In this document: positions 1 through 64,000 of the stretch, in pieces | Position numbering within the stretch: the stretch's first letter is position 1 | How the letters are laid out: each line of letters starts with the position of its first letter | The notes under the pieces: model-generated | Database searches by the model: none | The model's input: the letters and a program-made list of their open reading frames with translations, nothing else | What the model was told of the DNA's origin: nothing | Position numbers and translations under genes: made by a program | From: Tersicoccus phoenicis | GTDB taxonomy: Bacteria; Actinomycetota; Actinomycetes; Actinomycetales; Micrococcaceae | Direction of reading: 5' to 3' | Length of the DNA stretch: 64,000 nt | Assembly: GCF_001968835.1 (NCBI RefSeq) | Contig: NZ_MRDE01000009.1 | Location: 1-64,000 of the forward strand

Positions 1-101
1 TCCCACAGATCCAACGCGTTCTGAAGATCAACGAGCTCGACGTCATCACCAACGACGTCGTCGAAGCCGCCCGCAGCACCCTCGTCATCGGCACCACCTG
101 A
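1..101 (+). CDS. C-terminal fragment of an unrecognised protein
   Basis: An open frame (codons from base 3) enters from the left edge and ends at TGA 99-101. The visible 32 residues include INELDVITNDVVEAA and end in VIGTT. They look like an ordinary soluble C-terminus, but the fragment is too short to assign a family, so no function is proposed. The start lies outside the window. Confidence 0.4.
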   Translation, partial: PQIQRVLKINELDVITNDVVEAARSTLVIGTT

Positions 102-437
102 CCCGACACGGACCACAGCGAAAACGACGACACAAACCGAAGCTGCCCACATCCCTCTCGTGTCGCTCGCAGTCGTCGCCGTCGTGTCGTTGCTGACTGC
201 GTTGCTCGGAGTCTGGACACGGGTCGGATCGATCATTTCCCGTGAATGCCGTCATCGGTTGCCGACCACAATGGACGATTTCGGGCAGTCGGCACGAGAT
301 CTTGGCACCGTACTTCGCGGACTGCACACCGAACCGATCGCTGGCCCGGAGCAGGCCACGACGCTCCGTTGAAGACTCTGCGGAAGCACGTGATGGATGG
401 CAAGAGCGGTCCCATGCCCGCCGAGTAGGATGGCGCC
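102..437. other. 336-bp intergenic stretch without a supportable gene
   Basis: The stretch between the left-edge fragment and the DUF3039 gene is visibly less GC-rich than the genes around it. A GTG-initiated frame of 70 codons at 160-372 has a hydrophobic N-terminus but no recognisable domain and no clear ribosome binding site. The only supported element is the -10 hexamer at its right end. Confidence 0.5.
426..431 (+). promoter_or_regulatory. -10 element of the DUF3039 gene (leaderless)
   Basis: TAGGAT lies six bases before the ATG at 438. That spacing would place the transcription start at or next to the start codon. The -35 region is not recognisable. Confidence 0.5.
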
Positions 438-755
438 ATGTCCCTCCCGAACGATCCCTTCCCGCCCGCCGGCGACCCCTGGGCCGAGCCGTCCCGCCCC
501 GCCGGGGGCACCGCGACCATCGAGCGCGAGGAGCAGCGCGAGGAACTCGAGCCGGGCGACCGCGAACGGTTCTCCCACTACGTCCGCAAGGAGAAGATCA
601 TGGAGTCCGCCCTCTCGGGCGAACCCGTGATCGCCCTCTGCGGCAAGGTCTGGACCCCCGGCCGGGACCCGCAGCGCTTCCCCGTGTGCCCGCAGTGCAA
701 GGAGATCTACGAGGGCATGCGCCCCGGCGGCGACGACGAGGGCCCCGACAACTGA
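438..755 (+). CDS. DUF3039 domain-containing protein
   Basis: A 105-residue acidic protein of unknown function. The N-terminal third is proline-rich and probably disordered. From about residue 30 it matches the DUF3039 family, with a central ERFSHYVRKEKIMESAL segment. A putative zinc site is formed by ALCGK and CPQCKEIY (residues about 68-93, three cysteines). The family is essentially confined to actinobacteria. The start is set by the -10 element six bases upstream and by the absence of a Shine-Dalgarno sequence. The DEAD-box helicase two genes downstream is a frequent neighbour of this family in actinobacteria, so a nucleic-acid role is possible but inferred. The domain call is firm; the function is unknown. 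Confidence 0.85.
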   Translation: MSLPNDPFPPAGDPWAEPSRPAGGTATIEREEQREELEPGDRERFSHYVRKEKIMESALSGEPVIALCGKVWTPGRDPQRFPVCPQCKEIYEGMRPGGDDEGPDN

Positions 756-788
756 TGCGCGGGCGTTCCTGATGCGCCCGTACCCCGC

Positions 789-2189
789 GTGACCACTCGC
801 GCCGACGCCGGCGCGGTCCGCTCCGGCTCCCCGCTCGCGTCCCCCCACCGGGCCCTGACGCTCGGGCTGCTCGCCATCGTCGCCTGCTTCGCGTTCGAGG
901 CGATGGCGGTGACGACGGCGATGCCGGTCGTCTCCGCCGATCTCGGTGGCACCGCCGCCTACGGGCTCGCCTTCTCCATCTATCTCACCGCCTCGCTGGC
1001 GGCGACGGTCCTGGCCGGATCCTGGTGCGACCGCGCCGGGCCCCGCCCGGCCATGCTCACCGGACTGGTCCTGATGACGGTGGGCCTGCTCGCCTGCACG
1101 TTCGCGGGGGCCTTCGCCGTCCTGATCGCGGGGCGTGCGGTCTCCGGCGCGGGCGGTGGACTGATGATCGTGGCCGTGTACGTGCTGATCGGGGTGTGCC
1201 TGCCCGAATCGCTGCAGCCCCAGCTCTTCGGCTGGATGTCGGCCGCCTGGGTGCTGCCGTCCCTCGTGGGTCCGCTGGCCGCGGGCCTGCTCGCCCAGTT
1301 CGCCTCGTGGCGGTGGGTGTTCGCCGGCGTCGTGCCCGTGGTCCTCGTCGCGGTGCTGATGATCCGGCGTCGGCTCGGCGGTGCCGCGCCGCCGGTGCAG
1401 CCCGAGCTGACCGGTGCGGCCGCCCGACGGCGATTGATCGCCGGTCTCGCCCTCGCCGGTGCCGTGCTGATCGCCCAGACGACCGTCCAGCAGGTGGGCG
1501 AGCGCCCCGGTGGGCCGGGCTCGGTCCTGTCGACGGTCGTCGTCGTGCTCGCCGTCGTCGCGGCGGCCCTCACACTGCGGCGGCTGATGCCCGCCGGGTT
1601 CTTCCGGTTCGGGGCGGGGCTGCCCGCGGTGCTCGGCGCCCGGCTCGGCCTGTCCGTCGCGTTCATCGGTGCCGAGTCGTTCCTGCCGCTGATGCTCACC
1701 ACCGTGCACGGCGCGCCGCCGGCGGTCGCCGGGCTGTCCCTGACCACGGGGTCGATCGGCTGGACCCTGGGCGCCTTCTGGCAGGCCCGCACGCGGATGC
1801 CGTCACACCGCCTGGTGGCCCTCGCGGCGGCCCTGCTGACCGCGGCGTTGACGGTGCTGGCCGTGGTGTCGACCGGGCCCGGGGGTGCGTGGGCGGCTAT
1901 GATCGTCTGGTCGGTCGCCGGCTTCGGCATGGGCGTGGGAACCTCCGTCGCGGGGGTCCTGACCCTGCGGTACTCGACCGACGCCGATCGCGGCGTCAAC
2001 GCCTCCTCGATGCAGTTGGCCGACCAGCTCGGCGGCGTGCTCGGCACCGCGGGAGCGGGCACGATCTTCGGCATCGCCGTTGCACGGGCCACCGACGGCA
2101 ACGTCGTCTACGTGCTGATGTGGGCCGCCCTCGCCGTGTTCGCGCTCCTCGCCGTCGCGGCGGGGCTGCGGACCGGCCACCAGCACTGA
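789..2189 (+). CDS. MFS transporter, drug-exporter type
   Basis: A 466-residue polytopic inner-membrane protein of the major facilitator superfamily, likely a proton-coupled exporter of small organic compounds. The first helix starts near residue 24. The loop after the second helix carries the MFS motif A variant GSWCDRAGPRP (residues 77-87), and helices continue to the C-terminus. The end of the fourth helix region reads LQPQLFGWMSAAWVLPSLVGP, resembling the exporter-type motif. The chosen start is GTG 789, 33 bases after the DUF3039 stop, so the two genes may be co-transcribed. The substrate cannot be read from sequence. Family assignment is secure; subgroup is inferred. Confidence 0.85.
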   Translation: MTTRADAGAVRSGSPLASPHRALTLGLLAIVACFAFEAMAVTTAMPVVSADLGGTAAYGLAFSIYLTASLAATVLAGSWCDRAGPRPAMLTGLVLMTVGLLACTFAGAFAVLIAGRAVSGAGGGLMIVAVYVLIGVCLPESLQPQLFGWMSAAWVLPSLVGPLAAGLLAQFASWRWVFAGVVPVVLVAVLMIRRRLGGAAPPVQPELTGAAARRRLIAGLALAGAVLIAQTTVQQVGERPGGPGSVLSTVVVVLAVVAAALTLRRLMPAGFFRFGAGLPAVLGARLGLSVAFIGAESFLPLMLTTVHGAPPAVAGLSLTTGSIGWTLGAFWQARTRMPSHRLVALAAALLTAALTVLAVVSTGPGGAWAAMIVWSVAGFGMGVGTSVAGVLTLRYSTDADRGVNASSMQLADQLGGVLGTAGAGTIFGIAVARATDGNVVYVLMWAALAVFALLAVAAGLRTGHQH

Positions 2190-2200
2190 GAAAGGACCTA

Positions 2201-2226
2201 GCCGCGCGCGGATCGCACCGCGCGGC
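2201..2226 (+). terminator. GC-only hairpin between MFS and helicase genes
   Basis: GCCGCGCG (2201-2208) pairs perfectly with CGCGCGGC (2219-2226) across a 10-base loop, 12 bases after the MFS stop. No T-run follows and the stem ends four bases before the helicase ATG. It may act as a weak terminator or limit translation initiation of the helicase. Confidence 0.4.
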
Positions 2227-2229
2227 ACG

Positions 2230-4020
2230 ATGATGAACGAATCGCTCTTCGAAGCCCAGGCCGATGCGGGAGCCTCACTGCCGCCCGCGTACCCCGATCG
2301 CGCCGCGTGGGGAACCGCGCAGAAGCTGCGCGCGTGGCAGGCCGAGGCGCTCGAGCAGTACTTCGCGCTCAACCCCCGGGACTTCCTCGCCGTCGCCACC
2401 CCCGGTGCCGGCAAGACGACGTTCGCGCTCCGGTTGGCCGCGGAACTGCTGGCCCGGCGCACCGTCCGCCGCATCGCCGTCGTCGCCCCCACCGAGCACC
2501 TGAAACGGCAGTGGGCCGACGCCGCCGCCCGGATCGGCATCGCCCTGGACCCGAACTTCAAGAACGCCGACGGCCGGCACGGGGACCACTTCGTCGGCGT
2601 CGCCCTGACCTATGCGCAGGTCGCGAGCAAGCCGATGCTGCACCGGGCGCGCACCGAGGCCGCCAACACGCTCGTCATCCTCGACGAGGTCCACCACGGC
2701 GGTGACGCGCTGTCGTGGGGCGACGCCCTGCGCGAGGCGTTCGACCCGGCCACCCGGCGGCTGTCCCTGACCGGCACCCCGTTCCGCTCGGACACCGCCC
2801 AGATCCCCTTCGTCGATTACGTCGAGGACGCCGACGGGATCCGCCGCTCCCGGTCGGACTACGCCTACGGCTACGGCCCGGCGCTGAAGGACCACGTCGT
2901 CCGGCCGGTGATCTTCATGGCCTACGCGGGACAGATGCGCTGGCGCACCGCCGAGGGGGAGGAGATGGCCGCCAACCTCGGCGAGGGGGCCACCAAGGAC
3001 ATCACCGCCCACGCGTGGCGGACCGCACTGGACCCCGAGGGCGAGTGGATCCCGTCGGTGCTGGCCGCCGCGGACCGCCGGCTGACCGAGGTGCGGCACA
3101 CCGTGCCCGACGCCGGTGCGCTCGTCATCGCCACCGACCACACGGACGCCAAGGCCTACGCCGCGATCCTCAAGCGAGTGACGGGCGAGCCGGCGACCGT
3201 CGTGCTCTCCGACGACAAGACCGCCTCGCGCAAGATCGAGGAGTTCACGACGTCGGACCGCCGCTGGATGGTGGCGGTGCGGATGGTGTCCGAGGGGGTG
3301 GACGTACCGCGGCTGGCGGTCGGCGTGTACGCGACGTCGACGTCGACGCCGCTGTTCTTCGCCCAGGCGGTGGGCCGCTTCGTGCGCGCCCGCAAGCGCG
3401 GCGAGACGGCGTCGGTGTTCCTGCCGTCGGTGCCGGCCCTGACGGACCTGGCGAACCAGATGGAACTCGAGCGGGACCACGCCCTCGACAAACCGGTCAG
3501 CAGCATCGAGGTCGAGTCCGAGGAGATGCTCGACGACGCGGAGCTCGCGGCCGCCAACCGGGAGGACCGCGCGTCGGACTCCCTGACGAAGGCGACGTTC
3601 GAGGCTCTCGAGTCCCAGGCGTCCTTCGACCGGGTGTTGTTCGACGGCAGCGAGTTCGGCACCGGCGGCGAGCTCGGGGGCGAGCACGAGCAGGACTTCC
3701 TCGGCATCCCGGGCCTGCTCGACGCCGACCAGATCGGCGAGCTGCTGCGCCAGCGCCAGGCCGACGAGGTGCGGCGGCAGAAATCGACGCGGCCGACCCC
3801 GACCGGCCCGTCCGTGCCCGACCACCGGATGCTCAAGGACCTGCGCAACCAACTGGCGAAGAACGTCTCGGCGTGGTCGGCCCGGTCCGGCACCCCGCAC
3901 GGCGTCATCCACGCCGAGCTGCGGCGGCTGTGCGGAGGACCGCCCGTCGCGCAGGCGGACGAGGCCCAGCTCAAGACCCGGCTGGCGAAGCTGCAGAACT
4001 GGTTCATCGGCCGGACGTAG
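2230..4020 (+). CDS. DEAD/DEAH-box superfamily 2 helicase
   Basis: A 596-residue cytoplasmic ATP-dependent helicase or translocase. The RecA-like N-lobe has Walker A ATPGAGKT (residues 56-63), motif Ia VVAPTEHLKRQW (about 85-96), the motif II box DEVHH (153-157) and motif III LTGTPFRSD (181-189). The C-lobe has SEGVDVPRL and motif VI QAVGRFVRARK (about 378-388). About 150 residues after motif VI form a charged tail with no recognisable domain. Two adjacent ATGs (2230, 2233) are possible starts, and a GC-rich hairpin sits just upstream. Similar helicases often lie near DUF3039 genes in actinobacteria. Whether it acts on DNA or RNA is not shown. Confidence 0.88.
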   Translation: MMNESLFEAQADAGASLPPAYPDRAAWGTAQKLRAWQAEALEQYFALNPRDFLAVATPGAGKTTFALRLAAELLARRTVRRIAVVAPTEHLKRQWADAAARIGIALDPNFKNADGRHGDHFVGVALTYAQVASKPMLHRARTEAANTLVILDEVHHGGDALSWGDALREAFDPATRRLSLTGTPFRSDTAQIPFVDYVEDADGIRRSRSDYAYGYGPALKDHVVRPVIFMAYAGQMRWRTAEGEEMAANLGEGATKDITAHAWRTALDPEGEWIPSVLAAADRRLTEVRHTVPDAGALVIATDHTDAKAYAAILKRVTGEPATVVLSDDKTASRKIEEFTTSDRRWMVAVRMVSEGVDVPRLAVGVYATSTSTPLFFAQAVGRFVRARKRGETASVFLPSVPALTDLANQMELERDHALDKPVSSIEVESEEMLDDAELAAANREDRASDSLTKATFEALESQASFDRVLFDGSEFGTGGELGGEHEQDFLGIPGLLDADQIGELLRQRQADEVRRQKSTRPTPTGPSVPDHRMLKDLRNQLAKNVSAWSARSGTPHGVIHAELRRLCGGPPVAQADEAQLKTRLAKLQNWFIGRT

Positions 4021-4061
4021 GCTCCCGGCCATCTGCGCCCCTGGCGTGCATGATGGTGCCT

Positions 4062-5732
4062 ATGCATGCCGACGTCGTCATCATCGGAGCCGGGCTCGCC
4101 GGGCTGACCGCCTGTCACGAGCTGGTCACCGCCGGCCGTCGGGTCGTCGTGGTGGAGCAGGAGAACGCGAACAACCTCGGCGGCCAGGCCCACTGGTCCT
4201 TCGGCGGCCTGTTCCTCGTCGACAGCCCGATGCAGCGTCGGCTGGGCGTGCGGGATTCCGCCGAGCTGGCCTGGCAGGACTGGTCCGGCAGCGCCGGCTG
4301 GGACCGGCTCGACGGGGAGCATCCCGAAGACCACTGGGGCAGGCGCTGGGCGCGGGCCTACGTCGAGTTCGCCGCGGGGGAGAAACTGGACTGGCTGCGC
4401 TCGGTCGGCGTCTCCTTCACCCCGGTGGTCGGCTGGGCCGAGCGGGGCGACGGCCGGGCCGCCGGTCACGGCAACTCGGTGCCGCGATTCCATGTCCCGT
4501 GGGGAACCGGCACGGGCGTCAGCGGCCCGTTCGCGCAACGGGCGCGGCAGGCGGCCGACGACGGCGCCGTCCGGCTGCTGTTCCGGCACCGGCTGGACGA
4601 GTTGGTCGTCACCGGCGGCGTGGTGACCGGGGTGCGCGGCACGGTCCTGGCCGACGACGATGCCGCACGCGGCGTCTCCTCCAATCGTGACCCGGCCGGG
4701 GACTTCAGCATCACCGCGGACGCCGTCGTCGTCGCCTCCGGCGGGATCGGCGCGGACCACGAGGCGATCCGCCGCTGGTGGCCCCAACGGCTCGGCACGC
4801 CGCCCGCCCACCTGATCACGGGCGTGCCGGCCCACGTCGACGGCCGGATGCTGGAGGCCACCGCCCGGGCCGGCGGCCGGCTGGTGAACCGGGACCGGAT
4901 GTGGCACTACACCGAGGGCATCGCCAACTGGAACCCGGTGTGGCCCGCGCACGGCATCCGGATCCTGCCCGGCCCGTCACCCCTGTGGTTCGACGCGCTC
5001 GGCCGTCGGCTGGCGTTCCCCGCACTGCCCGGCTACGACACCCTGGCCACGCTGCGGCACCTGCGCACGACGCCCGACCTGGTCGAGCACGACCACTCCT
5101 GGTTCGTCCTCACCCAGAAGATGATCGAGAAGGAGTTCGCCCTCTCCGGTTCCGAGCAGAACCCCGACCTGACGAACCGCGACCTGAAGCTGCTGGTGCG
5201 GACCCGGCTCGGCCGCGGCGCCCCGGGCCCGGTCGAGGCGTTCAAGCAGCACGGGGCGGACTTCGTCGTCGCCGACACCCTGGACGAGCTGGTGGCGGGG
5301 ATGAACGGTCTGACCGGGCGGCCGCTGCTGGACGTCGCGGGGCTGCGCCGTCAGATCGTCGAGCGGGACATGCAGCTGGCGAATCCGTTCGCCAAGGACG
5401 CGCAGGTCGTCGGCATCCGTAACGCCCGCCGCTTCCGCGGGGACCGGCTGATGCGGGTGGCCTCCCCGCACCGGGTGCTGGATCCGGCGGCCGGGCCGCT
5501 GATCGCCGTCCGACTGCACGTGCTCACCCGCAAGACGCTCGGTGGGCTGCAGACCGACCTGGACGGGCGGGTGCTCGACGACGCCGCCGTCCCGATCCCG
5601 GGCCTGTACGCGGCGGGGGAGGCGGCCGGTTTCGGCGGTGGCGGGCTGCACGGCTACAACGCGCTGGAGGGCACGTTCCTCGGGGGCTGCCTGTTCACCG
5701 GGCGCACGGTCGGGCGGGCCCTGGCCCGTTAG
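4062..5732 (+). CDS. FAD-binding dehydrogenase (fumarate reductase/KstD-like flavoprotein)
   Basis: A 556-residue flavoprotein. The N-terminal Rossmann fold begins at residue 5 with VIIGAGLAGLTACHEL and ends with VVVVEQE, where the acidic residue binds the FAD ribose. GGQAHWSFGGLF follows, as in the FAD_binding_2 family of fumarate reductase and ketosteroid dehydrogenases. The C-terminal FAD site reads IPGLYAAGEAAGFGGGGLHG. The closest known grouping is the mycobacterial FAD-binding dehydrogenase set of about 550 residues (Rv0785 type), whose substrate is unknown. ATG codons at 4050, 4053 and 4062 are in frame. The last was chosen because the Rossmann strand follows directly, but none has a clear Shine-Dalgarno sequence. 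Confidence 0.85.
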   Translation: MHADVVIIGAGLAGLTACHELVTAGRRVVVVEQENANNLGGQAHWSFGGLFLVDSPMQRRLGVRDSAELAWQDWSGSAGWDRLDGEHPEDHWGRRWARAYVEFAAGEKLDWLRSVGVSFTPVVGWAERGDGRAAGHGNSVPRFHVPWGTGTGVSGPFAQRARQAADDGAVRLLFRHRLDELVVTGGVVTGVRGTVLADDDAARGVSSNRDPAGDFSITADAVVVASGGIGADHEAIRRWWPQRLGTPPAHLITGVPAHVDGRMLEATARAGGRLVNRDRMWHYTEGIANWNPVWPAHGIRILPGPSPLWFDALGRRLAFPALPGYDTLATLRHLRTTPDLVEHDHSWFVLTQKMIEKEFALSGSEQNPDLTNRDLKLLVRTRLGRGAPGPVEAFKQHGADFVVADTLDELVAGMNGLTGRPLLDVAGLRRQIVERDMQLANPFAKDAQVVGIRNARRFRGDRLMRVASPHRVLDPAAGPLIAVRLHVLTRKTLGGLQTDLDGRVLDDAAVPIPGLYAAGEAAGFGGGGLHGYNALEGTFLGGCLFTGRTVGRALAR

Positions 5733-5810
5733 CGTCGCGACCAGGGCGCCAGCTCTCCTCCCCCCTCGCCCCCTCCCCCCTCGACTGCCCCTCGGTCAGC
5801 GACTTTCCGT

Positions 5811-5877
5811 CGACTGGTCAGTAGATGGCGGTTCTGCGGCCGATCCGCGATCAGAACCGACATCAATTGACCACTCG
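5811..5877. repeat. Long imperfect inverted repeat in a convergent intergenic region
   Basis: Arms 5811-5836 and 5852-5877 pair over 26 positions with three mismatches and one G-T pair. The perfect blocks are CGGTTCTG/CAGAACCG (5829-5836, 5852-5859) and TGGTCA/TGACCA (5815-5820, 5868-5873). The loop is 15 bases. It lies between the FAD dehydrogenase stop and the convergent DUF3817 stop. No T-run follows on either strand, so it is either a factor-dependent bidirectional terminator or a palindromic repeat element. Confidence 0.7.
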
Positions 5878-5929
5878 GCGAAAGGGGTGCGCGAAAGGGG
5901 TGCGCGAAAGGGGTGCGGGAAAGGGGAAG
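5878..5929. repeat. 13-bp tandem repeat, three perfect units plus one degenerate
   Basis: The unit GCGAAAGGGGTGC occurs at 5878-5890, 5891-5903 and 5904-5916, followed by a mutated copy at 5917-5929. It abuts the inverted repeat and ends 11 bases before the DUF3817 stop codon. The unit length is not a multiple of three and the array lies outside any gene. Confidence 0.85.
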
Positions 5930-5940
5930 GCGGAGAACGC

Positions 5941-6399
5941 TCAGCTGCTGGGGACCGGCGGGCCGACGACGAGCAGGGCAGTGAACACGGCGAGCACGAC
6001 GACGACGCCGACGACGGCGGTCAGGGCCGGCCGGCGCAGGGTGAGGCCGAGCAGGCGCTCGAGCGCGGTTCGGGGCGCATCACCGCCCGGGCGCAGCCGC
6101 CAGGCGTCGGCCAGCAGCCCCCGGCGCTCCGCGGAGCGCTCGAACGGCAGGGTGGCGTACGGCACCACGGCCGAGACCAGGCCGAGCGCCGTCCGGCCCG
6201 CCGACCAACGGCCGTCAACGGCGACGTAGACGGTGGCCGCCACGTAGGACAGGAACGCCAGGCCGTGCAGGCCTCCGCCGATCCGCACCCCGAGGTCGGT
6301 GGTGCCGGTGACGTACTTGAGCACCATGCCGATCAGCAGCAGCGTCCACGTGACGGCTTCGATCAGGGCCAGGCGGCGGAAGAGGGTGCGGGGGCTCAC
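5941..6399 (-). CDS. DUF3817 domain-containing membrane protein
   Basis: A 152-residue integral membrane protein. Helices are predicted near residues 10-28 (RLALIEAVTWTLLLIGMVLK), 40-60, 68-85 and 124-146. The GLHGLAFLSYV segment after the first helix is typical of DUF3817. Its function is unknown. It converges on the FAD dehydrogenase, with the inverted and tandem repeats between them. It lies 42 bases downstream of the SDR gene on the same strand and could be the last gene of the pncB-pncA-SDR transcription unit. Confidence 0.8.
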   Translation of the reverse strand: MSPRTLFRRLALIEAVTWTLLLIGMVLKYVTGTTDLGVRIGGGLHGLAFLSYVAATVYVAVDGRWSAGRTALGLVSAVVPYATLPFERSAERRGLLADAWRLRPGGDAPRTALERLLGLTLRRPALTAVVGVVVVLAVFTALLVVGPPVPSS

Positions 6400-6441
6400 G
6401 AGGGCACTCCTGAGGGTCGGGGGTGTGTCGCCTCGATTGTC

Positions 6442-7239
6442 TCAGGAACTGGACGGCTTTCCGGAATGCTGGCCGGCCAGCCAGGCCGCGAAGGTGCGCC
6501 GGTCGATCCGGGCACCGGGAGGCGGCAGCAGGCCACCGGTGCGCAGCGCCCGCATGGGCATCGGCACGGTCGCGACCGCCGGGGTGCCCCGGATCTCGGC
6601 CAGCCGGCGGGCCATGGTGCCGGTGTCGAGTACCTCGGGACCGGCGACGTCCACGGTGCGCGCCGCGTGCGTCGGGCCCTCGTCCACCACGTCGGCGATG
6701 GCCTCGGCGACGGCGTCGGCCGCGACCGGGCGCACCCGCATCACCGGCACCACTGCCAGGTGCCCGAAGCGGAGCCGGTGCAGCAACTGGTCGGCGAACT
6801 CGAACCACTGGGTCGAGCGCAGGCTGGTGAAACCCGCGGCCGCCGGTCGATCGAGCAGCCGACCGCGGTAGACGTCGTCCTGGGCGGCCTTGCCGGCGTA
6901 GTAGCCGAGCGCCGACCGCAGGGCCGGCTCGGTGACGTTGACGACGGACAGGCACACGACGTGTCCGACGCCCGCGGCCCGGGCCTCGTCCGCGACCCGG
7001 GCCGCGGTCCCGGAGAAGAACGCCGTCGCGGCGGCGCGTCGGCCCGTCTTCACGTCCAGGCAGTCGACGACGGTCCCGGCGCCGGCGAAGGCCGCGGCCA
7101 GTCCCACGCCGGTCGTCGCGTCCACCCCGGTGGACCGGCTCACCCGCAGCACGTCGTGGCCGCGACCGGCGAGCGTGTCCGCGGCGCGGGCGCCGAGCAG
7201 CCCCGACCCGCCGAGCACGACCACACGCCGGCCGCTCAC
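6442..7239 (-). CDS. NAD(P)-binding SDR, NmrA/atypical epimerase-like
   Basis: A 265-residue single-domain Rossmann protein of the atypical short-chain dehydrogenase group. The nucleotide site is VVVLGGSGLLGARAADTL (residues 6-23). There is no clear YxxxK catalytic pair; the segment GYYAGKAAQDDVY is the nearest match. This suggests an NmrA-like redox sensor or an isomerase with loose specificity. It starts 18 bases after pncA in the same direction, so it probably shares the NAD-salvage transcript. A regulatory link to NAD(P) level is attractive but unproven. Confidence 0.78.
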   Translation of the reverse strand: MSGRRVVVLGGSGLLGARAADTLAGRGHDVLRVSRSTGVDATTGVGLAAAFAGAGTVVDCLDVKTGRRAAATAFFSGTAARVADEARAAGVGHVVCLSVVNVTEPALRSALGYYAGKAAQDDVYRGRLLDRPAAAGFTSLRSTQWFEFADQLLHRLRFGHLAVVPVMRVRPVAADAVAEAIADVVDEGPTHAARTVDVAGPEVLDTGTMARRLAEIRGTPAVATVPMPMRALRTGGLLPPPGARIDRRTFAAWLAGQHSGKPSSS

Positions 7240-7257
7240 CGGGTGCTCATGACGGGC

Positions 7258-7944
7258 TCATGACGGGGTGCCGCTGTCGGTGATCGTGACCCCGGCATCC
7301 GCCAGCTCGGCCAGGGCGCGCTCCGTCGCGTCGGGCGCCACCCCGGCGGTGAGGTCGGTCAGCACGGTGACGGCGAACCCGGCCCGGGCGCCGTCGAGCG
7401 CGGTGGCCCGCACGCAGTGATCGGTGGCGATGCCGACGACGTCGATCGCCTCGATCCCGTGGTCGGTCAGCCACCGGGCGAGGTCCCGCGGCCGGCCCGC
7501 TGCCGAGGACGCTGCCGAGGACGCTGCCCCGGCGTCGCCCGTCCCGCACGCGTGCGCCTCGAACCCGGAGTAGCCGTCGGCGTACTCGCCCTTGTGGAAC
7601 AGCTCGTCGATGCCGGTGGTGTCCAGTCCGGGGTGCAGTTCCGCGCCCGGCGTGCCCGCGACGCAGTGCACCGGCCAGCTGGTGACGAAGTCGGGGTGAT
7701 CCGAGAAGTGCGGGCCCGGGTCGATGTGCCAGTCCTGGGTGGCGGCGACGACGTCGTACGCGGCCCGGTGCTCGCGCAGGTAGCGGGTGATGCCCTCCGC
7801 GACGGCGGCGCCACCGGCGACCGCGAGCGCGCCGCCCTCGCAGAAGTCGTTCTGCACGTCCACGACGACCAGCGCTCGGCCGGTGCCCGGCCTCGTGACG
7901 CCGCTCGTGACGCCGCTCGTGACGCCGCTCGTGACCCCGCTCAT
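7258..7944 (-). CDS. pncA: Nicotinamidase (isochorismatase family)
   Basis: A 228-residue hydrolase predicted to convert nicotinamide to nicotinate and ammonia in NAD salvage. The catalytic aspartate is in VVDVQNDFCEGGAL (about residues 27-40), the metal and lysine region in ATQDWHID and FHKGEYADGYSGFE, and the nucleophilic cysteine in IATDHCVRATALDG. The N-terminus carries four SGVT repeats before the family start. An alanine/serine-rich insert (GAASSAASSAAG) precedes the catalytic cysteine helix. The ATG overlaps the pncB stop by four bases (ATGA), indicating translational coupling, and the next pathway step is the product of that upstream gene. Confidence 0.92.
   Translation of the reverse strand: MSGVTSGVTSGVTSGVTRPGTGRALVVVDVQNDFCEGGALAVAGGAAVAEGITRYLREHRAAYDVVAATQDWHIDPGPHFSDHPDFVTSWPVHCVAGTPGAELHPGLDTTGIDELFHKGEYADGYSGFEAHACGTGDAGAASSAASSAAGRPRDLARWLTDHGIEAIDVVGIATDHCVRATALDGARAGFAVTVLTDLTAGVAPDATERALAELADAGVTITDSGTPS
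7895..7942. repeat. 12-bp tandem repeat encoding SGVT at the PncA N-terminus
   Basis: GTGACGCCGCTC (plus-strand reading) repeats at 7895, 7907 and 7919, with a one-base variant at 7931. On the coding strand each unit encodes Ser-Gly-Val-Thr, so unit gain or loss keeps the frame. The repeat starts right at the pncB/pncA overlap. Confidence 0.85.
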
Positions 7945-9326
7945 GACCCCGCTCCCCCCGCTCCCGCCGACCCGGGTGCTCCGGCCGACCCGGGTGCTCC
8001 GGGGGACTCGACGACGGTCGGGATCACCGGTTCACCGCGGGACAGGGACTGCACGGCCCGGGGCAACTCGGCGCGGGCCGCGGCGTGGTGCCGGGCCGCT
8101 CGGGCCACGCCGTCGGGCCCGGTCCAACCCGGAGCCAGCTCGCCGTCGACGATGAAGTCGCGCGTCAGCGGGCGGTCGTCACCGTCGTTCTCCGGGCGGC
8201 CTCCGATCCGCACGACCTCCGCCGTGGCGATGCCGTCCGCGTCCCGGCGGCGCAGACCCCATTTGTCCCCGCCGACGGACGCCTTGTCCTTCGACGCCTT
8301 CGCCACGTTCACCCAGCGGCCGTCCTCGTCCTGCCGGGCCACCAGCTTGTACACCAGGGACGCGGTCGGCGCGCCGGAGCCGATCACCAGCTGGGTGCCC
8401 ACCCCGTAGGAGTCGACCGGGGCGGCGGCCAGGCCGGCGATGGCGAACTCGTCCAGGTCGGACGTCACCGTGATCCGGGTGTCCCGGTTGCCGAGCGAGT
8501 CCAGCAGGTCCCGGACCTCGCGCGCCTGCACCGCCAGGTCCCCCGAGTCCAGGCGCACCGCACCCAGCCGGTCGCCGGCGATTCCGATCGCGGTGCGCAC
8601 CGCGGCCTCGACGTCGTAGGTGTCGACCAGCAGGGTCGTGTCCAGACCCAACGACTCCAGCTGGGCGGCGAACGCCTGTTCCTCGTCGTCGTGCAGCAGG
8701 GTGAAGGAGTGCGCCGCCGTGCCGATGGTGGTCAGGCCCCACCGGCGGCCGGCCTCCAGGTTGGAGGTGCCGGCGAAACCGGCGATGACGGCGGCGCGGG
8801 CGGCGGCGACGGCGGCGTCCTCCTGGATCCGCCGGGCGCCCATCTCCAGGCACGGGCGGTCCCCGGCCGCCAGGGTCATCCGGGACGCCGCCGAGGCGAT
8901 CGCGCTGTCGTAGTTCAGCACGGAGAGCACGTACGTCTCCAGCAGGCACGCCTCGGCGAACGTACCCTCCACGGTGAGGATCGGCGAGTTCGGGAAGTAC
9001 ATCTCCCCCTCGGCGTAACCACGCACCGAGCCGGTGAACCGGTAGTCGGCGAGATAGTCGAGGGTCTGCGCGTTGACCACCCGCGTGGACTCCAGGAAGG
9101 CCAGCTGGTCCGGATCGAACCGGAAATCCGCGATCCCCTCGAGCAGCCGGCCGGTGCCGGCCACCACGCCGTACCGCCGCCCGTTCGGCAGTCGGCGGGC
9201 GAACACCTCGAACACCGAACGACGGTGCGCGGCCCCCGAGTGCAGGGCCGCCTGCAGCATGGTCAGCTCGTAGTGATCGGTGAACAGCGCGGTACTCGGC
9301 CGGCGCGCGAATGTCGGATCGCTCAC
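7941..9326 (-). CDS. pncB: Nicotinate phosphoribosyltransferase
   Basis: A 461-residue cytosolic enzyme that joins nicotinate and PRPP to nicotinate mononucleotide (Preiss-Handler pathway). Features are the N-terminal FTDHYELTMLQAAL, the family segment TSNLEAGRRWGLTTIGTAAHSF with the conserved histidine, and VRLDSGDLAVQAREVRDLL in the PRPP-binding barrel. The length fits the actinobacterial family apart from a low-complexity C-terminal tail rich in Gly, Ala, Pro and Ser (GAPGSAGAPGSAG). It is the first gene of a minus-strand unit with pncA. It diverges from clpS, leaving an 82-bp gap for both promoters. Confidence 0.93.
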   Translation of the reverse strand: MSDPTFARRPSTALFTDHYELTMLQAALHSGAAHRRSVFEVFARRLPNGRRYGVVAGTGRLLEGIADFRFDPDQLAFLESTRVVNAQTLDYLADYRFTGSVRGYAEGEMYFPNSPILTVEGTFAEACLLETYVLSVLNYDSAIASAASRMTLAAGDRPCLEMGARRIQEDAAVAAARAAVIAGFAGTSNLEAGRRWGLTTIGTAAHSFTLLHDDEEQAFAAQLESLGLDTTLLVDTYDVEAAVRTAIGIAGDRLGAVRLDSGDLAVQAREVRDLLDSLGNRDTRITVTSDLDEFAIAGLAAAPVDSYGVGTQLVIGSGAPTASLVYKLVARQDEDGRWVNVAKASKDKASVGGDKWGLRRRDADGIATAEVVRIGGRPENDGDDRPLTRDFIVDGELAPGWTGPDGVARAARHHAAARAELPRAVQSLSRGEPVIPTVVESPGAPGSAGAPGSAGAGGAGS

Positions 9327-9396
9327 GGGGTCCAGCGTAGGTCACCCCACCGACGGAACGGCCGGGCCCGCGGGAGGAGGCCGGCGCCGCCGGGCC

Positions 9397-9402
9397 TACC
9401 AT
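9397..9402 (+). promoter_or_regulatory. -10 element of clpS (leaderless)
   Basis: TACCAT ends six bases before the ATG at 9409, supporting that start over the longer upstream frame. Confidence 0.45.
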
Positions 9403-9408
9403 GGTGGA

Positions 9409-9732
9409 ATGTCCATCGCCGCCCCGACCGAGCAGACCGCCCCGCTCTCGTCGCCGGCGGAACGGGCCGAAGGGGACGCCCGCACCGAAGCCGACGTGCC
9501 CTGGGTGCTGATCGTCTGGAACGACCCGGTCAACCTGATGAGCTACGTCAGCTGGGTGTTCCGCAGCTACTTCGGCTACTCCGAGGCCAGGGCGAACACC
9601 CTCATGCTCGAGGTGCACCAGCAGGGCCGCTCGGTGGTCGCGACCGGCAGCCGGGAGAAGATCGAGCAGGACACGACCGCCATGCACGGGTACGGCTTGT
9701 GGGCCACCTATCGACGGGCGGACCAGAGCTGA
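9409..9732 (+). CDS. clpS: ATP-dependent Clp protease adaptor ClpS
   Basis: A 107-residue adaptor that delivers N-degron substrates to ClpC/ClpA for degradation. After a disordered proline/alanine-rich 30 residues, the ClpS core begins with PWVLIVWNDPVNLMSYV, the conserved NDP turn that lines the N-degron pocket. It continues through LMLEVHQQGRSVV to REKIEQDTTAMHGYGLWATY. The stop overlaps the next ATG by one base (TGATG). A longer frame from 9280 adds residues without homology, and the -10 element argues for 9409. The gene order clpS-DUF2017-murI is common in actinobacteria. Confidence 0.93.
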   Translation: MSIAAPTEQTAPLSSPAERAEGDARTEADVPWVLIVWNDPVNLMSYVSWVFRSYFGYSEARANTLMLEVHQQGRSVVATGSREKIEQDTTAMHGYGLWATYRRADQS

Positions 9733-10292
9733 TGGCGCACGGATTCCGGTCCACCCGCCGCGGCATCACCGGCTTCCTGGAGGACGCCGAGCGGGAACTG
9801 CTCGGCAAGCTGTTCCGTGACGTCGCCTCGATGCTCGAACCCCGAACCACGCCCGACGACGACCCGCTCGCCGCCCTGGTCGGCATCGACGCCGAGGCCA
9901 CCGTGCCGGAGGACACCGCCGTGCGGCGGCTGCTGCCCGACGGCGTCGACGGCGACGACGAGGCGGCGCTGGAGTTCCGCCGGCTGACCGAGCGGGGCCT
10001 GCGCGAGCAGAAGACCGCCGGCCTGCGTGCCGCGGAACTGCTGATCGAGGCCGAACCGATCCAGCTGGACACCGACCAGGCGGCCATTCTCTCGAAGGCG
10101 ATCAACGACGTCCGGCTCGTGCTGGCGGACCGGCTGAACCTCGTCACCGACGAGGACGCGAACCGTCTGCACGACATCACCGACTGGGCGGAGGCGACCG
10201 ACCTGGAGAGCTACCTCGCGCTCGTCTACAACTTCCTGACCTGGCTGCAGGACACGCTGATGCAGGCGCTGCTGCGCTCGCTGGACCGGTGA
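9732..10292 (+). CDS. DUF2017 domain-containing protein
   Basis: A 186-residue protein matching the actinobacterial DUF2017 family by its N-terminal LEDAERELLGKLFRDVASML, internal PDGVDGDDEAALEFRRLTE and C-terminal LVYNFLTWLQDTLMQAL. Its function is unknown. It is translationally coupled to clpS, with the ATG overlapping the clpS stop by one base, so a role in Clp-dependent proteolysis is a reasonable guess from context only. It appears soluble, acidic and largely helical. Confidence 0.85.
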   Translation: MAHGFRSTRRGITGFLEDAERELLGKLFRDVASMLEPRTTPDDDPLAALVGIDAEATVPEDTAVRRLLPDGVDGDDEAALEFRRLTERGLREQKTAGLRAAELLIEAEPIQLDTDQAAILSKAINDVRLVLADRLNLVTDEDANRLHDITDWAEATDLESYLALVYNFLTWLQDTLMQALLRSLDR

Positions 10293-10368
10293 GCGGCCGG
10301 TGCCGGCGGCGGAACCGGTGTGAGCAAGCAGACGGGTCGTGAAGTTCTGGCGGCGCACAGGGAACGGC

Positions 10369-10374
10369 TAGTCT
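10369..10374 (+). promoter_or_regulatory. -10 element of murI (leaderless)
   Basis: TAGTCT ends seven bases before the murI ATG at 10382. No Shine-Dalgarno sequence lies between them. Confidence 0.5.
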
Positions 10375-10381
10375 TCGTTCA

Positions 10382-11431
10382 ATGAAACGTGCCGTCCCCC
10401 GCTCGACGTCGAGCGATGACGTCGAGGCGGCGCGCGCCCGCAGCTTCGCCCCGATCGGGATCTTCGACTCCGGCGTCGGCGGCCTGACCGTCGCGCGCGC
10501 CGTGATCGACCAGCTGCCGCACGAGTCCATCCTCTACGTCGGGGACACCGCTCGCGCCCCGTACGGCCCCCTGCCGATCGCCGAGGTGCGTGCCAACGCG
10601 CTCGGGGTGATGGACGAACTGGTCGACGCCGGGGTGAAGCTGCTGGTCATTGCGTGCAACTCCGCCTCGGCCGCCGTCCTGCGCGACGCGCGCGAGCGCT
10701 ACACCGCCGCGCGCGGCATCCCCGTGATCGAGGTCATCCAACCCGCGGTCCGCCGTGCGGTGGCCTCCACCCGCAACGGGCGGATCGGCGTCATCGGCAC
10801 CGCGGCGACCGTCGGCTCCCGCGCCTACGAGGACACGTTTGCCGCCGCGCCGCACCTGCAGATCACCTCGGCCTCGTGCCCCGCGTTGGTCGACTACGTC
10901 GAGGCGGGCGTCACCAGCGGTCCCGAGCTGCTCGCGACGGCGGGGGAGTACCTGGCCCCGCTCAAGGACGCCGGCGTGGACACGCTGGTGCTCGGCTGCA
11001 CCCACTACCCGCTGTTGACCGGCGTCATCTCCTACCAGATGGGCGACGGCGTCACCCTCGTCTCCAGCGCGGAGGAGACCGCCAAGGACGTCTACCGGGC
11101 CCTCATCGACCACGACCTGGCCCGCCCGGCCGGTGGTCCGGTGCCGCAGCACCAGTTCCTGGCCACCGGGGATCCCGCCCAGTTCGAGGCACTCGCCCGC
11201 CGCTTCCTCGGTCCCGAGGTGCGCGACGTCGAGCACGCGGAGCACGTCGCCGCCCGGTACCCGACCGGCACCCTGGCCCGGATCACCCCGGAGATGATCG
11301 CCGCCGCGCGGGAATCCCTGGCGAGCCGGGCGGCCGAGATGACGGTTCCCACCCGGGTGGCCGCGCGGTCGACGGATCAGCTCATCCACCGCACCCGGAT
11401 CGGTGCCGGTGGCGGCGGGGGAGCCCGGTGA
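10382..11431 (+). CDS. murI: Glutamate racemase
   Basis: A 349-residue cytosolic enzyme that makes D-glutamate for peptidoglycan. The substrate loop [17 protein letters not shown] begins near residue 24. The two catalytic cysteines are in ACNSASA (about residue 91) and LGCTHYPLL (about residue 205). An N-terminal 20-residue extension and a roughly 80-residue C-terminal extension, ending in a glycine-rich GAGGGGGA stretch, make it longer than the usual 260-280 residues. Its stop overlaps the GTG of the MBL gene (GTGA), so the two are coupled. The start is fixed by the -10 element seven bases upstream. Confidence 0.95.
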
Positions 11432-12249
11432 GCGTGCGCGTCACGGTGGTCGGCTGCGCCGGTTCGTTCCCGCGGCCCGACTCCCCGGCGTCGTGCTATC
11501 TGCTGTCCGCTCAGGACGTGGACGGCCGGACCTGGAACGTCGTGATGGACCTGGGCAGCGGCTCGCTCGGGGCGCTGCAGCGGTACATCGACCCGGATCA
11601 GCTGGACGCCGTGATCATCTCCCACGCCCACGCCGACCACTACCTCGACCTGGTGGGCCTGCACGTGGCCCTGCGCTGGAACCCGGCCGGGTGGAGCGGG
11701 CGCCCGGTCCCGGTCTACGCCGCCGGGCTGCTGGCGGACCGGCTCGCGTTGATCGCCGAGCTGCCCGCGGACCCGGGGATGCACCGCGAGTTCGCGTTCC
11801 ACACGTGGGCGGCCCGCCGGCCGGAGCGCATCGGTCCGTTCACGGTCACCCCGTACTCCGTGGATCACCCGGTGGAGGAGGCGTACGCGCTGCGGATCAG
11901 CGGGCCGGGCGACGACGGGACCGAGGCGGTGGTGGCCTACTCCGGCGACACGGACGCTTGCCCGGAACTGGACGAGGCCGCTCGGGCTGCCTGCCTCTAC
12001 CTGTGCGAGGCCGCCTACCACGAGGGTCGGGACGACGCCGTCCGCGGCGTGCACCTGACCGGGCTGCGGGCCGGTGAGTCGGCCCGCGCCGCCGGCGTCC
12101 ACCGCCTGGCGCTGACGCACCTGCCGGTGTGGAACGATCCCGCCCGCAGCTGCGCCGAGGCCCGCGAGGCGTTCGCCGGCCCGGTGCAGACGGTGGCCGC
12201 CGGGGACGTCTTCGTCCTGCACGGCGACGGCCGCGTCGACGCCGGGTGA
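11428..12249 (+). CDS. MBL-fold metallo-hydrolase
   Basis: A 273-residue metallo-beta-lactamase-fold protein. The metal-binding motif HAHADHYLD is at residues 66-74. Further ligands are probably in [22 protein letters not shown] and LALTHLPVW. The overall pattern resembles the RNase Z/cyclic-nucleotide phosphodiesterase branch, and the position directly after murI and before rph is conserved in actinobacteria. The GTG start overlaps the murI stop by four bases. The substrate is unknown. The neighbouring rph makes tRNA or RNA 3-prime processing plausible but not shown. Confidence 0.85.
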
Positions 12250-12266
12250 GGCGGGGTGGCGGCCAC

Positions 12267-12272
12267 TACGCT
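12267..12272 (+). promoter_or_regulatory. -10 element of rph
   Basis: TACGCT ends seven bases before the ATG at 12280. A GGAG at 12273-12276 is too close to the start for normal initiation, so a leaderless start is likely. Transcription from here would exclude the upstream GTG at 12256. Confidence 0.45.
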
Positions 12273-12279
12273 GGAGACC

Positions 12280-13053
12280 ATGACTGACGCCTCCGCCGTC
12301 CCCTCGTCCGCAGCCGCCCTGGGGGTGGTCCGGTCCGACGGCCGGGCGCCCGACGAACTGCGACCCATCAGCATCACCCGGGACTGGTCCAACCAGGCGG
12401 AAGGCTCGGCCCTGATCGAGTTCGGCAACACCCGGGTGCTGTGCACCGCCTCCCTGACCGGGGGCGTGCCCCGCTGGCTCAAGGGCGAGGGGCGCGGCTG
12501 GGTGACCGCCGAGTACGCGATGCTGCCCCGTGCCACCAACACCCGGTCCGACCGGGAGTCGGTCAAGGGCCGGATCGGCGGCCGCACCCATGAGATCTCC
12601 CGGCTGATCGGCCGCTCCCTGCGGTCCATCATCGACCTGGGGGAACTCGGCGAGAACACCATCGTCCTGGACTGCGACGTCCTGCAGGCCGACGGCGGCA
12701 CCCGCACGGCCGCCGTCACCGGCGCCTACGTCGCCCTCGCCGACGCCGTGACGTGGGCCCGCAACCAGAAACTGATCAAGTCGACCGCCCGGCCCCTGCG
12801 GGACACCGTCTCCGCGGTCAGCGTCGGCATCATCGACGGGGTGCCCATGCTGGACCTGCCCTACGTGGAGGACGTCCGCGCCGAGACCGACATGAACGTC
12901 GTCGTCACCGGTTCGGGACAGTTCGTCGAGGTGCAGGGCACCGCCGAGGGCGCCCCCTTCAACCGCGCGGAGTTGGACGCCCTGCTCGACCTGGCCCTCG
13001 CCGGCACCGCCGAACTGGCCGCCGTCCAGCGCGCCACCCTGGGCCAGGGATGA
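12280..13053 (+). CDS. rph: Ribonuclease PH
   Basis: A 257-residue phosphorolytic 3-prime exoribonuclease that trims tRNA precursors. Conserved segments are [14 protein letters not shown] near the N-terminus, [16 protein letters not shown], the RNA-binding arginine region [20 protein letters not shown], the phosphate site [20 protein letters not shown] and [17 protein letters not shown]. The start at 12280 follows from the -10 position; GTG 12256 would add eight residues without homology. Its stop overlaps the rdgB ATG by four bases (ATGA), giving the widespread rph-rdgB coupling. Confidence 0.95.
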
Positions 13054-13682
13054 CCGGCACCGCCGCCCGGCTCGTCCTCGCCACCCACAACCGGGGCAAG
13101 CTGGTCGAGCTGCGGGAGCTGCTGCGGGGTGTGGTGCCGGGGCTCGACGTGGACACGCAGGTGATCGACGCCGGAGCGGCGGGAGCCCCGGACGTGCGGG
13201 AGACGGGCGTGACGTTCGCCGAGAACGCCCTGCTCAAGGCCCGCGCCGTCGCCGCGGCCACGGGTCTGCCGGCCGTCGCCGACGACTCCGGCCTCGCGGT
13301 CGACGTGCTGGGGGGAGCCCCCGGCATCTTCTCCGCCCGGTGGGCCGGACGGCACGGCGACGACGAGGCGAACCTGCGGCTGCTGCTCGCCCAGCTGGCC
13401 GACATCGACGAACCGCACCGTGCGGCGGGATTCATCTGCGCGGCCGCCCTGGTGCTGCCGGGAGCGGACGCCGAGCCCGTCGTCGTGCACGGCGAACTGC
13501 GGGGCACCCTGCTGCGCGAGCCGCGCGGCGGTCACGGGTTCGGCTACGACCCGGTGCTGCAGCCGGACGGGTACCCCGACAGCTGCGCCGAACTCGAACC
13601 GGCCCGCAAGAACGCGATCAGTCACCGGGGGCAGGCGATGCGGGCCCTGGTTCCGCACGTCACCCGCGTCCTGGCCGGGTGA
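13050..13682 (+). CDS. rdgB: XTP/dITP pyrophosphatase (Ham1/RdgB)
   Basis: A 210-residue house-cleaning NTPase that hydrolyses deaminated purine nucleotides (ITP, dITP, XTP) and so prevents their incorporation. Diagnostic motifs are [15 protein letters not shown] (nucleotide binding), [31 protein letters not shown] with the catalytic/metal aspartates, the [13 protein letters not shown] loop, and [14 protein letters not shown] at the end. Translation is coupled to rph. It converges with the DedA gene, with 10 bases between the stops. Confidence 0.95.
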
Positions 13683-13692
13683 GAGGCGGGCG

Positions 13693-14436
13693 TCAGTCGG
13701 TGCGATTGGCCTCGCGGGCGCCGTCGGCTCCGGGGGCGCGATCGGCCGTGCGGGGCTTCTTCCGGGCCTTGAGCAGCTCGACGGCGATCGGGATCACCGA
13801 GATCGCGACGATGACGACGAAGATGACGTCGATGTTCTGGCCCACCCAGCTGAACTGGCCAAGCCAGAAGCCCAGCAGCGTCACGCCGACGCCCCAGAGC
13901 AGCGCCCCGATCACGTTGAACGCGATGAAGACGTGGTAGGGCATCTTCGCAACCCCGGCAATGACGGGCGTGAAGGTCCGCACGATCGGCACGAAGCGGG
14001 CGAGGATCACCGCGCGCCCGCCGAACCGCTCGAAGAACTCGTGGGCACGGTCGACGTACTCCTGCCGGAAGATCCGAGAGTCGGGTCGGCGGAACACGGC
14101 CGGTCCCGTGCGGTGCCCGATGTAGTAACCGAGTTGGTCGCCGGCGAACGCGGCCACGAACACGGACAGGCCGAGCACCCACACCGGGACCCCGATGGTG
14201 CCGGTCGCGGTCAGCAGACCGGCCGTGAACAACAAGGAGTCGCCCGGCAGGAAGAACCCGATCAGCAACCCGGTCTCGGCGAACACGAAGGCGCAGACGA
14301 GCAGGACGATCCACGGGGCGAGCGCCGGGTCGCGCAGGAAGACGTTGGGGTCCAGCCAGGCCGGGAGGATGCCGGCCACGGGGCGGACGGCGGAGGCGGA
14401 GAGCGCGGTCAGGTCCAGCGCGGGCAGCGAGATCAC
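13693..14436 (-). CDS. DedA-family membrane protein (SNARE-associated/VTT domain)
   Basis: A 247-residue polytopic membrane protein. It shows the DedA signature EtGLLIGFFLPGDSLLFTAGLL near residues 55-75, VLGLSVFVAAFAGDQLGYYIGHRTG, and the FGGRAVILARFVPIVRTFTPVIAG region whose charged residues are needed in E. coli DedA proteins. Members help lipid-carrier (undecaprenyl phosphate) recycling or phospholipid flipping and membrane homeostasis. The C-terminal 25 residues are charged and cytoplasmic. It stands alone on the minus strand between rdgB and the exonuclease gene. Confidence 0.9.
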   Translation of the reverse strand: MISLPALDLTALSASAVRPVAGILPAWLDPNVFLRDPALAPWIVLLVCAFVFAETGLLIGFFLPGDSLLFTAGLLTATGTIGVPVWVLGLSVFVAAFAGDQLGYYIGHRTGPAVFRRPDSRIFRQEYVDRAHEFFERFGGRAVILARFVPIVRTFTPVIAGVAKMPYHVFIAFNVIGALLWGVGVTLLGFWLGQFSWVGQNIDVIFVVIVAISVIPIAVELLKARKKPRTADRAPGADGAREANRTD

Positions 14437-14539
14437 CGGTCAAGACTACGGGGTGGTTCCTGAGGGGATCCTGAGCCGCGGGAAGCGTGCCGTCGGGCTT
14501 GCCGACGGCGTTGCGTCGGCCCCCGCGGGTACCGGGCGG

Positions 14540-14545
14540 TAGCGT
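14540..14545 (+). promoter_or_regulatory. -10 element of the exonuclease gene (leaderless)
   Basis: TAGCGT ends six bases before the GTG start at 14552. Confidence 0.45.
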
Positions 14546-14551
14546 GGCGGC

Positions 14552-15271
14552 GTGGGAATCGCGTTCACGGCCATCGACTTCGAGACAGCCAACGGCCATC
14601 GCGGCTCCCCGTGCGCCGTCGGCCTGGTCAAGGTCCGTGACGGCCAGGTGGTCGACCAGACCGCCTGGCTGATGCGGCCCCCGCCCGCCGCCGACCACTT
14701 CGAACCCGCCAACATCGCGATCCACGGCATCACCGCCGCCGACGTCGCCGGGGAACAGACCACCGCGGAGGCACTCGGGCGGATCGAACGGTTCGTCGAC
14801 GGCGACCTGATGGTGGCCCACAACGCGGCCTTCGACCTCGGCGTCTACACCGAGGCCGCCCGGTCCTGTCGGGTCACCGTGGCTCCCGCCCGGTCGGCCT
14901 GCACGGTCCGGCTCGCGCGGCGCACCTACCGGCTCCCGTCCTACTCGTTGCCCTTCGTCGCGGCCGAGGCAGGCGTTCCGCTGCTCCGGCACCACGACCC
15001 CCTCGAGGACGCCCGGGCGTGCGCCGGCATCATGATCGATGTGGCTCGCCGGCACGCCGTCGACGACCTGACCACGCTCTTCTCCCGCCTGGCCCTGCCG
15101 GCGACCGCCTGGGGGAACCAGGGCGTCGGTTCCGAGCGCGGTACCGGTCCGCAGCAGCTCGCCCTGTTCACCGTCGTGGACGGGCGGTTCCGCCGGCACG
15201 ACGCCGACGAATGGCCGGCCCGCGGGCGGGACGCCGTCGCCGTGGGGGAGGGCCTGCGCCTGACCGGCTGA
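14552..15271 (+). CDS. DEDDh 3'-5' exonuclease (DnaQ-like)
   Basis: A 239-residue protein with an N-terminal exonuclease domain related to the DNA polymerase III epsilon subunit. ExoI is AIDFETANG (residues 7-15), ExoII includes MVAHNAAFDLGVY (about residues 88-100), and the ExoIII-epsilon region is RHHDPLEDARACAGIM with the catalytic histidine and aspartate. About 60 C-terminal residues have no recognisable domain. It is too short for RNase T or a GIY-YIG fusion and may serve in repair or as an auxiliary proofreader. The GTG start follows a -10 hexamer by six bases. The gene ends inside a hairpin shared with the convergent gene. Confidence 0.87.
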   Translation: MGIAFTAIDFETANGHRGSPCAVGLVKVRDGQVVDQTAWLMRPPPAADHFEPANIAIHGITAADVAGEQTTAEALGRIERFVDGDLMVAHNAAFDLGVYTEAARSCRVTVAPARSACTVRLARRTYRLPSYSLPFVAAEAGVPLLRHHDPLEDARACAGIMIDVARRHAVDDLTTLFSRLALPATAWGNQGVGSERGTGPQQLALFTVVDGRFRRHDADEWPARGRDAVAVGEGLRLTG

Positions 15272-15305
15272 GCGGCGGCTCGGCGGTCAGCGGCGCCGCC
15301 GCTCA
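15269..15305. terminator. Bidirectional hairpin containing both convergent stop codons
   Basis: TGAGCGGCGGC (15269-15279) pairs perfectly with GCCGCCGCTCA (15295-15305) across a 15-base loop. The left arm begins with the stop codon of the exonuclease gene, and the right arm ends with the complement of the stop codon of the ADP-ribosylglycohydrolase gene. It has no T-run, as is usual for intergenic hairpins in GC-rich actinobacteria. Confidence 0.65.
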
Positions 15306-16460
15306 GCGGCCGCCGGCCAGCGCGTGGAGGAACTCGTCGACCGCCCGGTCGACGACGTCGCGCTCCACCAGCGCGCCGATCCAGGCCGGGTCGAGGGCCG
15401 CCGTGCCGCGCAGGGTACCGATGAGGTTGCCGGTGATGGCGGCGGTCGAGTCGCTGTCGCCGTCGTGGTTGGTGGCGCGCACGAGCGCCCGCCGCAGGTG
15501 GACCTGTGGGTCGTCGTCGGCGTCGACCAGCGCGCAGTACACCGCGATCGCCAGGGCCTCCTCTGCGACCCAGCCGCCGCCGAACCGGTCGGACAGCCGC
15601 GGCGGGTCCAGGGGCACGTCGACGTCGCGGTCCGCTGCGGCGGCGTCGACCGCTGCCGTCAACGCCCGATGGGTCTCCACCGCGTTCTCTGCGCCCTCGG
15701 CGAGGGCCGTCATCGTCTCGCGGACCGCCACGGCCAGGTCCGCCCCGCGTACGACCCGACCGATGATCCCGGTCAGGGCGCCGGCGGCGACGCCCGCCGT
15801 GGGGTGGCCGTGCGTCAACGCGGAGCCGCGGGCCGCCAGGCGCACCAAGTCGGGGACCGCCACGTGCGGGACGAGGCCGAACGGCGCGGACCGCATCACC
15901 GTCCCGCATCCCTTCGCGTCCGGGTTCACCGGCCGTTCCGCGGTGCCCATCGCCCCGGAGCCCAGTCCGCTCAGGCAGGCGTTGCCGGGCGCGCGCCGGT
16001 GCCGCATCAGCGGCTCGGACTCCAGCCACGTCGCCGGCGGCTGCGGGGCCGCGGCGGGCAGCGGCTCTCCCTGCGTGCGGAACCAGCGCAGGTAGGCCAA
16101 CCACAGGCACGCCGACTCGTCGGCGGCCGAACCCTCGTTGGCCCAGCGCAGCGCCTCGCTCAGCCCCTCCAGGGTGAACAGTGTCATCTGCGTGTCGTCC
16201 GAGATCACGGGCTCGGCGACGTCCGTGAGCGTCGTCAGACCGGCCGGCCCGTAGCGGCGGACGATCTGCGGCCAGTGGTCGAACTCGACGGCGTAACCGA
16301 GGGCGTCACCGACGGCGCCGGCGAGGAGGCAGCCGCGTACCCGGTCGGCGTGCTCGGGTGCACGCCGCGCGGTGTTTTCTCCGCCGTCTTCTCCGCCGTC
16401 GGGGGCGGGCTGTGGGGTGGTCGGGGACGCGGTGTGAAGATCCCCACGCGGGGACGACAT
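15303..16460 (-). CDS. ADP-ribosylglycohydrolase family protein
   Basis: A 385-residue protein of the DraG/ARH fold, predicted to remove ADP-ribose from proteins or to cleave related N-glycosidic bonds. DRVRGCLLAGAVGDALGYAVEF opens the domain near residue 30. SDDTQMTLFTLEGL provides the first pair of metal-binding aspartates, and NHDGDSDSTAAITGNLIG near the C-terminus provides the second set. GKG-type metal geometry is therefore intact. The N-terminal 28 residues are low complexity. ATG 16460 was chosen; a GTG at 16472 is in frame. It diverges from the aquaporin gene with a 97-bp gap. Confidence 0.88.
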   Translation of the reverse strand: MSSPRGDLHTASPTTPQPAPDGGEDGGENTARRAPEHADRVRGCLLAGAVGDALGYAVEFDHWPQIVRRYGPAGLTTLTDVAEPVISDDTQMTLFTLEGLSEALRWANEGSAADESACLWLAYLRWFRTQGEPLPAAAPQPPATWLESEPLMRHRRAPGNACLSGLGSGAMGTAERPVNPDAKGCGTVMRSAPFGLVPHVAVPDLVRLAARGSALTHGHPTAGVAAGALTGIIGRVVRGADLAVAVRETMTALAEGAENAVETHRALTAAVDAAAADRDVDVPLDPPRLSDRFGGGWVAEEALAIAVYCALVDADDDPQVHLRRALVRATNHDGDSDSTAAITGNLIGTLRGTAALDPAWIGALVERDVVDRAVDEFLHALAGGR

Positions 16461-16508
16461 CGATGCAGGCACACTCGAACGATAGTCTCGACGGGTAATC
16501 GCGTGGTT

Positions 16509-16528
16509 CCCGGCGCGACGACGCCGGG
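16509..16528 (+). repeat. Hairpin in the aquaporin leader
   Basis: CCCGGCG (16509-16515) pairs with CGCCGGG (16522-16528) across six bases in the divergent gap. A TAGTCT at 16483-16488 upstream could be the aquaporin -10, which would place this hairpin in the 5-prime UTR. Confidence 0.4.
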
Positions 16529-16557
16529 CCGCGACCGACGACGAAATCGAGGACCGC

Positions 16558-17667
16558 ATGGCCGCCGATCCTGGCCGCACCCCCCAGCCCGCCGACCCCC
16601 GGAGCGAGGCAGACCCGAACGCGGGGGCCACGAGCACCACCGTCCCCCACGCCGCCACGACGGGCGGTCGCCGCGCGTCGGGCGCCGCTGCGGGCGTCGG
16701 CGACCTCGCCGCACCCGTGCCCGTGGCCGCGACCAAGGAGGGCATGGCCACCGAGATCCTCGGCCCGGGTGCCGGGCCGTGGGCGCGTGCCGGTGCGGAG
16801 GCCATCGGAACCTTCCTGCTGGTCTTCGGCGGCCTCGGCGCCGTGCTGTCCGGCCTGCTGGTCCAGACGGGCGGTGTCCCCGCGCCCGTCGCGCTGGGCC
16901 TGGCCATGACCGTGGGCGTCCTCGCCTTCGGGCACATCAGCGGCGGCCACTTCAACCCGGCGCTCACCCTCGGTGCGGCGATCGCCGGCCGCACCCGCTG
17001 GGCCCACACGCCGTCCTACCTGCTGGGCCAGCTGGTCGGCGGTCTCGCCGCGTCCGGGCTGCTGTACCTGGTGCTGCGGGTGCACCCGCAGCTCGGCGGC
17101 ACCCTGCCTCAGGTGTTCACGGCCCTGTCCAACGGCTACGACAGCCGATCACCGGCTCAGTTCCCGCTCACGAGCGTGCTGCTCGCCGAGATCGTCGCCT
17201 CCGCCCTGTTCGTGGCGGTCGTCCTCGGGGCCACCGCCCGCCGGGCCAACAACCTGCTGGCCGCCCTCGCCGCCGGCTTCGGGCTGACGGTCGTCCTGGC
17301 TGCGATCGCCCCGATCTCCAACGGCGGCATCAATCCGATCCGGGCCACCGGGTCGGCGATCTTCGCCGAGGGGTGGGCGGTGCAGCAGCTCTGGGCCTTC
17401 TGGGTGGCGCCGCTGCTCGGCGGTCTGCTCGCCGGTCTCGTGTTCCGCAGCTTCCTCTCCGTCACCCCGCGAGACGGGGAAGGCGAGGACGCGGAGGACA
17501 CGAACGCGGAGGACACGGACGCTCCCGTCACTGCGGCCTCCGCCGAGCGCCCGCGCAACGCGCCCGCACCGCCGAAGCCCGGAACCGGTCGGACGGATCC
17601 CGGTGCCGAGTCGGCGCACGACCGTGAGGTCCGGAACTTCTTCGACCACCGCGACGGAGGCTCCTGA
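16558..17667 (+). CDS. MIP-family aquaporin/glycerol channel with atypical second NPA box
   Basis: A 369-residue channel protein. The first 65 residues are hydrophilic and Pro/Ala-rich. The pore domain starts near WARAGAEAIGTFLLVFGG. The first half-helix is HISGGHFNPALTLGAAI, with a normal NPA. The second is NGGINPIRATGSAIF, where NPA is replaced by NPI but the following selectivity-filter arginine is kept. About 65 C-terminal residues form an acidic low-complexity tail rich in Glu, Asp and Ala. The overall pattern is AqpZ-like. Whether it carries water, glycerol or another neutral solute cannot be decided. The domain without its tails is of normal size (about 240 residues). Confidence 0.87.
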   Translation: MAADPGRTPQPADPRSEADPNAGATSTTVPHAATTGGRRASGAAAGVGDLAAPVPVAATKEGMATEILGPGAGPWARAGAEAIGTFLLVFGGLGAVLSGLLVQTGGVPAPVALGLAMTVGVLAFGHISGGHFNPALTLGAAIAGRTRWAHTPSYLLGQLVGGLAASGLLYLVLRVHPQLGGTLPQVFTALSNGYDSRSPAQFPLTSVLLAEIVASALFVAVVLGATARRANNLLAALAAGFGLTVVLAAIAPISNGGINPIRATGSAIFAEGWAVQQLWAFWVAPLLGGLLAGLVFRSFLSVTPRDGEGEDAEDTNAEDTDAPVTAASAERPRNAPAPPKPGTGRTDPGAESAHDREVRNFFDHRDGGS

Positions 17668-17756
17668 CCCGTCGTCGAGCGGTCACCGGCGGGGCCCGTC
17701 GCAGTGCTCGTCCGGGGGTCGCGGCGGGGCACCCCGGTTCTGTCGGTGTGCCGTTC

Positions 17757-17762
17757 TAGCGT
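17757..17762 (+). promoter_or_regulatory. -10 element of sbcD (leaderless)
   Basis: TAGCGT ends six bases before the ATG at 17769. GAAGG overlaps the gap but sits too close to the ATG to act as a normal Shine-Dalgarno sequence. Confidence 0.45.
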
Positions 17763-17768
17763 GAAGGT

Positions 17769-18944
17769 ATGAAGATTCTGCACACCTCCGACTGGCACCT
17801 GGGCCGCTCCTTCCACGGTGTCGGGATGCTGGCCGAGCAACGGCGTTTCGTCGATCAGCTCGTCGGGATCGTGCGGTCCGAGGGAGTCCGTGCGGTCCTG
17901 ATCAGTGGGGACGTCTACGATCGTGCGCTGCCGTCGGTGGAGGTGGTCCAGCTCTTCTCGGACGCGCTCGACCGGCTCACCGCGGCCGGGGCGGAGGTGA
18001 TTCTCTCCTCCGGCAATCACGATTCACCGATCCGGCTGGGCTTCGCCGACCGGGTGCTCTCCCGCGGTGGCGTGCACGTGCGCACCGGTCTGGATGCTTT
18101 GACCGATCCGGTGCGATTGACCGAGCCCGGCGGGGCGGACATCGCCGTCTACGCCGTGCCCTACCTCGAGCCTCGACTGGTCGCGGACCGGCTCGGCGTC
18201 GACCGGCCCGGCCACCCCGCCGTCATGACGGCGGCCCTGCGCCTGGTCCGGGACCACCTGGCCGCCCTGTCCGCAGCGGCCGGAAGCACCCCACCCGTGC
18301 GGTCGGTCCTGATGTGCCACGCGTTCGTCGCCGGGGCCGAGGAGTCCGACAGTGAACGAGAACTCGCCAGCGGCGGCCTCGGCCAGATCCCGGTGCCCGT
18401 GTTCGAGGGTTTCGACTACGTCGCTCTCGGTCACCTGCACGGCCGGCAGCGGCTGCGCGAGAACGTCCGGTACAGCGGCTCGCCGTTGCCGTACTCCTTC
18501 TCGGAGGCGCGGCAGGCCAAAGGCGGATGGCTCCTCGACGTCGGACCGGACGGGCTGCGCGCGGTCGACCCGGTGACCGTACCGACCGCCCGCGCGCTCG
18601 CGACCCTGCGCGGCCCGCTGGACGAGCTGCTCGCCGACCCGGCCCACGCCGGCGCCGAGGACGCCTGGTGCCAGGTCACGCTGACCGATCCGCAGCGGCC
18701 CATGATGGCGATGGATCGGCTCCGCGAGCGCTTCCCTCACACGCTGGTGCTGCAGTTCGACCCGCAGGGCGCCGCACCGCGGGAGCGAACCACCTACAGT
18801 TCGCGGGTGGCCACCGCCGTCGACGACCTCGAGGTCAGCGCCGGATTCCTCGACCACGTGCGTTCCCGGCCGCCGTCGGCACAGGAACGTGCCGCGCTCG
18901 CCGCCGCGCTGGACGCCGTCTCGATCGCGGAGGCGGCCCGATGA
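17769..18944 (+). CDS. sbcD: Exonuclease SbcCD, nuclease subunit SbcD (Mre11 homologue)
   Basis: A 391-residue metallophosphoesterase-type nuclease that acts with SbcC on DNA ends and hairpins. Metal-binding motifs are HTSDWHLGRSF (residues 5-15), ISGDVYDRALP (about 48-58), SSGNHDSPIRLG (about 80-91), MCHAFVAG, and LGHLHGRQ (about 220-227). The C-terminal capping region is of normal size. The stop overlaps the sbcC ATG by four bases, so the subunits are made together. It has a strong leaderless-type start. Confidence 0.95.
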   Translation: MKILHTSDWHLGRSFHGVGMLAEQRRFVDQLVGIVRSEGVRAVLISGDVYDRALPSVEVVQLFSDALDRLTAAGAEVILSSGNHDSPIRLGFADRVLSRGGVHVRTGLDALTDPVRLTEPGGADIAVYAVPYLEPRLVADRLGVDRPGHPAVMTAALRLVRDHLAALSAAAGSTPPVRSVLMCHAFVAGAEESDSERELASGGLGQIPVPVFEGFDYVALGHLHGRQRLRENVRYSGSPLPYSFSEARQAKGGWLLDVGPDGLRAVDPVTVPTARALATLRGPLDELLADPAHAGAEDAWCQVTLTDPQRPMMAMDRLRERFPHTLVLQFDPQGAAPRERTTYSSRVATAVDDLEVSAGFLDHVRSRPPSAQERAALAAALDAVSIAEAAR

Positions 18945-21900
18945 GGATCCACCGGCTCGACGTCGAGGCCTTCGGGCCGTTCGCGACCGCCCAGCACATC
19001 GACATGGACGCCCTGTCCGAGCAGGGGCTGTTCCTGCTCAACGGGCCGACCGGCGCGGGCAAGACCAGTGTGCTCGACGCCATCTGCTTCGCCCTGTACG
19101 GGTCGGTCCCGGGCGAACGGCAGAACGCCCGGAACCTGCGCAGTGACCACGCCGCACCCGACGCCGCGCCATCGGTCAGCCTCGACTTCACCGCTCGCGG
19201 CCGACGCCTGCGGGTGACGCGGGCGCCCGCCTGGGAGCGACCCGCGCGCCGCGGTGCGGCCCGGATGGTGCCCGAGAACGCGAAGGTCAGCCTGGAGGTG
19301 TTCGAGGACGGCACCTGGGCGCCGCGGAGCACCCGGGCGGACGAGGTCGGAGCCGAGATCCTGGACACCCTGGGCATGTCGAAGGACCAGTTCACACGGG
19401 TGGTGATGCTGCCGCAGGGCGAATTCGCGCGGTTCCTCCAGGCCCGTCCGTCGGAGCGGGAGGACCTGCTGGAGAAGCTGTTCGGCACGGACCGGTACGG
19501 GAATCTCGAGCAGCGGCTGGCGCAGGACGCCGCGGACGCCGAGGCCCGCGTGGGGGAGGACGAGACCCGGCTCGAACTGCTGGTCCGGCAGGGCTGGGAC
19601 CTGTGGGCAGACCTGCCGCTCCCGCTACCGGTCGATCACGGCGCCTCCCGTGGTGATCCGCAGGCGGATCTGGACGACGAGGCGGATCTGGACGACGAGG
19701 CGGAGCAGGCCGGCATCGAGGATCCTGACGAGGACGGCGTCGAGGGCTCGGACGGCACTGCCGGCGAGGGGGTCTGCGGCGGTGCCGAGGAGAGTCGCTC
19801 GTTGACCGATCTGCGCGACGCGGTCCGCACCTACCGGGCCACCGCCGTCGACGCGCTGGAGCTCCGGCGGCAGGAACTCGCCGATGTCGAACACACGGGC
19901 GCCGAAGCAGCCGAACGATTCGACCGGCACCGCCGACTCGCCGACGCGCGCCGGGACCGGGCCGCGGTGGAGGCCCAGCACCAGGACGCCGCCGCGCGCC
20001 GGGCCCGGCTCGACGACCACCACCGTGCCACCGCTGTCAGCGGCCAGTTGGATGCGCTGGACCGGGCCGACCGGCAGTTGGCCACCACCGGCGCCGCCGA
20101 GGCCGACGCGGCCCGGACCGCCCGAGCCGCCGAGGATCTGGTCGAGGATCTGGGTGCTCCCGGCGCGGGCGCGAGCGAGAAGGTGGCCGGGTCGTCGACC
20201 ACGGCGGCGCTGCTGTCCCGGGTCGAGGCCGCCCTGACGTCCGGGCGGTCCGACGCCGCCGTGCTCGAGGCGCGTCTGCCGCTGGAGCAGGATCTCGCCG
20301 CCGTCCAGGCCACCGGGCACGCCCTCGGGGTCGACGCGGACCGGCTGCGTGCGGAGGCCGCCGACCAGGAACGCGCCGCGACGACCGCCGAGGCCCGGCT
20401 GACCGAGCTGGCCGCGCAGCAGGAATCGACGCGGGCGGTGGCCGTGCAGCATGCCGCCCGCACCGCCGCCGTCGAGCGAGCCGCCGCCGTCCTGGAGGCC
20501 GCGACCCGTCTGGTCGCCGAGCGCCGCGCGGCCGAATCCGCCGAGCGGGACGCCCTGTCCGCTCGGTCGACCGCGCAGGACGCGCGCCAGGCGTGGCTGG
20601 ACATCGTCGAACGACGCCTCGACCACGCCGCCGCCGAGTTGGCCGGCCGGCTCGCCGCCGGCGAGCAGTGCCCGGTCTGCGGGTCGCTGGAGCATCCCGC
20701 ACCCGCCGGCGCGGGCCAGACCGACGTGCCCACCGAAGCGGACCAGCAGGCCGCTCGGGACCGGCTGGACTCCGTGGAGGCGGCCGCCGGCCGGGCCCAG
20801 TCCGTCGCCGCGGACGTCGCCCGCCGGATCGCCGCTCTCGACGCGGTGGCCGGCGGCACGGACGTGCCCGGCGCGACCGACGCGTACGAGACCGCCCGGC
20901 TCGCCGCGGCGGAGTCCACCACGGCGCGCGACGACGCGAACCGGGTGGACGGCGAGCTGGCCCGGCTGCGGATCGGCGCGGAGTCCGCCCGCCAGGCGGC
21001 CGAGCGCGCCCGCGCCGAGCTGGGCGCGGTGACCGCCCGGATCGAGGAGTGCTGGGCCCGCACCGAGCAGCTGGACGCCCAGCTGGTGGCCGCGCGTGCC
21101 GGCTACCCGACGCTGGCCGACCGGCTCACCGATCTGACCGCCCGATGCGATCGGCTGGCCCGGTGGCGGGAGGCCCTGGCCGCGCGGGCGACCGCCGAAC
21201 GGACCCGCACGGACGCGGCCACCGCCCTGGCGGAGGCACTGCACGAGCACGGCCTCGCGAGCGAGGCCACGGCCCGCGTGGCGCTGCTGGGCGACGACGA
21301 GGCAGCGGCGCTGCGCACGGCGATCGCCGCCCACCAGCGCCGGAAGGACCGCACCGACGAGGCATTCGCCAGCGCCTCGGTCACTGCGGCACTGGCTGAC
21401 GAGGCCGCCGGCGTCGCCACCCCGTCGCCGCGGGACCTGGCGCGCGTCGAGGAGAGGATCGGAGCCGCCCGTGCTGGCGTGGCCGACGCCGAGGTGCGGC
21501 AGCGGCTGCTGGACCGCGGGCTGAGCCGGTTATCCACGCTCGTCGATCAGGAGCGGGAGTTGCTCGCCGCCGTCGGTCCCGAGCGGGAGCGGGCACGGAT
21601 GCTGCGCTCCCTCGCAGACACCGCTCGCGGCCTGGGGGAGAACGCTCTGCGGATGACGTTGACCTCCTACGTCCTCGCGGCCCGGCTCGAACAGGTGGCC
21701 GCCGCCGCGAGCGAACGGCTGCTGACGATGAGCAGCGGCCGGTACACCCTGAACCACAGCGACGCACGGGTCAAGGGCAACGCCAAGTCGGGGTTGTCCC
21801 TGGTGGTACAGGACGGGTGGACGGGCATCAGCCGGGAGACGAGCACCCTCTCGGGCGGAGAGGCGTTCATGGCCTCCCTCGCCCTCGCCCTCGGGCTGGC

Positions 21901-22153
21901 CGACGTCGTCCAGCAGGAGGCGGGCGGCCTGGACATCGACACCCTGTTCGTCGACGAGGGGTTCGGTTCGCTCGACGAGGCATCGCTCGACGACGTGATG
22001 GAGGCGCTGGAGGGGTTGCGGGACCGGGGCCGGGTGGTCGGCGTCGTGAGTCACGTGGCCGATCTCAAGCACCGGATCCCCGTCCAGCTGGACGTGGTCA
22101 AGCAGCGCACCGGGTCCCGGGTCGCCGTCCGCGTCGCCGCACCCGCCGCCTGA
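18941..22153 (+). CDS. sbcC: Exonuclease SbcCD, SMC-like ATPase subunit SbcC (Rad50 homologue)
   Basis: A 1070-residue ABC/SMC-type ATPase. The N-terminal half-site contains FLLNGPTGAGKTSVLDAICF (about residues 31-50, Walker A) and the Q-loop VVMLPQGEFARFLQ. Long alanine- and arginine-rich coiled coils flank a zinc hook, EQCPVCGSLEHP, near residue 577. The C-terminal half has the ABC signature STLSGGEAFMASLALALGLA (about 967-986) and Walker B DTLFVDEGFGSLDE (about 1000). An acidic low-complexity insert with a duplicated ADLDDE unit lies near residues 240-285, before the first long coil. It is coupled to sbcD by overlapping codons. Confidence 0.95.
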   Translation: MRIHRLDVEAFGPFATAQHIDMDALSEQGLFLLNGPTGAGKTSVLDAICFALYGSVPGERQNARNLRSDHAAPDAAPSVSLDFTARGRRLRVTRAPAWERPARRGAARMVPENAKVSLEVFEDGTWAPRSTRADEVGAEILDTLGMSKDQFTRVVMLPQGEFARFLQARPSEREDLLEKLFGTDRYGNLEQRLAQDAADAEARVGEDETRLELLVRQGWDLWADLPLPLPVDHGASRGDPQADLDDEADLDDEAEQAGIEDPDEDGVEGSDGTAGEGVCGGAEESRSLTDLRDAVRTYRATAVDALELRRQELADVEHTGAEAAERFDRHRRLADARRDRAAVEAQHQDAAARRARLDDHHRATAVSGQLDALDRADRQLATTGAAEADAARTARAAEDLVEDLGAPGAGASEKVAGSSTTAALLSRVEAALTSGRSDAAVLEARLPLEQDLAAVQATGHALGVDADRLRAEAADQERAATTAEARLTELAAQQESTRAVAVQHAARTAAVERAAAVLEAATRLVAERRAAESAERDALSARSTAQDARQAWLDIVERRLDHAAAELAGRLAAGEQCPVCGSLEHPAPAGAGQTDVPTEADQQAARDRLDSVEAAAGRAQSVAADVARRIAALDAVAGGTDVPGATDAYETARLAAAESTTARDDANRVDGELARLRIGAESARQAAERARAELGAVTARIEECWARTEQLDAQLVAARAGYPTLADRLTDLTARCDRLARWREALAARATAERTRTDAATALAEALHEHGLASEATARVALLGDDEAAALRTAIAAHQRRKDRTDEAFASASVTAALADEAAGVATPSPRDLARVEERIGAARAGVADAEVRQRLLDRGLSRLSTLVDQERELLAAVGPERERARMLRSLADTARGLGENALRMTLTSYVLAARLEQVAAAASERLLTMSSGRYTLNHSDARVKGNAKSGLSLVVQDGWTGISRETSTLSGGEAFMASLALALGLADVVQQEAGGLDIDTLFVDEGFGSLDEASLDDVMEALEGLRDRGRVVGVVSHVADLKHRIPVQLDVVKQRTGSRVAVRVAAPAA

Positions 22154-22171
22154 CGGGCCGGATCGGAACCG

Positions 22172-22945
22172 TCAGGTCAGGTGGCGCTGGATGTGCGCGG
22201 CCGCCCGGGTGAGGCGGGCGCCGATGGCCGCCGTGTCGTCCCGGCGGCCGAGATGGACGACGGCGACGGCGGCGGGGGTCAGCCCCGGACGGAGGATCGG
22301 CGCCGCCACGGATCCGACCCCGGGGATCACCTCGTCGAAACTGACGGCGTAGCCGCGCTCGCGGGCCAGCCGCGCCTCCGGCCGGTAGGGCGAGGAGGGG
22401 TCGATGGTGCGCCACTGTTCCTCGCTGATGGCCGACTGGATCGCGATGCTCGGGGCGCCGGCCGCGAACGACTGCCGCGTGCCCGGGCGCTGCGCCAGCG
22501 TGGCCCCGTGCGTGTTGGGCTCCACGGTCACCAGCGTGACGCAGTCCACCTGGTCCCACACCGCGATGAACGCGGTCAGCCCCAGGTCACCGGACAGCTC
22601 GGTCAGCACCGGCAGCGCGGCCGACTGCAAGGAACGCGCGACCGACCGGGCCAGTACCGCCAGACCGGGGCCCGAGAGGACCTTCCCGGCGTCGTCGCGC
22701 ACCACCAGCGCATGCTCCTCCAGGGTGCGCAGGATCCGGTACGCGATGGAACGGTGCACCCCCAGCGCGGCGGCGATCTCGCCGATCGACAACGGCGCCT
22801 CGGCGTCGGCGAGCACCTCGAGCATCCGTACCCCGCGCGACAGGGTCTGAGCGTGCGAACTCCCCGCCCTGGTGCTGGAGCGCGTCGTCGTGACCGGTCC
22901 GTCCGCCTCGGTGGCCGCCTCGTCCCCGTGCCCGGCTGGGCTCAT
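22172..22945 (-). CDS. IclR-family transcriptional regulator
   Basis: A 257-residue regulator. A winged helix-turn-helix spans about residues 35-95, with SRGVRMLEVLADAEAPLSIG and the recognition helix GVHRSIAYRILRTLEEHALV. A GAF-like effector domain follows, with FIAVWDQVDCVTLVTVEP and DEVIPGVGSVAAPIL. The chosen ATG 22945 is preceded on its strand by GGAGGAG; another in-frame ATG at 23005 lies inside the upstream palindrome. IclR proteins usually autoregulate and control neighbouring catabolic or transport genes. Here the candidates are the phosphoribosyltransferase and the transporter beyond it. The ligand is unknown. Confidence 0.9.
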   Translation of the reverse strand: MSPAGHGDEAATEADGPVTTTRSSTRAGSSHAQTLSRGVRMLEVLADAEAPLSIGEIAAALGVHRSIAYRILRTLEEHALVVRDDAGKVLSGPGLAVLARSVARSLQSAALPVLTELSGDLGLTAFIAVWDQVDCVTLVTVEPNTHGATLAQRPGTRQSFAAGAPSIAIQSAISEEQWRTIDPSSPYRPEARLARERGYAVSFDEVIPGVGSVAAPILRPGLTPAAVAVVHLGRRDDTAAIGARLTRAAAHIQRHLT

Positions 22946-22995
22946 CCGCTCCGTCTCCTCCGCTGGCGACCGGCCCGGCGAGCCCGGACCGGAAC

Positions 22996-23021
22996 GTTCG
23001 ATCATAACGACGTGATCGAAC
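22996..23021. promoter_or_regulatory. Palindromic operator upstream of the iclR gene
   Basis: GTTCGATCA (22996-23004) and TGATCGAAC (23013-23021) form a perfect 9-bp inverted repeat with an 8-base spacer. It sits between the phosphoribosyltransferase stop and the iclR start, as expected for autoregulation. A single half-site TTCGATCA recurs at 23764-23771, between the phosphoribosyltransferase and transporter starts. Confidence 0.6.
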
Positions 23022-23028
23022 CCCGCGA

Positions 23029-23727
23029 TCAACGCCCGGATTCGCGGCCGGACCCGAGGCAGGCCAACACCTCCGCGTCCGTGCACTGTGGGAATTCCCG
23101 GTAGTACGCGCCGACGGCGTGAAAGTCCGCCGGGGCGTGCAGGACGACGACGGCGTCGGCGGCGGCACGAAGCCGATCCAGGGCGTCCGGCGAGGCGACC
23201 GGGGCCGTGATCACCACGCGGTCGGCACCGGCGGCCCGGACCGCGTCGATCGCGGCCAGCATCGTCGCGCCCGTGGCGATGCCGTCGTCGCACAGCACGA
23301 CCGGCCGACCCGCCACCGGACCGGAGGTCCTAAGGAACAGGGACTCCTGCCGGTTCAGCGCCGTGGTCTCGGCGGCGACGACCTGATCCAGCCGGCTCCC
23401 CGGGATCCCGGAACCGAGCAACCGGTCGACCAGGACGGGGTCGGTGGTGCGAGCACGACGGCCCGCGCAGGCGGCCAGCGCCCCGAAGGCGACCTCGGGG
23501 TGGCCGGGAACCCCGAGTTTCCGGGTCGCCACCGCGCCGACGGGCAGGTCCAGGTCGGCGGCCGCCACCGCCGCCACCGGAACACCGCCGCGACACAGAC
23601 CCAGGACCACGGTGGTGGGCGTGACCGTCGCCGGCCCCCTCGAGTCCGCCAGCGCAGCGGCCACCCGGTGGCCGGCGTCGGCTCGATCGGCCAACTCGAA
23701 CCCGGCCGGCCGGTGGAACGCCTCCAT
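23029..23727 (-). CDS. PRPP-type phosphoribosyltransferase family protein
   Basis: A 232-residue type I phosphoribosyltransferase-fold protein. The N-terminal region has VVLGLCRGGVPVAAVAA followed by LPVGAVATRKLGVPGHPE, as in the stand-alone PRTase proteins often found near dienelactone hydrolases or erythromycin-esterase-like genes. The PRPP loop is VVLCDDGIATGATMLAAI (about residues 149-166). The nucleobase or other acceptor is not evident. The start ATG 23727 matches the family; a longer frame to 23778 is possible. The gene runs toward iclR on the same strand. Confidence 0.8.
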   Translation of the reverse strand: MEAFHRPAGFELADRADAGHRVAAALADSRGPATVTPTTVVLGLCRGGVPVAAVAAADLDLPVGAVATRKLGVPGHPEVAFGALAACAGRRARTTDPVLVDRLLGSGIPGSRLDQVVAAETTALNRQESLFLRTSGPVAGRPVVLCDDGIATGATMLAAIDAVRAAGADRVVITAPVASPDALDRLRAAADAVVVLHAPADFHAVGAYYREFPQCTDAEVLACLGSGRESGR

Positions 23728-23796
23728 GCCTCCAGTATCCGCCGGGACGGCCACGATGTGGTTTCGATCACGTTCCATGCGCTACGCTGAGCCCAC

Positions 23797-23814
23797 TGAC
23801 TGACCGTTCAGTCA
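23797..23814. promoter_or_regulatory. TetR-type palindrome upstream of the MHS transporter
   Basis: TGACTGACCGTTCAGTCA has perfect 7-bp arms around CCGT. It lies 69 bases before the transporter ATG and 70 bases before the divergent phosphoribosyltransferase start. The TGACTGA..TCAGTCA pattern is typical of TetR/AcrR operators. No TetR gene is present in the window. Confidence 0.55.
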
Positions 23815-23882
23815 CTATCTCGCATCTCAGGAGACGCCGCGCACCACCGTTCGGTGCCGCGGCCGGGCACAACGGAGTAGCC

Positions 23883-25289
23883 ATGACCACAGTCAACAGC
23901 AGCAGCGCCCCGGCGCACCGCACGGGGGGCACCGCGGAGGAGCGCCGCGTGCTCGGAGCCACCCTCGTGGGCACCACGATCGAGTGGTACGACTTCTTCA
24001 TCTACGCCCAGGCGACCGCGGTGGTGCTCACCCCGCTGTTCCTGGCCCCGCTGAACAGCACCAACCCGGCGCTCGCGCAGATCGTCGCCTTCGCGACCAT
24101 CGGCATCTCCTTCCTGTTCCGGCCGCTCGGCGCCATCGTCGCCGGGCACCTGGGCGACAAGCTCGGTCGCAAGCAGATGCTCGTCTTCACCCTCGTCATG
24201 ATGGGCGCGGCGACGGCGTTGATCGGCGTGCTGCCGACCTACGGCCAGATCGGTGTCGCGGCGCCGATCCTGCTCATCCTGCTGCGCATCCTGCAGGGCT
24301 TCTCGGCCGGTGGCGAGTGGGGTGGTGCGGCGCTGATGAGCGTCGAACACGCACCGGTGCACAAGCGCGGCCTGTTCGGGGCCTACCCGCAGATCGGGGT
24401 GCCGATCGGCATGATCCTCGCCACCGGGGTGCTGTGGGTGCTCACCACGACCATGGGCCCGGCGTTCGGTCAATGGGGTTGGCGGTTGCCGTTCCTGTTC
24501 TCCCTCGTCCTGATCGCCGTCGGCTACTTCGTGCGCCGCTCGGTGGAGGAGAGCCCGGTGTTCAAGGAGATGGCCTTGCGCCGCAAGGAGTCCTCGGCGC
24601 CCCTCGGCCAGCTGTTCCGGCACCACACCAAGGAGGTCGTCCTCACCGCGTTGATCTTCCTGGCCAACAACGCGGCCGGCTACCTGCTGATCGCGTTCTT
24701 CATCTCCTACGGCGGATCGGTGCTGAAACTGCCCCGACCCGACCTGCTGCTGGTGACGACGCTCGGCGCCTTCGGCTGGCTGATCTTCACCTTCGTCGGC
24801 GGCGCCCTCTCGGACCGGCTCGGCCGGATCCGCACGTTCCAGATCGGCTACGCCGGCCTGATCATCTGGGCCGTGCCGATGTGGTACCTGATCGACAGCA
24901 AAAACCTCTTCCTGTTCTTCGTCGCGGTGTTCGTCCTCACCATCACCCTGGGCCTCTCGTACGGGCCGCAGGCCGCCCTCTACGCCGAGATGTTCCCGGC
25001 CAAGGTGCGTTACTCCGGCGTGTCCATCGGGTACGCGCTCGGCTCCATCCTCGGTGGTGCGTTCGCCCCGACCATCGCCCAGGCCCTGCTGGCGTCGTAC
25101 AAGTCGTCGATCCCGATCGGCATCTACATCGTCGTCGCGGCCGTCATCTCGCTCGTCGCCGTCTCCTTGGTCAAGGATCCGCGCGGGGTGGACCTGCACG
25201 TCAGGGAGGTGCACGAGGAGTACCTCGCCGAACACCCGGAGATCCGGCGGGATCTCGGCGTCGCCGGGGAGGCCGACACCGCGCGGTGA
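23883..25289 (+). CDS. MFS metabolite:H+ symporter (MHS/ProP-like)
   Basis: A 468-residue membrane transporter of the metabolite:proton symporter group. It opens with TLVGTTIEWYDFFIYAQ (about residues 22-38), the classic MHS first helix. Motif A is GHLGDKLGRKQML (about 87-99), ILQGFSAGGEWGGAALM is in the fourth helix, and GALSDRLGRIRT is the repeat motif in the second half. Substrates of this group include dicarboxylates, shikimate, proline/betaine and aromatic acids; this one is not determined. The upstream gap has a TetR-like palindrome and an IclR half-site, so expression is probably inducible. It stands alone on the plus strand. Confidence 0.9.
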   Translation: MTTVNSSSAPAHRTGGTAEERRVLGATLVGTTIEWYDFFIYAQATAVVLTPLFLAPLNSTNPALAQIVAFATIGISFLFRPLGAIVAGHLGDKLGRKQMLVFTLVMMGAATALIGVLPTYGQIGVAAPILLILLRILQGFSAGGEWGGAALMSVEHAPVHKRGLFGAYPQIGVPIGMILATGVLWVLTTTMGPAFGQWGWRLPFLFSLVLIAVGYFVRRSVEESPVFKEMALRRKESSAPLGQLFRHHTKEVVLTALIFLANNAAGYLLIAFFISYGGSVLKLPRPDLLLVTTLGAFGWLIFTFVGGALSDRLGRIRTFQIGYAGLIIWAVPMWYLIDSKNLFLFFVAVFVLTITLGLSYGPQAALYAEMFPAKVRYSGVSIGYALGSILGGAFAPTIAQALLASYKSSIPIGIYIVVAAVISLVAVSLVKDPRGVDLHVREVHEEYLAEHPEIRRDLGVAGEADTAR

Positions 25290-25368
25290 CGTCCCATTCC
25301 CGGCCGGTCGCTGCACTAGCGTGGTCAGCAGGCTGACGACTGGAGCACGGGACGGGAGAGCGACACCG

Positions 25369-26865
25369 ATGGACACCGACCCCGCGACCACCTCGACGGA
25401 GTCGACGGGGGCTGATCCGGGCCGTTGGCGCATCCTCGCCGTGTTGCTGGTGGCCATCTTCATGTCACTGGTCAGCGTCAGCAGCGTCAACGTCGCCCTG
25501 CCCTCGATCCAGTCCGGCCTCGGTGCTACCGCCTCCCAGTTGCAGTGGGTGCTCTCCGGCTATGCGCTCACGTTCGGGGTGGTGCTGGTGGCGGCCGGCC
25601 GCGCGGGGGACATCCTCGGTCGGGGACCGCTGTTCATCACCGGTGTCGTCGTCTTCACGCTGGCGTCGATCTGGTCCGGTCTCGCCGCCGACCCGACGAT
25701 GCTCGTCATCGCCCGGTTCATCCAGGGCATCGGTTCCGGCCTGCTCAACCCGCAGGGCGTGGGCATGATCCAGCAGTACTTCCGGGGAGCCGAGCGTGGG
25801 CGAGCGTTCGGCGCGTTCGGCAGCGCGGTGGGGGTGTCCGTCGGCGTCGGCCCGTTGCTCGGAGGTCTGCTGATCCAGTTCGGCGGACCGCAGGAGGGCT
25901 GGCGGTGGATCTTCTTCATCAACGTGCCGGTCGGCATCCTCGCCATCGTCCTCGCGCTCCTCTGGTTCCCACGGCCGCTCGTCGTCCGTTCCCCGGGCCG
26001 AACGCTCGGTGGTCTCATCCGGGCCCTCGACCCGGTCGGCGCCCTGCTGCTCGGGGTGGCGATCTTCGCCGTCCTGTTGCCCTTCATGGAGGCCCGCGCC
26101 GAGGTGTCGGGGTGGCTGTGGGCACTGGTGCCGGTCGGCGTCATCCTCGCGGCCGCCTGGATCGCGTGGGAACGGAACTACCGGCGGCGAGGCAACAGCT
26201 CGATGGTGGACCTGGGCATCTTCCGCACGAGCAGCTTCTCTCGGGGCGCGGGTCTGATCGCGTTGTACTTCCTGGGAGTGACGAGCGTGTGGGTGCTGGT
26301 CGCCCTGTTCTTCCAGGAGGGCCTCGGGCACACGCCGCTGGAGAGCGGGTTGATCGGCCTACCGAACGCCGCGGCCTCCGCGCTGTCCGCCACCTGGGCC
26401 GGTCGCCGGGTGATGCGGCTGGGCCGCCGCCTCGTCCTGGGTGGAATGGCCAGCGTGCTGCTCGGCCTGGGGCTGAGCGTCGCGGTGATCGAACTGCACG
26501 GGCGTGGCCTGGTCAGCGAGTGGTGGCTGCTGCTGACGTTGATGTTCGTCGGTCTGGGGCAGGGGGCCGTGGTCAGCCCGAATCAGACGCTCACGCTCGC
26601 CGAGGTTCCCCTGGAGTATGCCGGCAGTGCGGGCGGCGTCATGCAGACCGGCCAGCGGGTGGGGACCTCCGTCGGGATCGCGGTGATCACGGCGGTGGCG
26701 TTCACCGTGCTCGATGCCGGCGGCTGGGCGAACGCGATCTCGATCGGCTTCGGCCTGGTCGCGCTGGTCCTGCTCCTCGCCCTGACGGTCGGCCTGGTGG
26801 ATGAGCGCGCCCGTCGGCGGTCCGACCGGGGCGGCGGTCGGACCGAGGCGACGGCGGGCGGGTGA
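25369..26865 (+). CDS. MFS multidrug transporter, DHA2 (14-helix) family
   Basis: A 498-residue drug:proton antiporter. The first helix is ILAVLLVAIFMSLVSVSSVN, followed by VALPSIQSGLGATASQLQWV and a motif A variant AGRAGDILGRGPLFI. Motif C appears as GSAVGVSVGVGPLLGGLLI in helix five. Length and C-terminal helices fit the 14-helix subfamily. ATG 25369 follows a GGGAGAG at about 25354-25360. A TAGCGT about 50 bases upstream (25317-25322) may be the -10. The substrate is unknown. Confidence 0.88.
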   Translation: MDTDPATTSTESTGADPGRWRILAVLLVAIFMSLVSVSSVNVALPSIQSGLGATASQLQWVLSGYALTFGVVLVAAGRAGDILGRGPLFITGVVVFTLASIWSGLAADPTMLVIARFIQGIGSGLLNPQGVGMIQQYFRGAERGRAFGAFGSAVGVSVGVGPLLGGLLIQFGGPQEGWRWIFFINVPVGILAIVLALLWFPRPLVVRSPGRTLGGLIRALDPVGALLLGVAIFAVLLPFMEARAEVSGWLWALVPVGVILAAAWIAWERNYRRRGNSSMVDLGIFRTSSFSRGAGLIALYFLGVTSVWVLVALFFQEGLGHTPLESGLIGLPNAAASALSATWAGRRVMRLGRRLVLGGMASVLLGLGLSVAVIELHGRGLVSEWWLLLTLMFVGLGQGAVVSPNQTLTLAEVPLEYAGSAGGVMQTGQRVGTSVGIAVITAVAFTVLDAGGWANAISIGFGLVALVLLLALTVGLVDERARRRSDRGGGRTEATAGG

Positions 26866-26895
26866 CGTGCATTGAGGGCGGCTGCTGCGTGCGGC

Positions 26896-27465
26896 TCACC
26901 GTTTCGCCAGGAGGGCCTCCAGCCGGGCGAGTTGGCGCCGCAGGTCGTCGATGTCCGCCTTCGTGGCCGACTGCTCCTCCGGCTTCAGGCTCAGCACGAG
27001 GTGACCGCCGGCATCCAGTTCGCCCGCGGCGATCTCGCTGACGTCATCACCGTTCTGGGTCCGCACCGCGTGGTCGAGTTCGCTGCGCCGGATGCCCAGC
27101 CGGCGCATCGCCGCGTCGATGATCCGGCCGTCCCGGATCACCGTGGTGGACGAACCCTCGAGCAACCGGGTCAGCCGCGGATGCCGTCCGGCGGTATCAG
27201 CGATCAGGCGGTTGATCAGCGTGTTGAGCGCCACCAGTGTGATCGCGCCGACGACGCCGCCCACCAGACTGGTGTCCGGCCCGATGATGGCGTTCTGCAC
27301 GACGTTGGAGAGCAGGAACAACACCACGAAATCGAACGTGTTCAGCGCCGCCATGCCGCGTTTGCCGGTCGCCCGGAACAACACGATGATGACCACGTAC
27401 ACCAGCACCGTGCGCAGGATCTTCTCCAGCAAGGGGATCTGCTCCACCAGCATCGACTGCCACAC
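26896..27465 (-). CDS. DUF421 (YetF-type) membrane protein
   Basis: A 189-residue protein with three N-terminal membrane helices (about residues 15-35, 42-60, 65-85), then a cytoplasmic alpha/beta domain. The RATGKRGMAALNTFDFVVLF motif and PTTVIRDG-like segment (here SSTTVIRDGRIIDAAMRRL) define DUF421. It ends in a 25-residue coiled-coil-like helix (IDDLRRQLARLEALLAKR). Its function is unknown; homologues occur in sporulating and non-sporulating bacteria. It lies 30 bases from the convergent exporter and just downstream of hpaI on the same strand, so it might be transcribed with the hpa operon. Confidence 0.85.
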   Translation of the reverse strand: MWQSMLVEQIPLLEKILRTVLVYVVIIVLFRATGKRGMAALNTFDFVVLFLLSNVVQNAIIGPDTSLVGGVVGAITLVALNTLINRLIADTAGRHPRLTRLLEGSSTTVIRDGRIIDAAMRRLGIRRSELDHAVRTQNGDDVSEIAAGELDAGGHLVLSLKPEEQSATKADIDDLRRQLARLEALLAKR

Positions 27466-27499
27466 GGGGTCCTCCTCGGCTCGGACGGTCGGAGCAACC

Positions 27500-28297
27500 C
27501 TAACGCGGTCGGCTCAGCACGCCGGCCAGCCCCTCGCTGCCCCGGGCCAGCAGGGTCACGTCCGAGCCGACCGAGACGAACGCCATCCCGCCCTGCGCGT
27601 AGCCTCGCGCCCGCGCGGGATCGAACGCGTTCACGCCCACCGGTTTGCCGGCTTCCGTCCCGGCCCGACGACACCGCTCGACGGCGGCGAGGACGTCCGG
27701 GTGCTCCTGCTGGCCGAGCACCCCCAAGGAACCGGACAGGTCGGCCGGCCCGAGGAAGATCGCGTCCACGCCGTCCACGGCGAGGATCTCCTCGACGTTC
27801 GCCACCGCCGTGCCGGTCTCGATCTGCACGGTCAGGCTCACGGTGCCGGAGGCCCGAGTCAGGTAGTCGGGGATCCGGCCCCACCGGGAGGAGCGGCCGA
27901 GCGCCGCGCCGACGCCCCGGACACCGTCGACCTCGGAACCGGGATACCGCACGGCGGCCACGGCCGCGGCGGCCGACGCGGCGTCGTCGACCATCGGCAC
28001 GAGCAGGTTCTGCGCCCCGGCGTCGAGGTACTGCTTGATCTGCACCGGGTCGTTCCAGGGCACCCGCACGACCGTGACCACGTCGTACCCGGCGGCGGCC
28101 TGCAGCTGGGCGAGGGTCGAGGTCAGCGTGTTCGGACCGTGCTCGACGTCGATGAGTAGCCAGTCCACGCCCGACCCGGCGCAGATCTCGGCGACCAGGG
28201 CGCTGCCCGAGCACACCCACATCCCCACCAACGGCCGCTCGGCCGCGGCCAGTGCGGCGGCCAGCGTCGGCTTCGGTTCCTCTACACGAATCGGCAT
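27500..28297 (-). CDS. hpaI: HpcH/HpaI-type aldolase (2,4-dihydroxyhept-2-ene-1,7-dioate aldolase)
   Basis: A 265-residue class II pyruvate aldolase. In the homoprotocatechuate pathway it cleaves 2,4-dihydroxyhept-2-enedioate to pyruvate and succinate semialdehyde. Family landmarks are WLLIDVEHGPN (catalytic histidine), VVTVVRVPWND with the active-site arginine, VQIETGTAVAN with the metal-binding glutamate, and AIFLGPADLSGSLGV with the second metal ligand. It is the last gene of the hpa unit, and its ATG lies 16 bases inside hpaH. The assignment to this substrate rests on operon context, since HpcH/HpaI aldolases are promiscuous. Confidence 0.9.
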   Translation of the reverse strand: MPIRVEEPKPTLAAALAAAERPLVGMWVCSGSALVAEICAGSGVDWLLIDVEHGPNTLTSTLAQLQAAAGYDVVTVVRVPWNDPVQIKQYLDAGAQNLLVPMVDDAASAAAAVAAVRYPGSEVDGVRGVGAALGRSSRWGRIPDYLTRASGTVSLTVQIETGTAVANVEEILAVDGVDAIFLGPADLSGSLGVLGQQEHPDVLAAVERCRRAGTEAGKPVGVNAFDPARARGYAQGGMAFVSVGSDVTLLARGSEGLAGVLSRPR

Positions 28298-29097
28298 GTC
28301 ACGGTCCCCAGCTCTCGGTAATCGGCGAACACGGTATCCCCCTGGTACACCCACAGCGGTCGGGTGAACGAGCCGGCCAGGATCAGCTGCCCGGCTCGCA
28401 GCCGCTGCCCGTGGGCGGCCAGCTTGGTCGCGAGCCAGGCGACGCCCGACGCCGGGTGGCCCAGCACGCCGGCGGCGACGCCCGTTTCCTCGATGCCGGC
28501 GTTGCGGTACAGCAGGGCCGAGACCCAGCGCAGATCGACGTCGTCGACCTTGACCGGCCGGCCGCCGATCACCATGGCGCCCATGGCGGCGTTGTCGGCG
28601 ATGGTGTCCACGATGGTGCGCCCGGACATCTCGACCCGGGAGTCGAGGATCTCCAGCGCGGGCACCACGTACTCGGTGGCGGCAAGTACGTCGAAGATCG
28701 TCACGGGCGGCGCCGCGGGGTCCTCGCTGCCGAGGTCGGAACTGCCCAGGTCGCGGCCCAGCCGGAACGCCAGCTCCACCTCGACCCGGGGGTGCGTGTA
28801 GCGGTCCCACGGGATCTCGACGCCGCCCTCCAGCACCATGTCGTCGTGGATGACGCCGTAGTCGGGTTCGGTGATGCCCGTGGCCTCCTGCATCGCCTTC
28901 GAGGTCAGCCCGATCTTCCGGCCCACCACCGTCCGGCCGGCAGCCTGCAGGCGGGAGGACCACAGCTGCTGGACGGCGTAGGAGTCCTCGACCGTCATGC
29001 CGGGGTAGCGGGGGTGCAGGAGTGGCACGGGCGTGCGGGTCCGGCCGGCTTCGACCAGTTCGTCGGCGATCGCGCCGATCGTCGCCTCGTCGAGCAT
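28282..29097 (-). CDS. hpaH: 2-oxo-hept-4-ene-1,7-dioate hydratase
   Basis: A 271-residue enzyme of the FAH-fold hydratase/decarboxylase group (MhpD/HpaH). It adds water to the oxo-heptenedioate before aldol cleavage. The N-terminal YAVQQLWSSRLQAAGRTVVG, KIGLTSKAMQEATGI and the metal-binding region RVEVELAFRLGRDL are typical. So is GHPASGVAWLATKLAAHGQRL in the C-terminal half. Its ATG overlaps the hpaD stop by one base, and its end overlaps hpaI by 16 bases, so translation of the three genes is coupled. Confidence 0.92.
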   Translation of the reverse strand: MLDEATIGAIADELVEAGRTRTPVPLLHPRYPGMTVEDSYAVQQLWSSRLQAAGRTVVGRKIGLTSKAMQEATGITEPDYGVIHDDMVLEGGVEIPWDRYTHPRVEVELAFRLGRDLGSSDLGSEDPAAPPVTIFDVLAATEYVVPALEILDSRVEMSGRTIVDTIADNAAMGAMVIGGRPVKVDDVDLRWVSALLYRNAGIEETGVAAGVLGHPASGVAWLATKLAAHGQRLRAGQLILAGSFTRPLWVYQGDTVFADYRELGTVTCRFV

Positions 29098-30284
29098 CAG
29101 AGCTGGTTCCCCAGCTTGAACCCCTGGGGGGCCTCCCCGCGCCGGGCACCGCCCGCGTCGTCGGCCCGGGTCCAGGAGAAACCGTCGGCGCCGATGGTCA
29201 CGGCCATCTCGGAGGGTTCCTCGCGGTCGACCACGGGCTTCGGGTTCCCGTCGAGGTCCAGGACGAGGGAGGCCTCGGTGTACCAGGAGGGCACGACGGG
29301 GTTGCCCCACCAGTCGCGGCGCTGGTTGTCGTGCACGTCCCAGCGCACCACCGGGTTGTCCGGGTCGCCCGTGTAGTAGTCCTGCGTGTAGATCTCCACG
29401 CGGTGCCCGTCGGGGTCGAGGATGTAGAGGTAGAACGCGTTCGAGACGCCGTGCCGGCCGGGTCCCCGCTCGATCCGGTCCGACATCCGCAGCGCACCCA
29501 TCGTGTCGCAGATGGAGATGATGTTGTGCTTCTCGTGGGTGGCGAACGCGATGTGGTGCATCCGGGGGCCGTTGCCGCCGGTCATCGCGGTGTCGTGGAC
29601 GGTGGGCTTGCGCCGCATCCACGCGGCGTACTCCACGCCGTCGGAGTCCGAGATGTCCTCGGTGATCCGGAAACCGAGGTCCTCCAGGTACCGGCAGGCC
29701 CGCGGCACGTCCGGGGTCACCTGGTTGAAGTGGTCCAGCCGGACGAGGGCTCCGGGGCCGTACAGGTCGTAGCGCCAGGCGAGGCGCTCCACGTGCTCGA
29801 CCTCGAAGAAGAACTCGTAGGGGAAGCCCAGCGGGTCCTCGACGCGCACGCTGTCCCCGACGCCCCGGACGAACCCGTCCTTGCGGCGTTCGGTGCGGCA
29901 ACCGAGCTCGGCGTACCAGGCCTCGGCCCGGTCGACGTCCTCGGGGGTGCGGACCCGGTAGGAGAAGGCGGCGACGGCCGCGACCGGGCCCTGCCGCAGC
30001 ACCAGGTTGTGGTGGATGAACTCCTCCATGGTGCGCAGGTAGATCGCGTTCTCGTCCTCCTCGGTCACGATCAGGCCGAGCAGGTCCACGTAGAAGGCGC
30101 GGGAGGCGGCCAGGTCGGTGACGACGAGCTCCATGGACGCGCAGCGCAGGATGTCGGGGGCGGGCGCCGATGGCGTCGGGACGGGGTTGGCGACGGCGGG
30201 CCGGACGACGTCGGCCGGGTCGAGGACTCGGGGGCCGGTGCCCGCGGGATCGGTACTCTTCGGGTTCGGGGTGGAGGGCGACAT
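29097..30284 (-). CDS. hpaD: 3,4-dihydroxyphenylacetate 2,3-dioxygenase (extradiol, VOC fold)
   Basis: A 395-residue non-haem Fe or Mn extradiol ring-cleavage dioxygenase of the vicinal oxygen chelate type, like the Brevibacterium fuscum enzyme and unlike the LigB-type HpaD of E. coli. The metal ligands are predicted in LVRLDHFNQVTPDV (His), GPRMHHIAFATHEKHN (His) and GHRVEIYTQDYYTGD (Glu). An N-terminal 45-residue Pro/Thr/Ala-rich extension precedes the first beta-alpha module (ASMELVVTDLAASRAFYVDL). GAGGAGAA upstream of ATG 30284 on the coding strand supports this start. It catalyses the first ring-opening step of the operon. Confidence 0.92.
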   Translation of the reverse strand: MSPSTPNPKSTDPAGTGPRVLDPADVVRPAVANPVPTPSAPAPDILRCASMELVVTDLAASRAFYVDLLGLIVTEEDENAIYLRTMEEFIHHNLVLRQGPVAAVAAFSYRVRTPEDVDRAEAWYAELGCRTERRKDGFVRGVGDSVRVEDPLGFPYEFFFEVEHVERLAWRYDLYGPGALVRLDHFNQVTPDVPRACRYLEDLGFRITEDISDSDGVEYAAWMRRKPTVHDTAMTGGNGPRMHHIAFATHEKHNIISICDTMGALRMSDRIERGPGRHGVSNAFYLYILDPDGHRVEIYTQDYYTGDPDNPVVRWDVHDNQRRDWWGNPVVPSWYTEASLVLDLDGNPKPVVDREEPSEMAVTIGADGFSWTRADDAGGARRGEAPQGFKLGNQL

Positions 30285-30331
30285 CGGGGGGTTCTCCTCG
30301 TCGAGAGCTGTCGGGTGCGGGAGTGTGCCGG

Positions 30332-31861
30332 TCAGGCGTCCGGCGCGGCGGCGGCGTCCTCGGCCTTGCCGAAGACCGGGTTGTGCACCTCGCCCAGGTT
30401 GATGTGGACGGCCTGCTGTTCGGTGTAGAAGTCGATCGAGCGGTAGCCGCCCTCGTGGCCCAGGCCGGAGGCCTTGACGCCGCCGAACGGGGTGCGCAGG
30501 TCGCGGACGTTGTTGGAGTTCAGCCACACCATGCCGGCCTCGACGTCCTGCGCGACATTGTGGGCACGCTTGAGGTCGTTGGTCCAGATGTAGGCGGCCA
30601 GGCCGTACGTCGTGTTGTTGGCCAGGGCGAGCGCCTGCTCGTCCGTGTCGAACGGGGTGATGGCGACGACCGGGCCGAAGATCTCCTCCTGGAAGATCCG
30701 GGCGTCCGGGGGGACGTCGGCGAACACCGTGGGGGCGACGAAGTTGCCGTCCGGGAAGCCCTCCGGCCGACCACCGCCGGCGGTCAGTCGCGCCTCCGTC
30801 TTCCCGATCTCGATGTAGGAGAGGACCTTCTCGACGTGCTCGGGGTGCACCAGCGCGCCGACCTCGGTGGACTTCTCGTGCGGGTAGCCGACCTTGACGC
30901 GTTTCGCCTGGGCCGAGTAGCGCTCGACGAACTCGTCGTAGATGCTCCGCTGGACCAGGATGCGGGACCCGGCGGTGCAGCGCTCGCCGTTGAGGGAGAA
31001 GACGCCGAAGATGGTCGCGTCGATGGCGGCGTCCAGGTCGGCGTCGGCGAACACGACGGCGGGGGACTTGCCGCCGAGTTCCATGGACAGGCCCTTCAGC
31101 CAGGGAGCGGCGTTAGCGAAGATGATCTGGCCGGTGCGGGACTCGCCGGTGAACGAGATCAGCGGCACGTCCGGGTGCTTGACCAGGGAGTCTCCCGCGT
31201 AGCCCTCCTCGCCGAAGCCGTGCACGATGTTGAACACGCCCGTCGGCAGGCCGGCCTCCTCGAAGATGCCGGGCCACAGAGACGCCGAGAGCGGGGTGAA
31301 CTCGGCCGGCTTGAGCACCACGGTGTTGCCGGTCGCCAGGGCCGGGCCGAGCTTCCAGGACTCCAGCATGAACGGGGTGTTCCACGGCGTGATCAGGCCG
31401 GCGACGCCGATCGGCTTGCGGTTGACGTAGTTGGCCTGCCGGCCCGGGACCTTGAAGGCGTCGTCGTGCTGGGCCACGATCAGGTCGGCGAAGAAGCGGA
31501 AGTTCTCCGCGGCGCGGCGGGCCTGGCCGAGGGCCTGGGTGATGGGCAGTCCCGTGTCGAAGCACTCCATCTCGGCCAGTTCCTGACCGCGGGACTCGAC
31601 GATGTCGGCGATGCGGTTGAGCACGCGGGAACGCTCGCGGGGGAGCATGCCCGGCCACGGCCCGTGCAGGAACGCCTCCCTGGCGGCGGCGACGGCCGCG
31701 TCGACGTCGGCGACCTTGCCGGACGCGGCCGTCAGGTACGGCTGGTTGGTGACCGGGTCGAGGACGTCGAAGGTGTCGCCGTCGATCGAGTCGACGTGCG
31801 CACCGCCGATGTAGTGCTGCAGGCGGTCGGGCAGGTTGTCGGGCACGACATGGGGACTCAC
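30332..31861 (-). CDS. hpaE: 5-carboxymethyl-2-hydroxymuconate-6-semialdehyde dehydrogenase
   Basis: A 509-residue NAD-dependent aldehyde dehydrogenase that oxidises the ring-cleavage product of HpaD. ALDH landmarks are GLITPWNTPFMLESWKLGPA with the catalytic asparagine, ALATGNTVVLKPAEFTPL, the general base in SMELGGKSPAVVFAD and the nucleophile in NGERCTAGSRILV (near residue 297). The C-terminus contains PFGGVKASGLGHEGG. HpaE specificity is inferred from the neighbours hpaD, hpaH and hpaI; the sequence alone also fits betaine-aldehyde-type enzymes. It lies 47 bases upstream of hpaD. Confidence 0.9.
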   Translation of the reverse strand: MSPHVVPDNLPDRLQHYIGGAHVDSIDGDTFDVLDPVTNQPYLTAASGKVADVDAAVAAAREAFLHGPWPGMLPRERSRVLNRIADIVESRGQELAEMECFDTGLPITQALGQARRAAENFRFFADLIVAQHDDAFKVPGRQANYVNRKPIGVAGLITPWNTPFMLESWKLGPALATGNTVVLKPAEFTPLSASLWPGIFEEAGLPTGVFNIVHGFGEEGYAGDSLVKHPDVPLISFTGESRTGQIIFANAAPWLKGLSMELGGKSPAVVFADADLDAAIDATIFGVFSLNGERCTAGSRILVQRSIYDEFVERYSAQAKRVKVGYPHEKSTEVGALVHPEHVEKVLSYIEIGKTEARLTAGGGRPEGFPDGNFVAPTVFADVPPDARIFQEEIFGPVVAITPFDTDEQALALANNTTYGLAAYIWTNDLKRAHNVAQDVEAGMVWLNSNNVRDLRTPFGGVKASGLGHEGGYRSIDFYTEQQAVHINLGEVHNPVFGKAEDAAAAPDA

Positions 31862-31926
31862 GGTGTGCTCCTTCGCGAGGGTTCGGATCGGACGTCGGTG
31901 CTGGTTAGGTAGAGGTCAGGTGCTGG

Positions 31927-32619
31927 TCAGGTGCCCGCGTGGGCGAGATAGGCCTCCAGGGTCGCCAACCGGTGGCGGCGGGCCAGGCGTTCGATCTCGA
32001 CGACGTCGTCGCCGGCCGCCAGGGCGTCCAGCAGCGCATCGTGCTCGGCCACGGACCGGGCGGCGCGGCCGGGCACGTAGGCGAACGTGGAGGAGCGCAG
32101 GGCGCCGAGCCGGTTCCAGCCGCGCTGCACGAGGTCGAGCACGTGGGGGTTGGGGCAGTTCTCGAACAGGATGGCGTGGAAGGCCAGGTTCAGCTCGGTG
32201 AACGTGCGGGGGTCGAAGTCGGCGAGCCGGACCCGCATCTGTCCGTTCACGTCCCGGGCCCGCGCCAGGTCGGCCGGCGCCAGCAGGGGCGCGCACAAGG
32301 CGGTCGCATACCCCTCGACCAGGGCGAGCGTCTGCATCGTGTACAGGTATTCGGTCGGGTCGATGCCGGTGACGGTCGCCCCGACGTTGCGCTCGAACGT
32401 GATCAGCCGCTCCGACTCGAGCCGGCGGATCGCCTCCCGGACGGGCACGACGCTCATGTTCAGCTCGTCGGCCAGCCGGGAGAGCACGAGCCGGTAGCCG
32501 GGCCCGTAACTGCCCGAGCGGATCCGCTCCAGCACGTACCGGTAGGCGGTCTCGGACTTGCTCGACGTCTCCGCGCCGGTCGCCACGCTGCTCTTCTCCG
32601 TGGTGGCCACGACGATCAC
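31927..32619 (-). CDS. GntR-family (FCD) transcriptional regulator
   Basis: A 230-residue regulator. The N-terminal winged helix (about residues 20-88) contains YVLERIRSGSYGPGYRLVLS, LADELNMSVVPVREAIRRLESERLI and the wing FERNVGATVTGI. The C-terminal FCD effector domain has the metal-binding pattern TFTELNLAFHAILFENCPN and SVAEHDALLDALAAGD (Asp/His ligands). It probably represses the hpa operon in which it sits, in the role HpaR plays elsewhere, and a GntR-type palindrome lies over the operon start. The GTG start overlaps the hpaG-like stop by four bases (GTGA). A pathway intermediate or hydroxyphenylacetate is the likely ligand (inference). Confidence 0.9.
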   Translation of the reverse strand: MIVVATTEKSSVATGAETSSKSETAYRYVLERIRSGSYGPGYRLVLSRLADELNMSVVPVREAIRRLESERLITFERNVGATVTGIDPTEYLYTMQTLALVEGYATALCAPLLAPADLARARDVNGQMRVRLADFDPRTFTELNLAFHAILFENCPNPHVLDLVQRGWNRLGALRSSTFAYVPGRAARSVAEHDALLDALAAGDDVVEIERLARRHRLATLEAYLAHAGT

Positions 32620-34139
32620 AGCTTCCGTGGATTCTCGGCGGCCCACACGTCGTACTGCGTCCGCCACGCGGCGTTGAGCGGGAAGAGCCCGTCGACGGGG
32701 TGCCCGGCCTCGACCTGCGCGTAGATGAACGTCTCCTCGTGCTCCTGCTGCAGGCACGCCTCGACCAGGTCCTCGGCCAGCGCCGGCGGGATGACGAGGA
32801 TGCCGTCGGCGTCGGCGACGATGATGTCGCCGGGCACCACGGTGGTGCCGCCGCAGGCGACGGCGACGTCCGTGTCCCAGGGCACGTGGCGGCGGCCGAG
32901 TACCGCGGGGTGGGCAGTGGCGTAGAAGGTCGGCATGTCCAGTTCGGCGACGACGGCGGCGTCCCGGACCCCGCCGTCGGTGATGATGGCCGCGGCCCCG
33001 GCCACCTGGGCGCGCAGGGCGAGGATGTCGCCGAGGGTGCCGGCGCCCTTCTCGCCGCGTGCCTCCATGACGAGGACGTCGCCGTCGTGCAGGTCGTCGA
33101 CGATCCGTTTCTGCGCGTTGTACCCGTCGCCGTGCTGCGTGAAGAGGTCCTCGCGGCCCGGCACGTAGCGCAGGGTGCGGGCGGTGCCGACGACCTTGGC
33201 GCCGTCCCGGGTGCAGCGCAGGCCGTCGATGGAGACGTTGTTCAGGCCCCGCTTGCGCAGCTGGGAGCTCAGGGTCGCGGTGGCGACGGCCTCGAGTCTG
33301 CGCCGCAGGTCGGGGGAGAGGGCGGGTGCGTTCGCCTCCGGCTGCTGCTGCTGCCTCGGTGCCAGGCCGGCGGCTTCCGCACTTCCCCAAGCCTCGATCC
33401 GCTGCTCGTCGGTGACTGTCGGCGTCGAGCCGTAGGCGGGGTTCGCCGCGACGGTGCCGGCGGTCACGACGCTGAGCAGCCGGCCGGTGGCGTGGGCGCC
33501 GTCCAGGGTGGACACCTCGACCTCGACGCGGTCACCGGGCTGGGCGACGGACGAGCCGGCGGGTGTGCCGGTGAGGATGACGTCACCGGCCTCGAGGGTG
33601 AGCCACTGGGAGAGGTCGGCGATCAACCGGCCGAAGCCGAAGAGCAGCGTCTCGGTGGTGTCGTCCTGGGCGATCTGCCCGTTGACCCAGGTCCGCACGC
33701 GCAGGCCGGCCGGGTCGATGCCGGCGGCGGGGATCAGCGCGGGACCCAGCGGCGTGAAGCCGGCACCCCCCTTGTTGCGCACGTTGGAGCCCTTGTCCGG
33801 GGTGCGCATGTCGTACAGGCCCCAGTCGTTCGCGGCGGTGACGGCCGCGACGGCGGCCCAGCCCTGCTCGGGGGTGACCCGGTGGACGGGCTCGCCGAGG
33901 ACGAGAGCCACCTCGCCCTCGAACGCGAGCAACTCCGTGCCGGCGGGACGCTCGACGGTGGCACCGCTGAGCGCCAGCGAGGAGGCGGGCTTGAGGAAGT
34001 ACGAGGGCTGGTCGGGAGTCCGACCCCGCTGGGCGCAGCGGCTCGGATAGTTCAGATGGACGGCGATGACGGTCCCGACGCGTTCGAGCGTGTGGCGGTC
34101 GAGAGGCTGCGAGTCGAGGGTCTCGGGGGTGCCGCGCAT
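32616..34139 (-). CDS. Fused fumarylacetoacetate-hydrolase (HpaG-like) and RraA-like aldolase protein
   Basis: A 507-residue two-domain enzyme. Residues about 20-240 form an FAH domain: YFLKPASSLALSGATVERP, the metal ligands in LLAFEGEVALVLGE and AANDWGLYDMRTPDKG, and GDVILTGTPAGSS. This is the HpaG isomerase/decarboxylase type. A Gln-rich linker near residue 265 leads to an RraA-like domain (about 285-490). Its ITDGGVRDAAVVAEL segment carries the Arg-Asp pair used by HMG/CHA aldolases for pyruvate and metal binding. E. coli HpaG has two FAH halves; here the second is replaced by the RraA fold. It is the first gene of the hpa operon, and AGGAG precedes its ATG. Confidence 0.88.
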   Translation of the reverse strand: MRGTPETLDSQPLDRHTLERVGTVIAVHLNYPSRCAQRGRTPDQPSYFLKPASSLALSGATVERPAGTELLAFEGEVALVLGEPVHRVTPEQGWAAVAAVTAANDWGLYDMRTPDKGSNVRNKGGAGFTPLGPALIPAAGIDPAGLRVRTWVNGQIAQDDTTETLLFGFGRLIADLSQWLTLEAGDVILTGTPAGSSVAQPGDRVEVEVSTLDGAHATGRLLSVVTAGTVAANPAYGSTPTVTDEQRIEAWGSAEAAGLAPRQQQQPEANAPALSPDLRRRLEAVATATLSSQLRKRGLNNVSIDGLRCTRDGAKVVGTARTLRYVPGREDLFTQHGDGYNAQKRIVDDLHDGDVLVMEARGEKGAGTLGDILALRAQVAGAAAIITDGGVRDAAVVAELDMPTFYATAHPAVLGRRHVPWDTDVAVACGGTTVVPGDIIVADADGILVIPPALAEDLVEACLQQEHEETFIYAQVEAGHPVDGLFPLNAAWRTQYDVWAAENPRKL

Positions 34140-34170
34140 CCGCTGCTCCTGGTTCGGGTGAGAGACGGGC

Positions 34171-34208
34171 GCTGATCCGTTCCGGGAACACAGCCGAACC
34201 GGATCAGC
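34171..34208 (-). promoter_or_regulatory. Hairpin in the 5'-UTR of the hpa operon
   Basis: GCTGATCCG (34171-34179) and CGGATCAGC (34200-34208) are perfect 9-bp inverted repeats around a 20-base loop. They lie between the predicted transcription start and the first gene. This could be an RNA structure or a second operator. Confidence 0.5.
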
Positions 34209-34214
34209 GACGAA

Positions 34215-34226
34215 ATCGTATACGAT
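34215..34226. promoter_or_regulatory. GntR-type operator of the hpa operon
   Basis: ATCGTATACGAT is a perfect 12-bp palindrome containing the TnGTnnnACnA-like core typical of FCD GntR regulators. It begins one base downstream of the predicted -10, so bound repressor would cover the transcription start. Confidence 0.65.
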
Positions 34227-34227
34227 C

Positions 34228-34257
34228 AGTCTCGCCGTGTCCGGGTCACTCTGTCAA
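34228..34257 (-). promoter_or_regulatory. Promoter of the hpa operon
   Basis: On the minus strand a consensus -35 TTGACA (34252-34257) is followed after 18 bases by GAGACT (34228-34233) as -10. The predicted start falls inside the palindrome, giving a leader of about 80 bases before the first ATG at 34139. Confidence 0.6.
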
Positions 34258-34293
34258 CCCCCTTCGGAGATTCGCATCAGCGGGACGAGGGCG

Positions 34294-35121
34294 TCAGCCG
34301 AGGAAAGCGAGGGCGGCGTCCTTGAACTGGCGGCTGGTCACGGTGCTCAGGTGGTCGCGACCGGGGATCCGGAGCAGCTCGGGGGCGCCGCCGCGGTCCT
34401 GGAGCAGCCGGACCAACTCGTCCATGCCCGCGGCCACCTCGTCGTTCTCCCCGGCGGCGAGCAGCACGGGCTGGTGCGGCACCATGGTCTCCGGGTGGTA
34501 CGGCTCCTGCTGGGCGGCGTGGATGAAGGTGAGCACCGCGTCCATGGGGTTGCCGGCCGCCTGGGCCATGGCCAGGAACATCCGGGTCTCGTCGTGGGCG
34601 ATGCCCGCGCCCGACTCGAGGTGGGCCCGCGCGCTCGCCAGGTCGACGGCGACGAACCGGTCGTTGCCCGCGGCCCCGCCGAGCACGACGCGGCGCACGA
34701 GCTCCGGCTGCGCTGCCGCCAGTTCCCAGGCCAGGCGGGCGCCGAACGAATAGCCGACCAGGTCGACGCCACCGCCGTCGGGCCCGATCGGGCGGATATC
34801 CTCCTGGGCCAGCAACTGCAGCAGATCCGCCCGGATCCGGGACGGCAGGCAGGCCTCGACCGGGGCGGGGCCGGACCGGCCGTGGCCGGGCAGGTCGACG
34901 GTGAGCACCGTGTGTCCCGCGCGGGTGAGGTCGCGCACCCAGCCCGGGCGCTCCCAGTTCAGCTCGGACGAGGAGGCGAACCCGTGGACGAGCAGCACCG
35001 GTGGAGCGTCGATCGTGTCCTCGGGTTCCGGCTCGAACCGTTGAGCGTGCAGACCGGCGTCGACGCCCTCGACGAGCTGATGATCGGTCGTCCGGAACCG
35101 GTGCTCCTGCGCCTGAGTCAT
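34294..35121 (-). CDS. Alpha/beta-hydrolase
   Basis: A 275-residue single-domain hydrolase. VLLVHGFASSSELNW forms the oxyanion region, and VDLPGHGRSGPAP follows. The nucleophile elbow is VGYSFGARLAWELA (Ser near residue 127). The acid is probably in GENDEVAAG and the catalytic histidine in PGRDHLSTV. No signal peptide is visible. It lies upstream of the hpa promoter on the same strand and ends 36 bases before that promoter, so it is probably a separate unit. An ester or meta-cleavage product substrate is possible, but nothing in the sequence decides it. Confidence 0.88.
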   Translation of the reverse strand: MTQAQEHRFRTTDHQLVEGVDAGLHAQRFEPEPEDTIDAPPVLLVHGFASSSELNWERPGWVRDLTRAGHTVLTVDLPGHGRSGPAPVEACLPSRIRADLLQLLAQEDIRPIGPDGGGVDLVGYSFGARLAWELAAAQPELVRRVVLGGAAGNDRFVAVDLASARAHLESGAGIAHDETRMFLAMAQAAGNPMDAVLTFIHAAQQEPYHPETMVPHQPVLLAAGENDEVAAGMDELVRLLQDRGGAPELLRIPGRDHLSTVTSRQFKDAALAFLG

Positions 35122-35149
35122 GGCTCCATCATGCCGTCTGCGGCGGCGC

Positions 35150-36436
35150 TCAGACGTCCTGACGACGGGTGCCGTACTGGTGGCTGCCGGGCTGAGTCTT
35201 CAGCACCGCCTCGGGGACCACCCGGGCACCCCGGGAACGGTCGTCGTCATCGGACCCCTGCGACCCCTTCGCGTCCTTCGACCCGGAATCCTTCGCGTCG
35301 GAGTCCTTGCCTCCGCTGTCCTTCGAGCTGCTCTCCTTCGACCTGTCGTGCCCGTCGGAGCCGCCGTTGTCCTCGCTCTCCTCGCGCAGTTCGCGGCCCT
35401 GCTCGATCAGGCTTTCGACCTTGGCCTGCACCTTCTCCGACTGGGTGGTGTCGCGCGGCGGCAGCTGGATCGTCTCCTCGGCCTTGATCCCGGCCTGCAG
35501 CTGCCGGCCGCGCTCGAGTTCGGCGTCGAACTCGGCGCCGAAGAGCAGGGAGATGTTCGCGATCCAGATCCACAGCAAGAAGATGATGACGCCGGCGATC
35601 GACCCGTAGGTCTTGTTGTAGTTGCTGAACCCGGAGACGTACCAGATGAAGCCCAGGGTGGCGAGGATCAGGACGACGATGGAGATCAGAGCGCCACCGG
35701 AGACCCACCGGAACTTCGGCTGCCGGATGTTCGGGGTAGCCCAGTAGAGCACGGCGATGACCGCGATGATGAAGATCAGCATCACCGGCCATTTGGCGAT
35801 GTTCCAGATCGTGACCGCCGTGCCGCCCAGACCGACGACCTCGCCGATCCGCTGCGCGATCGGTCCCGACACCACGAGCATCAGACCCGTGGCCGCGACC
35901 AGCAGCACCAGCACGAGCGTGACCAGCAGTTGGATCGGGCGCAGCTTCCAGATCGGCCGGCCCTCGTCGATCTCGTAGATCCGGTTCATGGCTCGGCCGA
36001 ACCCGCCGACGTAACCGGATGCCGACCAGAGGGCGCCGAGGATACCGATGATCAATGTGAATCCCGCGGCAGTGGATCCGGTGAGTTCGTTGATGATGTT
36101 CTGCGCGGGTTGGATCGCATCCTGGCTCAGGAAGGGGCGGGCAAGGTCGATCACGGCGTTGGTGGTGGCCTCCGCCTGCCCGACGACGCCGAGGATCGAG
36201 ACGATCGCCAGGATGGCCGGGAACAGGGACAGCACGGCGTAGTAGGTCAGGCTTGCCGCCAGGTCGGTGCACTGATCCTTGCCGAACTCGCTGATCGTCC
36301 GCTTGAACACGTAACCCCACGACGGCTTGGACACCTCGGTGGGCGAGTCCGGTTTGCGCGTGTCCTCGGGGTCCGGCGCGTCGGCCTTGTCGCGCGCGGT
36401 GGCCGAGGCGTCGTCGGTCGGGGTGGTGGTCGCCAT
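35150..36436 (-). CDS. YihY/BrkB-family inner membrane protein
   Basis: A 428-residue membrane protein. The family core runs from about residue 38 to 320. It shows CTDLAASLTYYAVLSLFPAI in the first helix region, GALWSASGYVGGFGRAMNRI, and a last helix pair ending in IIFLLWIWIANISLLFGAEF. Six helices are expected. The C-terminal 110 residues are hydrophilic, with a low-complexity segment of Lys, Asp and Ser repeats. AGGAG five bases before ATG 36436 fixes the start; an upstream ATG at 36475 has no such site. The family was once annotated as RNase BN, and its function is unsettled. Confidence 0.9.
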   Translation of the reverse strand: MATTTPTDDASATARDKADAPDPEDTRKPDSPTEVSKPSWGYVFKRTISEFGKDQCTDLAASLTYYAVLSLFPAILAIVSILGVVGQAEATTNAVIDLARPFLSQDAIQPAQNIINELTGSTAAGFTLIIGILGALWSASGYVGGFGRAMNRIYEIDEGRPIWKLRPIQLLVTLVLVLLVAATGLMLVVSGPIAQRIGEVVGLGGTAVTIWNIAKWPVMLIFIIAVIAVLYWATPNIRQPKFRWVSGGALISIVVLILATLGFIWYVSGFSNYNKTYGSIAGVIIFLLWIWIANISLLFGAEFDAELERGRQLQAGIKAEETIQLPPRDTTQSEKVQAKVESLIEQGRELREESEDNGGSDGHDRSKESSSKDSGGKDSDAKDSGSKDAKGSQGSDDDDRSRGARVVPEAVLKTQPGSHQYGTRRQDV

Positions 36437-36576
36437 GCTCGCTCCTGAACCGTCGGGGGGAGACCAGGTGGCCACCCGGGCAGTGGGGTCGTGGTCTTCA
36501 GGCTAGTACACATTCATCACCCTGCTGAGGAACGGCCCGGGGAGCGGGGACGTCGGCCGGCTCAGACGTGCCCGGC

Positions 36577-37053
36577 TCAGTCCAGCCGGGGCAGACCCGC
36601 ACGGAGCCGGTCGGTCAGGGCGGTGAGCTCGTCCATCTCCTGGCGGGTCAGCGCGGCGGAGAACACTCGTTCGATGGTGCGCACGTGGATCCGGCCGGCC
36701 TGCCGCTGGACCCGGGCGCCGGCGGGGGTGAGCCGGATCTGCACCCCGCGCGCGTCGTCCGCGGCGCGCCTCCGCTCCACCCAGCCGCGTTCGTCCAGCC
36801 GGTCCAGCATCCGGCTCAGGCTGGGCTGGCTCATCAACAGCCAGGCGTTCAGCTCCCGCTGCCGGATCCAGCCGTCGGTGCGGGAGAGGTTGAACAGGAC
36901 GTCGTACTCCCGCACGGTCAGGGCGGCGAAGGCATCGTCGGCCAGCAGGTGCCGCATCACCTCCACCTGGGCCCGGAACAGGGACTCCCAGGTCCGGTCG
37001 GCGGCTCGCAGATCGGAACGACCCGGCGTGGCGTCGTCCTCAGTCGGCGGCAT
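36577..37053 (-). CDS. MarR-family transcriptional regulator
   Basis: A 158-residue winged-helix regulator. LTVREYDVLFNLSRTDGWIR precedes the recognition helix MSQPSLSRMLDRLDERGWV, and the wing is RRRAADDARGVQIRLTPAG. ATG 37053 lies 14 bases inside the end of the RND transporter gene, so it is co-translated with the transporter and probably controls it in response to an exported compound. No MarR palindrome was recognised upstream of the transporter. Confidence 0.87.
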   Translation of the reverse strand: MPPTEDDATPGRSDLRAADRTWESLFRAQVEVMRHLLADDAFAALTVREYDVLFNLSRTDGWIRQRELNAWLLMSQPSLSRMLDRLDERGWVERRRAADDARGVQIRLTPAGARVQRQAGRIHVRTIERVFSAALTRQEMDELTALTDRLRAGLPRLD

Positions 37054-40000
37054 GTCGCCCCCGGTGTCCGTCCGCGCCCGCCGCGCCGGCCATCCCGTCG
37101 GCACGGGCACCGGCACCGACCGGGACAGCGTCGCCGACTCCGTCGGTTCCGTCGGCCTCGGTGGCCCCGGTGGCGACGGTCGGGTCGCCGGACCGTCCGC
37201 GCCGGTCGGCTCGGCGCTCCCGCCAGCCCTCCAGCAGCCGGTACAGCACCGGGACCAGGACCAGGGTCAGGGCGGTGGAGGAGACCAGACCGCCGATGAC
37301 GACGACGGCGAGCGGCTGAGAGATGAACCCGCCACCCCCGGTCAGGCCCAGGGCCATCGGGATCAGCGCGAAGATGGTGGCCAGCGCCGTCATCAGGATC
37401 GGCCGGAGCCGACGCCAGGCGCCGGTGGTGATGGCGTCCGCCAGGCTCATCGCGGGCCGGCCGGGCGCGGGACGGCGGTACTGGTTGATCAGGTCGATCA
37501 GCACGATCGCGTTGGTCACCACGATGCCGACGAGCATCAGCAGCCCGACGAGGGAGGCCAGGCCGAGCGGGATCTGCGTGGCCACCAACAGCCCGATCGC
37601 GCCGGTCGCGGCGAAGGGCACCGAGACCAGCAGGATCAGCGGCTGGGCGAGCGACTTGAACGTGGCGACCATGATGACGTACACGATGGCGACGGCCGCC
37701 AGCAGGGCCAGACCGAGCTGGCGGAACGAGTTCGCCTGTTGCACCGCGGCGCCGCCGATGGTCGCCTCGGCGCCGGTGGGCAGGTTCAGGGTCGCCAGTC
37801 GGTCGGTCACGCTGCGGCTGACCGCACCGAGATCGGTGCCGGCCGGGGTGACGGAGACGACCGCGGTGCGCTGCCCGGAGGAGACGGTGATGCTGGTGGC
37901 CACCCGCTGCTCGCTGACGTCGGCGAGGCGGCTGAGCGGGACGGTGCTGCCGCCGGCCGGGATCGGCAGGTTCCGCAGGGTGGCCACGCTGGTCAACGCC
38001 GGCGGGTCGCCGATCTTGACCTGGTAGTCCGTGTCGTTCAGCCGGACCGTGCCGCCCGGGATGGGCGCGAGGCGGGCGGCGAGGATCCCGGCCAGGGCGT
38101 TCTCGTTGACCCCGAGTCGTGCGGCGGCGGCCCGGTCCACCCGTACCTGCACGACCGGTTGGTCGGTGGCGAGGTTGCTGGAGACGTCCCGCGCGTCGGG
38201 CACGCCGGTCAGGCCCTGCACGACGACGTCGTTGGCCCGGGCCAGCAGCTCCGACGTCGGTGCGCTGACGGTGACGTTGACGGTGCTGCTGGTGCCGAAC
38301 CCGCCGCCCTGCGTCGAGAGGGTGACGGTGCCGACGTCACGCAGACCGGTGACGGCCTGCCGGACGGTCTCCCGCAGGGCGGTCTGGTCCCGGTTCTCGT
38401 CGGTGATGACGGTGTACTGGGCGGTGGACGCGCCGGCGGTCAGGAACGCGGACAGCCCGCCGCTGGCGTTGCCGATGTTCACCTGCACGGTGCGCACGCC
38501 GTCGATGCCGCGCAGCGTCGACTCGACCTTCGTGGCCGCGTCGCTGGTGGCCTGCAGGCTGGTGCCGGCGGGCAGGGACTGCTTGATCGAGAAGCTGTTC
38601 TGGCCGCTGTCCCCGAGCAGGTTGGTCTTCATCAGCGGCAGCATCAGGACGGTCACGACCAGGATCAGGGCCGCGCCCACGACCGTGATGACGGGATGAC
38701 GCTGGGTGCCGCCGAGGATCGGCAGGTATCCGCGCTGCAGCCACGGCAGCCGGCCCCCGCGCCCACGGTCCTCCCGCGCGGCCTCCGGGGCGTTCCGGAT
38801 CTCGGCGGACGGAGGGGTGTCCGTCGTCGTCGTCGCCGCCGCCGCCGTCGCCGTCGTCCGCCGTCGTCCGGTGCGGACGGGCCGATCGCCGAGGAACCAG
38901 TACGCCAGCACCGGCACGATGGTCAGGGCCACCAGCAGGGAGGCGAGCAGGGCCATGGTCACGGTCAAGGCGAAGGGCCGGAACAGCTCGCCGGCGAGGT
39001 CTCCGACGAAGGCGATGGGCGCGAACACGGCGACCGTGGTCAGAGTCGACGCGGTGACCGCGCCGGCGACCTCGCGGATCGCCTCGAGGATGGCCTGCCG
39101 CTTGGGCTGCCCGTACTCGAGGTGGCGCTTGATGTTCTCGATCACCACGATCGAGTCGTCCACGACACGGCCGATGGCGATGGTCAGCGCTCCGAGCGTG
39201 AGGATGTTCAGCGAGTACCGCAGGCCGGACATGCCGATGAACGTGATCAGCAGGGACAGGGGGATGGAGATCGCGGTGACCAGCGTCGAGCGCACGGAGA
39301 GCAGGAAGACGAGGATCACCAGCACCGCGAAGCCGAGACCGAGCAGGCCCTCCGTGGTGAGGTCGCTGATCGACTTCTCGATGAACGGTGCCTGGTCGAA
39401 CACCGTGGTGAACCGGGCGTTGCCGCCCACCTCGGCCTGCAGCTGGGGGAGCAGGTCGAGCACCTGGCGGGAGATGCCGACGGCATCGCCCTCGGGCTTC
39501 TTCGTCACCGCCACGGAGAGCGTCGGCACGCCGTCGGTGCGGGTGATCGACGTGGCCGCGTCGTCGGTCAGGGACACGACGGCGACGTCGCCGATGGTGA
39601 CCACGGGCTGCGTGCCCCGCCCGGACACGGGCAGGGCACGGACGGCGTCCAGCGAGGTGATGGGCGAGCCGATCTGCACGTCCAGGGCGTCCGCGCCCTG
39701 TCGGACGGTGCCGGCCGGGACGAGGTCGCCGTTGTTCTGCAGGGCGTCACGGATCGCGGTGACCGGCACCCCGGCCCGGGCCAGCTTCGCGTTGTCGGGC
39801 AGGATCCGCACGGACTGGGTGGCGCCGCCCGCGACGTCGGCGGAGCGCACGCCGGTGACCTTCTCCAGTTTCGGCACCGCGATGGTGGTCAGCCGCTGCC
39901 GCAGGGCACTGAGCGACGGGTCGTCGGAGGAGACGGCGAGGTAGACGATCGGCAGGTCCGAGATGCTGCCGGTGAGGGACTGCGGATCGGCGTCGCTGGG

Positions 40001-40360
40001 CAGCTGGCGCCGGGCGTTGGAGATGGCCCGGTCGACCTGGCTGCGGGCCCGATCGAGGTTGGTGCCGTAGACGAACTGAAGGTTGATCGTCGAGACGCCG
40101 GACCGGGAGGTCGCCGTCGAGGAGTCCAGGCCCTCGACGGCGTTGAGCGCGGCCTCCAGGGGCGCGCTGACCTGCTTGTCGATCACCTCCGGGCTGGAAC
40201 CGGGCATCGACGTGATCACCGACACCTGCGGGAACTCGATCGACGGGATGAGCTCCTGCTTCAGCGAGGTCATCGTGATCACCCCGAACACGGAGGCGAG
40301 CACGGTCACCAGCGCGATCAGTGCCCGGTTGCCGAGCGAGAGGTGGGCGAGGCGGAACAC
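37040..40360 (-). CDS. RND-family efflux transporter (HAE1/SwrC-like)
   Basis: An 1106-residue resistance-nodulation-division permease with two-fold internal symmetry. The first helix LALIALVTVLASVFGVIT-type region lies at residues 11-30, a large porter domain follows, and helix four contains IAIGRVVDDSIVVIENIKRH with the paired aspartates of the proton relay. The second half has VGLLMLVGIVVTNAIVLIDL. A Thr/Ala-rich cytoplasmic linker lies near residue 510, and a 60-residue Gly/Ala-rich tail ends the protein. No membrane-fusion or outer-membrane partner is nearby, as in Bacillus SwrC. It shares a transcript with the overlapping marR gene. Substrates are unknown. Confidence 0.92.
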   Translation of the reverse strand: MFRLAHLSLGNRALIALVTVLASVFGVITMTSLKQELIPSIEFPQVSVITSMPGSSPEVIDKQVSAPLEAALNAVEGLDSSTATSRSGVSTINLQFVYGTNLDRARSQVDRAISNARRQLPSDADPQSLTGSISDLPIVYLAVSSDDPSLSALRQRLTTIAVPKLEKVTGVRSADVAGGATQSVRILPDNAKLARAGVPVTAIRDALQNNGDLVPAGTVRQGADALDVQIGSPITSLDAVRALPVSGRGTQPVVTIGDVAVVSLTDDAATSITRTDGVPTLSVAVTKKPEGDAVGISRQVLDLLPQLQAEVGGNARFTTVFDQAPFIEKSISDLTTEGLLGLGFAVLVILVFLLSVRSTLVTAISIPLSLLITFIGMSGLRYSLNILTLGALTIAIGRVVDDSIVVIENIKRHLEYGQPKRQAILEAIREVAGAVTASTLTTVAVFAPIAFVGDLAGELFRPFALTVTMALLASLLVALTIVPVLAYWFLGDRPVRTGRRRTTATAAAATTTTDTPPSAEIRNAPEAAREDRGRGGRLPWLQRGYLPILGGTQRHPVITVVGAALILVVTVLMLPLMKTNLLGDSGQNSFSIKQSLPAGTSLQATSDAATKVESTLRGIDGVRTVQVNIGNASGGLSAFLTAGASTAQYTVITDENRDQTALRETVRQAVTGLRDVGTVTLSTQGGGFGTSSTVNVTVSAPTSELLARANDVVVQGLTGVPDARDVSSNLATDQPVVQVRVDRAAAARLGVNENALAGILAARLAPIPGGTVRLNDTDYQVKIGDPPALTSVATLRNLPIPAGGSTVPLSRLADVSEQRVATSITVSSGQRTAVVSVTPAGTDLGAVSRSVTDRLATLNLPTGAEATIGGAAVQQANSFRQLGLALLAAVAIVYVIMVATFKSLAQPLILLVSVPFAATGAIGLLVATQIPLGLASLVGLLMLVGIVVTNAIVLIDLINQYRRPAPGRPAMSLADAITTGAWRRLRPILMTALATIFALIPMALGLTGGGGFISQPLAVVVIGGLVSSTALTLVLVPVLYRLLEGWRERRADRRGRSGDPTVATGATEADGTDGVGDAVPVGAGARADGMAGAAGADGHRGRHAAD

Positions 40361-40420
40361 GGTGGTCCCCTTCGGTCCGGGGCGGGCCCACGGACGCGCG
40401 GGCGTCCGGGGGCGGGCGGG

Positions 40421-41905
40421 TCAGATGAGCGCCAGGGCGCGGTTGGTGGCCTCGAGCACCTCGTCGGCGAGCTGCGGGTTGTCGTTCAGCTTCTGGCCGT
40501 AGGAGGGCATCATCTCCGTCAGCTTCGGCGTCCAGCGATCCGCGTAGGCCGGGAAGCAGCGCTTGAGCAGGTCGACCATGATGGCGGTGGCCGTGGAGGC
40601 ACCCGGGGAGGCACCGAGCAGCGCGGCGATCGAACCGTCGGAACTGGTGACCAGCTCCGTGCCGAACTGGAGCACACCGCCCCGCTTGGCGTCCTTCTTG
40701 ATCACCTGGACGCGCTGGCCGGCCGTGATCAGCTCCCACGAGGCGGGATCCGCGTCGGGGTAGAACTGGCGCAGACTCTCGTCCTTGGCGGAACGGGACT
40801 TGAGCACCTCGGTGACCAGGTACTTCGTCAGATCCAGGTTGTCCTTGGCGACGGCCAGCATCGGGATGATGTTGTTCGTCCGGATCGACAGCGGCAGGTC
40901 CAGGTAGGTGCCGGACTTGAGGAACTTGGTGGAGAACCCGGCGTACGGTCCGAACAGCAAAGAGCGCTGCCCGTCCGCGAAGCGGGTGTCCAGGTGCGGC
41001 ACGGACATCGGCGGGGCGCCGACGGACGCCTGGCCGTACACCTTGGCGTTCTGCTGGTTCGCGATCGCGGGGTCGGTGCAGCGCAGGAACTCACCCGAGA
41101 CCGGGAACCCGGCCAGGCCCCTGCCCTCCGGGATGCCGGAGCGCTGCAGCAGGTGCAGAGCGCCGCCGCCCGCGCCGACGAACACGAACCGCGCGTCGAC
41201 CGTCGTCCGCTCACCGGTGAGCCGGTTCTTGACGGAGACCTGCCAGCGTCCGTTCGTCCCACGCGTGATGTCGGTGACCTCGTGGCCGTACGCCACCTCG
41301 GCGCCGTTGTCGGCCAGCTTCGCGGTCAACTGCCGGGAGAGTTCACCGAAGTTGACGTCGGTGCCGCCGACCACCCGGGACGCGGCGACCCGTTCGGCCG
41401 GGTCGCGGCCGGCCATGGTCAGCGGCGCCCACTGGGCGATCACGGCCGGATCCTCGCTGTGCTCGATGGTCTCGAACAGCTTGTTCGGCTTCAGCGCCTC
41501 GTACCGGGTCCTCAGGTACCGGGCGTGATCGTCGCCGAACACCAGGCTCATGTGCGCCACGGGGTTGATGAAGCTCTTCGGGTCGTGCAGCACGCCCTGA
41601 TCGAGCAGGTGGGACCAGAACTGGCGCGAGAGCTGGAACTGCTCGTTGATGACCAGCGCCTTGTCCGGGCTGACCGAGCCGTCCTTGGCCAGCGGCGTGT
41701 AGTTCAATTCGCACAACGCGGAGTGGCCGGTGCCGGCGTTGTTCCACGGGTCGGAGCTCTCGCTGCCCGCGCGGTCCAGCCGTTCGAACATTCGCACGGT
41801 CCAGGTCGGCTCGAGCTGCTGCACCATGGTGCCCATCGTCGCGCTCATCACGCCCGCCCCGATGAGGACGACGTCGGCCTTCTCGGTCCCTGGTCCACCG
41901 GTCAT
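40421..41905 (-). CDS. mqo: Malate:quinone oxidoreductase
   Basis: A 494-residue membrane-peripheral FAD enzyme that oxidises malate to oxaloacetate and passes electrons to quinone, bypassing soluble malate dehydrogenase. The N-terminal FAD fold is [17 protein letters not shown]. Family signatures are [56 protein letters not shown] and [19 protein letters not shown] near the C-terminus. ATG 41905 is preceded by GGAGGG at a good distance. A TTG two codons earlier would fit the frame but lacks spacing. It appears monocistronic. Confidence 0.95.
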
Positions 41906-41979
41906 TGACAACCCTCCATCAACTGCTCCACTCGCCCCTAGAGACTACCGGCTGGGGGGCACTGCTCCGCACCGGGGCC

Positions 41980-43653
41980 TCAGCCGAGACGGACGGCGTT
42001 GAACACCTCGTCGTAGGTGGAGGAGACCGGATACGAACTCACCCGCGGGGACAGCGCGAGGGCCGAGACGGGGAACGCGAGGGGCACCGCCGGCAGGTCG
42101 GAGGAGATCTGGTCGGCGATGTTCCGGTACGCGGCGGTCCGGTCCGCGCCGTCGGGCAGGGTCCGAGCCCGGTCGATCTTGCTGAACACCTGAGCGTTGC
42201 GATAGCCGAACTCGGGTGACGGAGCCCCGAAGAGGGGCCCGAGGAAGTTGTCCGGGTCGCGGTAGGTGCCCGTCAGGCCCAGCAGGTGCAGCCCGTAGCC
42301 GGACCCGGTGACCACGCTGTCGGCGTAACCGTCCGCCCAGGCGATGGGGACCGGCTTGATGTTCAGGCCGACCGCGGTCAGCTGCCGGGCCACCTCGGCG
42401 TACACCTTCTCCGGGGCCTGCAGATAGGGCAGCGCGACCGTGCGCGGGTAGGCGAACGGGATGGCCTGCCCCCGGTAGCTCGACGCGGAGAGCAACTGCT
42501 TGGCCCGGGCGACGTCGGTGTCGTAACGCTGCACGGTGTCGCTGGTGACGGCCAGGCGCGGCGGGACGAACTGGTTGGCGATCTCGGTGCCGTCCACGAA
42601 GTAGTTCTTCACCAGGGTCGGCTTGTCGATCGCGTAGGCGATCGCCTGGCGCACCTTCGGATCCGACAGGGGGCCGAAGTCCTGGTTGATGCCCAGGTAG
42701 GCGACGGAGTAGGGGTCCCGTTGCACGATCTGGTCACCGGCCTGGGCCAGGGGGGCGAAGGCCTCGCGGGTGACCCCGTCGAACCCGTCCACGGTGCCGG
42801 CCCGGAGTGCGGCCAACCGCTGCAGCGGCTCGCGGATGGTGCGGAAGGTGAGGGAGGCGATCTGACCGCGCTCGCCCCAGTAGCGGTCGAAGGAGGCGAG
42901 GACGACGTCGTTCCCCCGCCACGAGACGAACCGGTAGGGACCGGTGCCGACCGGGTGCTGGCCGAACCCGGAGACGAACCGGTCGCCACGCCGCTCGGTC
43001 AGCTGGTCGGCGCGCTTGGACGTCAGCGATGCGGGCGAGGCGATCGCGAAAGCCGGGGCGCTGAGAGCCTTGAGCAGGGTGGGGAACTGGTCGTTCAGGG
43101 TCAGGGTCACCCGCGTCGTGCCCTGCGTGCTGCAGCCGCGGTACAGGGACTGGTCCGGCTGGTCGGAGTACGCGCCGAAGACGTTCTGGAACCCGAGGCT
43201 CGCCCGGTCCGAGCGCAGCGAGACCGGCATCGTGTACCACCGCTGGAAGTTGGCGCACACGGCCGCGGCGGTGAAGGCGGTGCCGTCGTGGAAGAGCACG
43301 CCCGGCCGCAGCGCGAACGTCCAGGTGCGGCCGTCCGCGGACGTGGTCCAGGACTGGGCCAGGGAGGGCCTCGGCTCCCCGGTGTTCGGGTCGGCGGTGA
43401 CCAGGCCCTCCATCACCTGCCGGGTGACCCGGGTGGACTCGACGTCGCGGGTCAGGGCCGGGTCCAGGTTCGCGGGGGCGGCGGGAGTCGCGAACACGAA
43501 CGACGCCGAGGGCGTCGCGGGCGACGACGACGTCGTCGTCGGGGACGGCTCGGGCCGGGCCCCCGTACAGCCGGCGAGCAGCAGAACCGCGACGGCGGCA
43601 GAGGCGACACCCAGACGTCCTCGCACACGGCGTCGTCCTCCGAGGCGCGGCAC
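41980..43653 (-). CDS. Peptide-type ABC transporter substrate-binding lipoprotein (copy 1)
   Basis: A 557-residue SBP family 5 lipoprotein. The N-terminus is RRRVRGRLGVASAAVAVLLL followed by the lipobox LLAGC (Cys about residue 28). After a Ser/Thr/Pro linker the binding domain includes NLDPALTRDVESTRVTRQV, TWTFALRPGVLFHDG and VGTGPYRFVSW. The start is GTG 43653, with GGAG on its 5-prime side. It is paralogous to the lipoprotein at 49072-50763; both share the AAAVCANF-RWY segment and C-terminal SPRVSSYPVS-like ending. It diverges from the ATPase gene, so both probably serve the same permeases. The ligand (peptides, opines or nickel) is not determined. Confidence 0.88.
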   Translation of the reverse strand: MPRLGGRRRVRGRLGVASAAVAVLLLAGCTGARPEPSPTTTSSSPATPSASFVFATPAAPANLDPALTRDVESTRVTRQVMEGLVTADPNTGEPRPSLAQSWTTSADGRTWTFALRPGVLFHDGTAFTAAAVCANFQRWYTMPVSLRSDRASLGFQNVFGAYSDQPDQSLYRGCSTQGTTRVTLTLNDQFPTLLKALSAPAFAIASPASLTSKRADQLTERRGDRFVSGFGQHPVGTGPYRFVSWRGNDVVLASFDRYWGERGQIASLTFRTIREPLQRLAALRAGTVDGFDGVTREAFAPLAQAGDQIVQRDPYSVAYLGINQDFGPLSDPKVRQAIAYAIDKPTLVKNYFVDGTEIANQFVPPRLAVTSDTVQRYDTDVARAKQLLSASSYRGQAIPFAYPRTVALPYLQAPEKVYAEVARQLTAVGLNIKPVPIAWADGYADSVVTGSGYGLHLLGLTGTYRDPDNFLGPLFGAPSPEFGYRNAQVFSKIDRARTLPDGADRTAAYRNIADQISSDLPAVPLAFPVSALALSPRVSSYPVSSTYDEVFNAVRLG

Positions 43654-43872
43654 CGGCCGTCTCCTCTCGCGTCGGGGGTTGCCCAGCCGACAGGGAGCCG
43701 GGTCTCCGGCGTGCGGCGGGCGGGGAACAGGCGCCAGTGTATCCGAGCGCCACCCCGGCCGGTCGGTCGGTGGGGGCCGGTCGGTGTGGCTCGGTGCGGC
43801 TGGCTGGTCGGCGCGGCTGCGCCGGGGCGCCGGTTGCCGCCGTAGGCCGCGGACGTGAGGCAGCATGGTGAC

Positions 43873-45636
43873 ATGGACAACACGGTGCCGCCGATGGCGG
43901 ATGCGGCGGACGACCCGACGGACCCGGCCTCCCGGCCACTGCTGAGCGTCACGGACCTGTCCGTGAGTTTCGGGACGGCGCACGGTTCCGTGGCGGCGGT
44001 GCAGGGCGCGTCGCTCACCCTGCACCGGGGCCGGACCCTGGCCATCGTGGGCGAATCCGGGTCGGGCAAGTCGACGACGGCGATGAGCGTGATCGGGTTG
44101 CTGCCCGGCAACGGCCGGGTCACGGGCGGCTCGATCGTCTTCGACGGGCAGGAACTGGTGGGACTGCCGGAGTCGCGGATGCGCACCATCCGCGGCCGGC
44201 AGATCGGTCTGGTGCCGCAGGATCCGATGTCGAACCTCAACCCGGTGACGAAGATCGGCACGCAGGTTGCGGAGACCCTGCTGGTGCACGGGTTGGCCAC
44301 CCGCAAGGACGTGGACGCGAAGGTCGTCGCCGTGCTCGAGGCGGCCGGGCTGCCCAACGCCGCGGAACGGGCCGGGCAGTACCCGCACGAGTTCTCCGGT
44401 GGCATGCGCCAGCGGGCGCTGATCGCCATCGGACTGGCCTGCCGACCCCGTCTGCTGATCGCCGACGAGCCGACCAGCGCCCTGGACGTCACGGTGCAGC
44501 GCACGATCCTGGACCAGATCCAGGCGATGACCGACGAGCTGGGCACCTCGGTGCTGCTGATCACCCACGACCTGGGCCTGGCCGCCGAGCGAGCCTCCGA
44601 CGTCGTCGTCATGCACCGCGGGCGGATGGTGGAGCAGGGCCCGGCCGAGCAGATCCTCCGCGACCCGCAGCATCCCTACACGCGGCAACTGGTCGCGGCG
44701 GCGCCGTCGGTGGCGGTCGCCCGGCTGGGACCGGCCACGCGGGCCCACGGGTCGACGGCGGTGCCGGCGGCCGGCGGCGCGGTCCCGGCGGGTGCGGCGG
44801 CAGCGGGCACCGCTGCGCCGGGCACCGCTGCATCCGACGCGACCGGGAACATCGTCGAGATCACGGGCCTGTCCAAGGTGTTCAAGGGCCGGGCCGGAGC
44901 GGACGACTTCCGGGCCGTGCACGATGTCAGCCTGCAGATCCCGCGCGGGTCGACGGTCGCCATCGTGGGTGAATCCGGGTCCGGGAAGACGACGACGGCG
45001 CGGATGCTGCTCAAGCTGATCGAACCGACCAGCGGGACCATCACGTTCGACGGCGCGGACATCACCCGTTTCGACCGGGCCGGCGAGAAGGACTTCCGCC
45101 AGCGCGTGCAGCCGATCTTCCAGGATCCGTACTCGTCGCTGAACCCGATGTTCACCATCGGGCGGATCATCGAGGAGCCGCTCGCCACGTATCACCGGGG
45201 ATCGAAGTCGGAGCGGTCCGCCCGGGTGCGCGAGCTGCTCGAGGCGGTGGCGCTGCCGACGGCGATGGCGTCCCGGTACCCGGCGGAACTCTCCGGCGGC
45301 CAGCGGCAGCGCGTGGCCATCGCCCGGGCGCTCGCGCTCCAGCCGGAGCTGATCGTCTGCGACGAACCGGTGTCCGCCCTCGATGTGTTGGTCCAGGACC
45401 AGATCCTCCGCCTGCTCGGTGACCTGCAGCGCGAGTTCGGGCTGAGTTACCTGTTCATCTCCCACGACCTGGCGGTGGTGCGGCTGATCTCCGACCACGT
45501 GTGCGTGATGAAGGACGGCGAACTGGTCGAGGCGGCCACGTCCGAGGAGATCTTCGTCAACCCGCGCCACCCGTACACCCGGAAGCTGCTGGCCTCGATC
45601 CCGGGCAACGAGCTGGGCATCGAGGAAGCGTCGTAA
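43873..45636 (+). CDS. Dipeptide/oligopeptide ABC transporter, fused double ATPase (DppD-DppF)
   Basis: A 587-residue protein with two complete ABC ATPase domains in tandem. The first has Walker A VGESGSGKSTTAM (about residues 56-68), signature FSGGMRQRALIAIGLA and Walker B LLIADEPTSALDVT. The second, from about residue 330, has VGESGSGKTTTARM, LSGGQRQRVAIARALA and LIVCDEPVSALDVL. An Ala/Pro/Gly-rich linker (about 285-325) joins them. Each domain ends with the oligopeptide transporter C-terminal pattern HPYTRQL or HPYTRKL. The start ATG 43873 was preferred over GTG 43855. It supplies ATPase power for the permeases at 46994-48951, which lie on the other strand. Confidence 0.93.
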   Translation: MDNTVPPMADAADDPTDPASRPLLSVTDLSVSFGTAHGSVAAVQGASLTLHRGRTLAIVGESGSGKSTTAMSVIGLLPGNGRVTGGSIVFDGQELVGLPESRMRTIRGRQIGLVPQDPMSNLNPVTKIGTQVAETLLVHGLATRKDVDAKVVAVLEAAGLPNAAERAGQYPHEFSGGMRQRALIAIGLACRPRLLIADEPTSALDVTVQRTILDQIQAMTDELGTSVLLITHDLGLAAERASDVVVMHRGRMVEQGPAEQILRDPQHPYTRQLVAAAPSVAVARLGPATRAHGSTAVPAAGGAVPAGAAAAGTAAPGTAASDATGNIVEITGLSKVFKGRAGADDFRAVHDVSLQIPRGSTVAIVGESGSGKTTTARMLLKLIEPTSGTITFDGADITRFDRAGEKDFRQRVQPIFQDPYSSLNPMFTIGRIIEEPLATYHRGSKSERSARVRELLEAVALPTAMASRYPAELSGGQRQRVAIARALALQPELIVCDEPVSALDVLVQDQILRLLGDLQREFGLSYLFISHDLAVVRLISDHVCVMKDGELVEAATSEEIFVNPRHPYTRKLLASIPGNELGIEEAS

Positions 45637-45667
45637 GGGGTACGCGCCGCTTCCCCGGGTCCATCCT

Positions 45668-45784
45668 GCCGAGTTAGCGGGTGCCGCCCGACCCTCCCGC
45701 CGAGTTAGCGGGTGCCGCCCGACCCTCCCGCCGAGTTAGCGGGTGCCGCCCGACCCTCCCGCCGAGTTAGCGGGTGCCGCCCGA
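45668..45784. repeat. 31-bp tandem array, three full units plus 24 bp
   Basis: Units at 45668-45698, 45699-45729 and 45730-45760 are identical. A fourth at 45761-45784 stops after 24 bases and continues into the palindrome described next. Each unit is the left arm of that palindrome (GAGTTAGCGG... CGCCCGA) plus a CCCTCCC spacer. The array therefore arose by amplifying one hairpin arm. Confidence 0.9.
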
Positions 45785-45830
45785 GATGAGTGCTCTTTGA
45801 GCACCGTGTTCGGGCGAGAACCGCTGACTC
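45764..45830. repeat. Palindromic element, upstream copy (flanks the DUF559 gene)
   Basis: A 67-bp multi-stem structure. GAGTTAGCGG pairs with CCGCTGACTC (one G-T pair), CGCCCGA pairs with TCGGGCG, and a central hairpin GTGCTC-TTT-GAGCAC lies at 45790-45804. A related copy in the same orientation lies downstream of the gene at 46902-46969. It ends 87 bases before the DUF559 ATG. Confidence 0.85.
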
Positions 45831-45917
45831 ACCACGCGGGGACGCCCGGTGCGGTGGTCCGCGTTGTCCACAGGCTTGAGGTGACGGATTCCGCTGGCGG
45901 TTCCTTACCGGAACAGT

Positions 45918-46871
45918 ATGCACATGCGCACCATCCGCACGCTGACTCCGATCCCGACCGGGCATGAACTCGGGGTCCGGACGACGACGCAATTGGCGCA
46001 AGCCGGGTACACGTCGAACCGACTCGAGCGCCTCGTGGCCGGTGGGTCCTTGGTGCGCATCTGGCGGGGACACTATGTCAGCGCGTCGGCGTGGAACGCT
46101 CTGACCACCGACGAACGGCATGCAGCGTTGCTGACCTGCGCCCAGGGGTCCGCCGCTGACGGGGTTCGTGTCCTGTGTCGAGGCAGCGCGGCACTGGCCC
46201 ACGGCGTCAGCCTTCTGAGAGCCGATCCGACGGTCCACCTCCTCTGCCCGACGCCCCGGTCCACCCAGGTTCGCCACGCTGGAGTGCGTCTCCACGCCTG
46301 CGACGAGGAGCCGGACGTCGTCGTGCTCGCCAATGGTCTCCGGACGACGGGGGCGTTGCGGACGCTCACTGACTGCAGCCGCTTCCTGCCTCACCGAGAC
46401 GCGCTGGTGATCGCTGACCAGTTCGCCGCCACCGGAGTGGACCTGGCCGCCGTCCGGGCCTGGGCTGCGTCGCACTCGGGCTGGCGTGGTGTCGCCCGGT
46501 TGCGGCTGGTCCTTGACCGCGTCGATCCGCTGGCGGAGTCGGCGGGCGAGACGTTGACCCGGATCCGCCTGCACGAATGGGCGGTTCCGTTGCCCGTCAG
46601 CCAGTACGAGATCATGACGCCGATGGGCCTCTTCCGCGCCGACTTCGCCTGGCGGGAGCTGATGCTCATCCTCGAGTTCGACGGCCGCACCAAGTACTTC
46701 GGTGAGACCCCGACGGCCGAGGTGCTCTTCAAGGAGCGGCAGCGCGAGAAGGCGCTGGCCGCACTCGGCTGGACGATCCTGCGCACCGACTGGGATGAGG
46801 TGAACCGCCGGCCGGAGGCCCTCCGTGGCCGGTTGGCGTCGACGCTGCGGACGACGGCCCGCTTCGCCTGA
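45918..46871 (+). CDS. AbiEi-like/DUF559 endonuclease-fold protein
   Basis: A 317-residue protein with two parts. Residues about 20-60 (TQLAQAGYTSNRLERLV, then VRIWRGHYVSAS) match the winged helix of AbiEi-type antitoxins, which binds DNA. Residues about 205-310 match DUF559, a Vsr-like PD-(D/E)xK nuclease relative. Candidate active-site residues are Glu211, Asp242 (FRADFAW), Glu253 and Asp255 in LILEFDGRTKYF, and Lys259. The ending EKALAALGWTILRTDWDEV is typical. No AbiEii toxin partner is adjacent. The gene sits alone in a convergent gap of the ABC transport locus, bracketed by two copies of a palindromic element. ATG 45918 or 45924 may be used. Biological function is unknown. Confidence 0.82.
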   Translation: MHMRTIRTLTPIPTGHELGVRTTTQLAQAGYTSNRLERLVAGGSLVRIWRGHYVSASAWNALTTDERHAALLTCAQGSAADGVRVLCRGSAALAHGVSLLRADPTVHLLCPTPRSTQVRHAGVRLHACDEEPDVVVLANGLRTTGALRTLTDCSRFLPHRDALVIADQFAATGVDLAAVRAWAASHSGWRGVARLRLVLDRVDPLAESAGETLTRIRLHEWAVPLPVSQYEIMTPMGLFRADFAWRELMLILEFDGRTKYFGETPTAEVLFKERQREKALAALGWTILRTDWDEVNRRPEALRGRLASTLRTTARFA

Positions 46872-46901
46872 CGGTGGACGGCGCACGGTTGCCGTGCCGC
46901 T

Positions 46902-46969
46902 GAGTCAGCGGTACCCGCCCGAAGCACGTGCTCTTCGAGCACCCATGTCGGGTGGAGAACCGCTAACTC
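46902..46969. repeat. Palindromic element, downstream copy
   Basis: A 68-bp copy of the upstream element in the same orientation. It has arms GAGTCAGCGG/CCGCTAACTC, inner stem CGCCCGA/TCGGGTG and central hairpin GTGCTC-TTC-GAGCAC (46928-46942). By hand alignment 51 of 68 positions match. Twelve of the 16 substitutions fall in loops or bulges, and the stems are conserved. It begins 30 bases after the DUF559 stop and ends 24 bases before the convergent permease stop. Confidence 0.85.
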
Positions 46970-46993
46970 AGCGGACGCCGAGGCTGGACGAGG

Positions 46994-47950
46994 CTAGACG
47001 CTGCGCGTCTTGGGGTCCAGGGACTCCCGCAGCGACTCACCGAGCAGCGTGAACCCCAGCGCGGTGATGGCGATGCAGATACCCGGCAGGAACGCCAGCT
47101 GGGGGGCGACGGCCAGCTCGTTCTGCGCGTAGGTGAGCATGCGGCCCCACTCGGCGGTCTCGGGCCGGCCGCCGCCCAGACCCAGAAACGACAGGGCCGC
47201 CGCGTCGATGACCGCCGTCGCGAGCGTCAGCGTGGCCTGCACGATCACCGGCCCGATGCTGTTGGGCAGCAGGTGACTGATCGTGATCCGACCCGGTGAC
47301 AGGCCCAGGGTGCGTGCCGCCAGCACGTAGTCGGCGCCGCGCTGGGAGAGCATCGACGCGCGCAGCAGCCGGGCGAAGATCGGCACCTGGGAGGCGCCGA
47401 TGGCGATCATGACGGCGGCGGATCCCTGGCCGAGGACGGCGGCGATGCTGACCGCCAGGAGCAGGTTCGGCACCGAGAGCAGGACGTCGACGACCCGCAT
47501 GATGATGCTGTCGACCCAGCCGCCGAAGCCGCCGGCGAGCAGGCCGAGCAGCATGCCGCCCGCCAGGCCGAGGGCGGTGGAGACGATCCCGATCAGCAGG
47601 GACGCTCGCGCACCCCAGATCAGCTTCGACAGCACGTCGCCGCCGAACCGGTCCAGGCCCAGCGGGAAGCCGTCGATCTCCCCGAAGCCGGGGATGCGGG
47701 TCGGCGTGATGTACTGCCGGCCGGGCAGGTCGTCGCCGCCGTAGGGAGCGAGGACCGGTGCGAGCAGGGCGATCAGGACGAAGATCACGACGATGACGGC
47801 GCCGGCGATGGCAGCGGGATTGCGGCGCAGCCGGAGATAGGCCTCGTGCCAGAGGCTGCCGCCGCCGCGCGCGTCGCCCGCGGTGCCCGGTGTCGTCTCC
47901 GGGCCCGAGCCGGAACTCGGCGCGGAGGTCGGGGGAAGAGTCGTACTCAT
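46994..47950 (-). CDS. Peptide ABC transporter permease (DppC-like)
   Basis: A 318-residue inner-membrane permease. The N-terminal oppC-type helix LRRNPAAIAGAVIVVIFVLI is at about residues 41-60. The binding-protein-dependent transport domain follows, with six helices and the EAA loop YVLAARTLGLSPGRITISHL contacting the ATPase. The C-terminus is AITALGFTLLGESLRESLDP. ATG 47950 overlaps the dppB-like stop by four bases. It pairs with the upstream permease, and the ATPase is encoded across the DUF559 insertion on the opposite strand. Confidence 0.93.
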   Translation of the reverse strand: MSTTLPPTSAPSSGSGPETTPGTAGDARGGGSLWHEAYLRLRRNPAAIAGAVIVVIFVLIALLAPVLAPYGGDDLPGRQYITPTRIPGFGEIDGFPLGLDRFGGDVLSKLIWGARASLLIGIVSTALGLAGGMLLGLLAGGFGGWVDSIIMRVVDVLLSVPNLLLAVSIAAVLGQGSAAVMIAIGASQVPIFARLLRASMLSQRGADYVLAARTLGLSPGRITISHLLPNSIGPVIVQATLTLATAVIDAAALSFLGLGGGRPETAEWGRMLTYAQNELAVAPQLAFLPGICIAITALGFTLLGESLRESLDPKTRSV

Positions 47951-48951
47951 TGCACACGCACCCTGGGATCGATGAGGCCGTAGCTGATGTCCACGATCAG
48001 GTTGATCAGTGAGTACATGATCGCGATCAGGATGATGAACCCCTGCAGCACCGGGTAGTCGAGGCCGAAGATCGCATCCCGGAGGAACCGGCCGATGCCG
48101 CTGAAGGCGAAGACGGTCTCGGTCAGCACCGCCCCGGAGATCAGCAGTCCGAGCTGCAGGCCGATCGTCGTCACCACCGGCAGCAGCGCGTTGCGCAGCA
48201 CGAACCGGTCCCGGATGGTGGCCTGCCGCAGACCCTTGGCCCGGGCCGTGCGCACGTAGTCGGCGTTCTGCACCTCGAGCACGGAGGCGCGGGTGATCCG
48301 CACGATGATCGCCAGCGGGATGGTGCCGAGCGCGATGCCGGGCAGCAGCAGGTGGGTGAAGGCGTCCCACGCGGCGTCGTACTCCCCGGTCAGGAGTCCG
48401 TCGAGCACGAAGAAGCCGGTGGCGTGGGTGGCGTCGATCCGGGGATCCTGCCGTCCGTCGGTGGGCAGCCAGCCCAACTGGATGGCGAAGATCCACTTCA
48501 GGATGAACGCCAGGAAGAAGACGGGCACGGTGATGCCGAGCAGGCTGAGCACGACGGACCCGTGGTCGACGAAGCGGCCCCGGTAGCGGGCGGCGACATA
48601 GCCGAGCGGCACGCCGATCCCGATGGCGAAGATCAGGGCGACGACGGTCAGCTCGACCGTGGCCGGGAACCGGGTGGCGAATTCCTCCAGGACCGGCCGG
48701 CTGGTGGTGATCGACGTGCCGAAGTCGCCGGAGAGCAGCTTGCCGACGTAGGTGACGTACTGCTCGAGGATCGGCCGGTCGAAACCGTATGCGGCGTTGA
48801 TCTGGGCGACCGCCTCGGGCGTGGCCCGGTCGCCGAGCAGCGCGGTGGCAGGCCCGCCCGGCAGCGAACGCACCCAGGCGAACAGCAGGACGGACAACCC
48901 GATCAGGGTGGGGATCAGCAGCGCGATGCGTTTGCCGATGACTCGAAGCAC
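47947..48951 (-). CDS. Peptide ABC transporter permease (DppB-like)
   Basis: A 334-residue permease. LRVIGKRIALLIPTLIGLSV is the first helix. A periplasmic segment includes GPATALLGDRATPEAV and GDFGTSITTSRPV, followed by five further helices and the EAA loop NADYVRTARAKGLRQATIRD. The ending IMYSLINLIVDISYGLIDPR is typical. The stop overlaps the dppC-like start by four bases. It lies 120 bases downstream of the second lipoprotein gene, giving the transcript order lipoprotein-dppB-dppC. Confidence 0.93.
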   Translation of the reverse strand: MLRVIGKRIALLIPTLIGLSVLLFAWVRSLPGGPATALLGDRATPEAVAQINAAYGFDRPILEQYVTYVGKLLSGDFGTSITTSRPVLEEFATRFPATVELTVVALIFAIGIGVPLGYVAARYRGRFVDHGSVVLSLLGITVPVFFLAFILKWIFAIQLGWLPTDGRQDPRIDATHATGFFVLDGLLTGEYDAAWDAFTHLLLPGIALGTIPLAIIVRITRASVLEVQNADYVRTARAKGLRQATIRDRFVLRNALLPVVTTIGLQLGLLISGAVLTETVFAFSGIGRFLRDAIFGLDYPVLQGFIILIAIMYSLINLIVDISYGLIDPRVRVQ

Positions 48952-49071
48952 GGTGCTCCTCGCGGCTCGGTCGGGAACGGATGAGGACGAGGCCGGACGC
49001 CGGGGACAGGGGACGACCCCGGGTACTCCGGCCGTGGGCCGCCGGGACGTCCCGGCGGCCCACGGAGCGGA

Positions 49072-50763
49072 TCAGCTGGTCAGCTTGATCTCGTTGAACA
49101 CCTCGTCGTTGACGGGACTGACGGGGTAGGACTCGACGCGGGACGCGAAGCCGAGCGACGGCGCGGGGTTCGCCAACGGGATCCCCGGCAGGTACTTCAT
49201 GATGTCGTCGTTGATCTTCTCGTACAGCGGGGTCTGCTCCTCCAGCTTGCTCACGCCGCGTGCCTTGGTCAGGGCGTCGAACAGACTGGGATTGTTGAAC
49301 CCGAACTCGGGCTTCTGCCGGCCGAAGAACACGCCGACGAAGTTGTCCGTGTCGTTGTAGTCACCCGTCCAACCGAGCAGATGCAGGCCGTGGTCCGCGG
49401 TGCCCTGGATCTTGTCCAGGTAGTCCGGCGACCACTTCAGCGGCTTGGGGTTGACCTTGATGCCGACCTCGGCGAGCTGGGCGCTGAGGTTGGTGAAGGT
49501 CTGCTCCGGGGTTGGCATGTAGGGCCGGGACACGTTCGTCGGGTAGTTGAAGTCGATCGTGAACCCGTTGGGGTAGCCGGCCTCCTTGAGCAACTGCTTC
49601 GCCTTGGCCTTGTCCGTCGGGTAGGAGGTGACGTTCGGGTTGTAGCCGTTCACCGACTCCGGCACGAACTGGGTGGCGACCTTGGTGCCCTCGGGCAGCG
49701 TCTGCTTGACCAGGGCCTCCTTGTCGATGGCGTAGGCGATGGCCTGCCGCACCCGCAGGTCCTTGAGTTGCTTCTTCGCCTGGTTGAAACCGAGGTAGAG
49801 GATGTCGAACGGGTCGCGCTGGAGGACCTTCATGCCCTTGTCCTTCAGTGACTGGGTGTCCGCCGGGGCGACCAGGTCGTACCCGTCGATGCTGCCGGAC
49901 TCGAGCGCCTGACGGCGGGCGTTGGGGTCGTCGATCACCCGGAAGATGATCTTCTTGACCTGGCCCTTGTCTCCCCAGTAGTTCTCGTTGGACGAGAGCT
50001 GGACCTGCTGGCCGACGTCCCACTTGTCGAACTTGTAGGGACCGGTGCCCACCGGGTTGCCCTTGGCGTACTCGCTCAACTGCGGCGAGTCCGCGGTGCC
50101 GGCGACGGCATCGGCGTTGTACTTCTGCATGGCGGTCGGACTCTGCATCGCGAATGCGGGCAGGGACAGGGAGGCGATGAACCCGGCGAACGGCTTGGCC
50201 AGCGTCACGGTGGCCTCGGTGTCACCGGAGGCGGTGCACGACTTGTAGACCGCGTTCTCCGGCTTGTCCTTGTACCCCTTGAAGAGCGAGGTGTAGTAGT
50301 ACGCCAGGTTCTCGGACTGCTGGATGCCCTTGAAGTTGTACCAGCGGTCGAAGTTGGCGCACACGGCCGCGGCGTTGAACGGGGTGCCGTCCTGGAACGT
50401 CACGTCCTTCTTCAGGGTGAAGGTGTGGCTCAGACCGTCGGCCGAAGTCTTCCAGGACTCGGCCAGCAACGGCGCGGGGTCGGCCGTGCCGGGCTTGGTG
50501 CCGACGAGGCCCTCGAACACCTGCCGGCTCACTCGGAAGGACTCTCCGTCGCTGGCGAACGCGGGATCGAGGGTCTTGGGGTCCGACGACGCCGCGAAGA
50601 CGAACGTCGAGTTGACGGACCCGCCGCTGCTGCTGCCGGACCCCGTCCGCTGGCTCTGCACGCAGCCCGAGAGCGCGAGGGCGCTGGCGACCAGGACCGC
50701 CGTCGCTCCGACCGCACGAGTGCGCGGGCGCCGTCGGCGGCCGGGCCGTGGTGTTGCTGACAT
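49072..50763 (-). CDS. Peptide-type ABC transporter substrate-binding lipoprotein (copy 2)
   Basis: A 563-residue SBP family 5 lipoprotein and first gene of the lipoprotein-dppB-dppC unit. An arginine-rich N-terminus, hydrophobic AVGATAVLVASALAL and lipobox ALSGC (Cys about residue 34) are followed by a Gly/Ser linker. The binding domain includes KTLDPAFASDGESFRVSRQV, THTFTLKKDVTFQDG-type sequence and PVGTGPYKFDKWD. GAAGGAGA precedes ATG 50763. It is lysine-richer than copy 1, which suggests the copies diverged in ligand. The ligand is unknown. Confidence 0.92.
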   Translation of the reverse strand: MSATPRPGRRRRPRTRAVGATAVLVASALALSGCVQSQRTGSGSSSGGSVNSTFVFAASSDPKTLDPAFASDGESFRVSRQVFEGLVGTKPGTADPAPLLAESWKTSADGLSHTFTLKKDVTFQDGTPFNAAAVCANFDRWYNFKGIQQSENLAYYYTSLFKGYKDKPENAVYKSCTASGDTEATVTLAKPFAGFIASLSLPAFAMQSPTAMQKYNADAVAGTADSPQLSEYAKGNPVGTGPYKFDKWDVGQQVQLSSNENYWGDKGQVKKIIFRVIDDPNARRQALESGSIDGYDLVAPADTQSLKDKGMKVLQRDPFDILYLGFNQAKKQLKDLRVRQAIAYAIDKEALVKQTLPEGTKVATQFVPESVNGYNPNVTSYPTDKAKAKQLLKEAGYPNGFTIDFNYPTNVSRPYMPTPEQTFTNLSAQLAEVGIKVNPKPLKWSPDYLDKIQGTADHGLHLLGWTGDYNDTDNFVGVFFGRQKPEFGFNNPSLFDALTKARGVSKLEEQTPLYEKINDDIMKYLPGIPLANPAPSLGFASRVESYPVSPVNDEVFNEIKLTS

Positions 50764-50904
50764 GGCATCTCCTTCGATGCGAGTGGAAGGCGGGGTCCGC
50801 TCCTGCGACCCGCCCCGCGGGCTGCTGTGGCGCGCCTCACGTTGGTCAGGAGCCTAACCCGAGGGGCGCTCGGTGCGCCGCCGCCACGGCGTGAGCGGGG
50901 GAAT

Positions 50905-50921
50905 ACGCGCGTTCAGCGCGT
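50905..50921 (-). terminator. Hairpin downstream of tRNA-Leu
   Basis: ACGCGC (50905-50910) pairs with GCGCGT (50916-50921) across a five-base loop, nine bases beyond the tRNA 3-prime end. On the minus strand it is followed within two bases by TTCCCCC, a weak tail. Confidence 0.4.
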
Positions 50922-50929
50922 CGAAGGGG

Positions 50930-51011
50930 TGCGCGAGGCGGGACTCGAACCCGCACGCCAAGGGGCACAGGAACCTAAATCCTGCGTGTCTGCCAGTTCC
51001 ACCACTCGCGC
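50930..51011 (-). tRNA. tRNA-Leu, anticodon TAG
   Basis: An 82-nt class II tRNA on the minus strand. Acceptor GCGCGAG pairs with CTCGCGC. The D-arm has TGGTGGAACTGGCAGAC. The anticodon stem is CAGGA/TCCTG with loop TTTAGGT, giving anticodon TAG (reads CUA and related Leu codons). A long variable arm follows (GTGCCCCTTGGCGT). The T-arm is GCGGG-TTCGAGT-CCCGC. CCA is not encoded (ACC followed by C). Confidence 0.95.
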
Positions 51012-51029
51012 GCGCCCGGAGGCGCCGTC

Positions 51030-51082
51030 AGTCTACCGGCGGTGCGGTACCGGCGGTGCGGCTGCGGCGGTACCGGCGGTGC
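51030..51082 (-). promoter_or_regulatory. tRNA-Leu promoter region with 14-bp tandem repeats
   Basis: On the minus strand TAGACT (51030-51035) is a good -10, 19 bases before the tRNA 5-prime end. Upstream, in plus-strand reading, TACCGGCGGTGCGG occurs at 51034-51047 and 51048-51061, with a 12-base third copy at 51071-51082. The array overlaps where the -35 should be, and no TTGACA-like hexamer is seen. Confidence 0.5.
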
Positions 51083-51112
51083 AGCCACGTGCGGACGGGG
51101 TTCGGTCGACGG

Positions 51113-51589
51113 TCAGTCGATCCCGAGGTCGCTGCGCAGGCGCGCGACGTGCCCGGTGGCCCGCACGTTGTACTGGGCGCGCGTGACGGCGCCGTGCTCG
51201 TCCAGCACCACCGTCGAACGCAGCAGACCCTCGTAGGTGCGCCCGTAGTTCTTCTTCTCGCCCCACGCACCCCAGGCGGCGGCCACCGCGTGATCGGCGT
51301 CGGAAAGCAGGGGGAAGGTGAGCCCCTGGTCCTCGGCGAAGGCCGCGAGCTTCTCCGGCGGATCCGGGCTGATCCCGACGACGGCGTAACCGGCCGACTG
51401 CAACGAGGCGAGACTGTCGCGGAAGTCGCAGGCCTGTTTCGTGCAACCGGGCGTGCCCGCGGCCGGGTAGAAGTAGACGACGACCTTCCGGCCCCGCAGG
51501 TCGGCCAGGCGCACGTCAGCGCCGGTGGCGTCGGGAAGGGTGAAGTCGGGAGCGGGATCGCCACTGCTCAGTCGGTGCATGGCGCCCAT
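51113..51589 (-). CDS. bcp: Thiol peroxidase, Bcp/AhpE-type peroxiredoxin
   Basis: A 158-residue thioredoxin-fold peroxidase that reduces hydrogen peroxide and organic peroxides. GDPAPDFTLPDATGADVRL opens the domain. The peroxidatic cysteine is in YFYPAAGTPGCTKQACDFRD, with the second cysteine five residues later in the same helix (CxxxxC), as in the atypical 2-Cys BCP group. GISPDPPEKLAAFAEDQGL and FPLLSDADHAVA follow. ATG 51589 and ATG 51580 are both possible starts; neither has a clear Shine-Dalgarno sequence. It diverges from a MarR regulator 100 bases away. Confidence 0.93.
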   Translation of the reverse strand: MGAMHRLSSGDPAPDFTLPDATGADVRLADLRGRKVVVYFYPAAGTPGCTKQACDFRDSLASLQSAGYAVVGISPDPPEKLAAFAEDQGLTFPLLSDADHAVAAAWGAWGEKKNYGRTYEGLLRSTVVLDEHGAVTRAQYNVRATGHVARLRSDLGID

Positions 51590-51676
51590 CGTCGCACGCC
51601 GGTCGCCGGTGAACAGCGGGCCCCAGCGGTCGGGCCCCGTCCGCGCGTCGTGGACGGTCAGTCCGCTGACGACCGC

Positions 51677-51682
51677 TACACT
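51677..51682 (+). promoter_or_regulatory. -10 element of the MarR gene (leaderless)
   Basis: TACACT ends seven bases before ATG 51690, with no Shine-Dalgarno sequence between. Confidence 0.5.
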
Positions 51683-51689
51683 GGTACGC

Positions 51690-52166
51690 ATGCCTGAGCC
51701 GTCACTCTGGCCGACCAGCCGTCTGTTGTCGACGGCGGCGCGACTGGTTGAGCACTCCTGGAACGAAAATCTCGCGTCCATCGGCGTCACCCACGCCGGT
51801 GTGATCGCGCTCGACGTGTTGTCGGCCCATGGGCCCATGACGCAGGCCCGTCTCGCCTCCCTGGTGAAGGTGCAGGCTCAGACGATGGGCAAGACGCTGC
51901 ACCGGCTGCAGATCCACGGCCACGTCGGCCGGCAACGGGATCAGCAGGACCGGCGCAGTCACGTCGTGTCGATCACCGACGCCGGCCGGGCCGCGCTGGA
52001 GAGCTCGCAGCGGATCGAGCGGGACCTCCTGCCCGGCGGTGACCGCAGCAGTGACGAACTGCGCGATCAGCTCGTCGACATCATCACCAGCCTGGGCGAC
52101 GCCCGCTGGCAGACCTCCGGAGTGCTGCCCGACGACGGAGACCTGTCGCCGGCCGCCAGTTCCTGA
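51690..52166 (+). CDS. MarR-family transcriptional regulator
   Basis: A 158-residue winged-helix protein. AGVIALDVLSAHGPMTQARL leads into the recognition helix KVQAQTMGKTLHRLQIHGHV, then the wing RQRDQQDRRSHVVSITDAG. It is divergent from bcp, so it may be a redox-responsive repressor of that peroxidase. The N-terminal half has no cysteine, which argues against a simple OhrR-type thiol switch. The leaderless start is supported by the -10 position. Confidence 0.88.
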   Translation: MPEPSLWPTSRLLSTAARLVEHSWNENLASIGVTHAGVIALDVLSAHGPMTQARLASLVKVQAQTMGKTLHRLQIHGHVGRQRDQQDRRSHVVSITDAGRAALESSQRIERDLLPGGDRSSDELRDQLVDIITSLGDARWQTSGVLPDDGDLSPAASS

Positions 52167-52241
52167 GTCGGCCCGCTGAAACCGATCCCGGGTGCGTGGA
52201 TGCGGAATCGGTTCGATTTCGTCATCGGACCGTGTGACTGC

Positions 52242-52247
52242 TAGGCT
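52242..52247 (+). promoter_or_regulatory. -10 element of tRNA-Lys
   Basis: TAGGCT lies 30 bases before the tRNA 5-prime end, leaving a short leader for RNase P processing. The -35 is poorly conserved. Confidence 0.5.
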
Positions 52248-52277
52248 CTCATGCTGTTGCCGACGATGTCGGAACGG

Positions 52278-52350
52278 GCGCCTCTAGCTCAATTGGCAGA
52301 GCAATTGACTCTTAATCAATGGGTTCTGGGTTCGAGTCCCAGGGGGCGCA
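52278..52350 (+). tRNA. tRNA-Lys, anticodon CTT
   Basis: A 73-nt tRNA. Acceptor GCGCCTC pairs with GGGGCGC (one T-G pair). The D-arm is TAGCTCAATTGGCAGAGCA. The anticodon stem is ATTGA/TCAAT with loop CTCTTAA, giving CTT. The T-arm is CTGGG-TTCGAGT-CCCAG and the discriminator is A. CCA is not encoded. Confidence 0.96.
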
Positions 52351-52359
52351 CCCCACCAC

Positions 52360-52394
52360 GAACACCCTCCGGTCCAGCGGGCCGGGGGGTGTTC
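52360..52394 (+). terminator. Terminator-like hairpin after tRNA-Lys
   Basis: GAACACCCTCCGG (52360-52372) pairs with CCGGGGGGTGTTC (52382-52394) over 13 positions with one T-G pair and a nine-base loop. It begins 10 bases after the tRNA. No T-run follows. Confidence 0.7.
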
Positions 52395-52421
52395 GTCCAT
52401 TCCGGATGAGAGGATCCGGAG

Positions 52422-53483
52422 ATGGCGTTCTCCACCCGACCGAAGCAGAGGAACCTGCACCCCAGCGACCTGCTCGGCACCGACCTGCCGGTCGTTGCGG
52501 CACCCATGGCCGGGGGGCCGGGCACGCCTGCACTCGCGCGGGCGGTGGCCGACGCCGGCGGTTTCCCGTTCCTGGCCGCCGGTTACCTGAGCGCGGAGTC
52601 GTTCGCCGACCAGATGGACGCCTTCCGGGCCCTGGGATGCCCGTTCGGGGTCAACCTGTTCGTCCCCGGCCCGGACGACATCGATCGGGAATCCTTCACG
52701 GCCTACGCCGAGCGGCTGCGGTCCGACGCCGACCGGTACGGACTGACCCTCGACCCGGTTCCGGTCACCGGGGACCTCGACGCGTGGCCGGAGAAACTCG
52801 ACCACCTCGTCGCCGACCCGGTGCCGGTCGTCTCCCTCACCTTCGGCCTGCCCGACGCCACGGACATCGCGGCGCTGCGGCGGGCCGGGACCCGCGTCCT
52901 GGCCACCGTGACGACGCCGGCGGAAGCGCGGGCCGCACGGGAGGCGGGCGTGGACGGTCTGGTCGTGCAGGGAGCGGCCGCCGGCGGCCACAGCGCCACC
53001 TGGGAGGCGTCGCGCACCCCGCGGGACATCCCGACGGCGGACCTCGTCCGGGACGTGGTGGCAGCCACGGGCCTGCCCGTCGTCGCCGCCGGCGGCGTCG
53101 ACGGCGTCACCTCGGTGCGGCGGCTGCGGGAGGCCGGGGCCGATGCCGTGGCGGTCGGCACCCTGTTGCTGCGCACGGACGAGGCCGGCACCTCGCGGAC
53201 CCACCGGGACGCCCTGACCGACCCGGACCTCGGACCGCCGGTGATCACCCGGGCGTTCACCGGGCGGCCCGCCCGTGGGCTGCGCAACGCGTTCATCGAC
53301 CGGCACGACGCGGCAGCACCGGTCGGCTATCCCGCGATCCACCACCTGACCCGGCCCCTGCGGCGTGCCGCGGCCGACGCCGGCGACGCCGACCGGGTGC
53401 ACCTGTGGGCCGGTACCGGTTACCGCAACGCCAGGACGGGCCCGGCCGGCGCCGTGATCCGCGGCCTCGTCCGCGCCCTCTGA
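52422..53483 (+). CDS. Nitronate monooxygenase (NPD-like FMN enzyme)
   Basis: A 353-residue FMN-dependent TIM-barrel oxidase of the nitronate monooxygenase/2-nitropropane dioxygenase family, which oxidises alkyl nitronates. PVVAAPMAGGPGTPALARAV is the N-terminal FMN region, and GFPFLAAGYLSAESFADQM follows. FGVNLFVPGPDDI, VVQGAAAGGHSATW and the phosphate-binding GLPVVAAGGVDGVTSVRRL complete the pattern. The physiological role may be detoxification of propionate 3-nitronate; this is inferred from the family. It is encoded alone after tRNA-Lys. Confidence 0.9.
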   Translation: MAFSTRPKQRNLHPSDLLGTDLPVVAAPMAGGPGTPALARAVADAGGFPFLAAGYLSAESFADQMDAFRALGCPFGVNLFVPGPDDIDRESFTAYAERLRSDADRYGLTLDPVPVTGDLDAWPEKLDHLVADPVPVVSLTFGLPDATDIAALRRAGTRVLATVTTPAEARAAREAGVDGLVVQGAAAGGHSATWEASRTPRDIPTADLVRDVVAATGLPVVAAGGVDGVTSVRRLREAGADAVAVGTLLLRTDEAGTSRTHRDALTDPDLGPPVITRAFTGRPARGLRNAFIDRHDAAAPVGYPAIHHLTRPLRRAAADAGDADRVHLWAGTGYRNARTGPAGAVIRGLVRAL

Positions 53484-53549
53484 GCCGGACGGCGACCATC
53501 GGGCCGCGCTCCGACGCCGTGCTCCACCGGCACCGTGCGGCGTCGGCCG

Positions 53550-54707
53550 TCAGCGCACCGTCACCCGCAGGATGGAGGAATTCGTACCCTGGTCGGTGAG
53601 CACCCACAGGGATCCGTCGGGGGCGGCTGCGACGTCCCGCAGTCGGCCGTACCGGCCCTGCAACTGAGCCACCGGCTCCCCGGCGCGTTCTCCGTCGAGA
53701 GGCACCTGCCACAACCGCTCGCCGCGCAGCGCGGCCACCCACAGCGAGTCACCGAGGATCGCCGCGCCGGACGGTGAGCTCTCCGCCGTGGAGGGCCAGA
53801 CCACGACCGCGTCGATGTACTCCGACCGGTGCGGGGCACCGGTGACCTCCGGCCAGCCGTAGTTGCCGCCGGCCCGGATCAGGTTCACCTCGTCGTCGAC
53901 CGCGGGGCCGAGCTCCGTCGCCCAGAGCCGGCCGGCGGCGTCCCAGGCCAGGCCCTGCACGTTGCGGTGCCCGTAGCTGTAGACCGGGTTGTCCCCGAAC
54001 GGGTTGCCCGGTGCCGGCCGTCCCTCGACCGTGACGCGCAGGATCTTCCCGCCGAGCGCGGACCGGTCCTGCGGAGCGCTGCGGTCCTGCGCGTCACCCG
54101 TACCGACGTAGAGGTAGCCGTCCGGGCCGAAGGCGATCCGGCCGCCGTTGTGCGTGGTGTTCTTCGGGATGCCGGTCAGCACCACGCGGCCGTCGGTGAG
54201 CCCACCGTCGGCGTACCGGAAGGACTCGACCCGGTTGTCCGACTCGGCCGTGTAGTAGAGGAACACGCGCTGGTCGGTGCGGAAGCGGGGAGAGAGGGCG
54301 ATGCCGAGCAGGCCGCCCTCGCCGGCGGGGCGGGCCCGCGCGATCCGGCCCACTTCGGTGGCCGTCCCGTCCTGGACCAGGCGGACGGTGGCGGTGTCGC
54401 GTTCGGTGACCAGCGCCCCGCCGTCGGGCAGGAACGCGACCGCCCACGGCGAGTCGAGCCGGTCGACGACGGTCTGCACGGTCGGTTCGGGGACGGCGCT
54501 CGCGGTCGGTAGCGACCCCGGGGCGGATCCCGACGGCGATCGACCCGAGGCCGTGCTGGACCCGGCGGGGGAGGCGCCCGACGGCGGGTCACCGGCCGTG
54601 CAGCCGGTGACCACCAGCGTGATCCCCGCCAGGACGCCCAGCAGGACGGTGCCGGAGCCGGCGCGTGGTCGGCGGGAGGAGCGGGAAGGGGGCGAGTCGG
54701 GTCTCAT
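53550..54707 (-). CDS. PQQ-dependent sugar dehydrogenase family lipoprotein (beta-propeller)
   Basis: A 385-residue exported lipoprotein. The signal region TVLLGVLAGITLVVTGC has lipobox VVTGC (Cys about residue 35), followed by a Ser/Gly/Pro linker to residue 75. The glucose/sorbosone dehydrogenase propeller includes LDSPWAVAFLPDGGALVTER, GEGGLLGIALSPRF, THNGGRIAFGPDGYLYVGTG, YGHRNVQGLAWD and LIRAGGNYGWPEV. GAGGA before ATG 54707 supports this start over the longer frame. Many members bind PQQ or act on uncharacterised sugars at the cell surface; no pqq synthesis genes are nearby. Confidence 0.9.
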   Translation of the reverse strand: MRPDSPPSRSSRRPRAGSGTVLLGVLAGITLVVTGCTAGDPPSGASPAGSSTASGRSPSGSAPGSLPTASAVPEPTVQTVVDRLDSPWAVAFLPDGGALVTERDTATVRLVQDGTATEVGRIARARPAGEGGLLGIALSPRFRTDQRVFLYYTAESDNRVESFRYADGGLTDGRVVLTGIPKNTTHNGGRIAFGPDGYLYVGTGDAQDRSAPQDRSALGGKILRVTVEGRPAPGNPFGDNPVYSYGHRNVQGLAWDAAGRLWATELGPAVDDEVNLIRAGGNYGWPEVTGAPHRSEYIDAVVVWPSTAESSPSGAAILGDSLWVAALRGERLWQVPLDGERAGEPVAQLQGRYGRLRDVAAAPDGSLWVLTDQGTNSSILRVTVR

Positions 54708-54750
54708 GGGAGTCCTCAGTCTCGGGAACACCATGATGACACGGCGTGGC

Positions 54751-54756
54751 TAGGGT
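54751..54756 (+). promoter_or_regulatory. -10 element of the 2-hydroxyacid dehydrogenase gene (leaderless)
   Basis: TAGGGT ends seven bases before ATG 54764. This selects that codon over the upstream in-frame start at 54746, which lies within the promoter. Confidence 0.45.
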
Positions 54757-54763
54757 GGACGGC

Positions 54764-55705
54764 ATGAGCCAACCGCGCCCGCACGTCGCCACCGTCCCCG
54801 AACCCTGGCTGCTGGAGGACATCGGCGAGGTGCCCGGCGTCGAGACCGTCCTGTGGGACGTCACGGGCCCGGCCCCCGAGCATCTGGCCGACCGGATCGA
54901 CACGGTGGTGCTGCCGTACGCGCGCGGGTACGACGGCGACGCCGTGCGCGCCCTGCCGAACCTGGCCACCGTCCTGACCCAGACCACCGGCTACGACGGG
55001 GTGGCCGAGACGGTCGGGTACGGGCCGGCCATCGTCACCGCCGCCGGGGTGCACGCCGCTGCGACGGCCGAGCTCGCCGTCGGGCTGATCCTGGCCTCCC
55101 TGCGCGGCATCGACGTCGCCGCCCGGGACCAGGTGCACCAACGCTGGCGACCGGAACGACGCCGCTCCCTGGCGGACCGCCGGGTGCTGCTGGTCGGCGT
55201 CGGCGGCATCGGCGAGCAGATCGCCCGCCGGCTCGAGCCGTTCGAGGTGACGCTGACCCGGGTCGCCGCCCACGCCCGGACGGACGAACGGGGGGCCGTG
55301 CACGGCACCGACGAGCTGGTGGCGCTCGCCGGTGATCACGACGTCCTCGTCGTGATCACCCCGCTGACCTCCGACACGCACCACCTGGTGGATGCGACGG
55401 TGCTGGCCGCCCTGCCGGACGGCGCGCTGGTCGTCAACGTGGCCCGGGGAGCGGTCGTGGACACGGACGCGCTGACCGCCGAGGTCACCGCGGGCCGGCT
55501 GCACGCCGCCCTCGACGTCGTCGACCCCGAACCGCTGCCGGCCGGCCACCCGCTCTGGTCCGCGCCGAACGCGCTGATCACCCCGCACGTGGGCGGCAAC
55601 GCCTCGGCGTTCGAGCCGCGCATCGTGGCCCACCTGCGGCACACCTTCGAGCAGCTGGTCCGCGGCGAGGAACCGGCCAACCTGGTGCGGCGCACCGACG
55701 GCTGA
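54764..55705 (+). CDS. D-isomer-specific 2-hydroxyacid dehydrogenase
   Basis: A 313-residue NAD(P)-dependent dehydrogenase. The coenzyme domain has VLLVGVGGIGEQIARRLEPF (glycine motif GxGxxG). The substrate-binding arginine is in VVNVARGAVVDTDALTAEV, the assisting glutamate in DVVDPEPLPAGHPLW and the catalytic histidine in NALITPHVGGNASAF. The substrate could be glyoxylate, hydroxypyruvate or another 2-oxo acid. It is distinct from SerA, which begins at 63896 and has its own gene. It is convergent with the following hypothetical gene. Confidence 0.92.
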   Translation: MSQPRPHVATVPEPWLLEDIGEVPGVETVLWDVTGPAPEHLADRIDTVVLPYARGYDGDAVRALPNLATVLTQTTGYDGVAETVGYGPAIVTAAGVHAAATAELAVGLILASLRGIDVAARDQVHQRWRPERRRSLADRRVLLVGVGGIGEQIARRLEPFEVTLTRVAAHARTDERGAVHGTDELVALAGDHDVLVVITPLTSDTHHLVDATVLAALPDGALVVNVARGAVVDTDALTAEVTAGRLHAALDVVDPEPLPAGHPLWSAPNALITPHVGGNASAFEPRIVAHLRHTFEQLVRGEEPANLVRRTDG

Positions 55706-55714
55706 CCGCCGCGC

Positions 55715-56149
55715 TCAGAGGTTGGCGAACCGCTCGGCCATGAACCGGGTGAAGTCCTCGGCGTCCTCCTCCTGCTCCAGCCACCGCGGCCGGCCGCCGA
55801 CCGTGAGGCGCACCCGACCCGGGACGGTGACGCCGACGCGGACCCCGACGTTGGTCTCCACCTCGTAGCGACTGCCCCCGCCGCACCCGGCGTGGACCAG
55901 GTTCGTGGCGTTGACCGCGATCGCCGGCTCGACCGGGGTCAGGTCCGGCAACAGGAACGGGGCGAAGACCACCTCGACGGGCTTCATGCAGTAGCCGACG
56001 ATGAAATCCCGGCGCGACCCCGGCGCGGTGCCCGGATAGTCGACCGAACCGTGACCGTAGATCAGGTTGTACGACCCGAACGTGGCGATCTGGCTGTCGA
56101 AGATCCGGTGCAGATCCGCCTTGAGCCGGTCACCGTCGTCGGGAGTCAT
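55715..56149 (-). CDS. Hypothetical protein
   Basis: A 144-residue soluble protein with no domain recognised. Visible features are an N-terminal helix (DRLKADLHRIFDSQIATFG), a SYNLIYGHGSVDYPG segment, GYCMKPVEVVFAPFLLPDL, a beta-rich middle (YEVETNVGVRVGVTVPGRVR) and a C-terminal helix ending FTRFMAERFANL. There is no signal peptide or membrane segment. Codon usage matches the surrounding genes, which supports a real gene. It lies between two oxidoreductases and is convergent with the first. Confidence 0.6.
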   Translation of the reverse strand: MTPDDGDRLKADLHRIFDSQIATFGSYNLIYGHGSVDYPGTAPGSRRDFIVGYCMKPVEVVFAPFLLPDLTPVEPAIAVNATNLVHAGCGGGSRYEVETNVGVRVGVTVPGRVRLTVGGRPRWLEQEEDAEDFTRFMAERFANL

Positions 56150-56268
56150 CGCGCCTTTCGCCGGTCGAGATCCGGCCGGGTTCTCGTCGTGGTCCGGTCC
56201 GCCCCGGTCGCGCTGTGAGGCGGGGGAGTGCCCCCAGTCTACGGACGGAGCGCGGCCGGGGTCGCGAG

Positions 56269-57222
56269 TCAGAACGCCAGCACCAGCCGTCCCCGCACAC
56301 CGCCGGCCTCCAGGCGCCGATGCGCGTCGGCGGCCTGCTCGGCGGGCAGGGTGTCGGCCACCCGCAGGGTGAGCGTGCCGTCCTCGACGGCCCGCCGCAG
56401 GGCGTCCAGCTTCGCGCCCGAGTGGTATTCGGTGAACACCCAGATCTGGTGCACGGTGACGTCGCTGCCCTCGACGCCCTCCCAGTTGCGGACGGTCGCG
56501 AATCCGCCCCCGGAGCGGACCGCCGGCAGGGCCAGCTCGTTCTGTACCGCGCCGTCGAGCAGCCCGTCGACGCCGTCGGGCACGATGGCGCGGATCTTCT
56601 GCGCGACGTCGTCCCCGCGTTCGACGATGTGGTCGGCGCCCAGGGAGGCGACCAGGTCGCGGTCCTTCGGGGCCGCGTCGGCGATCACCGTCAGGCCGCG
56701 CTGCTTGGCCAGCTGCACCGCGTAGTTGCCGAGCGTGCCGGCGGCGCCCGTGACGGCGAAGGTGCCGCCGGCGGGAATGGCCAGCTCGTCGAGGGCCTGC
56801 ACCGCGGTCAGCCCGTTCATCGGCAGGGTCGAGGCCTCCTCGAGGGAGGACCCGGCCGGAATCCGGGCGAGGGAGTCGGCATCGGCGACGAGGTACTGCA
56901 CGTAGGCGCCGCCGTGACCCTTCCGCGGCAGGGCGATCGCCATCACCTCCTCACCGACGGACCAGCCGGAGGTGTCCAGCCCCCGGTCGGGGTCCGGGTC
57001 GCCGACCTCGTCGATCACCCCCGCGGCGTCCATGCCGGGCACGACCGGGAACGGCAGCTCGCTCGTCCCGTAGTTCCCTTCCCGCACCCCCGTGTCGGTC
57101 GGGCTCACGGCCGCGGCGCGCACCGCGATGCGGACCTCGCCGGGACCGGCGTGCGGGGCCGGGACCTCGTGCAGCGTCAGGTTCTCGGGACCGCCGTACG
57201 TGTCGACGCCGACGGCCTTCAT
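56269..57222 (-). CDS. Zinc-independent quinone oxidoreductase (MDR family)
   Basis: A 317-residue medium-chain dehydrogenase/reductase. The GroES-like N-domain has EVRIAVRAAAVSPTDTGVRE and VVPGMDAAGVIDEVGD; there are no cysteine zinc ligands, so it is QOR-like. The NADPH site is TFAVTGAAGTLGNYAVQLAK (about residues 155-174). AGGAA seven bases before ATG 57222 supports that start; an upstream ATG at 57249 adds nine residues. The substrate is unknown. It diverges from ilvD with a 185-bp gap. Confidence 0.88.
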   Translation of the reverse strand: MKAVGVDTYGGPENLTLHEVPAPHAGPGEVRIAVRAAAVSPTDTGVREGNYGTSELPFPVVPGMDAAGVIDEVGDPDPDRGLDTSGWSVGEEVMAIALPRKGHGGAYVQYLVADADSLARIPAGSSLEEASTLPMNGLTAVQALDELAIPAGGTFAVTGAAGTLGNYAVQLAKQRGLTVIADAAPKDRDLVASLGADHIVERGDDVAQKIRAIVPDGVDGLLDGAVQNELALPAVRSGGGFATVRNWEGVEGSDVTVHQIWVFTEYHSGAKLDALRRAVEDGTLTLRVADTLPAEQAADAHRRLEAGGVRGRLVLAF

Positions 57223-57395
57223 GGTGCTGTTCCTGGTGGTGGTGTCCATACCGGGGCGAACAACGGTGCGCCCGGATCATTCCCGCCGCCGGATCCGGGC
57301 ACCGGCTCTGGGCACCGGCCCGGGCGAGCGGCGCGCCGGGAGCCGCCCCGTCGTCACGGAGCCGTCCCGGAGCCGACTCGCACGTCGGAGCGGCA

Positions 57396-57401
57396 TAGAC
57401 T
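57396..57401 (+). promoter_or_regulatory. -10 element of ilvD (leaderless)
   Basis: TAGACT ends six bases before ATG 57408, with no Shine-Dalgarno sequence between. Confidence 0.5.
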
Positions 57402-57407
57402 CCGGGC

Positions 57408-59111
57408 ATGAGCGTTGAGAACACGGTGGACATCAAACCTCGCAGCCGGGACGTGACCGACGGGCTGGAGAAGACGGCAGCTCGCGGCATGCTCCGCGCG
57501 GTCGGGATGGGCGACGAGGACTTCGGCAAGCCGCAGATCGGCATCGCGAGTTCGTGGAACGAGATCACCCCGTGCAACCTCTCCCTGGACCGGCTCGCGC
57601 AGGCCGCGAAGGAGGGCGTGCACGCCGCCGGTGGCTACCCGCTGGAGTTCGGGACGATCTCCGTCTCGGACGGCATCTCGATGGGCCATGACGGGATGCA
57701 CTTCTCACTCGTCTCCCGGGACGTGATCGCCGATTCGGTGGAGACCGTGATGATGGCCGAGCGCCTCGACGGCTCCGTGCTGCTGGCCGGCTGCGACAAG
57801 TCGCTGCCCGGCATGTTGATCGCCGCGGCACGCCTGGACCTGGCTTCCGTGTTCCTGTACGCCGGGTCCACCATGCCCGGCCGGGTCAAGCTCTCCGACG
57901 GGCAGGAGAAGGAAGTCACCATCATCGACGCGTTCGAGGCGGTCGGCGCGTGCGCGGCCGGGCTGATGAGCCGCGACGACGTCGACCGGATCGAACGCGC
58001 CATCTGCCCCGGGGAGGGCGCCTGCGGCGGCATGTACACCGCCAACACCATGGCCTCGGTGGCCGAGGCCATGGGCATGTCCGTGCCCGGCTCCGCCGCC
58101 CCGCCGTCGGCCGATCGCCGCCGTGACAACTTCGCGCACCAGAGCGGCGAGGCCGTCGTCGAGATGCTGCGGAAGGGCATCACCGCCCGGCAGATCATGA
58201 CCAAGGAGGCGTTCGAGAACGCCATCTCCGTGGTGATGGCCTTCGGCGGCTCCACCAACGCGGTGCTGCACCTGCTCGCGATCGCCCGGGAGGCCGAGGT
58301 CGAGCTCACCCTGGACGACTTCTCCCGGATCGCCGACCGGGTCCCGCACCTGGGCGACCTGAAGCCGTTCGGCCGGTACGTGATGAACGACGTCGACCGG
58401 ATCGGCGGGGTGCCCGTCATCATGAAGGCCCTGCTCGACGCCGGCCTGCTGCACGGGGACTGCCTGACCGTGACGGGGAAGACCGTCGCGGAGAACCTCG
58501 CCGACATCAACCCGCCGGACCCGGACGGGAAGATCCTGCGCGCCCTGGCGGACCCGATCCACCCGACCGGCGGCATCACCATCCTCACCGGCTCGCTCGC
58601 GCCGCAGGGTGCGGTGGTCAAGTCCGCGGGGTTCGACTCGGACGTGTTCGAAGGCACCGCCCGCGTGTTCGACGGCGAGCGCGCGGCGATGGACGCCCTC
58701 GAACACGGCACCATCACCGCCGGCGACGTCGTCGTCATCCGCTACGAGGGACCCAAGGGCGGCCCGGGAATGCGGGAGATGCTCGCCATCACCGGTGCGA
58801 TCAAGGGCGCGGGACTGGGCAAGGACGTGCTGCTGCTGACGGACGGCAGGTTCTCCGGCGGCACCACCGGGTTGTGCGTGGGGCACGTGGCCCCCGAGGC
58901 GGTCGACAGCGGGCCCATCGCGCACGTGCGCGACGGCGACCGGATCCGGCTGGACGTCGCCGCCAAGACCCTGGACGTGCTCGTCGACGAGGCCGAACTG
59001 GCCGCCCGGGCCGAGGGGTTCACCCCGCGCGTCCCCCGGTTCACCACCGGGGTGCTGGGCAAGTACGCGAAGCTGGTCCACTCGGCGTCGGAGGGCGCCT
59101 GGGTCGGCTGA
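57408..59111 (+). CDS. ilvD: Dihydroxyacid dehydratase
   Basis: A 567-residue iron-sulfur enzyme that catalyses the third step of valine and isoleucine synthesis and supplies the leucine and pantothenate precursors. Cluster and active-site landmarks are [39 protein letters not shown] (first cysteine), [17 protein letters not shown] (further cysteines) and [19 protein letters not shown] near the C-terminus. The spacing resembles the [2Fe-2S] type found in mycobacteria. It has its own leaderless promoter and is followed by a strong hairpin. It is therefore transcribed apart from the attenuated ilvBNC unit just downstream. Confidence 0.96.
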
Positions 59112-59123
59112 ACCGCCACCGGT

Positions 59124-59158
59124 GGACGGCTCGTCTCGCATAGTGAGACGGGCCGTCC
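59124..59158 (+). terminator. Strong hairpin after ilvD
   Basis: GGACGGCTCGTCTC (59124-59137) pairs with GAGACGGGCCGTCC (59145-59158) over 14 positions with a single T-G pair and a 7-base loop. It starts 12 bases after the ilvD stop and ends five bases before the next -35. Confidence 0.8.
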
Positions 59159-59163
59159 GCGTG

Positions 59164-59193
59164 TTGACACGATTGTCGCGCCGGGACGACACT
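59164..59193 (+). promoter_or_regulatory. Promoter of the ilvB leader
   Basis: A perfect -35 TTGACA (59164-59169) is followed after 18 bases by GACACT (59188-59193). The ATG of the leader peptide begins six bases after the -10, so the leader transcript would start at or next to its own start codon. Confidence 0.65.
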
Positions 59194-59199
59194 GGGGTC

Positions 59200-59244
59200 A
59201 TGCAGAAGCTGATTGTCGTCGTACTCGACCGGCGCGTGGCGTAG
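59200..59244 (+). CDS. ilvB leader peptide (14 residues)
   Basis: The short frame encodes MQKLIVVVLDRRVA and ends in TAG. Seven of 14 codons specify Leu, Ile or Val, and six of them are consecutive apart from no break (LIVVVL). This is the signature of transcription attenuation by charged branched-chain tRNA levels, as known for the ilvBNC leader of Corynebacterium glutamicum. There is no Shine-Dalgarno sequence; initiation is predicted to be leaderless. It is too short for ordinary gene finders. Confidence 0.8.
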   Translation: MQKLIVVVLDRRVA

Positions 59245-59251
59245 GAGGCCT

Positions 59252-59310
59252 CTCCGCAGCTCCTGCAACGCACGCCCAACCCCGGTGCCGCAAGGCTGAG
59301 GGGTTTTTTT
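59252..59310 (+). promoter_or_regulatory. ilvBNC transcription attenuator
   Basis: CTCCGCAGC (59252-59260) can pair with GCTGAGGGG (59295-59303; one mismatch, one T-G). Alternatively, CCCC (59280-59283) plus GCC pairs with GGC plus the same GGGG. The right arm is followed directly by seven T residues (59304-59310), the only long T-run behind a stem seen in the window. The segment begins eight bases after the leader stop codon, so ribosome position can select the fold. Confidence 0.7.
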
Positions 59311-59371
59311 ATTGCACGGCGCTCCGGCGCACCGCGGGCGACCATCACGAGCGAGATCGAAGGACCAACCG

Positions 59372-61321
59372 ATGAGCAAGGGACAGACTGCCAGCCCGGC
59401 GCTGATGGCACACACGTCCCGGGCAGGCGCGCCAGCCCGGGAATCCGCACCGGTGCCCCCGGCGGTCCCGACGGTCCCCGATGGCGGCCGTGCCCCCGGG
59501 ACCACCGCCGCGACGACCGCCGTCGCCCCCTCCGCCTCCTCCGTCCAGGGCCCGAACCGCGTCGTCGAGCCGGTGCAGATGACCGGCTCCGAGGCGATCG
59601 TGCGGACCCTGGAGGAGCTCGGTGTCACCGACGTCTTCGGCCTGCCCGGCGGTGCGATCCTGCCCACCTACGACCCGCTGATGGACTCCACCCGGATCCG
59701 GCACATCCTGGTGCGCCACGAACAGGGCGCCGGCCACGCCGCCCAGGGCTACGCGATGGTCACCGGCAAGGTGGGGGTGTGCATCGCCACCTCCGGGCCC
59801 GGCGCCACCAACCTCGTCACCCCGATCGCCGACGCGCACCTGGACTCGGTGCCGATGGTGGCCATCACCGGTCAGGTGTCCAGCGCCGTGATCGGCACCG
59901 ACGCCTTCCAGGAGGCGGACATCGTCGGCATCACCATGCCGATCACCAAGCACTCCTGGCTCGTGACCGATGCGCAGGAGATCCCCCGGGTCCTCGCCGA
60001 GGCGTTCCACATCGCCGGCAGCGGACGGCCCGGTCCCGTGCTGGTGGACATCTCCAAGGATGCCCAGCAGGCAGCCATGACGTTCAGCTGGCCGCCGAAG
60101 GTCGAGGCCGCCGGCTACCGGCCGGTGCTGCGGGGCCACGCCAAGCAGTTGCGTGAAGCCGCCCGGCTGATCGCCGGCTCCTCCCGGCCGGTCTTCTACG
60201 TGGGCGGCGGCGTCGTCAAGGCTCACGCCGCGGAGGAGCTGCGTCACCTCGCCGAATACCTGGGCGCACCGGTCGTGACGACCCTGCAGGCGCGTGGCGT
60301 CTTTCCCGACTCCCACGACCTGCACTTCGGTATGCCGGGCATGCACGGGGCCGTGTCCGCCGTGGCCGCGCTGCAGCAGGCGGATCTGCTGATCACGCTC
60401 GGGGCCCGCTTCGACGACCGGGTCACGGGCCAGCTCTCCAGCTTCGCGCCGGGGGCGAAGGTGATCCACGCCGACATCGACCCGGCGGAGATCTCGAAGA
60501 ACCGGACGGCCGACGTGCCGATCGTGGGCTCGGTCAAGGAGATCATTCCGGACCTCACGGACGCCCTGACCGCCGAGTTCGAGCACACCGGCCGGCCGGA
60601 CCTGAGTGCCTGGTTGGCGACGCTGCGCCGGCTGCGGCAGACCTACCCGCTGGGCTGGACCGAACCGTCCGACGGACTGGTCGCCCCGCAGCAGGTGATC
60701 TCCCGGATCGGCGAGCTGACCGGGCCGGAAGGCGTGTACGTCGCCGGCGTGGGCCAGCACCAGATGTGGTCCGCGCAGTTCATCAGGTACGAACGGCCGC
60801 ACGCGTGGCTGAACTCCGGGGGAGCGGGCACCATGGGCTACGCCGTGCCCGCCGCGATGGGGGCGAAGGTCGGCAACCCGGACCGCGTGGTGTGGGCGAT
60901 CGACGGCGACGGCTGCTTCCAGATGACCAACCAGGAGCTGGCCACCTGCACGATCAACCGGATCCCGATCAAGGTCGCGGTGATCAACAACTCCTCGCTC
61001 GGCATGGTCCGGCAGTGGCAGACGCTGTTCTACGACGGCCGCTACTCGCACACCGACCTGAACACCGGGCACGACACCGCGCGGGTCCCGGACTTCGTCA
61101 AACTGGCCGAGGCGTACGGCTGTGCCGCGCTGCGCTGCGAGCGGGAGGAGGACATCGACGCCACGATCGAGCAGGCGCTGGCCATCAACGACCGGCCGGT
61201 GGTGATCGACTTCGTCGTCAGTCCCGACTCGATGGTGTGGCCGATGGTGCCCTCCGGGGTGAGCAACTCGGCGATCCAGGTGGCGCAGAATCTGACCCCG
61301 CAGTGGGAGGAGAACGACTGA
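59372..61321 (+). CDS. ilvB: Acetolactate synthase, catalytic subunit
   Basis: A 649-residue ThDP-dependent enzyme for the first common step of branched-chain amino acid synthesis. After a 70-residue Ala/Pro/Thr-rich extension, the PYR domain begins with [20 protein letters not shown] and has the catalytic glutamate in [16 protein letters not shown]. The FAD-containing middle domain has [20 protein letters not shown]. The PP domain carries the ThDP motif from [16 protein letters not shown] to [15 protein letters not shown] (59360-59364) seven bases before ATG 59372 fixes the start. The stop overlaps the ilvN ATG by one base. Expression is controlled by the upstream attenuator. Confidence 0.96.
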
Positions 61322-61833
61322 TGGCACGTCACACCCTGTCCGTGCTGGTCGAGGACAAGCCCGGTGTGCTCACCCGGGTCGCGGGCCTGTTCGCCCGCCG
61401 CGCCTTCAACATCAACTCCCTCGCCGTCGGTCCCACCGAGGTGCCGGGGGTGTCCCGGGTGACCGTGGTGGTCGACGCCGACGCCGGGCTCCTCGAACAG
61501 GTGACGAAGCAGCTGAACAAGCTGATCAACGTCCTGAAGATCGTCGAACTGCTGCCGGAGACCTCGGTGCAGCGCGACCACGTCCTGATCAAGGTGCGGG
61601 CCGACGCCGCCGCGCGCCTGCAGGTCGCCCAGGCGACGGACCTGTTCCGCGCCTGGATCGTCGACGTCGCCCCCGACTCGGTGGTGATCGAGGCGACCGG
61701 GACGGCCGAGAAGCTGAACGCGTTGCTGGCGGTGCTCGAGCCCTTCGGGGTGCGGGAGATCGTCCAGTCCGGGACCCTGGCGATCGGCCGGGGCCCCCGC
61801 TCGATGAGCGACCGCGCGCTGAGGAGCGCGTAG
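61321..61833 (+). CDS. ilvN: Acetolactate synthase, regulatory subunit
   Basis: A 170-residue protein that activates IlvB and confers valine feedback inhibition. The N-terminal ACT domain is HTLSVLVEDKPGVLTRVAGL, then FARRAFNINSLAVGPTEVPG and VTVVVDADAGLLEQVTKQL. The C-terminal ALS_ss domain has VLIKVRADAAARLQVAQATD and ends LNALLAVLEPFGVREIVQSG. The ATG overlaps the ilvB stop by one base, ensuring coupled synthesis. Length is typical. Confidence 0.96.
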   Translation: MARHTLSVLVEDKPGVLTRVAGLFARRAFNINSLAVGPTEVPGVSRVTVVVDADAGLLEQVTKQLNKLINVLKIVELLPETSVQRDHVLIKVRADAAARLQVAQATDLFRAWIVDVAPDSVVIEATGTAEKLNALLAVLEPFGVREIVQSGTLAIGRGPRSMSDRALRSA

Positions 61834-61840
61834 CGCGTAG

Positions 61841-62911
<1,071 letters not shown>

Positions 62912-63020
62912 CCAGTGCCCCTACCGGTCCCGTCCAGGTGATGCTCTGCCCGTGCCGGCGTCTTCGGCTCCACCGGCGGGGCTAACCCGGTCAGCGGCCG
63001 CGATGGCGCAGAATCGGCGC

Positions 63021-63524
63021 ATGGACGAGCACGACGAGGCGGCACGGATCATCGGACGCTCCCTCAGCACGCTCGTCGCCCTGAGCATCGTCACGATCGC
63101 CGTCGTCGGGGTTCTGGGCGCCCTGGGCCCGACCCAGTTCTGGCCGTGGCTGGCCTCCTGGCTCGTTCCCTGGGCGCAGACCTCCGGCTTCGCGGGCGCT
63201 GCCGCCTCGGTGGGTGGCCTGGCCGCGGTCATCGGTGCCGTGATCGCCTACCGAGGGGCACGGCGTCAAGCAGATGTGGCGCGGGCCGCCGCTGACAAGG
63301 CGGAGACCTGGCGCCGCGTCCAGTGGGCGTTCGACCTGCTGCTCGAAGGCGACCCCGATGCAAGTGTCGTGGCCTGGTTGACTCTCGCCTCCATCGTCGA
63401 GGACGAAGCCCACACCGACGCCGCGGACAAATCGCTGGTGCAGAGTGTCCTCGAGGTGTCCGGCTTCCAGCTGTCCGACTACCTGGACGAGCACCCCGGT
63501 GACGGGACAGGCGCCTCCGCGTAG
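63021..63524 (+). CDS. Hypothetical protein with two membrane helices
   Basis: A 167-residue protein of no recognised family. Two hydrophobic segments lie near residues 18-36 (ALSIVTIAVVGVLGAL) and 58-80 (GAAASVGGLAAVIGAVIAYR). A cytoplasmic helix rich in Arg and Ala (RRQADVARAAADKAETWRRVQWAF) follows, then an acidic C-terminal half. CAGAAT six bases before ATG 63021 resembles a -10, suggesting leaderless expression apart from ilvC. A longer frame from 62952 is possible. Similar two-helix proteins are often phage- or plasmid-associated effectors, but no such context is visible here. Confidence 0.55.
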   Translation: MDEHDEAARIIGRSLSTLVALSIVTIAVVGVLGALGPTQFWPWLASWLVPWAQTSGFAGAAASVGGLAAVIGAVIAYRGARRQADVARAAADKAETWRRVQWAFDLLLEGDPDASVVAWLTLASIVEDEAHTDAADKSLVQSVLEVSGFQLSDYLDEHPGDGTGASA

Positions 63525-63550
63525 AGTGGATGACTGAGGAGGGAACACAG

Positions 63551-63772
63551 ATGGCACTGATCAACCCCGCTGCGGGATCGACGTCGTTCGGTCGTGCCCG
63601 GCGGCGGAAGTCCGTCGATCCCGCCACGACCCGCAAGGTCAGCGAACGGACCACGATCACCCACCGTGAGGCCGTCGCAGCAGCGCGTGCGAACGTGGCC
63701 GCCAGCCGGGTCCTCGGCGTCACGACGGACCCGCGGGTGGCCGCCTTGGCGAAGGAACCCCTGACCGACTGA
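63551..63772 (+). CDS. Small hypothetical basic protein
   Basis: A 73-residue protein, rich in Arg, Ala and Thr, with GRARRRKSVDPATTRKVSER in the N-terminal half and a likely helix at THREAVAAARANVAASRVLG. No family is recognised. GAGGAGGGA at about 63536-63544 lies seven bases before ATG 63551, one of the better Shine-Dalgarno sites in the window, which supports it as a real gene. TAGAGT near 63523 could be the -10. It is placed between the ilvC region and serA. Confidence 0.55.
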   Translation: MALINPAAGSTSFGRARRRKSVDPATTRKVSERTTITHREAVAAARANVAASRVLGVTTDPRVAALAKEPLTD

Positions 63773-63895
63773 ACGGGCCTGCTGCACCACGCATGACCCC
63801 CTGTCGACTGCGGGTCGGACGGACCGACTAGTTAGGCTGGGACGGGCCTTCCCGCTCGCTGCGTCCATCTCGTTCGTCCCGTCCGAAGGAACCGT

Positions 63896-64000
63896 GTGAC
63901 CACTGCTGCCGCTGCCGTGTCTTCTGCCGCCCCCGCCCCCGCCCCCGCCCCCGCCCGTCCCGTCGTGCTGATCGCGGAGGAACTCTCCCCGGCCACCATC
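63896..64000 (+). CDS. serA: D-3-phosphoglycerate dehydrogenase, N-terminal fragment
   Basis: The first 35 codons are visible before the window ends. GTG 63896 is preceded by GAAGGA (63885-63890). A low-complexity Ala/Pro alternation (PAPAPAPA) precedes RPVVLIAEELSPATI, which matches the start of actinobacterial SerA. It would commit glycolytic carbon to serine. A serA gene directly downstream of ilvBNC is the usual order in actinobacteria, which supports the call. TAGGCT at 63833-63838 may be its -10. Confidence 0.8.
   Translation, partial: MTTAAAAVSSAAPAPAPAPARPVVLIAEELSPATI

Follow-up and report, generated by a model that had tools for sequence, protein, structure and literature searches.

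A solitary AbiEi-Vsr nuclease gene of Tersicoccus phoenicis is, like many of its actinobacterial relatives, bracketed by matched palindromes

The window analysed here is a stretch of 64,000 nucleotides from Tersicoccus phoenicis (contig NZ_MRDE01000009.1, positions 1 to 64,000). It features a nuclease gene that is enclosed by two palindromic elements and resides between a gene for an ABC transporter ATPase and an oppositely oriented permease gene (Table 1), just as an earlier note made from the sequence had described it. That note overlooked three additional tandem left half-elements beside the left palindrome. In ungapped aligned stretches of 61 and 28 nt the two elements share 72% and 79% identity, in agreement with the roughly 75% given before, while the same orientation assigned to them is not firm because they match each other either way, slightly better when inverted (score 71) than when direct (57). 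The highest scores reached by 158 control ORFs, 171 random geometries and 518 cross pairs were 44, 40 and 45, respectively. In an ungapped dyad scan of the window, the left palindrome (dyad score 13) shares ranks four to nine, the right one is absent from the best 12 dyads listed, and four Markov windows yielded maxima of 11-16. A single window palindrome is thus not beyond chance; the matched pair around the gene exceeds it. The exact palindrome pattern is present at only two places in the 3.2-Mb genome, namely in both flanking elements.

Table 1. Features of the nuclease locus in the window
Feature	Position	Strand	Basis or remark
Left neighbour, dual ABC transporter ATPase, 593 aa	43855..45636	+	Outside cassette; also beside the orthologues in genomes G001 and G002
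Three tandem left half-element copies (GAGTTAGCGGGTGCCGCCCGA, period 31 bp)	45671..45753	+	Directly outside left palindrome
Left palindromic element, 67 bp	45764..45830	.	Same class as L329, L330, L331 (sister species)
AbiEi-Vsr (DUF559) nuclease gene, 317 aa	45918..46871	+	ORF, Pfam, PADLOC, predicted fold
Right palindromic element, 68 bp	46902..46969	.	Pattern and alignment with left element
Right neighbour, ABC transporter permease facing ATPase	46994..47950	-	Outside cassette; ORF start picked by eye

The encoded protein matches Pfam DUF559 with 24.1 bits (cut-off 20.6), AbiEi_4 with 19 bits, which is under the 25-bit cut-off of that family, and the PADLOC AbiEi profiles with a best E-value of 8.6e-14. 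An AlphaFold model (mean pLDDT 88, pTM 0.84) is predicted to consist of two parts. Residues from about 16 to 203 resemble AbiEi of Streptococcus agalactiae (6y8q, Z 11.4, rmsd 6.1 over 173 residues) and 1zel (Z 8.4), and residues from about 206 to 315 resemble I-Bth0305I (3r3p, Z 14.3 over 97 residues), NGO0050 (Z 12.9) and Vsr (1cw0, Z 10.1 over 105 residues). According to this model, the protein joins a DNA-binding part of the AbiEi fold to a nuclease of the Vsr/I-Bth0305I fold. Of this combination, which had been noted before, the DUF559 part is backed by Pfam and the AbiEi part by PADLOC and the predicted fold. Among 17 aligned proteins including that from the window, 15 match REase_MTES_1575, 14 AbiEi_4 and seven DUF559 at an E-value of 0.01, and MTES_1575 has been assigned to the Vsr-fold REases (PMC3710099). 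In this alignment, E211, E253, D255 and K259 are invariant, as are the EFDGxxKY residues of the nuclease domain, and D242 is nearly so. E211, D242, E253, D255 and K259 may form the active site. At an E-value of 0.01 NCBIfam holds no family for the window protein, a PDB sequence search with it yielded nothing significant (NGO0050 appeared at E 0.68), and as a single query it found no match at 1e-5 in plasmid and phage collections.

Matches to the window protein are present in 48 of the 59 genomes searched, its own included, with up to eleven per genome. We took 90 loci, left out two fragments (L050, L059) and a fusion (L092) and kept 87 including the window; a locus was regarded as bracketed when matching repeats, direct or inverted, were located on both sides of the gene with a score of at least 40. 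This applies to 67 of the 87 loci, while the other 20 stay below the threshold. The corresponding figures are 1/158 for neighbouring control ORFs, 2/171 for random geometries and 1/518 for cross-locus pairings. Bracketing is found at all degrees of kinship, i.e., in Tersicoccus (5/6), in the rest of the family (33/47) and in other families of the order (29/34), and 31 of the 35 genomes of the set contain one or more bracketed loci. We also scored a second set, comprising 80 named loci of which most are from Arthrobacter and seven belong to the first set as well. It gave 56 bracketed and 24 unbracketed loci and none among 196 control ORFs; here, 33 of 473 cross pairs reach the threshold, since the same palindrome class recurs at many loci. 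When the genes of one genome are compared with each other, 66 of 77 have an own pair that scores higher than all cross pairs, and a score of 40 or more is reached by 60/77 own pairs versus 8/400 cross pairs. The pairing of the nuclease gene with its own repeats is locus-specific within genomes.

Some loci feature peculiar arrangements. At L041, L032 and L169, the direct repeats on the two sides of the cassette exceed the length of one palindrome (scores 169 to 251), suggestive of larger duplicated ends. The genome containing the window has a second nuclease gene (L038, G000:C105:83473-84381) that is 45% identical to the first and has flanking repeats of its own (GGGACAGTTCCTACCG...); its homologues in the sister species (G001:C22 and G002:C18) are bracketed as well.

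The orthologues of the window gene in the two other Tersicoccus genomes, G001 (72% identical) and G002 (68%), occupy the same ATPase-permease junction. Left and right elements of one locus match each other with scores of 71, 62 and 34 in the three species, while scores between species do not exceed 31, and at the G001 orthologue the palindrome class has changed on both sides. The window class (GAGTYAGCGG-N35-60-CCGCTRACTC) is confined to the three Tersicoccus genomes among 149 Micrococcaceae, with two copies in the window, one in G001 (L329) and two in G002 (L330, L331). None of the latter three has a match to the window protein within 1.5 kb. G001 thus still keeps a solo element of the window class although the pair at its orthologous nuclease has changed class, and L330 carries an outward array of left half-elements of the same kind as that in the window. 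The earlier note had suggested looking for an empty ATPase-permease junction in related genomes. All three Tersicoccus genomes have the gene at this site, and we found no clean empty one, as the facing junctions in G009, G010 and G018 carry other ORFs by visual inspection.

On a FastTree phylogeny of 125 proteins, which is weak in many of its deep branches, three changes suffice for the 46 rows assigned to a named palindrome class, the minimum for four classes. When the 79 unclassed rows are treated as one group, 17 changes are needed versus a mean of 42.0 after shuffling, and none of 200 shuffles gave a number as low. Class 1 (TCGCYGGAA) is found at the tgt-yhhQ junction as well as in other places such as the L19/R20 junction, and the four loci at the latter share one starred clade with tgt-yhhQ loci. 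Class 2 occurs in 13 rows at tgt-yhhQ and in one elsewhere. Classified palindromes track the protein clade rather than the genomic site, which implies that the cassette moved together with its palindromes or was lost and regained.

Palindromes are not restricted to the vicinity of nuclease genes. The exact class-1 pattern is present in 70 of 121 genomes with up to 13 copies per genome and that of class 2 in 28; a reversed-pattern control gave no match in any of the 121. A sequence-only model of class 1, limited to 46 scored candidates in each genome and run with filters that miss weak matches, finds class-1 elements in 103 of the genomes, the top count being at least 47 strand matches or, at about two matches per element, roughly at least 23 elements. 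Among 46 element loci from the Arthrobacter group, 12 reside beside a class-1- or class-2-like nuclease gene and 34 have none within 1.5 kb. By a GC3 heuristic, 30 of these 34 solo elements are extragenic, as compared with 18 of 92 control positions. Where both neighbours could be scored (23 solo elements), the gene pairs are convergent (11) or tandem (12) and never divergent. None of these 23 solo copies was thus seen in a promoter-promoter gap, which speaks against the palindromes acting merely as operators, a reading we return to below.

The occurrence of elements goes along with that of the cognate nuclease. Counted without correction for kinship, class-1 elements are present in all 18 genomes encoding a class-1 nuclease (at least 75% identical to that of L121), in 7 of the 21 genomes without any nuclease match and in 5 of the 14 class-2 genomes, which are defined by the nearest protein at the tgt-yhhQ site (a fragment in one case). 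Class-2 elements, again without such a correction, are found in 11 of the 14 class-2 genomes, the other three having no match, but in only one of the 21 nuclease-less and one of the 18 class-1 genomes. Of the 68 genomes outside these three groups, 40 contain class-1 and 15 class-2 elements. Median counts with the class-1 model, also uncorrected for kinship, are 21.5 in class-1 genomes and 4 in both nuclease-less and class-2 genomes; class-1 elements in genomes without a close nuclease could be relics. The earlier note had held that copies spread over the genome without association to DUF559 genes would count against a pairing. This applies only in part: solo copies do occur, yet their abundance tracks the cognate nuclease.

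Different species carry the cassette, one solo palindrome or neither at the tgt-yhhQ junction. This junction was read in 90 of 105 yhhQ-bearing genomes of the Arthrobacter group; six of the 90 are unscorable and 47 contain a DUF559 match (three of them short). In those without a match, the gap is shorter than 250 bp in 19 genomes and spans 794-1026 bp in 18. By eye, the 19 short gaps comprise 12 with one solo palindrome (class 1, class 2 or other), one with a half-element (L212) and six with neither. While the gene-bearing allele is flanked by two intact elements, some gene-less alleles carry a solo element. Palindrome-sized indels are apparent at orthologous sites. The compared lengths are 59 versus -3 bp for L124 and L125, where the flanks are 90 and 84% identical and L125 retains a short half-site-like remnant, and 81 versus 9 bp for L133 and L202. 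Neither a target-site duplication nor a clean insertion boundary is evident at the four sites compared, the flanks of which have diverged too far for a strict negative. Solo elements may be remnants of lost cassettes, the direction of change at tgt-yhhQ being unpolarised.

Other features were noted in the same genomes. The 18 longer gaps harbor a different ORF of about 260 aa that appears hydrolase-like by eye (e.g., L192, L227 and L264) and adjoins a solo class-1 palindrome in L264. In L197, also at tgt-yhhQ, a solo class-1 palindrome is interrupted near its centre by a second, nested palindrome. Another palindrome class (GACGCTCTCTCACTT...AAGTGAGAGAGCGTC and relatives) is present in L198, L194, L142, L126 and L162 from the Arthrobacter group in the form of indels between orthologous sites, and a further one (CATCGATTGCT...AGCAATCGATG) is located at about 3585-3690 in L130 and L131, whereas L114 and L153 are shorter there.

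The architecture of the elements was analyzed in a set of 169 palindromes into which a few loci entered under two ids (e.g., L009 and L111). In 58 arms out of 148 (versus 3 after shuffling), a 7-mer recurs 19 bp further on with at least six of its seven positions matching. This repeat is most frequent in class 1 (25/31 arms) and less so in class 2 (6/22) and other classes (27/96), and by eye the window's own class lacks it. The 19-bp offset points to a common plan of four half-sites, two per arm, with the arms inverted about the centre. Element length is well kept: in the loci retrieved, 50 of the 66 elements of class 1 measure exactly 58 bp. Mismatches in the stems are about equally often G.T (214) and A.C (235). 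For the hairpin of the earlier note, the stems thus give no sign of a strand-specific single-stranded form, which is probably not a requirement; the absence of strand bias argues for a double-stranded site. The spacers between the half-sites are only partly complementary. Spacer cells with two-sided, compensating changes number 84 versus 53.6 in shuffles (reached in 0/500) and most covariation measures lie above the shuffles, so that some selection or process for palindromy is left, while the number of spacer pairs changed on both sides (12 versus 10.1 expected, 46/500 shuffles) is not exceptional. Arrays of half-elements, surveyed in 158 flanks with a few loci under two ids, lie outward in nine cases, seven of them distinct, and inward in two.

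A double-stranded site would also suit a purely regulatory role, in which the palindromes are operators bound by the AbiEi-type part, for the sake of autoregulation plus a small scattered regulon or of organizing the chromosome, the nuclease moves nothing and ordinary evolution spreads the elements. AbiEi has been reported to bind two 23-bp inverted repeats in its own promoter and Rv2827c four (PMC7319586), a natural precedent that, by analogy, may apply to the binding part of the window protein, and the left element precedes the nuclease gene by about 90 bp. We nevertheless consider a purely regulatory role unlikely. It does not account for the matched copy downstream of the gene, for the preservation of the whole element length, for the compensating changes in the spacers or for the mostly outward half-element arrays, and a nuclease domain with an EFDGxxKY motif invariant in 17 proteins would be unneeded for regulation. 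Even less probable is a function in defence or self-recognition, whereby a solitary AbiEi-nuclease acts on incoming DNA and the palindromes mark self or keep the enzyme inactive. The match to the PADLOC AbiEi profiles and the predicted fold of an abortive-infection antitoxin point in this direction, but the immediate neighbours in the window are the ABC transporter genes, with neither an AbiEii toxin gene nor a methyltransferase gene, and self-marking leaves the co-existence of solo, cassette and empty states at one junction unexplained. That the elements are ordinary bidirectional terminators which happen to adjoin a homing-type nuclease gene is very improbable, since in spite of their mostly extragenic position, often between convergent genes, terminators would not be expected to match in sequence across the members of a single gene family but not across adjacent ORFs, to follow the nuclease clade or to be commonest together with the cognate nuclease.

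From sequence comparison we conclude that the pairing of the AbiEi-Vsr nuclease with cognate dispersed palindromes is a real, recurrent system. Bracketing, solo copies and presence/absence support the core of what the earlier note had proposed, a selfish or domesticated cassette in which a DUF559 nuclease is paired with its flanking palindrome. With a probability of roughly 0.6, the nuclease and an extragenic palindrome family of its own are dedicated partners and the window contains one copy of a widespread cassette resembling REPIN/RAYT. Most likely, the nuclease moves the palindromes. The AbiEi-type part would bind the half-sites as double-stranded DNA in the way AbiEi binds inverted repeats in its promoter, and the upstream copy of the element probably doubles as operator of the nuclease gene. 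The Vsr-fold domain would cut the element at or near the dyad, and repair of the cuts may copy, move or lose elements. Such repair would account for the solo copies, the presence of elements in some species only, the half-site remnants and the outward half-element arrays, the latter two fitting a putative cut near the element centre. In this manner the nuclease would keep a small population of palindromes alive. Mobility of the palindromes must be slow, as concluded from the shared site in the three Tersicoccus species, the lack of plasmid and phage matches and the low element numbers. It is conceivable, at slightly less than even odds, that we are dealing with a new class of mobile palindromes, in which the AbiEi-Vsr nuclease cuts double-stranded palindromes of four half-sites at the dyad, break repair spreads the elements, and element and protein specificity change together so fast that sister species differ at one and the same site.

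How does this system compare with those already described? REP-like palindromes are usually discussed together with a single type of enzyme, RAYT. In the open-licence journal literature searched, we found no description of the present pairing of nuclease and palindrome. The passage of the RepRanger publication drawn on here (PMC12306157) contains a table row for an Arthrobacter genome and does not use the words 'endonuclease', 'transposase' or 'RAYT'. TnpA-REP is described as mostly single copy, more similar to housekeeping genes than to transposases, correlated with REP abundance and adjoining REPs (PMC8266576). The resemblance to such REP/REPIN-RAYT systems (REPtrons) lies in a mostly single-copy chromosomal nuclease gene linked to co-varying dispersed extragenic palindromes (PMC8266576, PMC3116915), and the co-occurrence of dispersed extragenic palindromes with a cognate gene flanked by them is found here, too. 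The enzyme is different, however, combining AbiEi with a Vsr fold instead of being an HUH Y1 transposase. In addition, strand bias is lacking, half-sites are 19 bp apart in many classes, and the richest genomes contain at least tens of copies as compared with hundreds for REPtrons. Y1_Tnp (PF01797) is encoded in none of 28 genomes, while 5 of 14 control genomes have a match, and we reject a RAYT or IS200 enzyme as the mobiliser in these 28. GTAG/CTAC within 14 nt of the ends of class-1 elements is not enriched (4/46 versus 8/92 in the control). With the defining enzyme absent and the GTAG tag unenriched, we do not file the system as a REPtron, even though its logic works like one.

The other relatives each share one part of the protein. 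Homing endonucleases usually sit in an intron, an intein or a conserved coding gene. The I-Bth0305I/EDxHD homing endonucleases and Vsr have the predicted C-terminal fold in common with the window protein (3r3p, 1cw0), but the gene described here resides in none of these places and, not being inserted into a target gene, does not encode a typical homing endonuclease. With the AbiE type IV toxin-antitoxin system it shares the predicted AbiEi fold of residues 16-203, and AbiEi likewise binds inverted repeats. In contrast, the AbiEi part is fused to a nuclease here and the elements are located on both sides of the gene and elsewhere in the genome. As no gene for an AbiEii nucleotidyltransferase toxin resides beside the window gene, we do not regard it as part of a type IV toxin-antitoxin system. 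VsrA of Caulobacter is similar in being a DUF559 protein with a Vsr-type nuclease (PMC12907096). It differs as a predicted enzyme of the mismatch-repair type linked to a cytosine methyltransferase, the passages on VsrA drawn on here mention no palindromes (PMC12907096), and no methyltransferase was recognised beside the window gene. Across an order of actinobacteria, a fold unrelated to RAYT appears to fill the same role. This provides the large unexplained AbiEi/DUF559 gene family with a context linked to function, and dozens of natural protein-palindrome pairs with different specificities render DNA recognition, co-evolution and element spread directly testable.
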